Of a stretch of DNA of 48,516 nt, positions 1 through 48,516 are shown piece after piece. The notes below the pieces were generated by a model. That model saw only the letters and a list, made by a program, of their open reading frames with translations. It did not search any database and was not told the origin of the DNA. The stretch lies in NCBI GenBank assembly GCA_030950485.1, contig JAUZRK010000011.1:1-48516 (forward strand), written 5' to 3'. Source of the stretch: Candidatus Dojkabacteria bacterium (GTDB lineage: Bacteria; Patescibacteriota; Dojkabacteria; J137). Both the position numbers and the translations under genes were made by a program. Position 1 is the stretch's first letter. Each line of letters begins with the position of its first letter.

Positions 1-115
1 ATGAGTCCTAAAAAAGTTAGACTCATTTACTAATCTCAAATAATATCTTAAAATTCAAAAGCAAATCTATAGTATCATTAAGAGTAAAAGAATTATATCA
101 TATAAATAAGTAGAG

Positions 116-667
116 ATGAATATAAATAGGCCATTAATGAATCCGACCGCTAAAGATATTAATAGGGAAGAGAAATCAATTGAGGTCGGAGGCGAAAAAA
201 AAATTAGACTAGATAAGGAACAGTTGAGTTTCAATACAGAGTCTAAAGCTGTTAAGTTAAAGCAAATTATCAATACATTAAGAGGACGTATAAATAAAAG
301 ATTTGAGTTATTAGAACTCTCAGCTTTTTGGAAATCATTTGCAAATCCCTTACTTATAGTTACATTTCTTGCAAATGAATTTATTCTTCTATTCCTAATA
401 TTATTTAGGTTTGATAACTTACCAGATAGAATAAGATTTTTTTATAATTCAGTAGATAATTCTTGGGAGCAAATAGATAAGAAATTTTTATACGCCTTAC
501 CAATAATATTGTTTGTAGTATTTCAAATCCAAATCAGATTAATAACTGTTACTTTTAAAATTAATGTTAGAACTAGTAGATTAATTTCTTGGATCATGGC
601 TTTTATTTATACATTTTTATTTATAGCTATAATGGCTATTACAAAAACTTATTCAATAATTAATTAA
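116..667 (+). CDS. hypothetical membrane protein
   Basis: ORF with hydrophobic segments; abuts the next gene. Confidence 0.6.
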   Translation: MNINRPLMNPTAKDINREEKSIEVGGEKKIRLDKEQLSFNTESKAVKLKQIINTLRGRINKRFELLELSAFWKSFANPLLIVTFLANEFILLFLILFRFDNLPDRIRFFYNSVDNSWEQIDKKFLYALPIILFVVFQIQIRLITVTFKINVRTSRLISWIMAFIYTFLFIAIMAITKTYSIIN

Positions 668-669
668 TC

Positions 670-1902
670 ATGGGATTATTTGACAATGAATTTATAAGAT
701 CAAATTTTGAAACACTAGCTGTTTCTTTTATCATCGCTTTTTTAATAACTTTTATAACAACCCCACTTGTAGGTAGGCTAGCTAAAAGCTTAGGAATGAT
801 AGATTTACCTGCTTCTATGAGAAAGCAGAATGATTCATCTAAGTCGAGTAGAATTAATAAAGAGCCGAAGATTAAATTTGGAGGTTTTGCAATTTTTTTA
901 GGATTTATTGGAGCATTATATTTTACAGATAATATTAATGGCCTAAATCTAGGAATATTATTAGGCCTATTCGTAATTTTGTTATTCGGAATAATAGATG
1001 ATAAGTTTGATCCATCAGGAAAGGTTACTCTTCTAGGACAATTAATAGCTGCTTTTATAATTGTAATTGGTGGTATATCAGTGACTCAGATTAGCCTTTA
1101 CTCACATAGTATAGATCTAAATTGGTTCTCGGCTGTAATTGATACTTCAATATTGAGCTATAACTTTATTTTTCCTGCAGATTTTATGACCATTCTATGG
1201 ATTGTAGGAATTATGAATTTTGTAAATTGGGTAGGAGGAGTAGATGATTTAAATTCAGTTGTTACAATGATAATAGCAACAACAATGGCAATTCTAGCCT
1301 TGAATAGTAATAATATTGCATTTGCGACAATAGCAATAGCACATGTAGGTGCATTAAATGGATATATTCCATTTAATTATAACCCTTCAAAGATTATTCA
1401 AGGTGGAACCGGAGATTTTTTAAACGGCTACTTACTAGCAGTATTTGCAATTATTGGGGGGACTAGGTGGTCGTCGTCTTTTATACTTCTAGCTTTACCA
1501 ATAATCGATGCACTACTAGTAATTTTTATGAGATTTAAGTCCCATCCTGAAATAATTAGAAATCCATTAAAAATACTAACTATTAGCGATAAGAACCATC
1601 TACACCATAGACTTATGGATGCGGGGTATTCTAGGAAGCTTGTACTACTAATAGAATCAGCGATTATGCTTATGATTTCTTCAATCGCTATCTATTTTAG
1701 TAATATTAGATCTGATTTTAGAGCAATTATTGTTACTATAACTCTTATCTTTGTTGCATTTACTGTAGTGACATATCTTAGAAAAAGAAACATTAGAAAT
1801 AATGCTTTGAAGGTTGCATTTAATGACGATGAAATACAAGTAGAAGCAACTGTTAAGGTTGTAATAGAGGGTGAGGATGAGGATGAAAAATTCATCTACT
1901 AG
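670..1902 (+). CDS. glycosyltransferase family 4, WecA/MraY-like undecaprenyl-phosphate sugar-1-phosphate transferase
   Basis: Multi-TM; motifs FGIIDDKFDP, NFVNWVGGVDDLN, HLHHRLMDAGYS. Confidence 0.85.
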   Translation: MGLFDNEFIRSNFETLAVSFIIAFLITFITTPLVGRLAKSLGMIDLPASMRKQNDSSKSSRINKEPKIKFGGFAIFLGFIGALYFTDNINGLNLGILLGLFVILLFGIIDDKFDPSGKVTLLGQLIAAFIIVIGGISVTQISLYSHSIDLNWFSAVIDTSILSYNFIFPADFMTILWIVGIMNFVNWVGGVDDLNSVVTMIIATTMAILALNSNNIAFATIAIAHVGALNGYIPFNYNPSKIIQGGTGDFLNGYLLAVFAIIGGTRWSSSFILLALPIIDALLVIFMRFKSHPEIIRNPLKILTISDKNHLHHRLMDAGYSRKLVLLIESAIMLMISSIAIYFSNIRSDFRAIIVTITLIFVAFTVVTYLRKRNIRNNALKVAFNDDEIQVEATVKVVIEGEDEDEKFIY

Positions 1903-1906
1903 TAAG

Positions 1907-1935
1907 TTGACTTATTATTCTTAAAATAATAATAT
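1907..1935 (+). promoter_or_regulatory. putative sigma70-type promoter (TTGACT-N17-TAATAT)
   Basis: TTGACT 1907-1912, 17-nt spacer, TAATAT 1930-1935, just after the upstream stop codon. Confidence 0.55.
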
Positions 1936-1942
1936 TGTGATT

Positions 1943-2005
1943 ATGAAAATATTTATAGTAAATACAAACTCAATGATGATGCCTCGAATAGGAGGTATAT
2001 GTTGA
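1943..2005 (+). CDS. putative leader peptide MKIFIVNTNSMMMPRIGGIC with three consecutive Met codons
   Basis: ATG at the predicted transcription start; ATGATGATG at 1973-1981; followed by terminator hairpin. Confidence 0.5.
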   Translation: MKIFIVNTNSMMMPRIGGIC

Positions 2006-2029
2006 TCGTATTTCAAATTAACTAAACAT

Positions 2030-2060
2030 AAACCTCCTGATTTATCAGGAGGTTTTATTT
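2030..2060 (+). terminator. intrinsic terminator/attenuator hairpin upstream of SAM hydrolase-metG operon
   Basis: aaacctcctga-ttta-tcaggaggttt, perfect 11-bp stem followed by a T-rich tail; only ~24 nt before the next start codon. Confidence 0.8.
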
Positions 2061-2083
2061 TATCTATTATCTATCAAGCTTTT

Positions 2084-2917
2084 ATGTATTTAACAATTAT
2101 TAATGATGGCGATTCGCAAAGTATAGCAAGAGCAGCTTCAAGGTTAGGTTCATTATTTAATTCTTCAGTAACAACCTTTAATGTTGGTAAATTTGCTGAT
2201 TTATCACTGGCAGGTAATTTAATTGATATTATAGACTCCTATGAAGACCGTGAAGGTATTATAATTGCTAACTCCGCACCAAGGCATGATTTAGCAAAAA
2301 AGTGGGAAAATGGAACTCCATTTGGTTACTTTAGGTATAAAAATTTAATAATTAGTTCAACAATAGACGGAAATTGTTTATCTTTAGTTAAAAAACTGAA
2401 ATTAGTTTCTAAAATAAAGGTTACAGATATTAAAAAAGTTTTAAATTGGGCTAAAGAAGAAAATGAGATTAGTGACGATATGTTAATTAATAGAATTATA
2501 AAATCTCAATATAGAAGTTTTGATTATCAACCAAGACTTGTAAAATGGATATATGATTATGGTGATGTGCCAAATGTAGAGTTAGAAATCAAAGACGTCA
2601 TCGATTTAGAGCCAAGTATTTATTGGATTGATAACTATGGAAATTGTAAAACTACTGTTTTACCAGAGGAATTTGATTTCAAGCCAGGAGAGATGGTTTT
2701 AACTAATTTTGGCGAGCTAAAATGTTACAATAGGATGAAGGATGTGCCTAATAGAGAAGAAGCTTTGGTAATAGGTAGTTCGGGAATTGATAATAAAAGA
2801 TTTGTAGAAATAATATCTCAGGGAGAATCTGCTAGTGAAAAACTAGGAATTAATATTGGAGATCAAATAATATTTAAAAAAATAATTAATAATCAAAAAA
2901 ATAAAAATGAGCAATAA
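2084..2917 (+). CDS. SAM hydroxide adenosyltransferase/DUF62-like protein
   Basis: C-terminal pattern IYWIDNYGNCKTT...GEMVLTNFG...EEALVIGSSGI...VEIISQGESASEKLGINIGDQI typical of the DUF62 family. Confidence 0.7.
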   Translation: MYLTIINDGDSQSIARAASRLGSLFNSSVTTFNVGKFADLSLAGNLIDIIDSYEDREGIIIANSAPRHDLAKKWENGTPFGYFRYKNLIISSTIDGNCLSLVKKLKLVSKIKVTDIKKVLNWAKEENEISDDMLINRIIKSQYRSFDYQPRLVKWIYDYGDVPNVELEIKDVIDLEPSIYWIDNYGNCKTTVLPEEFDFKPGEMVLTNFGELKCYNRMKDVPNREEALVIGSSGIDNKRFVEIISQGESASEKLGINIGDQIIFKKIINNQKNKNEQ

Positions 2918-4436
2918 ATTTTACTTAACAACTACACTTCCATATGTAAACGCCCTACCACATATTGGACACACATCTGAATTTATAAAAGCTGATGTTA
3001 TTACAAGATATAAAAGATCAGTTCTAGGAAAAGAAAATGTTTGGTTTAATGTAGGTACTGATGAACATGGTTTGAAAAACTATCAAAAGGCACGAGACCT
3101 TGGAAAAGAACCAAGAGAGTATGTAGACGAACTAGCTGCAGGTTGGAAAGAGTTTTGCGAACTTTATAGAATTAATTACGATACTTTCTATAGAACATCT
3201 GCAAGCTATCATGTAAAACCAGCGCAAGAGTTTTGGAAAAGAAGTGTTGCTAAAGGAGATGTTTATAAAAAGGAGTATAAAGGTTGGTATTGTGTTGGTT
3301 GTGAAGAATTTAAGACAGAAAAAGAAATTATTGAATCTGATGAAAAAGGTGAAAATGGTAAATGTGCTATACATAAGAAAGATCTAGTTTGGACTGAAGA
3401 AGAAAATTACTTTTTTAGACTTTCGAAATATAGAGACGAACTATTAAAATGGATTGAAGAAAATCCTGATGTGCTTAAACCTGCAAAAGCTAAAACTGAG
3501 CTAGTTAATTGGTTAAGTGAAATGGAAGATATTTCTATTTCTAGAAGTAAGGAAAATCTAGGGTGGGGAATTGATGTTCCTGGAGATGATACACAGGTAA
3601 TGTATGTTTGGTTTGATGCACTAACTAACTATGTTAATGTACTAGGGTTTGGCCAAGAATTCCCACCTAAGGAAGCATTTAAAAATGAAGAAGACTGGAG
3701 ACTCAAAACTCAAAACTCAAAACTCGAAGATTGGTGGCCAGGAGTACAAATTTTTGGAGTAGATAATTTAAGATTTCAATGTGCAATTTGGCAAGGGATA
3801 CTTTTAACAGCTGACCTTCCTCAAACTAAAAAACTTTTAAGAAATGGATTCATTTTAGCCTCTGACGGTACTAAGATGAGTAAGACAGTTGGAAATACAG
3901 TAAGTCCATTTGACCAAGAAGAAAAATATGGAGCTGAAGCCGTAAGATTTTATTTAGTTGCTGGAATACCTACTTATTCTGACTCACCTTACAAAGAAGA
4001 TGATTTAGTAAATATTTATAATTCACACCTTGCAAATAATTTTGGTAACCTTCTAAACAGAGTAATTCATCTAGCAAATACAAAAGAGGTTAAATTAAAT
4101 GACGAAGATTTAGTTGAAAATGACTTCAAAGAAAAGATTTTAGGCTATGAATCTAGGCTTAAAGGATTATACGAGGAATATGATTTGCAAGAAGCTGCAA
4201 ATTTAGTTAATGAATTAGCAACATTTGGTAATGAGTATATTACTGAAAATGAGCCTTGGGCTAAAGATAAAACTAATGAAGAGATTGAGCTAACTCTAAA
4301 TAACCTAAGTTATCTTTTAAAAACAGTTATTGAGCTATATGCTCCAATTATTCCTGATTCATGCGAAAGGGCTGCAAAAATGTTAGAAAAGAGAGAGAAG
4401 GGGGTTTTATTCGAGAAGAAAGAAGTTGGAAAATAG
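2907..4436 (+). CDS. metG: methionyl-tRNA synthetase
   Basis: TTTLPYVNALPHIGH, NVGTDEHGLK, GTKMSKTVGN; overlaps upstream ORF by 11 bp. Confidence 0.97.
   Translation: MSNKFYLTTTLPYVNALPHIGHTSEFIKADVITRYKRSVLGKENVWFNVGTDEHGLKNYQKARDLGKEPREYVDELAAGWKEFCELYRINYDTFYRTSASYHVKPAQEFWKRSVAKGDVYKKEYKGWYCVGCEEFKTEKEIIESDEKGENGKCAIHKKDLVWTEEENYFFRLSKYRDELLKWIEENPDVLKPAKAKTELVNWLSEMEDISISRSKENLGWGIDVPGDDTQVMYVWFDALTNYVNVLGFGQEFPPKEAFKNEEDWRLKTQNSKLEDWWPGVQIFGVDNLRFQCAIWQGILLTADLPQTKKLLRNGFILASDGTKMSKTVGNTVSPFDQEEKYGAEAVRFYLVAGIPTYSDSPYKEDDLVNIYNSHLANNFGNLLNRVIHLANTKEVKLNDEDLVENDFKEKILGYESRLKGLYEEYDLQEAANLVNELATFGNEYITENEPWAKDKTNEEIELTLNNLSYLLKTVIELYAPIIPDSCERAAKMLEKREKGVLFEKKEVGK
3701..3728 (+). repeat. 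heptanucleotide tandem repeat ACTCAAA x3 plus ACTCGAA inside metG
   Basis: Direct reading; encodes LKTQNSKLE in frame. Confidence 0.9.
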
Positions 4437-4445
4437 TAATTGATG

Positions 4446-4487
4446 GTAACTAATAGTAATTAAATACAAAAAATTACTATTAGTTAC
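4446..4487. repeat. perfect 16-bp inverted repeat downstream of metG
   Basis: gtaactaatagtaatt (4446-4461) and aattactattagttac (4472-4487). Confidence 0.85.
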
Positions 4488-4515
4488 TCAGTTATAAATA
4501 ATTACAAAAAGTAAA

Positions 4516-5637
4516 ATGATCCCACTTAATGTCTCTAAAAAAGAAATAACTGCTTTTTTGCTTGCTAGATCATTTTTGTATAACAACTCTCCAGATATTA
4601 ATCATGTTTTAGAGTCTCTTTCTTGCATCCAAGTAGATCCAATTCAAGTAGTAGGGAAAAGCCACGAAATAGCGCTTTGGAACCGTATAGACAATATTTC
4701 AAGAAAAGAGATTGATAGTCAACTATATAAACAAAGAAATCTTTTCGAATATTGGCTTCAACTCTACTCAATTATCCCAGTTAAGTTTTTCCCATTTTTA
4801 AAAATTAGAATGAATATATCTGGATCATGGCAAGAGGAGTATTACAAAAAGCATCGAAGTGAAGTTGATGATGTTTTAGAATATGTACGTGAGTTCGGAC
4901 CAACAAAGTCTTCAGATTTATCTCATCTAAATGCTGGTACATCACTTCATAACTGGGGAAAAGCGAAATTATCGCATAAAGCCCTCTTAGAGTTTTTATG
5001 GGATCGAGGTCAGTTAGTAATACATTCTAGGGAGAGTAATAACAAGATTTATGATCTTGTTGAAAGATATATTCCCAATCAAATACTGAAAGAAGAAGTT
5101 ACAGAAAAAGAAAGCATAAAATTTATAATTAAATCTCAATTTAAATATCTTGAAATTTTTAGAAAATCATTTTTATCCAATCGAATTGGCTATAGCAAGT
5201 TTGAAATAAGTACTATATTTAAAGAGATGCTAGAAGAGGGTGAGATTATTGAGCTTAAAATTCAGGATGTAAAAAGAAAATACTATATTTTAGTAGAAGA
5301 TTTAACTCATTTAGAAAAATCACTAAAAAATAGTTTTGACGGAATAAAATTATTATCTCCATTGGATCCTCTAGTAATAGATAGAACTTTACTGGAAGAC
5401 ATTTTTGAATTTTATTATAGATGGGAGGCATATGTTCCTAAATCTAAAAGAAAAATTGGGCCCTATGGAATGCCAATAATTAAAGATGGAGAATTTATAG
5501 GTCAGGTTCAGTTTGAAAAATCAAATAATTACAAACTTTCGATTAGAAAAATGGTTTTAAAAAATAATTCTTTAATATTAAAGTCTGAGATAAATGCAGT
5601 TGGTCTTGACTTAAGTAATTTCTTGCAAAGTTACTAA
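4516..5637 (+). CDS. winged-helix protein, YcaQ-like (DNA crosslink glycosylase family)
   Basis: CIQVDPIQVVGKSHEIALWNR and LLSPLDPLVIDR...YRWEAYVPKSKRKIGPYGMPI motifs. Confidence 0.75.
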   Translation: MIPLNVSKKEITAFLLARSFLYNNSPDINHVLESLSCIQVDPIQVVGKSHEIALWNRIDNISRKEIDSQLYKQRNLFEYWLQLYSIIPVKFFPFLKIRMNISGSWQEEYYKKHRSEVDDVLEYVREFGPTKSSDLSHLNAGTSLHNWGKAKLSHKALLEFLWDRGQLVIHSRESNNKIYDLVERYIPNQILKEEVTEKESIKFIIKSQFKYLEIFRKSFLSNRIGYSKFEISTIFKEMLEEGEIIELKIQDVKRKYYILVEDLTHLEKSLKNSFDGIKLLSPLDPLVIDRTLLEDIFEFYYRWEAYVPKSKRKIGPYGMPIIKDGEFIGQVQFEKSNNYKLSIRKMVLKNNSLILKSEINAVGLDLSNFLQSY

Positions 5638-5786
5638 TCTTTATTTCCTAAATATAATAATTAAAATTTTTATATTTTAATTTACTGTAAATAATATTTA
5701 AAAGATAAAATCTTATTTATAAGTCATTCTTAATTTCCCAAAACTATATTTTTATGTATACTGTAGTGTAAAGTTATTTTTATAAA

Positions 5787-7253
5787 TTGGTTCAATTTAA
5801 AGACGTCTCAAAAATATATAACAATGCCGTTATGGGTGTTCACGATATAAACTTCACTGTAAGTGAGGGAGATTTTGTTTTCTTAATTGGTCCATCAGGT
5901 AGTGGAAAAACTACTTTAATAAAAATGCTTATTAGAGAAGAAAAGCCAACAGTTGGAAAAATTTATCTCAACGATGATGATATCACGCATATTAGAAGAA
6001 GAAGCGTTTACAAAATCAGAAGGCAAGTTGGTGTGATATTTCAAGATTACAAGCTAATTAATGATAAAACAGCCTATGAGAATGTTAGCTTTGCAATGGA
6101 GGCTGCAGGTAAAAAGAGTAGAGAAATAAAAGAGGCAGTTCCGTATGTTTTAGATATTGTTGGCTTATCCTCAAGAATGAAAGCATTCCCAAAAGAATTA
6201 TCAGGAGGTGAACAACAAAGAGTAGCAATAGCTAGGGCTATAGCTAATAATCCAAAAATACTTATTGCAGACGAACCAACTGGAAACTTAGATCCAGCAA
6301 GCGCTTGGGATATTGTACAAATATTGAATAAAATTAATAATTGGGGAACAACTGTAATTATGTCAACACATGGTACTGATATTGTTAATTCCCTTAATAG
6401 AAGAGTTATTCAGATGGAGAAGGGTAGGATTGTTAGAGATGATTCAAAAGGACAGTACGAATTTAAAAAAGAATTTGAGTCTAAAATAGTAGATAAAGTA
6501 AAGGAAACTCCAACGCAAAAAAAGCAAAAAACAAAATTTAAAGTTAATCTTTCTGAAAAAATTAAAGAACAAGTTGAAAACGAAAAAGAAATTGAAGAAG
6601 AAATGTTAGAAAGACAGAATAGACCGCATTTAATAAAGAGATTTTTTGGATTCGGCAAAAGTAATGATAGAAAAAACTTTAGAGATGCAGATATGCAAGA
6701 TTATGAAGAAGAAATGGATACAGATGAAATAGATGACGAAGACGCATATGAAATAGAGGATACAGAGGAAATTCAATCAAAGAAATCAGATAAAACTAAA
6801 TCTAAAAAAAATAACAAATCTAGTTTAGAAGAAAAACTTAATAATCTCGAAGACCTAGAAGAAGAGTCAGAAGATGAAGAAGAAGAACAATTTACTAGAA
6901 AAAAGAAGAAGAACAATAAAAGGAAAAACAAAAAAGATTTAGAAGAGAATAATATCGATTTTGGCAAAGAAATACATCTTGATTTAAATAAAGATTCAAA
7001 AAAAGACAAGAAAAAGAAAAAAAATAAAGTAAAAGATCTGGTTGAAATACTGAATAGCATTGATGTATCTGAATTAGACCTAGATGAAGATGTTATTAGA
7101 GATCTAAGAACTTCTGGTTATAAGACAGTTGGGGATGTAATTAATGATGGACCAGAAAAGCTTGCAGAAGGGCTAGTTATAGATCCTGAGGAAGTAATAA
7201 ATGTAGCTAAAGCTATAGATAATTTAAGTAAAAAAGTTCAAAAAGATGAATAG
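5787..7253 (+). CDS. ftsE: cell division ATP-binding protein FtsE with long charged linker and C-terminal HhH-like domain
   Basis: GPSGSGKTT, LSGGEQQRVAIARAI, ILIADEPTGNLDP; TTG start; C-terminal ~260-residue extension; followed by ftsX with 8-bp overlap. Confidence 0.9.
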   Translation: MVQFKDVSKIYNNAVMGVHDINFTVSEGDFVFLIGPSGSGKTTLIKMLIREEKPTVGKIYLNDDDITHIRRRSVYKIRRQVGVIFQDYKLINDKTAYENVSFAMEAAGKKSREIKEAVPYVLDIVGLSSRMKAFPKELSGGEQQRVAIARAIANNPKILIADEPTGNLDPASAWDIVQILNKINNWGTTVIMSTHGTDIVNSLNRRVIQMEKGRIVRDDSKGQYEFKKEFESKIVDKVKETPTQKKQKTKFKVNLSEKIKEQVENEKEIEEEMLERQNRPHLIKRFFGFGKSNDRKNFRDADMQDYEEEMDTDEIDDEDAYEIEDTEEIQSKKSDKTKSKKNNKSSLEEKLNNLEDLEEESEDEEEEQFTRKKKKNNKRKNKKDLEENNIDFGKEIHLDLNKDSKKDKKKKKNKVKDLVEILNSIDVSELDLDEDVIRDLRTSGYKTVGDVINDGPEKLAEGLVIDPEEVINVAKAIDNLSKKVQKDE

Positions 7254-8346
7254 AATTCTTACAAACTCAATAAAACATATAGGTAGAAGTGGCTGGATAG
7301 GAGTTGGCTCTGTAGTAGTGATGGCTCTTTCTTTTTTTATTATAAGTGTTTTTGGAGGGCTTGCCTTTGTTTCGGATAGATACATTAAGTTATTTGAGAG
7401 TAAGAATAATATAATTGTATTTTTTGATGTAGGAATGGATCAAGGAGTAATTGATAGGCTATGGACGAAATGGGGAGAATTAGATCAGATTGAAAGTATT
7501 GAATTTACTTCAGAGGATGATGCTTATGCTTTATACAGCGACTATGCTTCAAGATCTCTTAGAGATATTTATGAAGTACTTATAGAAAAAGAAGAGAAGA
7601 AACTGCCATCCAGTCTTGATATACAATTAAAATCATTAGCTTATATAACAGAAACAGAACCTATTTTAAGAGCTGATATTGACAGTGAATTAGAAAAATT
7701 ACAAGTAATAGATACTCAAAATGCAAATACAGAAGTTCTAACAAATTTTGTTGAAGAGAATGGTGCAGAGGAAGTTGTAGAAGAGGTAGCTGCTGTTGAG
7801 GCTGAAACAATTCAAGTTTCTACTGCAAGTACTGGAGTAGGACTAGAGGAGGCTCCAATAGAACTAGCAATTGATAGTGATAGTATTGATGAACAGATAG
7901 AGACGTTTTCGTGGTTAAGACTAGCTGGGATAGTTGTATTAATAACATTATTCATAGTAATCTTTTTCTTAACATTCATGACTGTTAACTTTAGATTATA
8001 CAATCAGATGGAGGAAATAGGTGTTATGCAACTTGTTGGAGGGAGCCTAGCTTTTATTAGGGCGCCATATATTATTGAAGGAGGATTTTATGGATTATTA
8101 GGATCATTAGTCTCATCGAGTATATTACTATCAACATACTATATAGTTTTTATCTTTGAAGTTAGTCCTAATTTATCAGTCACACTAAATAAGTGGTTTG
8201 ATGGTTTACCATGGGCCGAAGGTATTCCATTTATCGATCAGTTTGGAACAGTGGAGATATTTGCAATAGTAGGACTTCTTGCAGGATTTGGATTTATAAT
8301 AGGTGCTTTAAGTAGCTTCCTATCTATAAGAAGATACATTAAATAA
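7246..8346 (+). CDS. ftsX: cell division protein FtsX
   Basis: TM-extracellular domain-3 TM architecture, NNIIVFFDVG, MEEIGVMQLVGGSLAFIRAPYIIEG; overlaps ftsE. Confidence 0.92.
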   Translation: MNRILTNSIKHIGRSGWIGVGSVVVMALSFFIISVFGGLAFVSDRYIKLFESKNNIIVFFDVGMDQGVIDRLWTKWGELDQIESIEFTSEDDAYALYSDYASRSLRDIYEVLIEKEEKKLPSSLDIQLKSLAYITETEPILRADIDSELEKLQVIDTQNANTEVLTNFVEENGAEEVVEEVAAVEAETIQVSTASTGVGLEEAPIELAIDSDSIDEQIETFSWLRLAGIVVLITLFIVIFFLTFMTVNFRLYNQMEEIGVMQLVGGSLAFIRAPYIIEGGFYGLLGSLVSSSILLSTYYIVFIFEVSPNLSVTLNKWFDGLPWAEGIPFIDQFGTVEIFAIVGLLAGFGFIIGALSSFLSIRRYIK

Positions 8347-8415
8347 TTTTAAGATTTAAGAAATAGGATTTAAGAGCTAAGAGCTTAGATAAGCCTTATC
8401 ATTTATATCTTAAAA
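8347..8415. repeat. inverted repeat (ttttaagat/atcttaaaa) after ftsX
   Basis: Arms 8347-8355 and 8407-8415. Confidence 0.4.
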
Positions 8416-8423
8416 AATAGAGT

Positions 8424-8825
8424 ATGAAATATATTTATATAACACTTAGAAATACATTTTTGTTTTTCTTTATTTCAGCGCTTTTCGCAAGGGTTTTGTT
8501 ATCTGGTAATAATGAATTCGTAGATATACTAATAGGAGGACTATTATTTGGAATAGTAATGGCACTAATGCCAAATATTTTACAATTTATGAAGATTAAA
8601 GAATCGGCTTGGTCTTTAATATTGTTAGGTATAGTTATAACTTTCATTTTCTTTTTTGTTGGACACTATGTTTTTGATTTTTTTACAATTAGTGCTGGGG
8701 ATGTTGTTTTATCAAGTAAAACTAAATTGTTTTCTGTATCAGATCAAACTTTTGGACTAATTCTTATTAGCATGATATCATCTATTTCGAGTGTAATATT
8801 ATATATTTTAGGAAAGCAAAAATAA
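8424..8825 (+). CDS. hypothetical membrane protein
   Basis: Four predicted TM segments; overlaps secG start. Confidence 0.6.
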   Translation: MKYIYITLRNTFLFFFISALFARVLLSGNNEFVDILIGGLLFGIVMALMPNILQFMKIKESAWSLILLGIVITFIFFFVGHYVFDFFTISAGDVVLSSKTKLFSVSDQTFGLILISMISSISSVILYILGKQK

Positions 8826-9058
8826 TGGAAACAGTAGATATACTAAAATATATTATAGGTTTAGTAAGCGTTATTATTATTGTAGCAATTCTTTTACAAT
8901 CTCCTAAAGGAGGTTTAGGTAATGCCTTCGGTGGAGGCGGTGGTGGAGAATTCTACAGATCAAAAAGAGGGTTAGAAAAAACACTTTTTAATAGTACTAT
9001 ACTATTTGGTGTTGTATTCTCTTTAATTGCGCTAGCTATTGCAATATTAAATGCATAA
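8825..9058 (+). CDS. secG: preprotein translocase subunit SecG
   Basis: ILLQSPKGGLGNAFGGGGGGEFYRSKRGLEK between two TM helices. Confidence 0.95.
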   Translation: METVDILKYIIGLVSVIIIVAILLQSPKGGLGNAFGGGGGGEFYRSKRGLEKTLFNSTILFGVVFSLIALAIAILNA

Positions 9059-11036
9059 TCCATTTAAAAGCATTGAAAATTTCTTAGTTAAGATTAGAGA
9101 CATCTGGTGGAATTATCCTGATCTTTTCCTTGCGGATAGTACAGCTAGATCGTATACCTCTAAGATATATAAAATCACAATCCCTTATTCTCATTTCTTG
9201 TTTTCATCAATCTTCGTACTAATTCTGATGCTAGGTAGCTTTAGATATTCAATTATAGAGAGCAGTTCAAATGAAGAATTAGTTGAAGCTGTAGTTGCAG
9301 GAGTTGATTCAAATGGCGATCTTCAGAAAATAGATAAAATAAACCCAATTGCACTTTCTAACATTCAGCTTGAGAAAGATATTGTAGATTTGGTATATGA
9401 ACCATTAATCAGATATGAACAATTAGTTAATGAAAATAATGAGTCTACAATCTTTATAGAGGATGTATTGGTTGATGAGAGAATAACGTGGAGAGAAGGT
9501 GCAGATTATGAATTCAAATTAAAAGAAGGAGTTAAATGGCACGATGGAGTGGAGTTTACCGCTGATGATGTTATTAGAACATTTGAAATAAATGCTCAAA
9601 TTGATTCTCCTAATGCAAATATTCAGGCTTTAAAACAACTGCAGTGGGAAAAAATTGGTAAGTATTCTGTTAGAGTATGTATAAAAGTAGATTTTGCAGA
9701 AGGTCAAATTTGTGGAGAAAATAGCAATGACTTTATTTTTCCGAACTTCCTTGAATTAATAAGTGTGAAAATTATACCTGAACATAAATCTAATGATATT
9801 GATCCTAATAATATAAATTCAAAAGAGCCAATTTTATTTAGAGATCCAGTTGGAACTGGTAAATATAAATTTGAAGCTATTAGAGATAATGAAATAGTTT
9901 TAGTTTTAAATGAAGAGCATCACTCACTTGTTGATCTTATAGATGTTATTGATGTAGATAAGATAATAAATAAAATTAAATTTAGATTCTATAAAGACTT
10001 AGACGCTGCTGTAGACGCTTTACAGAATGGTGAAGTTCATACGCTTGCTACAATTTCATCTCAATATAGTGATGAGATAGAAAAATATCCAAATATTAAT
10101 AAATTAGAAAGTTCAGTAAACTATACCCAATTCTGGGGCTTATATTTTAATCTTAGAGTAAACCCAAATGATGGTTCTGCAATTGGTCCTGAATTCTTTC
10201 AAGATCCGGTTGTAAGAAGAGCTATTTCTTCTGCTATAAATAGGTCGGAAATCATAGCTGATGGTTTAAATAATCTAGGAGAAGAAGCGGTAGGACCCAT
10301 TTCTGAAATTTCTTATTATTTTAATCCAGATGCTGGTTGGTATACTTATGAGATAGAAAGAGCAAAAAATCTTTTAGAAGAGGCTGGTTGGTCTATTAAA
10401 GAGGGAGATAAATATAGAACAAACGAAAATGGAGATAAATTAAGCTTCTCATTATATTTTGTAGAAAATCATGATAGAAGACAGGTAGCAGAAATAATAC
10501 AAAAAGATTTAGCTGAGGTAGGAATAGAGGTAATAATAGATAGAAATCTACAGCCTGGACAGCCAGAAGTTGGAGAGGGGTGGACACTAAAGGAACTAAA
10601 TGAACAAGTACTTGCTCCAAGGTTGTTTGACGTTATATTATATGGTGTTAACACATTTATTGAGCCTGATAGATACGAGCTTTACCATAGTTCTCAACAG
10701 TTACATCCAGGTTTAAATATTTCAGGCTATGTTGGCTCAAAAGAAACAGTCAGGCCGAGAGAAAATAGACAAGAAGGTGAAAGTAGTACAGAAAGAATAC
10801 CTAAAGTAGATCAACTGCTTGAATCAGCAAGAAGTTTTGATCCAAAAGAAAAGGCGGAGGATCGAAAGAAGGACTATGATGAATTCCAAGAACTACTAGC
10901 AGAAGATGCATCAGTTGTATATTTATACCATCCAAAATATACCTATTATGTTTCAGATTCCATAAATGGTATAACTTTAAATCATATTTCAAGTCTAGAG
11001 AATAGATTTAGAGATATATATGATTGGAGATTATAA
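9051..11036 (+). CDS. membrane-anchored ABC transporter substrate-binding protein, family 5 (oligopeptide type)
   Basis: YEPLIRY, FKLKEGVKWHDGVEFTADDVIRTFE, DPVVRRAISSAINR. Confidence 0.92.
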   Translation: MHNPFKSIENFLVKIRDIWWNYPDLFLADSTARSYTSKIYKITIPYSHFLFSSIFVLILMLGSFRYSIIESSSNEELVEAVVAGVDSNGDLQKIDKINPIALSNIQLEKDIVDLVYEPLIRYEQLVNENNESTIFIEDVLVDERITWREGADYEFKLKEGVKWHDGVEFTADDVIRTFEINAQIDSPNANIQALKQLQWEKIGKYSVRVCIKVDFAEGQICGENSNDFIFPNFLELISVKIIPEHKSNDIDPNNINSKEPILFRDPVGTGKYKFEAIRDNEIVLVLNEEHHSLVDLIDVIDVDKIINKIKFRFYKDLDAAVDALQNGEVHTLATISSQYSDEIEKYPNINKLESSVNYTQFWGLYFNLRVNPNDGSAIGPEFFQDPVVRRAISSAINRSEIIADGLNNLGEEAVGPISEISYYFNPDAGWYTYEIERAKNLLEEAGWSIKEGDKYRTNENGDKLSFSLYFVENHDRRQVAEIIQKDLAEVGIEVIIDRNLQPGQPEVGEGWTLKELNEQVLAPRLFDVILYGVNTFIEPDRYELYHSSQQLHPGLNISGYVGSKETVRPRENRQEGESSTERIPKVDQLLESARSFDPKEKAEDRKKDYDEFQELLAEDASVVYLYHPKYTYYVSDSINGITLNHISSLENRFRDIYDWRL

Positions 11037-11104
11037 TTAAGAATATAGGATAACTAATCTAAGAAACATTTTTCATTTGATTTGAATTTTTAAGATCCAT
11101 AAAG

Positions 11105-12040
11105 ATGAATACACTAGAAGAGAGTATAAGGGATAATGCAATATACTCGAAAGATTCATATAAAGAGACTGATGTAGCTTCATTTTTATCTGATTTTAAA
11201 ATAACCAAGAAGTATGCTGGCCAGTTATCAAGAGTTTTTGAAGTAGAGAAGACAAATTGGTTAGTAAAAGAAGCAAAATGGGATGTAAAATTTGAACCTT
11301 TTAAACCAGGACTAACTATTCCTAGTAAGATTGCAGCATTTTTAGATAATCTTCTAGGTCAACTTGCATTTAGTTTTCTTCCAAAAAAGAAAGAGATATT
11401 AAGACAATATGAGTTGTATCTACTTTTTTCACAATATTTTGGCTTTTTTGATAGTGACAAGCGGTATTATCATCCAGATAGGGAAGTCATAAGTCTAGCA
11501 CAAGTATCTATCAGAGATACACTGCTTAACTACCGAGTCCAATTAGAGGAATTCTATAATATAAAACTGGACGATAAAATTAATCTTTTACATGAAGATA
11601 AAGATATTAGATACCATAATTTCTTACCAAAGGAATATTTACTAGCAGGGAAATCAATCTCAAAGCAAAATAAAGGTAGAGTAACCTCATTCATTTTTCA
11701 AGAGTTTGTTAAAGGAGATTTATTACATGATGTAGATGAAATGGTGGTTTCAAAAGATCAAAAATTAAGATTAGTTTTAATGATGTATTTACTACTTTTG
11801 ATGAACATGCAGACTGGAGTAGTTCCGGATACTAGACCTAGATATAATTTTTTCCAAGCTTACAACTGGCTAACCAAAACAGATAATGTAATAATTAGTA
11901 AGAATGATGTTAAATTTATAGATACTAGATGGTTTTATGATACTAAGAATTTTTCTTATTTGATATTACCTTCAGTAATACCTAAACTAGCAATTAGAAA
12001 GGCTAAAACAAGTATTAATAAAATTCTAAAAACAATTTAG
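11105..12040 (+). CDS. hypothetical protein, divergent kinase-fold-like, paralog of next ORF
   Basis: Collinear similarity to 12065-13036 (RYHNFLPKEYL, IFQEFVKG, PDTRPRY, KFIDTRW). Confidence 0.6.
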   Translation: MNTLEESIRDNAIYSKDSYKETDVASFLSDFKITKKYAGQLSRVFEVEKTNWLVKEAKWDVKFEPFKPGLTIPSKIAAFLDNLLGQLAFSFLPKKKEILRQYELYLLFSQYFGFFDSDKRYYHPDREVISLAQVSIRDTLLNYRVQLEEFYNIKLDDKINLLHEDKDIRYHNFLPKEYLLAGKSISKQNKGRVTSFIFQEFVKGDLLHDVDEMVVSKDQKLRLVLMMYLLLLMNMQTGVVPDTRPRYNFFQAYNWLTKTDNVIISKNDVKFIDTRWFYDTKNFSYLILPSVIPKLAIRKAKTSINKILKTI

Positions 12041-12064
12041 TGTAACCTGATAAAATATATATTA

Positions 12065-13036
12065 ATGGAAAGTAGATTACAAAAAATTAAACAACTTTTT
12101 AAGGGAAAAGATCCTATTGAAGAATCTCTAAAGGCTCATGCAGTATATTCAACTAAAGAATATAAGATAGTAGATATAGGTAAATTGTTAGAAAATTATG
12201 AACTCAAGAAAATAGGTATGGGGCTATTAGGAAGAGTTTATAAAATTAAAGATACTACTTGGGTTATAAAAGAAGGGAGATGGGATCTTAGTTTTGATTT
12301 TCTTTTAGGTATTAAACTTCCAGTCCCTGCAAGATTTTTAGAATTTATTTTAAAACCTTTTAATTTTAAATTCTTACCTAATCCAAAAGAAATCCTAAAA
12401 CAGTATGGTGAATACCTAGAGTTTGCACAATACTTTGGTTATTTTGAAACAGATAAACAATATTATCATCCAAATAGAGAAGTTATTTTTAGAGCCCAAA
12501 AAACTATTAGAGATTCTTTATTATTATATAAACCGAGGTTAGAAGAGAAATATGGATTTACATTTGACCCTAAAATAGATGAAGTACTAAATAATCCAGA
12601 GACTAGATACCACAACTTTCTTCCAAAAGAATACCTAATAATAGCTAAATCTATATCAAAAGAAAATAAAGGTAGAATTACTTCTATTATATTTCAAGAA
12701 TTTGTTGAAGGTAAATTATTAAGAGATATTCCTGATAAAAAATTACAAAGAAAACTTAAAGAACAGCTAATTCTAATGTGCTATTTAATTTTAATAATGC
12801 ATTTAGAAAAGAACTGGCTTCCAGATACAAGACCAAGATATTTTCTTTTCGAGGCTTATAATTGGTTAACAAAAACAGAGAATATTATTGTTACAGAAAA
12901 AGAATTGAAGTTCATTGATACTAGGTGGATGTGGGATACTGATACAAACTTTATAAGGAAAGGTATGGTAATTCCAAATTTAGTTATAAACAAATCTAAA
13001 TCTACAATCCAATCACTTCTAAATGAACTGGATTAG
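12065..13036 (+). CDS. hypothetical protein, divergent kinase-fold-like, paralog of previous ORF
   Basis: GMGLLGRVYKIKDTTWVIKEGRWD resembles a Gly-rich loop plus beta3 Lys; IFQEFVEG; FIDTRW. Confidence 0.6.
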   Translation: MESRLQKIKQLFKGKDPIEESLKAHAVYSTKEYKIVDIGKLLENYELKKIGMGLLGRVYKIKDTTWVIKEGRWDLSFDFLLGIKLPVPARFLEFILKPFNFKFLPNPKEILKQYGEYLEFAQYFGYFETDKQYYHPNREVIFRAQKTIRDSLLLYKPRLEEKYGFTFDPKIDEVLNNPETRYHNFLPKEYLIIAKSISKENKGRITSIIFQEFVEGKLLRDIPDKKLQRKLKEQLILMCYLILIMHLEKNWLPDTRPRYFLFEAYNWLTKTENIIVTEKELKFIDTRWMWDTDTNFIRKGMVIPNLVINKSKSTIQSLLNELD

Positions 13037-13060
13037 TATTTTAAATTTAAAAGATAAAAA

Positions 13061-13609
13061 ATGAATGAGATTCTAATGGCTTTATGGTTATTTCTACCAG
13101 CAGCATTTTCTAATATGGCAGCCGCATTAGGTAGACATTTGAAATTTTTAAACTTTCTAGCAATACCTGTTGATATGGGGATTGAATTAGGCGGGAAAAG
13201 ATTATTAGGGAAGAATAAAACTGTTAGAGGTTTTCTTTTAGGTACTTTATTTGCAGTTATATTTTCATATATACAGAGGGAAATATATCTTAACTCCTCA
13301 TTAAAGGACTTAGCCGAAATAGACTATAGTTCTTTTAATATATTTATATTCGGAGCTTTACTAGGCTTTGGGGCATTACTTGGAGACTCAGTAGAAAGCT
13401 TTTTTAAAAGAAGAGTAGGAATTATGTCAGGTGAACCTTGGATTGGATTTGATCAATCGGATTATATTTTAGGCAGCCTATTACTTTTAGCACCTTACTA
13501 TATGTTTAGCATTACTAGTTATCTTGCTATATTTATAGTATTTTTTATTGGACATTTTATTGTTAAGTATATTGGATTTATAGTTGGTCTTGAAAATAAG
13601 AAGATATAA
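13061..13609 (+). CDS. CDP-archaeol synthase (CarS/DUF46)-like protein
   Basis: LPAAFSNMAAALGR, PVDMG..LGGKRLLGKNKTVRGFLLG, GFGALLGDSVESFFKRRVGI..GEPWIGFDQSDYILG. Confidence 0.85.
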   Translation: MNEILMALWLFLPAAFSNMAAALGRHLKFLNFLAIPVDMGIELGGKRLLGKNKTVRGFLLGTLFAVIFSYIQREIYLNSSLKDLAEIDYSSFNIFIFGALLGFGALLGDSVESFFKRRVGIMSGEPWIGFDQSDYILGSLLLLAPYYMFSITSYLAIFIVFFIGHFIVKYIGFIVGLENKKI

Positions 13610-13611
13610 AT

Positions 13612-14433
13612 ATGGTTTTAAATATTCAGCTTTTAGTAAAAGCTTGCAAAAGGTTAGGTCTTAAATATAGTTTTGTAGATGAGAACAAAAACTTTTTAGA
13701 GATTATCAAGAATAATATCCCCCATTATTTTATTCAGTTTAGTACCCCTAAGAATAATGAGATAAACACTAAAATATTTAGAGATAAAGGATTTACATAT
13801 GATGTTTTGAAAGAGCATGTCAGGATGCCAAAAACTATACAGTATCTTTATCCAGAGATAGATGAAAAATATAGAGAGTATTTAAAATTTGAAAACATAG
13901 ACCAAATAATAAGTAATATTAATAGTGAGTTCAAATATCCAATAATAATTAAGAAGAATAGAGGTGCTGCTGGAAATAATGTTTTTATTTCGAATAATAA
14001 TTCAGAAACAAAGCAATATCTAAATACTATTTATAAAGAAGAAATAGGCTTTGATTATATTGCACTTGCACAGGAGTTAATAAATATTGAAAAAGAATAT
14101 AGGGTATTAGTATTAGATAATAAGGTAGAATTTTTCTATGAGAAATCAAAAAAAGGTGCACAGTTTAATGGTAATCTAAGTCCACTTCATTGGGAAGGGG
14201 CAGAGGCGATCTTAATAGATGATTTGAATTTAAAGAATAGATTACAAAGCTTTATAGACAATATTACCTCAGTAGTCGATCTTAATTATGGTGGACTAGA
14301 TATAGCTATAGATGTATCTGGTGAATTCTATTTAATTGAAATTAATTCAACACCTGGTTTTAGTTATTTTATTGATGATAATGGAGAGAGTAGAGTTATA
14401 GAATTCTTCGAAAAAGTAATAGATTCTCTATAA
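13612..14433 (+). CDS. ATP-grasp protein (RimK/D-Ala-D-Ala ligase-like)
   Basis: YPIIIKKNRGAAGNNVFI, EYRVLVLDNKV, GGLDIAIDVSGEFYLIEINSTPGF. Confidence 0.8.
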   Translation: MVLNIQLLVKACKRLGLKYSFVDENKNFLEIIKNNIPHYFIQFSTPKNNEINTKIFRDKGFTYDVLKEHVRMPKTIQYLYPEIDEKYREYLKFENIDQIISNINSEFKYPIIIKKNRGAAGNNVFISNNNSETKQYLNTIYKEEIGFDYIALAQELINIEKEYRVLVLDNKVEFFYEKSKKGAQFNGNLSPLHWEGAEAILIDDLNLKNRLQSFIDNITSVVDLNYGGLDIAIDVSGEFYLIEINSTPGFSYFIDDNGESRVIEFFEKVIDSL

Positions 14434-14487
14434 ATAGTTGATTATTAGATCAATAACCTGTTTAATTATGTAGTCACACATATTCAA

Positions 14488-15512
14488 ATGATTACAGACA
14501 TAAGAAACTTCAATTACAATCTAGACTCAGATGAGCTGTTAAGAGCTGTAGCAACTTTATAACTAGTACTATCAATAGTACTAGTTATAAAGTACATCTT
14601 AATGTTGATAGCGGAAAATTCATTTAAGAATAATTTGCTAGTAAATATTTTTACTTCAGAACTATCAAAGATTCCCAGCAAGTTCTATATAGTACTTGCT
14701 TTATATTTCTCTATTCAAAATTTAAATATTGACCAGAATTATAACTTTATTTTTGATATCTCAAAATTTATCGTTGGAATTTTTATTCTGTAAGATTAAT
14801 AAATAAAACTTTACAGAGATTTACATATAAGAAGTCAAAAGACATTACTGGCCAATCCCTGAATAATGCATATTTATATTTAGCAATAATTGCCCGGGTA
14901 GCGGTATGGGTTTTAGGTACAATATTAATATTTAGTAATCTTGGTTATGATGTCTCTGCATTTGTAGCAGGTCTAGGTATTTCAGGATTTGCAATAGCAT
15001 TTGCTGTTAGAAATGTAATTAAAGATGTATTAGGATCATTTATAATTATATTCGATAAACCTATTGCCGTAGGTGATTATATTGATACACAGAGTTACAA
15101 AGGAATAGTTAAAACAATCGGTTTGAAAAGTACAAGAATTGAAGACGATGGAAAGGAGATAGTTATTCCAAATGCGTTAATAGTAGATAAGGTTGTACTT
15201 AATTTAAAGGGTGATAAATTTAAGGAAGTTAAATTATCTTTAAAAATTGAATATTCAAGATACAAAGATTTTCCAATTATTGAGACTTTAAAGACTTTAC
15301 CAATTTCATTCGAAAGCATTGAAGAAAATTATTTAAACATTCAGCTTTCCAATATAACTACGGAAGTAACAGAGTATAATATTAAAGTTAAACTTAGAAA
15401 AAGTAAGATCGAAAATATAGATATGGAAGTCGAGTCAATAATGCATTTTATATATAAACTTTTAAAGAAAAAGAGAATTAAGATTACTGAATTAAAAAGA
15501 ACAGATGAATAA
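14488..15512 (+). pseudogene. MscS-type mechanosensitive channel, disrupted (in-frame TAA 14560-14562; frameshift near 14780-14793)
   Basis: Reading frame 14488-14793 then frame change; VAGLGISGFAIAFAVRNVIKDVLGSFIIIFDKPIAVGDYI is an MscS core. Confidence 0.8.
14554..14593. repeat. perfect 17-bp inverted repeat within disrupted mscS
   Basis: actttataactagtact - atcaat - agtactagttataaagt. Confidence 0.9.
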
Positions 15513-15572
15513 TTATTTATTGAAAGTTTAAATTTAAATTGCTATCGTTATACTGTTATAAATATCTCAAGT

Positions 15573-15644
15573 ATGAAGATTAATAATGTACAAAATAAAA
15601 GAATGCAATTCGTTTGTACCATTATGGCTTCGCTTATTATTTAA
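15573..15644 (+). CDS. possible short ORF in relA leader (MKINNVQNKRMQFVCTIMASLII)
   Basis: 24-codon ORF followed by hairpin 15652-15691. Confidence 0.2.
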   Translation: MKINNVQNKRMQFVCTIMASLII

Positions 15645-15703
15645 GTTAAATGCTTGAGAAATGCTTCTGTATTCATATACATTTCTTAAGCTAGAAATGA
15701 AAT

Positions 15704-17217
15704 ATGAAAATTTTTAATTCCGATGAAATAAAAACTTACAGTGAATTGGAGGAAATACTATTAAGTAATAGGATTGAGTACGATTTGGTTAAGATTAAAA
15801 AGTCATATCAGCTGGCAGAAGCGTATTATCACCAAATAAAAAGAAGGTCTGGAGAACTATTAATAAACCACGTCCTAACTGTAGCAGCTTATGTTGCAAG
15901 GCTAGATTTAGATACATCAGCTCTTATTGCTTCAATATTACACGAAGCTGTAATAATTAGAGCAACTGACATTGATGAGATTGACTCGCAATTTGGAACA
16001 GATGTGGCATTCATTATAGATGGTATGACTGATATGAAAAATCAGACTGCTACTTTTTCAGAGCATAATGAAGTTCCAGAAAATTTTAGAAAATTAGTAC
16101 TAGCAGCAGCAGAAGATATTAGGATTCTTATTATTAGGCTTGCTAATAAATATCATAATCTTAAGACTTTACAATACTTACCTGAAGAAAGTCAGATTAA
16201 TCAAGCTAAAAAAAATTAAACTAATATACGCTCCATTATGTGAATACCTAGGACTAGGTCATTTACTTAATGCTTTTCAGGACAAGGCTTTCGAGATCTT
16301 AAATAAAGATGAATATAATAGAATTAAAGAATATACAGATAAGGTTTTTAATGATTCCAAAAAGAATATAGATCTATTAGTTAACAAGATTGATATTTTG
16401 TTGAATGATTCAAAAATAACCAATTTTTCTGTATCAGCAAGGGCAAAGGGATACGGGAGCACTTTTAGGAAGGTAATGAAAAAATATGTTAGACATAATG
16501 AGGGATTGACAGAAGATGCACTGATTAAAGTAAAAGATCTTATAGGAATAAGAGTCCTTGTTGAAGAAGTAGAAACTTGCTATCTAGTTTTAGGTCTGAT
16601 TCAAAAGGAATGGAATAGATTAGATTAGAATAGAATAGAATAGATTAGATTAGATTAGATTAGATTCAGACTTCGATGATTATATTGCCAAGCCTAAAGA
16701 GAATGGATACAAGTCTATTCATACTGTAATAGAGTTAGAAAAGGATAGGTTCGCTGAAATTCAGATAAGGACTCATGAAATGCATGAATATAATGAATTT
16801 GGTCCAGCTTCTCATATAGCTTACAAATTGCAAAAAGCATCCAAGGGAGAGAATTTTACTTGGACTAAGGATTTAGTAGCCTGGCAGGAAGAAAAAACTT
16901 TGAGTAGAGAGAGTTTTAAAATAAAAGCTTTTGCAGAGAGTGTGTTTGCTTTTACTCCAAAAGGAGAGGTCATAATGATTCCAAAAGGGGGAACTCCGTT
17001 AGATTTTGCATTTAAGGTACATACAAGTATAGGTCAAAGATATCTGGGCGCTTTAGTCAACGGTAAAATGGTTAAAATGAGCCATGAAATTAAAACTGGG
17101 GATATTATTGAAATTAAAACTGGCAATAAAGCTAATGTGACAAAGGACTGGGAAAAAGTTGTCAAATCTGGGGAGGCTAGGAGGTTGATTAGGAGATTTT
17201 TAAGATTAAAAAAATAA
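15704..17217 (+). pseudogene. RelA/SpoT (p)ppGpp synthetase/hydrolase, interrupted by +1 in poly-A and by pentamer expansion
   Basis: HD-like region (INHVLTVAAYVARLDLDTSALIASILHEAV), synthetase region (KVKDLIGIRVLVEEV...YIAKPKENGYKSIHTVIE), TGS (FTPKGEVIMIPKGGTPLDFAFKVHTSIG) split over three frames. Confidence 0.88.
16614..16663 (+). repeat. pentanucleotide tandem repeat (AWTAG)x10 inside relA
   Basis: AATAG ATTAG ATTAG AATAG AATAG AATAG ATTAG ATTAG ATTAG ATTAG. Confidence 0.97.
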
Positions 17218-17288
17218 TTACTTAATTCTTAATCATTGTTGAAAATACTTATAAATTAAGTTAAAATCCCTCGGATTAGTATGTAGAT

Positions 17289-17780
17289 ATGAATAATCAT
17301 AAGGATATACTTAGCGGCCATGATGGCAGTTTTTCATCGCCTTGTGGAGGTGATAGTGATTTCGAAGCTTATATTCAGAGCGTAGCTGACGAACCTAGTG
17401 AAGAAGAAAATGAATCAGGAGATGAAGATGGTTATCTACAACTTACTGGTATAAATATACCTATAAGCGCTTGTAACCCAGCTCAGGAAGCTAAGAGAAT
17501 TGGAGTCCTAGTAAATGATAATATTCTTGATGGGCTTGATATTGAAAGAATTAATCGAATCTTTGCAAAAGATACTGAAGAATTGACTGATGAGGAGCTG
17601 GGTATGTTAGTTACTATAGTCAAAAGAAGCGGCGAAAGAGGCTATTACCATAGTGACTCAGAGAAACCAAAAGGTTTAGTAATGTCAGATAAGACATGGA
17701 ATATAGAAGGTAGAGCTTTAGATGCTTTAAATAAGGCTGGCATTAATTTGGATGAGCTTTGGAATGAAGAAGAATTTTAG
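17289..17780 (+). CDS. hypothetical acidic protein
   Basis: Intact 163-aa ORF; no family recognised. Confidence 0.5.
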   Translation: MNNHKDILSGHDGSFSSPCGGDSDFEAYIQSVADEPSEEENESGDEDGYLQLTGINIPISACNPAQEAKRIGVLVNDNILDGLDIERINRIFAKDTEELTDEELGMLVTIVKRSGERGYYHSDSEKPKGLVMSDKTWNIEGRALDALNKAGINLDELWNEEEF

Positions 17781-18361
17781 ATAACGTGCTCGACTAAATC
17801 TTTATTCTGGAATATTGCAAATCCATCATTTGATAAGATTAGTGAATTATTATATTTACTTGGATCTCTCGAATCACTATCTTTCTCATAGTGTGCTATT
17901 ATAGTGTGATTCAAATAACCTAGGGCAGCTAAGTCTTCCAAATTTGGCTCATTTTCATCTCTTGATATACTAATATCAGTAGTAATAATTGCTCCAGCAC
18001 TCATTCCCAAATAAGTTTTATTGTCTGTGTTTAAGAAGCTTTGAATTTCATTAAAATAACCATTTCTTTTAATGTTATCTAGCAAAATATAAGTATTCCC
18101 ACCTGGAACAATTAAATAAGCTGCTTTTTCGAATATCGTTTTTTCTTCCTCATTTATAATTGTAGAATTATCCAATTGGATTAGTTCATCCCCATTAGAT
18201 TTAACTAATTCTTTCCATACGTTGTAAGATACTTCGCTTTTCTCGCTAATTCCTCTAGCTGGCATGAACATGCCAATTTGGTTAGTCTTAGTTAAGAGAG
18301 TTGTCTTATATAATCTTACTGCCTTTTGTGAAAAATGTGATACTAATAGTACTTTCGACAT
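17777..18361 (-). CDS. peptidase S51 (dipeptidase E-like)
   Basis: YLIVPGGNTYILL, YLGMSAGAIITT; start probably MSKVLL at 18361. Confidence 0.8.
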   Translation of the reverse strand: MSKVLLVSHFSQKAVRLYKTTLLTKTNQIGMFMPARGISEKSEVSYNVWKELVKSNGDELIQLDNSTIINEEEKTIFEKAAYLIVPGGNTYILLDNIKRNGYFNEIQSFLNTDNKTYLGMSAGAIITTDISISRDENEPNLEDLAALGYLNHTIIAHYEKDSDSRDPSKYNNSLILSNDGFAIFQNKDLVEHVI

Positions 18362-18377
18362 AAATAATACTAACAAT

Positions 18378-18406
18378 GAAAAGGCGAGTTTTTTACTCGC
18401 CTTTTC
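18378..18406 (-). terminator. intrinsic terminator after proS
   Basis: gaaaaggcgagt/actcgccttttc perfect 12-bp stem. Confidence 0.8.
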
Positions 18407-18411
18407 TTTAA

Positions 18412-20139
18412 CTATCTTAATAATTCCATAACCTCAGCTTCACTAATAACCTTAGAATCGCTCTCAGACCTCTTCTTATACTCGAAACCTCCATTCTCTA
18501 AGCTTCTACTACTTACAATAACTCTATGAGGGATTCCGATCAAATCAGCGTCTGCAAACTTCTCTCCTGGTCTAGTTTCAATTCGATCGTCCCATAATAC
18601 TTCAATACCCTTTTCAGTTAAAGAAGAGTAGAGCTCTTGGGCTTTTATGTAGGATTCATCAGACTCTGATTTTGCAATTGAGATTAAACTAACAGTATAA
18701 GGGGCTATAGATTCTGGCCAGATCATACCATTTTCATCATTATGTACTTCAATAGCTGTAGCAATTGTCCTAGCCATTCCTATTCCAAATGATCCCATAT
18801 AGTATTTTTCATCTTTACCATTATTATCTGTAAATCTTGCTCCTTTCATTTTATCTGAATAAAAGTAACCAAGATTAAATGTATTACCAACTTCAATTCC
18901 TTTCTTACCAATCAATTTTGATCCATCTTCACTTAAGAAACCATCTTCTGCTAGAGCAATATCAGCAGTAATTTCATGTTCAAAATCTCTACCATAATTA
19001 ACATTTCTAGAATCTGTAGTTTCTTCTTTTTGTCCACCTATAAAGTTCTTAACTGTTCTTAGTGAAGTATCTCCAACAAACATTACATGATCATAATCTT
19101 TGTAACCCCATGAATGTACATAACCACTTTTAGATCCGAATGAAGCAAGATCTTCATCTGTTGCATCTTCTAATAAACCAACCATATCTAAAACATGCTC
19201 TAATTTATTCTTGTTCACCTGCAGATCACCTCTAATTGTCGCAATTATAAGTTTTCCAGTAATTCGATTTTTATAAACAACGTTTTTTAAAAATCTAGAT
19301 GCAGGAAGTTTATAAAATTCAACATTATCATCCATTGTCCTTACATGATCAGGTTGTTCGAATATCTCAAATTCGACTACTTTATCCTCTGGATTAACAT
19401 CTTCTCTTTTGAATAATGCAATATCTTCATGAGCTATATATTTACCGTCTTCACTAACAAAGTATTTACCCTCACCAGTTTCAGACTCAATAATAAACTC
19501 ATGACAATACTCACCTCCGAAGTATCCATTATCAGCAGGTACTACTTCAACATCTAAACCTACTCGCTTAAAGATTTTTACATATGCATCTACAATTCTT
19601 TTATATTCAATTTCAAATTGTTCATTATTTTCAGTAAAAATATAAGAATCTTTCATTAAAAACTCTCTTGTTCTCATAAGTCCACCTTTAGATCTAAGTT
19701 CATCTCTAAATTTATATCCGAATTGATATATATGAATAGGAAGATCTTTATAAGAAATTTGAAATTTTCTAACAACATCTGTAAACATTTCCTCTCCAGT
19801 TCCTCCAGGTGTAAACATAGCCCCTCTTCTATCTTGAACAGTCATAAGTTCATATCCACCTGAGTTATCTCTATTTGTTTCCTGCCATAATTCAATTGGT
19901 TGTAATATTGGTATCAGCATTTTTTGAGCATCTATAGCTGCCATTTCTTCTTCAACAATTTTTACAAATTTATCCATAACCTTTTGTCCTAAAGGTAGGA
20001 AGAAGTATCTTCCGGCTACAGATTCTCTAATGAATCCTGCTTGTATTAAAAATTTGTGTGATGCAATAGTCGCATCAGATGGTACGTCTTTAATTGTTCT
20101 TCCGAATAGTCTTGAATATTTCATTTTTTTTGTTAACAA
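18412..20139 (-). CDS. proS: prolyl-tRNA synthetase
   Basis: Class II aaRS motifs: ESVAGRYFFLPLGQKVMDK, FKFRDELRSKGGLMRTREFLMKDSY-type region, GSFGIGMARTIATAIEVHNDENGMIWPESIAPY, WDDRIETRPGEKFADADLIGIPHRVIV. Confidence 0.97.
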   Translation of the reverse strand: MLTKKMKYSRLFGRTIKDVPSDATIASHKFLIQAGFIRESVAGRYFFLPLGQKVMDKFVKIVEEEMAAIDAQKMLIPILQPIELWQETNRDNSGGYELMTVQDRRGAMFTPGGTGEEMFTDVVRKFQISYKDLPIHIYQFGYKFRDELRSKGGLMRTREFLMKDSYIFTENNEQFEIEYKRIVDAYVKIFKRVGLDVEVVPADNGYFGGEYCHEFIIESETGEGKYFVSEDGKYIAHEDIALFKREDVNPEDKVVEFEIFEQPDHVRTMDDNVEFYKLPASRFLKNVVYKNRITGKLIIATIRGDLQVNKNKLEHVLDMVGLLEDATDEDLASFGSKSGYVHSWGYKDYDHVMFVGDTSLRTVKNFIGGQKEETTDSRNVNYGRDFEHEITADIALAEDGFLSEDGSKLIGKKGIEVGNTFNLGYFYSDKMKGARFTDNNGKDEKYYMGSFGIGMARTIATAIEVHNDENGMIWPESIAPYTVSLISIAKSESDESYIKAQELYSSLTEKGIEVLWDDRIETRPGEKFADADLIGIPHRVIVSSRSLENGGFEYKKRSESDSKVISEAEVMELLR

Positions 20140-20156
20140 ATTATTTAATTATTTTT

Positions 20157-20270
20157 AATCCCCTCCTTGGAGGGGTGGCCCAACTTGCTTGGGCCGGGGA
20201 GGGTTCACACTAATCGAAACAACCCACCTCCCCCTCGAAGACTCGGGTACTCATCCCAGGAGGAGATTAA
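20157..20270. repeat. GC-rich multi-hairpin palindromic element (REP/MITE-like)
   Basis: cccctccttggagggg, ggcccaacttgcttgggcc, and cctccccctcgaagactcgggtactcatcccaggagg in an otherwise AT-rich region. Confidence 0.6.
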
Positions 20271-20277
20271 AATACAC

Positions 20278-20520
20278 AAAAAACCTCACCCCTACATAAA
20301 ACGTAATACGTATAACGTAAAACTGTTATATAAGGATGAGGTTTCTAACCACACGTTACCACCTTAATTTTATAATTACATTACTGTAATTACCTTACTA
20401 ACCATCTCTATAATGACAATGGCTTCTATATTTTCTAGAATGAGTATAGTTTCTCACAAGAGTTAGGGCACTAAGCTTGTCCTCTTTCACTAGGAGGATA
20501 GGAAGTCCTCTTAATCGTGA
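20278..20520 (-). promoter_or_regulatory. T-box-like riboswitch leader of proS
   Basis: Minus strand: AAGGTGGTAACGTGTGG (RC of 20349-20365), antiterminator aagg...cctt, competing terminator aaacctcatcc (20334-20344)/ggggtgaggtttttt (20278-20292), putative Stem I base tcac-gatt-aagag/ctctt-gtga, putative Pro specifier CCT followed by A. Confidence 0.75.
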
Positions 20521-20698
20521 TACTTAGATAGATTATATTTTAATAATCTTAAATTTGCAAATGCTGAGATTGGCTTAAGTTAAATTAATAAAAATATATC
20601 ATGATAGAAGTAGATAAAAAAATTACAAATGATACTTAGATAGCTCTATACTAAATGATTATTATCAGCTAAGATAATATAAATACAAACACAATTTA

Positions 20699-21103
20699 AT
20701 GATTTTTTTACAACTACTCTTACAAGTCATTTTGATATTCTTTTCTGCTCAATTCGCTGAAAATATTGAAATAAATGATAATGAAGCAGGTGTCTATATC
20801 TTTTTCAATGTTGAAACAGAACCAGAATATATTGAAGAAATAGCTTTGAGCATTGAGAAAAACTATCCGAATATTGATGTTGAAATTACATCAGCAGAAG
20901 ATGCATATCTCCAGTACTACGATTATGCAAAAACAAATGGGTTATATGTTGCATTAGATGTATTAGATGATCAAAAAGAAAAGAAATTACCTCCGAGTAT
21001 AGATTTATTTAATTTAAGTGATGCTGACAAGAAAGATATAAGTGACTTTTTATCAAATCTAGGTTATAAATCTCAGATCAAAGAGATTAGTATTAATCAA
21101 TAA
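20699..21103 (+). CDS. secreted/anchored protein homologous to FtsX extracellular domain
   Basis: N-terminal hydrophobic segment; GVYIFFNVE...ITSAEDAYLQYYDYA...VLDDQKEKKLPPSIDL aligns with FtsX NIIVFFDVG...FTSEDDAYALYSDYA...VLIEKEEKKLPSSLDI. Confidence 0.75.
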   Translation: MIFLQLLLQVILIFFSAQFAENIEINDNEAGVYIFFNVETEPEYIEEIALSIEKNYPNIDVEITSAEDAYLQYYDYAKTNGLYVALDVLDDQKEKKLPPSIDLFNLSDADKKDISDFLSNLGYKSQIKEISINQ

Positions 21104-21128
21104 ATTTTGTAATTAATGTTTATTCTCT

Positions 21129-21857
21129 CTACCACAACAAATTCACAAAATTAAAATTCTCTACGAAATCTTCTCCATCTTTAAATGATCCCATAATTCC
21201 ATTTACAGTATCTTCATCAAATTGGCTTTTATGTTCTCTCATTGAGTCTTTCTTAATCTCAGTAATCTCATTTATGTTTAATTTAAAATTACAGTCTTTC
21301 TCATCTGAAAAAAGAAGATTAAAACACGAATGAGGTTCTAGCCCTTCATCATAATGTTATGGAAAGAAGGAAGTATCTCTTGAAAATGGATAGACAGAAT
21401 CCATAACGGCTTCTCCAACTTTTCTATGACCCCTATGTTGAACGAAGTAACCAGATTTGTCGTAAGTCATTGTGTAATTTACTGAAGGTTCATGGGTTCC
21501 GACTAAATCTGCTTTATACTTTCTAATATATTTTAAGATTTCACCGATTAACTCATAGTTACTTTCAAACTCTCCGTCATTATGTTCTAAACAATGAATA
21601 TTTTCTTCTTTTACGCCTAATACTTTTAATGCATTTATTTCTTCAGCCTTTCTTGTTTTAGCAAGTTCCTCTTCAGTTATTTTATTTTCTCGACTTCCTC
21701 TAGCGCCATTAGTAACAGTAACTACAGCAACATTTTTATTATCTTGTCTTAATTTATATATTAGACCAGCGAAAAACACAATTACGTCATCAGGATGGGC
21801 TGTTACAAAAAAGAAATTGTTTTTATTTTCTATGAGATTTACATATGAATTATTCAT
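21129..21857 (-). pseudogene. PIG-L/LmbE-family deacetylase with in-frame TAA (21357-21359)
   Basis: FVTAHPDDVIVFFAGLI, TNGARGS; after the stop the same frame continues HYDEGLEPHSCFNLLFSDEKDCN...ENFNFVNLLW. Confidence 0.8.
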
Positions 21858-21862
21858 ATTAT

Positions 21863-22774
21863 TTATATATTAATAAAAAAATTATTTATGTAATTTATTT
21901 CTATATTATTCCAATTAGATTTTGGAATATTTTTAATTATCCAACTAAACTTTCCCACTGCTATGAATAGTGCTTCAGAACGAATATGTTCCATATAATT
22001 GTCATCTAATTTAGTGACATTTAGATAGCCTTCAAGTAGATATTTAAGTGATTCTTCTCCATCGTACAAATAATTATGAGCCAGATCATAATAAATGCTT
22101 CCAACTCTTACATCTCCAAAGTCTATTATCCCGGTATAAGTATCATCGCTATAGTAAACGCTTGATATGTCAAAATCTCCATGAGCTAAATGCCCAGTTG
22201 TGTATTCAGAGAAAACCTTATTGCTTGTGTTAATTTTATTGATATATTGACTACTCTTACCATTTAAAAGGCCTTCATTAATTATTGAATTAAACCTTTT
22301 TTCTAACCCGCTAAAATGAAAATCTTGGTAAGTTTTATAATTGGCTATAATAATTTCTTCATTTATAGATTCTATCCAGCTGAATCCATTAACTTTAAAA
22401 CTATTTATTATTGCAAGATCTTCACCTGCTTTATTTAAAACTTTTCTCTTTATATTCTGATCTTTAGTATAAAGTGGCTCACCTTTTATTTCAGTGACAA
22501 TCATGTAGGGACTTCCAAATCTGCCACTGTCTGTCTCATAGTAGATTACTTCTGGCACCTTTACTTTTTGCTCATTTAATAAGTTATAGATCTCTATTTC
22601 TGAAATCAAAGCCTTAATATTCTCTTGTTGTTGTATTCGAAGATAAAATACTGAAGAATCTGAAAATATTCTAAATACATTTGTAGATACACCTTCTTCG
22701 ACTGTTTCAACCTTATCAATATATTTAAATATGTTTAATTCTAATAACTCTCTCTTTATATCTTCTGGGGTCAT
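21863..22774 (-). CDS. aminoglycoside phosphotransferase (APH)-family protein
   Basis: LAHGDFDISSVYYSDDTYTGIIDFGDVRVGSIYYDLA. Confidence 0.8.
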   Translation of the reverse strand: MTPEDIKRELLELNIFKYIDKVETVEEGVSTNVFRIFSDSSVFYLRIQQQENIKALISEIEIYNLLNEQKVKVPEVIYYETDSGRFGSPYMIVTEIKGEPLYTKDQNIKRKVLNKAGEDLAIINSFKVNGFSWIESINEEIIIANYKTYQDFHFSGLEKRFNSIINEGLLNGKSSQYINKINTSNKVFSEYTTGHLAHGDFDISSVYYSDDTYTGIIDFGDVRVGSIYYDLAHNYLYDGEESLKYLLEGYLNVTKLDDNYMEHIRSEALFIAVGKFSWIIKNIPKSNWNNIEINYINNFFINI

Positions 22775-22775
22775 T

Positions 22776-24035
22776 TTAAAAATACTTATCGACTTCGAAA
22801 ACTCCAGCTCTTATCGATAGCCATAAATTATTTCGTGTAGCAAAAGAAGCTATAAGTGAAGATAATTTCAATTTATAGTTAGGGCTATAGATATTAGAAG
22901 ATCGATGTGTTTTTACTTCACCTTCTGGGGAATATAAAATTGATTGACTGCCAATTAAAACTATATGAAAATTATTTTCAATCGAAAACCTTTTTAATTT
23001 ACCTTCGCCATTAGAGGCTTTACTGTCTTTAAACATATTAACTAAGTCTTTTCGATCTAAAATCAAAACCTTGTTTTCAACATTTCGAATCTTTTCTATA
23101 TCTAAGTAATCAATTATATCTCCGTTAATAACATAAGTTTTATTACAGAACTCACTTAATATATATTCCAAACTGGCTTTAGAAATAATTGAATATTCAG
23201 TATCTAAAAGCATTATTGAATCATTCATTTCCAAACTGATCTCTAGATCTCTAATATCAACATTTTCTTTAGATTTAGTTAGATATCTTTGATTAAAAGC
23301 AAAAAGTTTATTCTTTACAAGATAGTTTTTTGAAAAATTTTTAACAATTTCAAACCCGCCGCTATCTTCTTTTATAACTAACATGTTACCGTTTTTGCTT
23401 TTGTGAGAACTGCTATTAGGCTTCTTTAATGCATTAACATCACCAGGACCTACAATCATCTCATATTCTCCAGGATAGTTAATTCCAATAACTTCTGCAT
23501 CTTCAGTCTTTGGGTAATTAATAGAGATTACATTCTTTGGTTTATAGTGTGGGGTATTAACATCAAGTGCAATAATTGGCTTTTTATAATGAGAAATTTT
23601 TTTAATTACATCTCTAAATCTTTTATTCAATTTTTCGCCTTTTAAGCCCGTCCCTACTAATGATTCAATAATAACATCAGAATTTTCTATATCTTTAGCA
23701 TACGCATCTTGAATGAAGTTGATATTTTTTAGTTTTACTAATTTAGCTAATAGTAAATTTATAACGGGTTCTTCTACTAGATTGCTTCTTCCAATAAGAT
23801 AAGTATTTATTTCTAGATCTTTATTACCTTTAGCTAGAGCTATAGCAGTTGCAATTCCGTCAGCTCCGTTTCCACCAAGGCCACAAATTATGCTAATAGT
23901 ATTAATTTTTTTAGATGATTCAATTATCTTCTCAGAAAACTTAACACCTGCTTTAATATAATACTTCTCTAGATCGATACCATAGAAAGTAAAGTTCTCA
24001 TTTAAGATCTTTGACCTTATCTTGTCATCAATCAT
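22776..24035 (-). CDS. Nnr-like NAD(P)H-hydrate repair protein with divergent C-terminal dehydratase half
   Basis: IICGLGGNGADGIATA, DVIIESLVGTGLKG, PIIALDVNTPH; two-half architecture. Confidence 0.7.
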   Translation of the reverse strand: MIDDKIRSKILNENFTFYGIDLEKYYIKAGVKFSEKIIESSKKINTISIICGLGGNGADGIATAIALAKGNKDLEINTYLIGRSNLVEEPVINLLLAKLVKLKNINFIQDAYAKDIENSDVIIESLVGTGLKGEKLNKRFRDVIKKISHYKKPIIALDVNTPHYKPKNVISINYPKTEDAEVIGINYPGEYEMIVGPGDVNALKKPNSSSHKSKNGNMLVIKEDSGGFEIVKNFSKNYLVKNKLFAFNQRYLTKSKENVDIRDLEISLEMNDSIMLLDTEYSIISKASLEYILSEFCNKTYVINGDIIDYLDIEKIRNVENKVLILDRKDLVNMFKDSKASNGEGKLKRFSIENNFHIVLIGSQSILYSPEGEVKTHRSSNIYSPNYKLKLSSLIASFATRNNLWLSIRAGVFEVDKYF

Positions 24036-24056
24036 ATTAATTTAAAGAATTACTAA

Positions 24057-25094
24057 TTAGTTTAAGCTTCTGACTTTGTTAAGAGTTAATGCTCCAAATC
24101 CCAATGAAATTATAATTATATGAGAAATGAACCAGATTAATCCTCCAACTCCAGGAATGAATACTACTATTGAGAAAAATACAGTAGTTAGTAGAGTTCC
24201 AACAATAAGAGGTAATAATCTACCGCTTTCATTTCTCCCCATTTTAACTAATAACATTCTACCAACTAAATATCTAAAGTAAGTCTGTGTTAGCATTATT
24301 GAAATGAAGAATAATAATGTTAAGAATGCGAATAATTTAATTCCAACTATGCTGATTAATAAAACAATTGCTATTGGTACGCTTAAAGCCAATAGAACAA
24401 ATCCTATTCCAATTGATTTAAGATAATGTTTCTTTATTGTTATAAGTGTAGCTTCAGTAAATACAGGGAAGAATCTTAGTATAAAATATGAAACTAAGAT
24501 TGATGCGAGAAACATTACTACTGCAAAAATAAAACCCACTACTCCAGTAGAACCAGAAAATCCTTTTTCAGCTACAACGTAAGTATCCATATACTTATTT
24601 ATTTCTTCTTCAGCGTCTCTTAAATCAGTTGGGTTATCATCAGCATTTCTAACTTCTTTTCTTACATTTAGGATTTCTTCCCCTAGAATTCTTGTCTGAT
24701 CAGATATATAAACTTCATCCGCTATTATTGTAAGATCTCCTGCAATAATTTCTGAGTTAATATAAACTTTTGCACCAACTATTCTTACATCTCCTCCAAA
24801 AACACTTCCATTAACTACGATATATCCTCCTCCTAAAAACAAATCTCCTTGAATATTTTCATTTACTAAAATCTTTCGACCAAGACTTATCATATTGTCT
24901 TCAATAGGCGCATTAGTTACTACCTCATTGTTTATGGTTATTAAATCACCTTCTACTCTTTCATTTACCTCTAAATATTCATCTCCATTATATCTATTTC
25001 CAGTTTCTGTAACTTTATCATCAGCAAATATGGGGCTTATTGTAATGCTTAGTACAAAACTTATTGTTAAAATTGCTACTAGTATTTTTTTCAT
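24057..25094 (-). CDS. membrane protein with signal peptide and polymer-forming (bactofilin-like) repeats
   Basis: N-terminal signal; VNERVEGDLITINNE...NENIQGDLFLGGGYIVVNGSVFGGDVRIVGAKVYINSEIIAGDLTIIADEVYI; C-terminal TMs. Confidence 0.65.
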   Translation of the reverse strand: MKKILVAILTISFVLSITISPIFADDKVTETGNRYNGDEYLEVNERVEGDLITINNEVVTNAPIEDNMISLGRKILVNENIQGDLFLGGGYIVVNGSVFGGDVRIVGAKVYINSEIIAGDLTIIADEVYISDQTRILGEEILNVRKEVRNADDNPTDLRDAEEEINKYMDTYVVAEKGFSGSTGVVGFIFAVVMFLASILVSYFILRFFPVFTEATLITIKKHYLKSIGIGFVLLALSVPIAIVLLISIVGIKLFAFLTLLFFISIMLTQTYFRYLVGRMLLVKMGRNESGRLLPLIVGTLLTTVFFSIVVFIPGVGGLIWFISHIIIISLGFGALTLNKVRSLN

Positions 25095-25181
25095 GAATTT
25101 TAATTTAATTATATTTATATATGATTATTATATTCTAAAATATAAAATTTTGTTTATATATTTTCGTATCGAACACTATTT

Positions 25182-25757
25182 CTAAATAGTAATAACTATT
25201 TCTTCTTCTACTTTTTTACCATTTATAAACAGAATAGCTTTGATTTTATTAGTTCCTGGTTTTAAATTTATCTCAAGGTTACTTGGATTTGAAGGACTAA
25301 TTTCATATTCAAATTCAGTACTAACTCTTGTATTTTCAATAACCCAGCTAATATCTAATTTAAAATTTTGATCTCCTCCCCATTCAATATCTTCTACTAA
25401 AGGTGTGGCTGACAAAATATATAGATTAGTATTTTTATCAATTAATTTTGAATCAATCTTAATTGAAAACTCTGAATTTGCATTAATTTCTACTATATCT
25501 GTAGAATCACTATTTTGTCCTACATATAAAGTTATACTTCCAGCACCAATTAATGCTGCAAATGCAATTAATCCTAGAGGTTTACCCAAAAAACCATACT
25601 TGGGTCTTTTCAAGTCTTTGATTTTCCTATTTTGAAGAATTACTATAGATATTAAAACTATTATAAGAATAGCCGCTATAAAAAATATAGCAATATTTGA
25701 ATTACTATTATTAGTAGTATTTGTAGTTTCTTCTATAGTACTGATTTCTGTATCCAT
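25182..25757 (-). CDS. hypothetical two-TM protein with extracytoplasmic beta-rich tail
   Basis: ORF, abuts 25758 gene. Confidence 0.55.
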   Translation of the reverse strand: MDTEISTIEETTNTTNNSNSNIAIFFIAAILIIVLISIVILQNRKIKDLKRPKYGFLGKPLGLIAFAALIGAGSITLYVGQNSDSTDIVEINANSEFSIKIDSKLIDKNTNLYILSATPLVEDIEWGGDQNFKLDISWVIENTRVSTEFEYEISPSNPSNLEINLKPGTNKIKAILFINGKKVEEEIVITI

Positions 25758-26465
25758 TTAGTTTAGGATTAAGTTTGTTATAAAACTTTCGAATTCAACT
25801 ACATCATTTGAATTTGAATCTTTATTAATTAAATCATAAATTCCTGAGCTGACACATAGTGATTCTTCACATATGTAAGACTGAGCAATTACTGTTGTTT
25901 CAATATCATCTTCATCTGTATCAAGTATTCCTTCATCCAGGATAAATGTTTCTTGAGATATAAGAATTGATCCATTTTCGAACAAAGTAGCTTCCTTTTG
26001 ATTTTCAAAATCATCAGAATACTGAGTAAAGACTATAGGTCCGTTTGTACTTAAATAATAATTTTTATCTGAATTTAAATTACCAATATAATAGATATCA
26101 CAACTATCTGATTTTGTAATATCAAAAATTTTACAAATATAATTTTCTGAGATTCTGCCAAAAAATGCTTTCTCTATAAAATAGCCTTCTGGAAGAGCCA
26201 CTAATTTACCATCAATATTAATATTCTTTGCACCAGTCTCTACAGGAATGTAACTTAATTTATCATTAATAGTTAAATTCTCAACCTGAGGGTTTATTTC
26301 TTCTTTATCATTTTCGACAAGAGTATCTTTTGAATCTCTAGAAGTAAAGTCTATAGTTATTAAGCCTCCTATTATTACAAATAATATAATTGCAAAAAAA
26401 AGAACTCCAAAGTAAACAATTCTATCCAATTTTTTATCCTCGATTTGTTTTGTATTTTTATTCAT
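25758..26465 (-). CDS. hypothetical membrane-anchored protein
   Basis: ORF with N-terminal TM. Confidence 0.55.
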   Translation of the reverse strand: MNKNTKQIEDKKLDRIVYFGVLFFAIILFVIIGGLITIDFTSRDSKDTLVENDKEEINPQVENLTINDKLSYIPVETGAKNINIDGKLVALPEGYFIEKAFFGRISENYICKIFDITKSDSCDIYYIGNLNSDKNYYLSTNGPIVFTQYSDDFENQKEATLFENGSILISQETFILDEGILDTDEDDIETTVIAQSYICEESLCVSSGIYDLINKDSNSNDVVEFESFITNLILN

Positions 26466-26520
26466 ATATTAAAATTATGATAATATAAGTATAGTACAAA
26501 TAAGATTTTAGATAAAACGT

Positions 26521-26787
26521 TTGAACTCAACAAAACTATTAAAAAAGCTAGAGAAAAGAGATATTGAACTTGCACCAATAGATAAGGAAACGGCTGATAA
26601 AATTAAAGATATCGTAAGGCTAACAGACTCGAATGCTATGACTGTTATAAATGAGGCAGTTAAAATTCTTGAGAAAGCTCTAGGAAGAGAATTAATCTTA
26701 AGAAAGCCTGATTCAAAATGGGATATAAAAATAAACAAGTATACTAAATTCAAAACTATTTCAGATGTAGAACCAAATAAAGAATAG
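26521..26787 (+). CDS. hypothetical small protein (possible RHH-like)
   Basis: TTG-start ORF; helical DSNAMTVINEAVKILEKAL segment. Confidence 0.45.
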   Translation: MNSTKLLKKLEKRDIELAPIDKETADKIKDIVRLTDSNAMTVINEAVKILEKALGRELILRKPDSKWDIKINKYTKFKTISDVEPNKE

Positions 26788-26860
26788 TGAAATTAATGAA
26801 AAAGAAGAAAGTATTAACTTTGGACTAATATGTGTCGAAGATCTTGAGGATGATGATGAC

Positions 26861-27208
26861 ATGCCAGATCCAAACGAGATAGAAGAAGATTATAATGATG
26901 ACTTGAATTATGACGATGGTTTTGAAGATGGAATAAGTTTAAATCCTACTTTTAATTCGGATAAGTCAGATGAGACAATTATAAGAAAAAGAGAGGATAC
27001 TAGAAGTACGCTTGCTATTATATATACTCTCGCAATATTCAGCGTTTTCTTTTTAGGAACGCTTATAGCGGTCGTTGATGGCTTAAATAGAGATGTTAGT
27101 ATTATTGATAATTTAAAGGAAATAATTCCACTAATATCAGGAGTGTTCCTTGGGAGTTTAGGATTTGTACTTGGTTACTACTTTAGAAAAGGTGAAGATG
27201 ATAAATAA
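26861..27208 (+). CDS. hypothetical acidic membrane protein
   Basis: ORF with two TM segments; frame is open upstream to ~26771. Confidence 0.5.
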   Translation: MPDPNEIEEDYNDDLNYDDGFEDGISLNPTFNSDKSDETIIRKREDTRSTLAIIYTLAIFSVFFLGTLIAVVDGLNRDVSIIDNLKEIIPLISGVFLGSLGFVLGYYFRKGEDDK

Positions 27209-27238
27209 GGGCAGATAAGAAATCTGCCCTTATTAAAT
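27206..27238. terminator. bidirectional terminator
   Basis: aagggcagat aagaa atctgccctt between convergent genes. Confidence 0.75.
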
Positions 27239-27240
27239 TA

Positions 27241-28608
27241 TTATTCTAGTGTTACTTTCTCTTTCCAATCTGGAATATAGCTTTCCATAATACCAATTTG
27301 GTCAAGTTCAAGATCTAGAGCTTTTGATCTATCTTCTTCTGCATGAACTAAGAAGACTTTTTTCAATTTTTCTGACTTATGTCTTTTAATCCATTGTAGG
27401 TAATCACTTGTATCTCCGTGTGATGAAAATCCATGAAGGTAACGAATATCTGCGCTTACATGAATTTTTGTCTTTCCTATTGTAATTTCCTTATGACCAT
27501 CAGTTAATTCTCTTCCGATTGTTCCAGCAGCCTGGTAACCAACAAAAATAACTGAATTATTCTTCTTATCAAGTCCTGTAGTTAAATGATTCATTATTCT
27601 TCCTCCATCAGCCATACCACTTCCTGCTAATACAATTTGACCTGTAGTTTTCTGAATACCTCTTGACTGACTGTATCGATTAACAAATCTTAAGCTATCA
27701 AAATAGAAAATACTGTCTTCATTATGTTGTAGTGCAGCTGTATAAATCTTAGAGACTTTCTGGGCTAATGGACTATCTAGCCATACAGGGATGTCCTTAT
27801 CTAGATCACCAGCTTCTATAGCATCTTTAAGGAATTTAAGAATTTCTTGAGTTCTTTGTACAGAGAATGCAGGAATATAAGCATTTCCACCTCTACTAAT
27901 TGTTCTATTGATAATTTTAACCATTTCTTCTATTGATTCACTTCTTTTTGGATGTTCTAAACCTCCGTATAGAGCTTCAATAAAAATGTAGTCAGGAGTT
28001 GATTTATAATCTTTATCAAATCCTGGGATTAAAGGTTGTTCAACTCTACCAATATCACCAGAGAACATTATTTGTCTTTCTTCTCCTTCGTTTGCGATTG
28101 TAACCTCAATACTTGCTGCTCCAAGAATATGTCCTGCATGAAGAAACTTAGTTCTAATACCTGGCATTATTTCAAATTCCTCATCAAACTGTACAGGTTG
28201 CAATAACCTTATAGTCTGCTCCGCATCGCTTGAGTTATATGCTAGTGCTACTTTCTGTGTGTACTTTCCATAGAAATTACCAGATTGATAATTACTTTCT
28301 TGAATCTTTGCAGAATCAAACAGTAAAAGCTCTGTAATTTGAATAGTGTTACTAGTTGCGTAGATTTTACCTCTGAATCCTGCTTTATACAGTTTAGGAA
28401 GCATTCCACTATGATCAATATGAGCATGTGTTAATAGAACAAAATCTACCTTACTTGCATCGTACTCGTAGGGCTCTAGATTTCTACCCTCTACTTCTGG
28501 ACCTTGGAACATACCACAATCAACTATAAAAGTTGCCTCGGGTGTTTTTACGAGATAATTAGATCCCGTAACTGTCTTGGCCGCTCCATAAAATTCGACC
28601 TCTATCAT
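27241..28608 (-). CDS. MBL-fold/beta-CASP RNA metallohydrolase-like protein
   Basis: LLTHAHIDHSGMLPKL, FSGDIGR, GSGMADGGRIMNHL, HGFSSHGD. Confidence 0.9.
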   Translation of the reverse strand: MIEVEFYGAAKTVTGSNYLVKTPEATFIVDCGMFQGPEVEGRNLEPYEYDASKVDFVLLTHAHIDHSGMLPKLYKAGFRGKIYATSNTIQITELLLFDSAKIQESNYQSGNFYGKYTQKVALAYNSSDAEQTIRLLQPVQFDEEFEIMPGIRTKFLHAGHILGAASIEVTIANEGEERQIMFSGDIGRVEQPLIPGFDKDYKSTPDYIFIEALYGGLEHPKRSESIEEMVKIINRTISRGGNAYIPAFSVQRTQEILKFLKDAIEAGDLDKDIPVWLDSPLAQKVSKIYTAALQHNEDSIFYFDSLRFVNRYSQSRGIQKTTGQIVLAGSGMADGGRIMNHLTTGLDKKNNSVIFVGYQAAGTIGRELTDGHKEITIGKTKIHVSADIRYLHGFSSHGDTSDYLQWIKRHKSEKLKKVFLVHAEEDRSKALDLELDQIGIMESYIPDWKEKVTLE

Positions 28609-28765
28609 TTTTTATATTTTAAAAATTAAATTAAATATTTTAAAAAATCTAAATTTACATTTAGATTAAAAATCAAATTAATCAATAATAATTTTAGCAG
28701 AAAATAGTTTATAATTTTGCATATAATTTGTTTTGCCGTAATATTAGCTAGTTATTCAAGAAGAG

Positions 28766-29098
28766 ATGTTATCAAAAAAGTATAGGATACCGAAAACCGA
28801 AATACCAAATATTATAAAAAGAGGTAAGAGAATATCATCTGAATTTTTTGACTTAAAAATATGGCATGATGATGCAATTAAAAACCATAGATTCAGTATT
28901 GTTATTTCTAAAAAAGTAAGTAAGAAAGCTGTTACTAGAAATAAAATTAGAAGAAAATTCAGAGCTGCTATATATTCTCTTTTAAAAAATAATACATTTA
29001 AGAAAGATAATTATATTTTTATAATTAAATCTGTTGATTTATCTGAAAAGAAAAGTGGGGAGATTGAAGAATTAATAGAGGAAATCATCATCAAGTGA
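28766..29098 (+). CDS. rnpA: ribonuclease P protein component
   Basis: RFSIVISKKVSKKAVTRNKIRRKFRAAI. Confidence 0.9.
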   Translation: MLSKKYRIPKTEIPNIIKRGKRISSEFFDLKIWHDDAIKNHRFSIVISKKVSKKAVTRNKIRRKFRAAIYSLLKNNTFKKDNYIFIIKSVDLSEKKSGEIEELIEEIIIK

Positions 29099-29126
29099 GG
29101 CATATTTGTACATTATGAATATTTAG

Positions 29127-29160
29127 TTAGAAAGCGACATAAGCTTATGTCGCTTTCTAA
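29127..29160. terminator. 34-bp perfect palindrome, probable bidirectional terminator
   Basis: ttagaaagcgacataag|cttatgtcgctttctaa between convergent rnpA and alaX-pheS. Confidence 0.8.
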
Positions 29161-29164
29161 AGAT

Positions 29165-31027
29165 TTACCTAACATTCGGCTTATAAGCCAAACTTCCACC
29201 CAACAGTGTTCTAATATCTTTAATATTATGTTTAGCCATAGCCCATCTATCTAATCCAAGTCCAAATGCAAAACCTTGCCATTCATTAGTATCTAATCCA
29301 GCCATTCTCATTATATTTGGATGAATAATTCCTGCTCCTCCCATTTCCATCCAACCTCTATGTTTACAAATATTACATCCATCTCCTTTACAGTTAAAAC
29401 ACTGCATATCAGGACCTACTCCTGGTTCTACTTCAGGATAATATTTATTTCTATATCTAGTTACGACATCTTCTCCTAAATAACTTTTAAATACATAATC
29501 TATTGTTCCAATAAGATCAACTAAACTTACTTTCTTCTGTACGCAAACTAGTTGGTATTGATGGAAGATGAAATGATTACTTGCATTTACCTTTTCATTT
29601 CTAAATGTTCTACCGGGCATAATAATCTTAAATGGTGGTTTAAGATCTTCAAGTGCATGTGCTTCCATTGAAGAAGTCTGGGTTCTCAGTAATATATTAG
29701 GTTCTTTTATATAAATACTATCTTGTAAATCCATTGCTGGATGATCTTCAGGGACATTACATCTTTTAAAATTATATTCATAAGTTTCTATCTCGGGACC
29801 ATCGTAGACACTATATCCAATCCTTCCTAATATTCGATTTAAATCATTAATTGTTTCTGTAAGAGGATGTAAATGACCTACTTTAGGTTTATTACTTGTT
29901 AGTTTAGTAATATTTTTATTCAAATACTCATTATTTTTCTTGTTTTGAATATTTTCTTTCTTTGAATTTATTAGTTCATCAATCTTGTTTTTAATTTGAT
30001 TGACTGTCTGTCCATAAGAAGCTTTTTCTTCATTTGGTACCTCACTAATTCTTGACATCGCATCTCTAATATATCCTTTCTTTCCAAGATATTCTCTCCA
30101 TAACTCTGTAAGTTCTTCTTCAGTATTAAGATTTTCTACGCTATCTTTAACATTTTCTAGAAGCTTTCCAAGTTCTGAACTATGTTTATTATTTGTCTCG
30201 CCTTCATTATTCATACTACTTTCTTGTTTTTTATTATTTAATTGAACCTCATCTTTTTTATCTTCAGATTCAATTTTATAAGATATTTTAACCTGATTTT
30301 CAGAAATCTCAACTTTAGTTAATACTAGTTTGCCTATTTCGCCTGTTTTTTTTGCAATAGTTCCCCCGTCAGCAACTGATCCAATCCCTTCGAGAGTTAA
30401 CTTTCTTAGAGGTTTATTTATCGGTAAATTTGGCTGTAAATAAATCGCATCTTTTTCTAAAAGTTGTAGAGTTGTAAACTCCCAGCTAAATTCCAAGTTT
30501 TTATTTATTAGATCATTAATCTCTAGTTGTAATTTTTCTTTTAGTTCATCTTCAGTAAAATCAATATTTCCTTCATACATTACAAAGGGCTTCTTTCCAT
30601 GATCCCCTTTTAATGGCTTTAATTTATTTGGGGTCAATCCAAGTTTATGAACTGCATAATCAAGAATATGACCTCCTGTATGAACTTTCATATTTTTATA
30701 TCGTCTTTGCCAATCAATCTCTAATATAACTTCCATTCCTACTTTTGGCATAGACCCCTTAGTCTCTAATGCTTCGTGAGAGTCGTGTAGTTTTATATAA
30801 TGATTTATCTCATCGTCTTTTATCATTACTTGAAATACATCAAACCTCTCTCCATTATCTAACATTATAAAACCCTGATCTGTAGGCTGTCCGCCACCCA
30901 TGGGGTAAAAAATAGTTTGATCAAAACACACTCTAAATGTTTTTTCATCTTCCTTATCAATAGAAAGAATAGTAGCTTTACTAGTTTTTAAATACGGATC
31001 TTCTAAATATAGTGGTTTTGTTTTCAT
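29165..31027 (-). CDS. pheS: AlaX-like tRNA editing domain fused to phenylalanyl-tRNA synthetase alpha subunit
   Basis: N-term FYPMGGGQPTDQG, VHTGGHILDYAV, DGGTIAKKTGEIG; C-term PheS: HPLTETINDLNRILGRIGY, GPEIETYEYNF, DHPAMD, LLRTQTSSMEAHAL, GRTFRNE, FGLGLDRWAM. Confidence 0.93.
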   Translation of the reverse strand: MKTKPLYLEDPYLKTSKATILSIDKEDEKTFRVCFDQTIFYPMGGGQPTDQGFIMLDNGERFDVFQVMIKDDEINHYIKLHDSHEALETKGSMPKVGMEVILEIDWQRRYKNMKVHTGGHILDYAVHKLGLTPNKLKPLKGDHGKKPFVMYEGNIDFTEDELKEKLQLEINDLINKNLEFSWEFTTLQLLEKDAIYLQPNLPINKPLRKLTLEGIGSVADGGTIAKKTGEIGKLVLTKVEISENQVKISYKIESEDKKDEVQLNNKKQESSMNNEGETNNKHSSELGKLLENVKDSVENLNTEEELTELWREYLGKKGYIRDAMSRISEVPNEEKASYGQTVNQIKNKIDELINSKKENIQNKKNNEYLNKNITKLTSNKPKVGHLHPLTETINDLNRILGRIGYSVYDGPEIETYEYNFKRCNVPEDHPAMDLQDSIYIKEPNILLRTQTSSMEAHALEDLKPPFKIIMPGRTFRNEKVNASNHFIFHQYQLVCVQKKVSLVDLIGTIDYVFKSYLGEDVVTRYRNKYYPEVEPGVGPDMQCFNCKGDGCNICKHRGWMEMGGAGIIHPNIMRMAGLDTNEWQGFAFGLGLDRWAMAKHNIKDIRTLLGGSLAYKPNVR

Positions 31028-31136
31028 ATATGAATATTCAATGTCTAATTTTACTCTATGTCGGATTTATTTCAAGGTAGAATCATTAGTAAAACAGTTT
31101 TTGTAAAATGATTATTGAGGTATGATATAAATAAGT

Positions 31137-34100
31137 ATGAATTTTGAAAAACTCCTAACAAGTCTAAATCCTAAACAAAAGGAAGCTGTTGAGACAATAG
31201 AAGGTCCAGTTATGGTAGTTGCGGGGCCTGGAACTGGAAAGACGCAAATATTAGCATTGCGAATTGCCAATATATTAAGGCAAACAGATGTAGAACCTTC
31301 AAGTATTCTTTGTCTTACATTTACTGAAGCTGGAGTAAGAGCAATGAGAGAGAGACTTACAAAAATTATAGGTTTAGATGCATATAAAATTAATATTCAT
31401 ACATTCCATAGCTTTGCTAACGACGTAATACAAACTTTCCCTGAAAAATTTGTGTTTTCTAAAGATCTTGTACAACTAGATGATTTAACTAGAATTAAAA
31501 TTTTAAAAAGGATAATTGAAAGTCTTAGTACATCTGATTTATTGAAAACAGTAGATGATTTTGGATTTAATGATCGAAATGAAAAGAAATGGCAATTATT
31601 CCCTTTTAGCAATAAGTTTTATCATTTATACCCTATAACTGCAGCAATTCAAACGCTTAAAAAAGAAGGTATAACACCAGCTGATTTAAAGACTAAATTA
31701 ATAGAAATTAAATCATTTCATCTGGCAAATATAGAAGAGTTTAGAGGAAAGCCTACTAGTAAGTGGAAAAAGAAATTAGAAAAAATTGAAAAGCTTGAAG
31801 AACTTAATATTATTTATTCAATGTATTTAGATGAGTTAGAGAAAGAGGGTTTGTATGATTATGAAGATATGATTATCTTTGTAATTAATGAATTTATAAA
31901 TGATCCAGATACATTAGCTTTTTATCAAGAGAAATTCTTATATATTCATGTAGATGAATATCAAGATACAAATGGAGCTCAAAATAAAATTATCGAGCTT
32001 TTAGGAAGCTTTGACCAAAGGCCTAATATTTTTGTTGTTGGAGACGATGATCAAGCTATCTATAGATTCCAAGGAGCGAGTTTAGGTAATCTGATGTTTT
32101 TTTCAGAGAGCTTTGAAGATGTAAAGATGATTTCTGTAGATATAAATTATAGATCTCATAGTAATATCTTAGATCTTGCAGAGAAAGTTATTGATGAAAA
32201 TAAAACTAGATTAGTAAATCATTACGAAGATTTAAACAAAAAGCTGACTTCAGGTCTTGATAAAAATAAGACTGATAACGAGTTTTGGGAGTTTAATAAT
32301 GAAGATGAAGAAAATATCTTCATTGCAAAGGAAATAAATAGATTAAGAGAAAATGGGGTAAGTTTAAGAGAAATCGCAGTTATCTATAGAAAAAATTCTC
32401 ATGCGCAAGGAATTAATCAGGTATTAAATAAATTCAACATCCCAACTAAACTAAATATTTCAGAAAATATTTTCAATAGTAATTACGTAAATAAACTTTT
32501 AGATCTGCTTGAAACTATTTCTCTCAAATTTAATTCTTCTAATGAAAACATTTATAAAATATTAATGTTTGATTTTTTTCAATTAAATCCTGTAGAAGTT
32601 TATAAATTAAATGACTTTTCTAGAACAAATAAAATTTCTTTAAGCGAAATAATTATTGATGACTCTCTTTGGATAGATGATTCAGGTGAACAGCTTGAAC
32701 TTGTAGATAATAAATACTCAAATGATTTTAAACCTTCAGTTGAGCTATCTAAGATAAGGAATTTGTTAGTACAGTTTCATAAAGCTCAGTTTAATCTCAA
32801 TCTAAGCTCATTAGTAGAATCAATTTTATCCCAAACTGGGATTTTAAATTATCTTGCAGAACTTAATAAAGATGATACGAATAAAGATGAAATAAGTGGT
32901 ATTGGTTCTTCAATATTTAATGAAATCTTATCAATTAACTCTTTTTATAACTACGTAGTATCACAGGAGAAAGTAAATAGGAATCTAACTGTTAAATCAT
33001 TTTTAAATGATATAGAAATAATAAATGAGAATAATGTAAAAGTTAATATTGCTAAACAAGACTCAGAAAAGAATGCTATTAACCTAGTTACAGCTCATGG
33101 TTCGAAAGGGTTAGAGTTTGACTATGTATTCATTATTAAAGCTTCAGAAAATAACTGGGCGTCGACAAGGTCAGGTTATAGCCTTTTAATACCAGAGATA
33201 TACACTGAAGATACTTTAGGATTAGATGAGAAAGAGTTAACTTTAGAAGATGAAAGAAGGTTGTTTTTCGTTGCTATTACTAGAGCTAAAAGGAAATTGT
33301 ATTTTACGTTTGCTAAAGAATATGAATCTTACGGAAGTGTAAGTGAGGTATCTCCAGTTCAGTATATTTCTAAGCTTTTGGAGACAGATTTACTAGATGT
33401 TAAAAGTGTAGATACGAATGATATAGAGTTTGAGGTTGATGACTTCACTAAGATATTACTACCTACAGATAGCGCAATTTATAATAAGGACGAAGAAGAA
33501 TATCTAAAAGAGAAAATTAAAAACTTAAAGCTCAGCCCATCTTCATTAAATACTTATTTAGATTCACCGCTTAAATTTAAAGATAGGTTCTTATTAAGAG
33601 TTCCAGAACTTAAATCAAAAGAACTCGCCTTAGGTACTGCAGTACACGCAGCGTTTGAAAAATTTAATATTAATCTCATTAAGAATAGTGATGTTTATCC
33701 TACTCTAGATTCAATGAACGAATGGTTTGAGTCTGCGCTTCAAAAAGAATTTTCTGGCTTTAGTGAATATGAAGAAACTTTAATAGAAGGTAAGAGAGTT
33801 ATTAATGAGTACTATGATTTCTATATAAAAACTGGTAGCTACTCAATACCAGTTTTAGCTGAATATAATTTTGGAGCTAGAAATATCTACTTAACAAAAG
33901 AAGGGAATGAACCAATATCGCTTACTGGAAAAATTGATAAAGTAGAAATAATGGATAAAGATCAAAATATTGTAAAAATTACTGACTATAAGACTTCTAA
34001 GCCGAAAAGTGAAAATGAAATATTAGGTAATACGAAAAGTTCAGATGGATCATACTATAGACAGCTGGTATTCTATAAATTACTATTCGATTTAGATCCA

Positions 34101-34310
34101 AATTTTAAACCAGAAGAGAAGTTTAATAGTTCTAAATATATTCTAGGTGAGGCAGAAATTGATTTTTTAAGAAGTGATAGAAAAAAATATGTAAAACGAG
34201 GATTTAACATTGCATCAAACGATGTAGAAGATTTAAAAACTTTAATTATAGAGGTAATGTCTAGAATTAGAAATCTAGAGTTTCCGGAAGATTGTAATAT
34301 AAATATATAA
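31137..34310 (+). CDS. UvrD/PcrA-like helicase with C-terminal PD-(D/E)XK nuclease domain
   Basis: VVAGPGTGKTQILALRI, HVDEYQDTN, VGDDDQAIYRFQGAS, LVTAHGSKGLEFDYVF, FVAITRAKRKL; GTAVHAAFEKF...KITDYKTSK. Confidence 0.93.
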   Translation: MNFEKLLTSLNPKQKEAVETIEGPVMVVAGPGTGKTQILALRIANILRQTDVEPSSILCLTFTEAGVRAMRERLTKIIGLDAYKINIHTFHSFANDVIQTFPEKFVFSKDLVQLDDLTRIKILKRIIESLSTSDLLKTVDDFGFNDRNEKKWQLFPFSNKFYHLYPITAAIQTLKKEGITPADLKTKLIEIKSFHLANIEEFRGKPTSKWKKKLEKIEKLEELNIIYSMYLDELEKEGLYDYEDMIIFVINEFINDPDTLAFYQEKFLYIHVDEYQDTNGAQNKIIELLGSFDQRPNIFVVGDDDQAIYRFQGASLGNLMFFSESFEDVKMISVDINYRSHSNILDLAEKVIDENKTRLVNHYEDLNKKLTSGLDKNKTDNEFWEFNNEDEENIFIAKEINRLRENGVSLREIAVIYRKNSHAQGINQVLNKFNIPTKLNISENIFNSNYVNKLLDLLETISLKFNSSNENIYKILMFDFFQLNPVEVYKLNDFSRTNKISLSEIIIDDSLWIDDSGEQLELVDNKYSNDFKPSVELSKIRNLLVQFHKAQFNLNLSSLVESILSQTGILNYLAELNKDDTNKDEISGIGSSIFNEILSINSFYNYVVSQEKVNRNLTVKSFLNDIEIINENNVKVNIAKQDSEKNAINLVTAHGSKGLEFDYVFIIKASENNWASTRSGYSLLIPEIYTEDTLGLDEKELTLEDERRLFFVAITRAKRKLYFTFAKEYESYGSVSEVSPVQYISKLLETDLLDVKSVDTNDIEFEVDDFTKILLPTDSAIYNKDEEEYLKEKIKNLKLSPSSLNTYLDSPLKFKDRFLLRVPELKSKELALGTAVHAAFEKFNINLIKNSDVYPTLDSMNEWFESALQKEFSGFSEYEETLIEGKRVINEYYDFYIKTGSYSIPVLAEYNFGARNIYLTKEGNEPISLTGKIDKVEIMDKDQNIVKITDYKTSKPKSENEILGNTKSSDGSYYRQLVFYKLLFDLDPNFKPEEKFNSSKYILGEAEIDFLRSDRKKYVKRGFNIASNDVEDLKTLIIEVMSRIRNLEFPEDCNINI

Positions 34311-34311
34311 T

Positions 34312-35244
34312 ATGGATAAAAAAGAATTTAGAACTTTAGTAAGTGAAGAGAAATTAGTAGAAAGGTTTTCTGAGATCTATAAATATGATCCTGAAAAAGT
34401 AACACATTTTAAAGATGGTAACGAAAATTATACTTTTCTAACTGAACAAAACAGAGTTATAAGAATTTATAAACCTACTAATAAGCTTTATAAAGAAATA
34501 AAGAAGGAAATTAATTATTTAAATTATTTAAATAATAAAAAAGTAAAAGTACCTAAGTTTTTAAAATCTCCTAAGAATAAGTTTGTAACAAGAGTAGAGG
34601 CTGGAAGATATACCTTTAGAGCTGTGCAAATGAGTTTTCTTGAGGGCTCTCATAAAAGAGATTTAAATCTTGAGGAACTAAAAAGTATAGGAGCTGAACT
34701 TGCAAATTTTCATAGAACATCAGAGAAATATAAGATTTTTCAATCTGACGAAGAAGAAATAAGGGTTTTTGAAGATTACTATTTAGAAGAAGATAAGATT
34801 AAGGAAGAAGATATGGATTTTTACATTAGAGCAAGGGATTTTAATTTAAAACTTGGAACTGATCTTAAACGAATAATGATTCATGGTGATTTTCATCCAG
34901 AAAACATTTTGTTAAAAGATCATAAAGTTACAGGAATTTTAGATTTTGATGATATGGAGGTAACTACAAAAGTTTTAGATATAGCAATATTTATATGGGA
35001 ATTATTTGAAAATGCATTTGGATCAGAAAATCCATTAGAGAAGTGGAATATTGATAAAGAATCATTTTTATCTTCTTATCTACAAGAAACAGAATTATCT
35101 AAGGAGGAAAATGATTTAATATTGCCTTTAGTTAATTATAGAAACTATTTTATAGCACTTTGGTCAAATAGAATTATGAATATGAATAAAGAATATGATT
35201 TTGAATACTTTAAAAAGACTGAAAAATTACTCAACAATATATAG
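34312..35244 (+). CDS. APH-family phosphotransferase/homoserine kinase II-like
   Basis: IMIHGDFHPENILLKDHKVTGILDFDDMEVTTKVLDIAI. Confidence 0.8.
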   Translation: MDKKEFRTLVSEEKLVERFSEIYKYDPEKVTHFKDGNENYTFLTEQNRVIRIYKPTNKLYKEIKKEINYLNYLNNKKVKVPKFLKSPKNKFVTRVEAGRYTFRAVQMSFLEGSHKRDLNLEELKSIGAELANFHRTSEKYKIFQSDEEEIRVFEDYYLEEDKIKEEDMDFYIRARDFNLKLGTDLKRIMIHGDFHPENILLKDHKVTGILDFDDMEVTTKVLDIAIFIWELFENAFGSENPLEKWNIDKESFLSSYLQETELSKEENDLILPLVNYRNYFIALWSNRIMNMNKEYDFEYFKKTEKLLNNI

Positions 35245-35323
35245 ATTATTATACTAACTCTTTATTCTATATTCATTTAGATATGATATAATCCTTCGAC
35301 TTATTTTTTTATTAGGTGCTTAG

Positions 35324-35678
35324 ATGCATAGAGAAGAAGTCGAAATAGGGGAATTGGAACAAGATTTTTATGCAAAGGTAACTATATATGATTTTTGATA
35401 GCGATTCAAATCAAGTTTTAGAAGCTACAGAGTATTTGTATGCTCCTCAGAAAGGTGTTGAGATAATGATGGAAGTAGTAGCTGAAGTACAGAGACAAAC
35501 TAACTTAAGGGGTGTACCTATTCAGCATCACTACCAAGCTACAAATAAAGCTGCAAAGATTTTAATAACTCAAAAACTTGCTCACCTTGATTACTGTTTC
35601 TGTGGTATTACATATGATATTGGAAATAAGCCTTGCTGGCATTTTAAGAAAACGTATTTCCCTACAGAAGAAGCATGA
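35324..35678 (+). pseudogene. hypothetical protein, probable frameshift at T-run ~35392-35396
   Basis: MHREEVEIGELEQDFYAKVTIYDF* in one frame; DSDSNQVLEATEYLY... in the next. Confidence 0.45.
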
Positions 35679-35688
35679 ACTAATCAAA

Positions 35689-36882
35689 TTATTTACAAAT
35701 ATCTTCACAAGGTACCCCGTCATTATCAGCATCTCTTGCAGCACAGTGACAGGTATTTAATTGAAAATATGCTTCATCACAACTAACCATATATCTACAG
35801 GCCTTTTTACAGTCGCAACTATAGTTAGATGATGGTGCAGAAGAGGATTCAGCCAATGGATTTGATGGTTCTACTAATAATGACTGACTAGGAGTAGGAT
35901 TAACAGTGATTCCTAAATCGTATTTCTCGCCTGAGTTTAAAGGATTTTCGACTAAGTTAACTTGAGGGATTGTCGTAGGCTCTTCAGTTGTAACTACTCG
36001 GCCAACCACAACTTCTTCTTTAGGCAGAGTATTAGTTGTTTTATAATTTGTCTCAACAACAGGACATAGATTATTACAGCTAGAATCATTTACTTGAACT
36101 TCCCTTAATGAACAATCATAATTCATTAGAGAAATAGTTGAAATGTTACATGCGCTACAACTTTTACTAACTTCTTCATTATATCTGTCTGAACATTGAC
36201 ATTGGCTACTCCATATACCTAGTTCATTCTCTTTTGCATCATTTTCTGCCTTAATAAATTCATTTACAAATATATAATCTTTATCATATGTATATTCAAA
36301 CGCATAGCCATCTTTTATTAATGATAAGTTTACAATTGTTCCATCACCTAATGCTATATAGCCTAATAGCCTATCGTATTTATCAAACTTACCTTGCGAC
36401 TCATCTGTAATTAGATAGATTTCCTTATTAAGTACTAATCTTTCTAACTCTGTTTTAGCCTCAGTTCCAAAGCATTCTATAGGTTTTTCAGCGTGCTGAA
36501 TTTCAGGGGTATCTATTCCAATTAGTCTTACTTTGTTTCTTTTTCCGCCTATTTCAATTCCTAAAGTATCTCCATCAACTACATCTAATACTTTATATTT
36601 TTAAAAATCATTTAGAGCATCAATTTCAACTTTTCCATCACTAATTTTTAGTGATGCTATATTATTATCAACTTTAGATATATCAATACTTTTCTTAGAT
36701 TTCTCTTCAACATTTTCAACAGTTTCTTTATCTTGACTAACTTTATTTTCTATTTCAGCAGCGCCAGTTCCAAAGCCGAATATAAAAATTATAACAATAA
36801 AAATTACTGTAGCTTTTTCTTTAGTACTTAATGCCTTGAGCATATTAAGTAGCCCGCGCTTTTGTGTAATAGCATTTCCCAT
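35689..36882 (-). pseudogene. TM-anchored staphylococcal-nuclease-like (SNase) plus Excalibur-domain protein, in-frame TAA at 36601-36603
   Basis: KVLDVVDGDTLGIEIGGKRNKVRLIGIDTPE...; Cys-rich C-term with DADNDGVPCEDICK; same frame before and after the TAA. Confidence 0.8.
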
Positions 36883-36953
36883 AAATATATATTGAAGAGT
36901 ATGAATATATATTATATGAGATTTAATAATGTTTAAAGCAAAGAAGAAATTAT

Positions 36954-37202
36954 TTATTCTTTAAAAGTAGTTCCCTCTATTAATTGATCTAGAGTAAGTT
37001 TATAAAAACCTGCAATTTTAACAACAGTTTCAAGTTGTGGATTTATATCGCATCTTCTGCGTCTTTCAATAGCTATTAAGGTGTTGTAACTAATGCCGCT
37101 CATTATAGCTAGCTTCTTTAAGGATAAATTTCTTTCTTTTCGTATCGTTTTAAGTTTATCTCGTAATGTCATATTTACATAATCTAAGATTACTTCATTC
37201 AT
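36954..37202 (-). CDS. XRE-family HTH regulator
   Basis: LSLKKLAIMSGISYNTLIAIERRRRCDINPQLETVVKIAGFYKLTLDQLI. Confidence 0.88.
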   Translation of the reverse strand: MNEVILDYVNMTLRDKLKTIRKERNLSLKKLAIMSGISYNTLIAIERRRRCDINPQLETVVKIAGFYKLTLDQLIEGTTFKE

Positions 37203-37203
37203 A

Positions 37204-37226
37204 ACAATGTATTGCAGCGCAAATTT
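37204..37226 (-). promoter_or_regulatory. conserved upstream motif copy A
   Basis: acaatgtattgcagcgcaaattt adjacent to XRE start codon. Confidence 0.6.
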
Positions 37227-37309
37227 TGAGTGTTTTAATTAAATTAATGTAAATTTTTTCTCAAAAGGCGAATTCTCGAGTATTGATGCTATAATCTGAC
37301 GCTAAATAA

Positions 37310-37747
37310 GTGATTAAAATGAATATTGATAATATTGATCCATTTGATGGGGGAGAAGCAGAAGAGAGTGTACTAGTTTTTAGTCACAATCTTACTATGG
37401 AAACACCTGAGGGACCGACTGAAGCTAAGGTCATAGGCTTTAAAGCTGGGATTGTAGCTACAACTAACATGCCATACGAGCCGGTAACTCAGTTAGAGTT
37501 TATTGTTGGTAGTGATCAAAAAATAACAACTGAAGGGATAGTTATTCCTGTAAAGATTGAGAACGGAATGAATTACAAGGTAACTGTTTCTATGAGGCAA
37601 TCAGCAGATCGTCAACGATACATTGTTCAGATACAAAAAGACATGAGACCTGTCGAAAAAATGGAAATGGTTGCTCTGTCTGTTGTTGAGTGTCAAGTTG
37701 GCCAAATGGCATTAGCAGGAGTTATAAGACAGCTTAAAGGAGGTTAA
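37310..37747 (+). CDS. hypothetical protein
   Basis: Intact ORF, divergent from the XRE regulator. Confidence 0.5.
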   Translation: MIKMNIDNIDPFDGGEAEESVLVFSHNLTMETPEGPTEAKVIGFKAGIVATTNMPYEPVTQLEFIVGSDQKITTEGIVIPVKIENGMNYKVTVSMRQSADRQRYIVQIQKDMRPVEKMEMVALSVVECQVGQMALAGVIRQLKGG

Positions 37748-37773
37748 TTTATAGCCTACTTTATACACTAAAT

Positions 37774-37798
37774 AATATACTAATTAAGTTAGTATATT
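37774..37798. terminator. inverted repeat between convergent genes
   Basis: aatatactaa-ttaag-ttagtatatt. Confidence 0.55.
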
Positions 37799-38740
37799 CT
37801 ACGGTTTATAAGTATCAATAATTCTCTTAAACCAGCTTTTTTTCTTCATTTCATTATTATCATCTTCACCTTTCTTTTTATCCTCATTACTTTCTCCTAA
37901 ATTAGATAACTCCTTTATCTTTTCTATTAGATATATTAATTCTCCAGTATTGATCTTCATAATTACAAACTGCTTCTCATCTAAACGCACTATTTCTTTA
38001 AGTTCCTCTCTAAATTCTTCAAGTAAATTATAATCAAATTTAAATGGCTTACCTTTTTCATCTCTTATTCCAATGTAATTAGAGTAGGGTAGGAAGGAAT
38101 CCTCATTGACATCCCATATAACTAGACCTTCTATCTCTCCAGTTTCTATATGTTTAAAGCGCTGGATATTAGATACTGAAATACCTTTGTTCTCAATATT
38201 TTGGATATCTCTCATACGGTTTATAAAAAAATCATACTGAGTTGATAAATCATTAGAGAGCTTATTAATATGCTTAAACATTTTCTCTCCGTAATAAAAT
38301 GTTCTTTTATATCCATCTGATTGACTCATTCCACCATCCTCTCTGCTTGTTACCTTTATCGTATTAAAATACGCATGTTCCTTTCTTTCTATCCATTTAA
38401 TATTGAAATGATTATCAAAATTTTCGAGACTTACGGTTAATCCTTCTTCACTTTCGATTTCAGCGTTCGTAAGTCTTGCAACATTTTTTATAAGCGTAAA
38501 CGCAACCTGGTAGTCTTCTGGAGACGAAAATATCAGTATTCTTACATTATAGATCCCCTTTTCATAAGTAAACAAAACCGCTCTTGTAGAAACACCTTCT
38601 ATGTAACAAGCCTCGCTAATTGGCATTTGTAAATCACCTATCTGAAATTGTTCATGCTTTAAGTTCTCAATAGATATTCCTTCAATTATCTTTTCCAAAG
38701 GTAGTTCAGTTTTTGATTGTACTGAGAAAGAGTAGCTCAT
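37799..38740 (-). CDS. hypothetical protein (313 aa)
   Basis: Intact ORF with charged C-terminal tail. Confidence 0.55.
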   Translation of the reverse strand: MSYSFSVQSKTELPLEKIIEGISIENLKHEQFQIGDLQMPISEACYIEGVSTRAVLFTYEKGIYNVRILIFSSPEDYQVAFTLIKNVARLTNAEIESEEGLTVSLENFDNHFNIKWIERKEHAYFNTIKVTSREDGGMSQSDGYKRTFYYGEKMFKHINKLSNDLSTQYDFFINRMRDIQNIENKGISVSNIQRFKHIETGEIEGLVIWDVNEDSFLPYSNYIGIRDEKGKPFKFDYNLLEEFREELKEIVRLDEKQFVIMKINTGELIYLIEKIKELSNLGESNEDKKKGEDDNNEMKKKSWFKRIIDTYKP

Positions 38741-38829
38741 ATAAATCTTTAAAAAATTGTTTAGTTGATATTAATAATAGCTTTATCCATATAAACTGTA
38801 TATCTTTATATCACTTAATTTGATTCGAG

Positions 38830-38852
38830 ACATTGTATTATGGCGCAAATTT
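38830..38852 (-). promoter_or_regulatory. conserved upstream motif copy B
   Basis: acattgtattatggcgcaaattt. Confidence 0.6.
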
Positions 38853-38895
38853 GGGGGATTTTATAGATTTGTCTTACCGGTAACTTTGTATTAGT

Positions 38896-39399
38896 CTAAA
38901 AAGAATTAATCTCGAAAGTATGTTGAGTTCTTTGTCCAACTCTAATTGTTATCTTTTTTGGTAATTTATACATGAATCTATCTGGATGAGACTGTATTGT
39001 CTCAAGTGATGCGTACATTTTACTTTCAAATTCTGGAATATTTTCTGGCCTAAAAAAGAAATTATTTTGCTCACCTAGTAAAAAATCAAAAAATATTATT
39101 AAATTTTGGTTCGATTGAGAGATATATTTAATAAGGTTTGATGCATGCTCTTTTGGCAACTTGATTTGTACTAATTCACACTCAGCATTACGACTTGGAT
39201 TGACATCTTTACGATATAAATAGCTATTTCTTACATCAGTAAGACTTTCATCACCTTGAAATAATGAAAATGTTAGTTTAACCAATCCTCTATAGTTATA
39301 TTCTTCAGCGTACGGGTCTTCAAGAATTACTGTGAATGATTCTTGGTCGAAATTATTATCAATTTTATACCCTCTAAGAGTTTGTACTCTTTTTGTCAT
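38896..39399 (-). CDS. hypothetical protein
   Basis: Intact 167-aa ORF. Confidence 0.5.
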   Translation of the reverse strand: MTKRVQTLRGYKIDNNFDQESFTVILEDPYAEEYNYRGLVKLTFSLFQGDESLTDVRNSYLYRKDVNPSRNAECELVQIKLPKEHASNLIKYISQSNQNLIIFFDFLLGEQNNFFFRPENIPEFESKMYASLETIQSHPDRFMYKLPKKITIRVGQRTQHTFEINSF

Positions 39400-39414
39400 T
39401 CTAAAAACATCTTC

Positions 39415-40788
39415 TTATTCACGTATTAAACCTACCTGATTCCAGTCCATTACACCACCACGACCATCCCATTTATATTCGTCTATCCAACTCTTTGGGT
39501 TATTTTTAAGCAATACAGGCTTTCCATAAATAATAACTTCATTAATGACTCCAGCTACTTCTTCTAAGCTCATTGTTGTAGAAACCTCACCACTGCTTGA
39601 TTGCGCGGCTAGGTCCTCTACTAAGTTGACAACCGGAATCAAATTTCTATGTATTTCCTCTCGTTTTTCTTGATCGACAAAAGTTTCAAATCCTTTATCT
39701 CCATGTCTTAGTTGTTGTGAACTAGGACCCTCTGCTAAGTTAATCGTATATCTTGGAATCTCATCTACAGGTAATTCTAGTCTTTCAAAAATAGCTTGAA
39801 TTTGATGAGGGTGTGTTTTTAATAATTCAACTAGGTCCGAAGCACCTTGTTCCTGTAGTGTCAATTTATAAAATATACCGCCATACTGTATAAACATAGA
39901 TGCTGTTTGTTCGTCTGGTTTATATACTATTCTGGCGTTGTAGTATTCGCGATGACTAAATCCAACTGGTGTAAATCGATTAGCACGGTTGTAGAGTTCT
40001 CCGAATATATAGCTATGTATAATATTTGCATCTTCTTCTCTAGATGTCATTTGTTCAGAAGTAGATCTATCTATTCTAGCGCTTTTGTAATGTTGTCGAT
40101 CTGCGTATTCACATTGAATAATCCCATCGTATATATCATCAATGGATGTATGTGAATTTTTTGGTTCCTCAAATACTTCACTTATAATTTCTGCTGGTGG
40201 TGAAAAAGTTGAATCGTCTTCTATAAACAAACTAGTATCATTGCCTAGATCTTCTACATTTACTGAACATTCTAAGATTTCATATTGCATATCATCTCTT
40301 GTTTTTGGAACTGAAGTGCTTAGGAAATATAACATTTTTGTTCTGCTTACTTTATCGTTAGGCAACTTTAAATGTTCTAAAACATTATCTATCATAGATG
40401 GATCCTTCTTGAGAATATCTACTACATTAACTGCATTATTATCAGGTAAAGTAATTTTATAGAATCCATAAGAAGAAGAAATAATAATAGACGATTGATT
40501 TGAGTTGGTATTATTTCGAACTAATCTCAGATTATACTGGCTACTGTCACTACCAGGAACGCTTCCGCCAAATTTCCCATATATTTCTAATAGTAGATCT
40601 AATCGAGCAATATTATTTTCATGGGCAGTATTATAATTCCTAACTCCATTTTCTTTATCACTGCTCAATCCACCATAAGTCTCTCCTACTTTATTTACAG
40701 CGTAAATACATTCTGAATAATCTTCAAGATTTTCTGTTAACAGCTCATAATCCTCTTTTTCCGATTTTATATCTTCAAAATCTACCAT
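39415..40788 (-). CDS. hypothetical protein with internal duplication
   Basis: Two similar ~100-aa modules (…FYKITLPDNNAVNVVDILKKDPSMIDNVLEHLKLPNDKV… and …FYKLTLQEQGASDLVELLKTHPHQIQAIFERLELPVDEI…). Confidence 0.6.
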   Translation of the reverse strand: MVDFEDIKSEKEDYELLTENLEDYSECIYAVNKVGETYGGLSSDKENGVRNYNTAHENNIARLDLLLEIYGKFGGSVPGSDSSQYNLRLVRNNTNSNQSSIIISSSYGFYKITLPDNNAVNVVDILKKDPSMIDNVLEHLKLPNDKVSRTKMLYFLSTSVPKTRDDMQYEILECSVNVEDLGNDTSLFIEDDSTFSPPAEIISEVFEEPKNSHTSIDDIYDGIIQCEYADRQHYKSARIDRSTSEQMTSREEDANIIHSYIFGELYNRANRFTPVGFSHREYYNARIVYKPDEQTASMFIQYGGIFYKLTLQEQGASDLVELLKTHPHQIQAIFERLELPVDEIPRYTINLAEGPSSQQLRHGDKGFETFVDQEKREEIHRNLIPVVNLVEDLAAQSSSGEVSTTMSLEEVAGVINEVIIYGKPVLLKNNPKSWIDEYKWDGRGGVMDWNQVGLIRE

Positions 40789-41073
40789 TGGAAATTGATA
40801 TACTCTATGTACTCATTATATCATTGCAAGGCTTTTAATGCTAACTAACTGGAGATCTGAGCAGGAGTGGCTTGAGACTAAAAGGGGTTTGCGTACCCTA
40901 GAGATATTCCTATGAATATAAATGTGTAGAGAGTGTAAGAAAAGTCATTGATTCTCAATATTATAATGTAAGAGATTAAGGCACCTATTAAATATGATAC
41001 TGCTAGGTAGATTAAATATTTAATATGTATTTGCTTTATTTTACTGCTTGTTAACTTTATTTATTCTTACTTT

Positions 41074-42339
41074 CTATAGAACAATTAAGTTTCTAATTAT
41101 TGATAGGATATCTCCATTATACTGATCTTTATATTTCATAAAGCTATCGAGCTTTATTGCATTCCCATTAGAGGTATTAGAATGAATTGATATAATAGAC
41201 ATATAGTTTCTTAAGAAAGTATTATCAAAGTATATACATATAACTTGATTATCTCCTAAGTCTACAAATTTGTAATCATACCGTTCTGGAGTCCTTGGTC
41301 CTGGCTCTCCATTTATAAAATTAAGTCCACTCTGAACGTATGATATACAAGTCTCCTCTGAGTAAATTGGTTTACTGCTCGAAATTTCAATTATGGGCTC
41401 ATACATTATATCCCCAGTCCTTCTTATTAATACTAATGACGAGTCATTATAAATATACTCGGGATCTGAAATAGTGCTCCAATCACTTGGATATTTAACA
41501 GAGGCTTTTCCAATGTTAATAATACTATCTAGAGGTAATGTAGACTTATAATTATTTAATTGCTCCCAGTAATCCATTTTCCCTTCTTTATCCATTCTAA
41601 AATCAAATTTACTTTCCTCTCTAACATACATATCTTCTATAACGGGATAAATATTTTCATACGCTTCACGTCTAGCATCATAGCTTTCTATTTCCTCATT
41701 TCTCACAGCATGAAAAGCAACGTTCTCATAACTAAAAGCTCCTTCCCAAAGACCACCTAGTTTACTCCTTAAAATTATAATATCTTTATTTATATCACCG
41801 GCTACGTAAAAATGAGTAGACCCACCAAGTTTATTATTAATAAATCTATAGATTGGTATAGAATTTTCGTTTTCTTCACTATATACACAGAACGCAACAG
41901 TTTCGTATGTAAATGCATTAGCCCAAAGACCATTTGGGGCTGACCTTTGAATGATCGTATCTCTATTTTCAGTACCTATTACATAAAAGTGAACTGAGTC
42001 ATATTCATTATTCCTAAATCTATAAACCTCTACTGTGCCCACAGGACATTTTTCGTCTTTGTATTCAAATGCATTAAGCGCTATAGTCTCGTAAGTAAAC
42101 GCTCCTTCCCACTTGCCTTCTATCTTAGAATTATTTACAACTATATCTCTATTAGTGTCACCTAAAACATAGAAATGAGTAGAATCAATTTTATTATTTC
42201 TGAACCTATAAACTGGTAAGGATTGACTTCCCTCATTTGTTGGGACAGTTACTTGTGCTTCTATACGATTAATAAGAGGCTGAGTATTAATTAGTAATAT
42301 TGAGAAAAGTACGAAGTAAAAAGTTATCAGTTTTTTCAT
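41074..42339 (-). CDS. secreted protein with three DUF5648-like repeats
   Basis: Signal peptide; VYRFRNN..STHFYVLG..NRDIVV..S..GKWEGAFTYETIALNAF repeated three times. Confidence 0.75.
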   Translation of the reverse strand: MKKLITFYFVLFSILLINTQPLINRIEAQVTVPTNEGSQSLPVYRFRNNKIDSTHFYVLGDTNRDIVVNNSKIEGKWEGAFTYETIALNAFEYKDEKCPVGTVEVYRFRNNEYDSVHFYVIGTENRDTIIQRSAPNGLWANAFTYETVAFCVYSEENENSIPIYRFINNKLGGSTHFYVAGDINKDIIILRSKLGGLWEGAFSYENVAFHAVRNEEIESYDARREAYENIYPVIEDMYVREESKFDFRMDKEGKMDYWEQLNNYKSTLPLDSIINIGKASVKYPSDWSTISDPEYIYNDSSLVLIRRTGDIMYEPIIEISSSKPIYSEETCISYVQSGLNFINGEPGPRTPERYDYKFVDLGDNQVICIYFDNTFLRNYMSIISIHSNTSNGNAIKLDSFMKYKDQYNGDILSIIRNLIVL

Positions 42340-42354
42340 TTTATAATCTAATAT

Positions 42355-42567
42355 TTAAGATAGATAAAGGTAGATGCCTATAACTGCCATAATAGCTAGT
42401 ACCCTATAGACCCAGTAAAAAATACTACTTTTTTCTCCAAACTTATTATCAAAACATTCTTTGGTCTTTTTCTTCTCAAAATTATCCCATTTCATTGCAT
42501 ATTTAATAGCGAAGTAAGTTATGAACGGGAAAAGTAGAAGTATTAAAATTGGTATTGCTTCACTCAT
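42355..42567 (-). CDS. small two-TM protein, paralog array member 1
   Basis: TM-...CFDNKFGEKSSIFYWVYRV...-TM. Confidence 0.55.
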   Translation of the reverse strand: MSEAIPILILLLFPFITYFAIKYAMKWDNFEKKKTKECFDNKFGEKSSIFYWVYRVLAIMAVIGIYLYLS

Positions 42568-42580
42568 ATATGATTAGATA

Positions 42581-42802
42581 CTAATTAAAATAATATGTAA
42601 TGGCAAATACGATTAAATAATAAAAAACTAGTTGAGCTATTCTAAACAAATAGAACTTCCACTTAGGCTGCTTTCCAAAAAGCTTTTCAAATGATTCTTT
42701 ACTTTTTCGGCTCTCTTCCTCTCCTATTCGTTTTATCTTATTCCAAGATAATGAAACCCACAATATAAAAATAGAGAGAAATAAAACGATAGAAAACAAC
42801 AT
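42581..42802 (-). CDS. small two-TM protein, paralog array member 2
   Basis: TM-...SFEKLFGKQPKWKFYLFRI...-TM. Confidence 0.55.
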   Translation of the reverse strand: MLFSIVLFLSIFILWVSLSWNKIKRIGEEESRKSKESFEKLFGKQPKWKFYLFRIAQLVFYYLIVFAITYYFN

Positions 42803-42811
42803 ATTAGTTAC

Positions 42812-43051
42812 TTATTTAAATGTTTCATATATAAAAATAAGTGCAGACCCAAAAGCGATATATCCTATATACATTATTACTCTCATAATAAAGAACTTCT
42901 TTTTTGACTTCTCTTCACCAAATAGGCTGAAGTATAGCTCTTCGGCCCAAACCTTATCCACATCTAAGAATCTTTTAAGCTTTCTGTAGAGTAAAACTCT
43001 AAGAATAATTAAAAATGTTACAAGTGCTAATATATTTTCTCCTAAGCTCAT
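42812..43051 (-). CDS. small two-TM protein, paralog array member 3
   Basis: TM-...LYFSLFGEEKSKKKFFIMRV...-TM. Confidence 0.55.
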   Translation of the reverse strand: MSLGENILALVTFLIILRVLLYRKLKRFLDVDKVWAEELYFSLFGEEKSKKKFFIMRVIMYIGYIAFGSALIFIYETFK

Positions 43052-43103
43052 ACTGGTGCTGTAAAGTATTAATAGTAATTTATACCAAATCAGCTATAAA
43101 ATA

Positions 43104-43126
43104 ACATTGTATTACAGCGCAAATTA
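43104..43126 (-). promoter_or_regulatory. conserved upstream motif copy C
   Basis: acattgtattacagcgcaaatta. Confidence 0.6.
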
Positions 43127-43154
43127 TTGTTTTTCTTCAGTAGAAAATACTAAA

Positions 43155-43643
43155 CTATTTGTGTTGACTAGAATCTGCATGTGGATAGTGATAAAAACTC
43201 AATCCATAAGTAATAACTGATGTTATTACTATGTTAAGTAGTAAAGACACGTAATACATATTCCCTTTAAATATCTCATCAATTGGCTCAACTCCAGTAA
43301 AATAGTCTGGTTTATATTGCTTTAGGGCAATCATTAGATCTATATATCCAAAGTTTAGACTTTGAGTATCTGCAATCAAATATATTAGATGAGAACCTAT
43401 TACTAGTAAAACTACTGATGCAATAATAGAAAGCAATAGTATTCTTGATTCATGTAGATCAAGCTTCTTGATAACGACTGAATTCGAATATCCTAGTGTT
43501 ATACCGACTAGCATATATGTGTAAAATAAATAGGTTAAGGCGTTAATCCTAAAGATAACAAAGTAAGATATACCTGCAGCTAACAGAGATACTAGCAATA
43601 GGTATATTAAAAATTTTATGTGTCGTTGTTTAATTTTGCTCAT
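43155..43643 (-). CDS. hypothetical multi-TM protein
   Basis: Intact hydrophobic ORF. Confidence 0.5.
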   Translation of the reverse strand: MSKIKQRHIKFLIYLLLVSLLAAGISYFVIFRINALTYLFYTYMLVGITLGYSNSVVIKKLDLHESRILLLSIIASVVLLVIGSHLIYLIADTQSLNFGYIDLMIALKQYKPDYFTGVEPIDEIFKGNMYYVSLLLNIVITSVITYGLSFYHYPHADSSQHK

Positions 43644-43660
43644 GATTGTACATGCTACTC

Positions 43661-44400
43661 TCAGATAGCTGAATCAGTGCTCAAATCTATAACTATATCT
43701 TTATCTAGTTCACTAAAGTTCATAATGATTTTATTAGCTTCTTTATCATAGTAGTAATAGAAGTCTTTATTAGTTAAATTTGATGTAAATTGATCTATTG
43801 AAATAGATTTACCTAATGTAAAATCAGAACTATAGACATCAATTGAATTAGCATCTATGAGAATTAACATATCGCCTATCTCCTCGATCTCGATATTTGT
43901 ATACCCATTACTATTAATTTCCTTCAATAGTTCAAAATCGCCCAACTCAAGTCTTCACTATTACGATTTTGAGTAATCCAAATAGAGTTATAAGGGAACC
44001 AAACGACTAGACGGTCATTAATAATCTTAAATATAATATTATTTGAAAATGGTAAGGGGTTATTAGAATGATTTTTTTCTACTATTTCTTGAGGGTATGA
44101 AAATAGCCTTTGAATTTCAAATTTATCTTCTGCAAGAACACTTAATTTATTTTCGTCAGAAATAAAAATATTCTTGCCTACTTTTTCAATAAATGGGTAT
44201 GGACTCAATTTGATAGTATCTTCCACCTCTCTTTTGTTCAATTTGATTCATTGGGCAGTGGGAGTATTACTATAAGAATTAAAAGAATATACTATGAAAC
44301 TATTATCATGCTGACTTAAAATTTTAGATTGAGCCTCCTCGATTATTTCTTCTAATTGTTTAGTAAAATCAGTTTCAGCGCTTATATAGAAAACCTCCAT
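43661..44400 (-). pseudogene. hypothetical protein interrupted by in-frame TGA (44248-44250) and a frameshift near 43935-43945
   Basis: MEVFYISAETDFTKQLEEIIEEAQ...TPTAQ*IKLNKREVEDT... same frame; then GDFELLKEINSNGY in a second frame. Confidence 0.5.
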
Positions 44401-44418
44401 AGAGTCTATCTCTAATAG

Positions 44419-44835
44419 CTACTTAATAAGATCTTTACAGTTACCAGTATCAATATAATATTCCTTACAATCAAAGTAACTAATATATGTGCCTAGTTGG
44501 ATGCCTTCTGTACTAGATATTAAGAGATAAGGATACTCATCTTCCAGCCCTCCAAAATTAAATTTAATAATCTCAAGAATTTCTTTTTCCTCTGTTTTAG
44601 AAATCCGAATATAGTTTCTTTCAAAAGACCCGCCAGCCCAGGCCTGATTTAAATACTCTATATCTCCTTCTTCTTTTGAAGTAAGCGGCAACTTGGGCTC
44701 GATACCATCTAAAGCAATCTCTATTCCATCCTTAAAAAGTGTCTTTTCCTTATACTGTATATAAGTTAGAACAGATAGCGCTAACAAAACACAAACGCCT
44801 ATGACTATTAATAACACTATTTTAATTTTTATCAT
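44419..44835 (-). CDS. hypothetical membrane-anchored protein
   Basis: N-terminal TM; ORF. Confidence 0.45.
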   Translation of the reverse strand: MIKIKIVLLIVIGVCVLLALSVLTYIQYKEKTLFKDGIEIALDGIEPKLPLTSKEEGDIEYLNQAWAGGSFERNYIRISKTEEKEILEIIKFNFGGLEDEYPYLLISSTEGIQLGTYISYFDCKEYYIDTGNCKDLIK

Positions 44836-45094
44836 ATAAAGCTAATCCTATAATATTATTCCTTGCATCATTCTTAGGACGTACAATGTGATTGAAAAAT
44901 AAGCCAGCTTTAATTAATCTTATATCATAGTATGATCCTCTAATATCATTAATTCCTAACATAGAATTTATCTGGTCATTATCTGTAGTATTGCTTATAC
45001 ATATTAAAACTATTATCTTGAAGTGGGTATACCCTTTACGAGCCTATTTTATTATAGTTTTTTTCTCCTCTATGCTAGTCTAGGCTCTATAGTT

Positions 45095-46011
45095 TTATAT
45101 ATCTTCTAGTTCTAGTACTGTAACAATTTCGCTAGTATTTGTATCAAACATTTGGAACTCCAGGCTTTTCTCACCTTTATTATATTTAGGCTCTAAGAAA
45201 GCAGTAGGTACACTATATGTATCTTTTAGGTTACCATCAGCAGCACTATAGATTGCAATTTCTCCCTCATATTTCCAAATTCCTTCTTGGTCTAAGTCAG
45301 TTGTTCTAATAACTATTATTGAGTTACCACTAGGTGATAAAAAAGTATATCCAAATGGTAAATTATTATAGGAATTATTTATAGAGTTTTCTTTCAGTGA
45401 AATTAAATACCAGGTATAAGTATCAGTGTAATTTCCAATTAGCATTAAATTCCCATCGTAATAGTCAAAACCTCCAAAGTATTTTTTACCATTTGGTAAT
45501 GATTCACTGAAATCATATGGTGATCCATTTAGTGAAAATTTATTATCTTCAATATTATAGTACATTAAATTTTGAATATCTTGGGAGTATGCCTTACCAA
45601 AGTCTATCGTAGGGGGTATCTCATAATCATTTCTTGATACTCCTGATTCAAGATGATCTATATACTCATCACTATCTTTGTCATACAAAACTTCTTCAAG
45701 CTTATTATCGCTAATTATTATTTCGTTTAGGTATTCAATACCCAGTTTTTCATAATTCCAGAAGATACCATTGAATTTAGCTTTTACAATCCTAGGACTA
45801 TATGCACCCGAGTAAGACGAAAAATCATCTTTGATTGAAACTATGTAAGTTTTTTCTCTAATGCTACTTTCAACTAGTTCAATATTATTAACCTCTAAGG
45901 TGGGAAATTAATACTTTGTACTAAATAGCTTACTGATAAGTAAGAAATAATCCATAAACTTAATAAAAATATTACAAATATTTTCAAGAGTAATTTACTA
46001 TTTATTTTCAT
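45095..46011 (-). pseudogene. TM-anchored hypothetical protein with frameshift near 45895-45900
   Basis: MKINSKLLLKIFVIFLLSLWIISYLSVSYLVQSINFPP* then LEVNNIELVESSIREKTYIVSIKDDFSS... in the adjacent frame. Confidence 0.55.
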
Positions 46012-46015
46012 ATAA

Positions 46016-48516
46016 TTAATCGTTATCTATTATAAATTGACTTAGTTTATTCTTTTTATCTTCATCTATGAGCCCTTTATCTTCCATCTTTACTAGAGAA
46101 TTTAGATAATACAGCATATCACCATCTACTCTAAAATTTTTGTACGAGTCAATAACATCATACCTGTTTTTATCATCATTTTGCATTTGGATAGATTCGA
46201 AAGCTGTCATGTAATTCAATAATAAATCTTCCATACTACCTCCATTTTTTGGAGCATCTCCAAATACCCAGCCTGATTGATCTATTTCATGGTATTCAAC
46301 TGAATCAATTGCATATTTATCTATTTTAATATACCATCCAGCTGCCATCCCACCTGTAGCATGGTAGAGCTGGTTAGATCTAGGATCATCTGGATATACT
46401 GACTGAGAGTATAGAGTGTTTACATACTTGCTATCTCGTAAGTAGGTTTTAAAACCTGCATCTGAAAATGGTTTATACGCATGTAATATTCCATTCCCGT
46501 CAATAAAGTCTCTTACGGTACTATATTCGACTTCTGTCCCTCCTGTATAAAGTGCTGGCACTGGACCTACAGGGTCGATCACCACTTCTTGAATAATATT
46601 ATCTTTCCCTGTAAAGACAGTGTATATGTCACCTATGAAATCTCCATTTGATTGATCTTGTGCTGCTATATAACTAATTATGTTTATATAAGCATCATTA
46701 TCACTGATTATTCCTCTAAGAGCTTTATGACTATTTAAGTAACCACATACTAAATTGTTATTTCTTCTAGCACCTTTAAAAGTATATTTACTTGGATTAT
46801 CATCAAGACTCCAAACTCTTTTTGTATCTAGAACAGTCAATATTTTATATTCAAATCTTTGATATCTTATTCCATCAACACATGCACTCAGCCCTGACAT
46901 GCTGTCACTTGTAGGAAAACCATATCCATTTAAAGTTGAGTAATTAGTTAAAATATCTTTATCCCAAATTGCATAAGTATGCCAATTAGAGTAGCTATTG
47001 GAATATATTGATTTACCAGATCTATAGTGATAGATTTGACCATTATCAAAGGGTTGCCAGTAAGCTTCTTGAATGAACTCTTCGATTAAAGTATCTTTTC
47101 CATAATTGGTATACTCAGCAGTAAGTGTATCTGAGAGTGGCAATCCCAATTTTTCACAACCGTTTATTTCCCAATATTTATAACCGAATGAATCATCTAG
47201 AACAAATACCTCACCCAAGTTAGAATTATAAACTAACCAAGTTTTTCCTTTTTTATCATTCCCATACATCACCCAGTCATAATCTTTTATCCAGCCTCCA
47301 CAAAAATCATGAATTTCTCCAAGATAGCCTTCTGTTGATTTGAATTCATCAAATAATTCAGCCTCTTTCTCTGCAAAATTATATTTTAATTCTAGTTCAA
47401 AGATATCACTTTCACAAACAATTCTTCCTTCAAAATCCTGGCAAAGGTCTGTACCATTAAAGTATGGAATACTGGTTGGATAACCAAAATAACTTCTTGT
47501 TCCATTAGGCTCAAGTGTATCTTGATCTAGGATATTTAAAATTTGATTTTCATAATAATCAAATATCTTGCCGTATACCGCATATGTACCAAACTTAGAA
47601 GAGTATATGGCTCCATGATCAAAGAACTGATATTTTCCTGAAGTACCTTGAGGAGAATCTGCTCCTGTAGATTGATTCATTTTAGGTAGCCCTAAATATT
47701 CGCATAACTTCCCATAAGTTTGGTTATACTATGCGTTTGTTGAACCGTTATTTAATACCCAGTATTCTCCACCCTTATTTTGATTTAATATCAGATCTCC
47801 AATCAATTTTCCATTTTCTTCAATTGCCCATTTATATCCACCACACATCTCTCCCTCAACTGATATAGATTGGTTTTCTGTTAGAAATACCTTTGAAGGT
47901 GGATAAGTATAGAATGCTATACCTTCATCTGTAAAAGTCCCTTCCCAAATACCACCTGGAGCAGAATTTTTATAACAGTCTTTGCTCCTTTTGAACTAAT
48001 AGTGTAAAAGTGTGTTCCAATTACATCATTGTTCCTAAATCTAAATACAGGATCAGTATTAGTAGCTTCTGATTTGAAAGCACAGTATTTCGCACCTTCA
48101 TAAGTAAAAACTCCATCCCAAACTCCTCCGGGTTGAGAGTTCTCGATTACTGTATCTCGATCTTCTGAGTTTATAGTATAGAAGTGAGTACTTCCGTACT
48201 GGTTATTCAAGTACCTATGTACTGGCTCTAATTTCTTTAGTATCTCAGGACTTACTGCTCCATGCCCATACCCCAACGCCAAAGCATCCCCGATAGAAAG
48301 TATTAAAGGAGACTCATTATCACTATACATAATCAATAACTCAGGATCTATTGGATAAACTCCATAAACTTCTAGTGGAATGTCTTCGTTACTTCTAATC
48401 TCAAAATGTAAATGACAACCTTGTTCACCTACTGGTTGATCAGGATTACCTCTAACGTATCCAGTATTACCAACAGTTCCAATAACATCTCCTGTCTGGA
48501 TCTCATCTCCAATCTC
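46016..48516 (-). pseudogene. M23-type peptidase with DUF5648-like and LGFP-like repeats, interrupted (frameshift ~47967-47971; in-frame TAG 47729-47731); runs off window edge
   Basis: EIGDEIQTGDVIGTVGNTGYV...GCHLHFEIRS; STHFYTINSEDRDTVIENSQPGGVWDGVFTYEGAKYCAF; GKYQFFDHGAIYSSKFGTYAVYGKI. Confidence 0.75.

Follow-up and report, generated by a model that had tools for sequence, protein, structure and literature searches.

A candidate methionine-sensing ribosomal attenuator upstream of a SAM-hydrolase-like/metG operon in Candidatus Dojkabacteria, with similar leaders in other Patescibacteria

Organization of the leader locus

The window analysed here is a stretch of 48,516 nucleotides (contig JAUZRK010000011.1, assembly GCA_030950485.1) from a Candidatus Dojkabacteria genome of 1.4 Mb in 30 contigs. 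Between a glycosyltransferase gene and an operon that opens with the gene of a SAM-hydrolase-fold protein and includes metG, there is a short ORF rich in Met codons, preceded by a putative promoter and followed by an intrinsic terminator (Table 1).

Table 1. Features of the leader locus and of the downstream operon (window coordinates)
Feature	Position	Strand	Remarks
Upstream gene (glycosyltransferase)	stop ends at 1902		
Putative sigma70-type promoter	1907..1935	+	TTGACT 1907-1912, N17, TAATAT 1930-1935
Predicted transcription start	about 1941-1943	+	at or adjoining the leader ATG
Leader peptide ORF MKIFIVNTNSMMMPRIGGIC (then stop)	1943..2005	+	20 codons, ATG 1943, TGA 2003-2005
Putative regulatory Met codons ATG ATG ATG	1973..1981	+	Met run kept in relatives, flanking residues vary
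Segment 2, putative antiterminator 5' strand	1988..2002	+	core AGGAGGT 1990-1996
Segment 3, terminator 5' arm plus 3 nt, partner of segment 2	2027..2040	+	pairing tests
Intrinsic terminator hairpin AAACCTCCTGA-TTTA-TCAGGAGGTTT	2030..2055	+	11 bp, 4-nt loop
Terminator T-rich tail TATTTTAT	2056-2063	+	
SAM hydroxide adenosyltransferase (SAM hydrolase) fold protein	2084..2917	+	first gene of the operon; Pfam PF20257 above gathering
metG, methionyl-tRNA synthetase	2907..4436	+	Pfam tRNA-synt_1g 2.6e-86; NCBIfam TIGR00398 above cut-off

A previous sequence-only reading of this locus had listed a promoter-like TTGACT-N17-TAATAT after the upstream gene, the ORF with its three tandem ATG codons, an 11-bp terminator and the short segments gcctc (1981-1985), aggaggt (the core of segment 2) and acctcct (2032-2038). 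All of these elements were located where that reading had placed them, except that the gap between terminator and operon, given as ~24 nt, is 28 nt when measured from the terminator stem to the structural ATG. The promoter-like TTGACT begins 5 nt past the stop codon of the upstream gene; a scan of the 601-bp region returned four promoter-like matches against 3.5 expected, and the match taken alone would be only weak evidence for a promoter. Segment 2 also resembles a strong Shine-Dalgarno sequence (AGGAGG) lying 3 nt ahead of an ATG that opens a small frame, MLIVFQIN and stop (1990-2025), probably as a by-product of its need to pair, described below.

The downstream operon

The two genes of the operon listed in Table 1 overlap by 11 nt. 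In the protein encoded by the first one, Pfam recognised by sequence the C-terminal domain alone and not the N-terminal catalytic domain. An AlphaFold2 model built from 32 homologs reached a pLDDT of 93, and the top 14 PDB matches found for it by Foldseek were all SAM hydrolases, DUF62 proteins or the chlorinase SalL (E about 3e-11 to 9e-9), with no significant PDB match outside these three groups. The structural side of membership in the SAM_HAT family, the fold together with the C-terminal domain (Pfam, AlphaFold2, Foldseek), is thereby fulfilled; the protein has the same fold and C-terminal domain as PH0463, MJ1651 and the DUF62 (R)-SAM hydrolases, although it is only 13-15% identical to them.

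Known SAM hydrolases split SAM into adenosine and methionine. Because this reaction releases methionine, induction of the SAM-hydrolase-like protein on methionine shortage fits salvage, and by analogy with these enzymes, its own activity being inferred, such a response would make better sense as methionine salvage than as SAM consumption. Regarding the genes proposed to be regulated, methionyl-tRNA synthetase and a "SAM-consuming" enzyme, the first identification was therefore upheld and the second needs correction, since the fold belongs to the methionine-yielding SAM hydrolases.

Similar leaders in other Patescibacteria

Plain homology revealed no close relatives in the genus, and the first scans of genome contigs and viral contigs gave no match. 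Homolog-based and unbiased searches together identified about 22 further leader peptides rich in Met, almost every one with a terminator, ahead of genes encoding MetG, SAM-hydrolase homologs, homoserine succinyltransferase, homocysteine S-methyltransferase, a methyltransferase and, in a few cases, unknown proteins. In the family of the window, genome G007 has the leader MNNTVFNMMMTPNIS and a terminator ahead of metG (L007); metG of its genus-mate G001 has no leader. Among SAM-hydrolase homologs of other Patescibacteria, at 37-48% identity, leaders of the form MMM, MMxMM or MMMxMMM with terminators were found, such as MKNYTLIQKFMMMYSPPGS (L004/L077) and MNSSKYQTTNLMMARMMSGFRWEVSC (L036/L072), the latter in a locus whose sequence is identical in G041, a genome of the same class as the window. 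The same anatomy is present at L061, L065, L074, L075, L079, L080, L083, L086, L090 and L100. The Met run is often doubled, MMMxMM(M), in leaders that otherwise differ in their residues. No such leader precedes many other SAM-hydrolase homologs (e.g. L066-L071) or most metG genes of the class, and the distribution of leaders, wide within Patescibacteria, is scattered on the tree, requiring at least four changes. Given this scatter and the divergence of the proteins, the leaders do not represent recently shared sequence.

The unbiased search looked for ATGATGATGNNNATGATG in 380 Patescibacteria genomes, ignoring gene context. In nine of the 30 loci read from it, the Met run belongs to a short ORF with a terminator close behind and then a gene, and one of these nine (L065) was already known from the homolog search. 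The downstream genes include those for MetA/HTS (homoserine O-succinyltransferase; PF04204, 2e-60), homocysteine S-methyltransferase (PF02574, 8e-35) and a SAM-dependent methyltransferase. Three others (L120, L123, L127) have no Pfam hit; their proteins have NxAPR and QFRS-like motifs in common with SAM_HAT homologs and partial BLAST similarity among themselves, and by these motifs, assigned by eye, they probably form a divergent branch of that family. Behind clear MMMTMM and MMMSMMM leaders with terminators, L119 and L122 carry genes of unknown family that are candidates for new methionine-related genes.

Some loci depart from this anatomy. At L056, in a genome (G009) of the same order as the window, metG lies on the minus strand behind a leaderless GTG-start leader, MNNQSASQNFFMMMSC, with a hairpin TGTCCTG-TTAAC-CAGGACA over the leader stop codon, after the Met run, and without a clear GC-rich terminator; its output mechanism is perhaps different. 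In some genomes of family f7 (L037, L041, L042, L044, L046) a valS-like gene ahead of metG ends in QQMMS(H/L/R), and a hairpin ATGATGTCCC-NNTA-GGGACA spans its stop codon; metG itself is preceded by an AT-rich hairpin with a T run. This is possibly a methionine attenuator built into the 3' end of the upstream synthetase gene. The conserved hairpin motif ATGATGTCC...GGACA was considered as a wider element and set aside, as a search of the phylum returned mainly unrelated matches. The SAM_HAT homologs of L062 and L064 have short Met-poor leaders (MCMRRLRRRR, VMYMRGLR) that pair with the 3' rather than the 5' arm of the terminator and were classed as weak. The SAM_HAT homolog of L063 (G114) has 12 in-frame TGA codons, expected where a lineage reads TGA as glycine.

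Frequency of the arrangement by chance

A detector for short ORFs with at least three Met in a stretch of six codons and an intrinsic terminator behind them gave exactly one match on both strands of the window (97 kb of strand), namely the leader at 1943-2005. Applied to 40 related contigs that carry homologs of the first gene, it matched eight times within the 16 kb preceding these SAM-hydrolase genes, whereas the other 592 kb of flanking sequence gave no match. In the 1.4-Mb genome ATGATGATG occurs 45 times, and a terminator-like hairpin stands behind a short frame at few other sites. A second MMM/terminator site of the genome (L154, C1:144985) was rejected: the end of a gene is read there out of frame, and the terminator is a convergent one.

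Base pairing between leader and terminator

To evaluate the pairing, the stretch between Met run and terminator was hybridized in silico with the terminator arms in 23 leaders, with composition shuffles as null. The duplex of segments 2 and 3 in the window scores -15.3 against a shuffle mean of -4.7 (p 0.002). Pairing of segment 2 with the terminator 5' arm, as proposed from sequence alone, reached p<0.05 in 17 of the 23 leaders (Fisher p 3.5e-21), versus five of 23 for the 3' arm. When own and swapped arms were compared in 21 leaders, mean energies were -12.2 and -7.8 kcal/mol, respectively, and the permutation p of 5e-5 is the floor of the test. Examples are AGGAGGT:ACCTCCT (window), GGGGTT:AGCCCC (L007), GGGAGGTT:AACCTCCC (L072), AAGGATTAGT:ACTGATCCTT (L074) and GGGAAGGCT:AGCCTTCCC (L075). 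The sequences vary and yet own arms out-pair swapped ones, indicating that complementarity is kept, which is evidence of covariation of the kind that the sequence-only reading had called for. These p-values refer to a selected set, as leaders were partly picked by eye, with pairing not being the stated criterion; L079 was left out of the scoring owing to a mismatch in its terminator stem (by eye, its GGATCG pairs with CGATCC), and the segment scored in L090 is possibly not the true segment 2.

In contrast, a protector hairpin between segments 1 and 2 (gcctc:gaggt in the window), on which the proposed 1:2, 2:3, 3:4 layout of trp/his type depended, was not borne out: in none of 18 leaders was it better than shuffles (Fisher p 0.38). 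Because the 1:2 hairpin is unsupported, the switch predicted from these pairings would be a three-segment one, and the full four-segment trp/his layout is not established.

Ribosome footprints were placed on 18 leaders, assuming that a ribosome covers about 13 nt on the upstream side and 15 nt on the downstream side of the P-site codon. A ribosome at the first Met codon leaves segment 2 entirely uncovered in all 18; one at the stop codon covers it fully in ten, including the window, partly in five and hardly in three, and in these last three a further step must act against the pairing of segment 2.

Leaderless initiation

The predicted coincidence of transcription start and leader ATG had led to the suggestion that the leader is translated without an untranslated region, and this agrees with the whole set. 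Promoter-like sites whose -10 box lies 3-12 nt ahead of the leader's start codon score at least 10 in 22% of leaders compared with 1.2% of random positions, and at least 8 in 74% compared with 20%. Start codons were picked for maximal promoter score, and the null was given the same number of candidates. Leaderless initiation is thus supported across the leader set, as far as promoter-like sites can indicate it.

Proposed mechanism and alternative explanations

Several criteria of a ribosomal attenuator are met: a short ORF with a run of cognate codons; a terminator between this ORF and the first structural gene; a 2:3 antiterminator that is exclusive with the terminator and whose complementarity is kept across divergent sequences; and downstream genes concerned with that same amino acid, in its metabolism or in tRNA charging (metG, SAM-hydrolase homologs, HTS/MetA, homocysteine S-methyltransferase). 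Computation establishes the anatomy and its recurrence, together with the matched 2:3 pairings and the methionine genes downstream; that ribosomes stall at specific codons, that transcription reads through and that SAM yields methionine are inferences. The core of the sequence-only reading, a leader sensing Met-tRNA with an antiterminator and terminator before metG and a SAM enzyme, gains support from recurrence in divergent genomes, in which Met run, short ORF and terminator persist and the 2:3 pairing is rewritten yet complementary. We consider it very likely, in the absence of expression data, that the locus works by ribosome-mediated transcription attenuation and in this way senses how much charged Met-tRNA is available.

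According to this model, transcription would begin at or beside the ATG of the 20-codon leader. With ample Met-tRNA the ribosome would pass the three Met codons and reach the stop codon, where its footprint would hide segment 2, so that the terminator could fold and transcription would end ahead of the SAM-hydrolase-like/metG operon. When Met-tRNA is scarce, the ribosome would wait at the Met codons, or would not initiate at all, given that Met-tRNA is required at the start codon too; segment 2, being free, would pair with the terminator 5' arm and allow readthrough. The expected result is more methionyl-tRNA synthetase and more of an enzyme whose fold relatives cleave SAM into adenosine and methionine.

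Among the alternatives, the one that survives best, even if we regard it as improbable, is that leader translation matters and the Met codons do not, with any block of translation, or failed leaderless initiation, freeing segment 2. Without a protector hairpin an untranslated leader should indeed read through, and leaderless starts appear common; this explanation does not account, however, for a Met run that is kept and often doubled amid differing residues, or for downstream genes that are methionine genes. Much less room is left for the possibility that the hairpin merely terminates the glycosyltransferase gene, with an operon promoter downstream (e.g. TTATCA-N17-TATTAT, 2042-2070) and a Met ORF present by chance. 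The upstream gene does end at 1902, the hairpin could work on both strands and the promoter-like match at 2042-2070 exists, but the promoter scan of the region is at chance level, the Met-run ORF with terminator recurs before methionine genes elsewhere (eight matches versus none in background) and, across leaders, segment 2 is complementary to the terminator arm. Least credible is control of the terminator by a metabolite- or tRNA-binding RNA instead of a translated leader. It is true that metG and methionine genes are classic targets of T-boxes and SAM riboswitches, and that in Xanthomonas a SAM-I riboswitch is known to respond to uncharged initiator tRNA as well (PMC7270179). However, no Rfam gathering score was reached in the window or in the leaders of 13 related loci, permissive Rfam matches at the site were unrelated and sub-threshold, so that Rfam models recognise no conserved aptamer such as membership in the T-box or SAM riboswitch classes demands, and the pre-terminator transcript is only about 90 nt long and variable in sequence, its kept feature being a frame with Met codons.

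Regarding ribosomal reading of Met-tRNA supply beyond the window, we lean, with no great conviction, towards a Patescibacteria-wide class of methionine-sensing attenuators in which the leaderless start and the regulatory codons both need Met-tRNA. If this is true, initiation failure and stalling would both give readthrough, which would account for the lack of a conserved protector hairpin, and the class would govern release of methionine from SAM, methionine synthesis and Met-tRNA charging, as the first RNA-level amino-acid regulation recognised in the host-dependent Patescibacteria. These ultra-small bacteria, also known as the Candidate Phyla Radiation, have gene regulation that is almost unknown because few are culturable. 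The recurrent switch suggests that some of them couple transcription to translation and sense amino-acid supply at the ribosome, and that SAM-hydrolase-like proteins are treated as part of methionine supply. The leaders also hint at what this little-studied family of proteins does, and they offer a way to predict regulons in the genomes of uncultured organisms.

Comparison with known systems

The claim that the element is undescribed holds within the literature searched, in which methionine had no clear example of such an attenuator: open-access full texts, a scope that leaves out most subscription journals and all preprints, contained no methionine ribosomal attenuator in Patescibacteria. It must be qualified by a leader proposed in Streptomyces lividans, and the novelty of the Patescibacteria attenuator remains provisional. 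In S. lividans, among the Actinobacteria, attenuators with mostly leaderless leader peptides have been described (leuL2-leuS, trpL2-trpS, alaL-alaS, thrL-thrS and metL-metNIQ; PMC8079986), which have in common with the window a position ahead of tRNA synthetase genes. The metL leader (MSTTSDRTPATEATTTPGARCMCRRMCAF), proposed upstream of metNIQ, is the nearest published methionine leader (PMC8079986); unlike the window leader, it has no Met run and no clear terminator, and it controls a transporter. No conserved RNA element was found before Actinobacterial methionine operons (Seliverstov 2005; PMC1262725).

T-boxes and S-box/SAM riboswitches of metG and met operons act on the same genes with the same logic, in which methionine supply decides on a terminator, but they are large structured sensors that work without translation. 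In mechanism the window system resembles trpL, hisL and pheM-pheST of E. coli, the last being a precedent for attenuation of a synthetase: a short leader ORF with a run of cognate codons, a segment 2 able to pair with the terminator 5' arm and an intrinsic terminator just ahead of the first structural gene are shared with all three. The window system differs from these in responding to methionine, in its leaderless ORF, in the lack of a supported 1:2 hairpin, in having a SAM-hydrolase homolog as first gene and in belonging to the Patescibacteria. On the reading favoured here, it is a known mechanism that is new in its amino acid, gene and phylum context.
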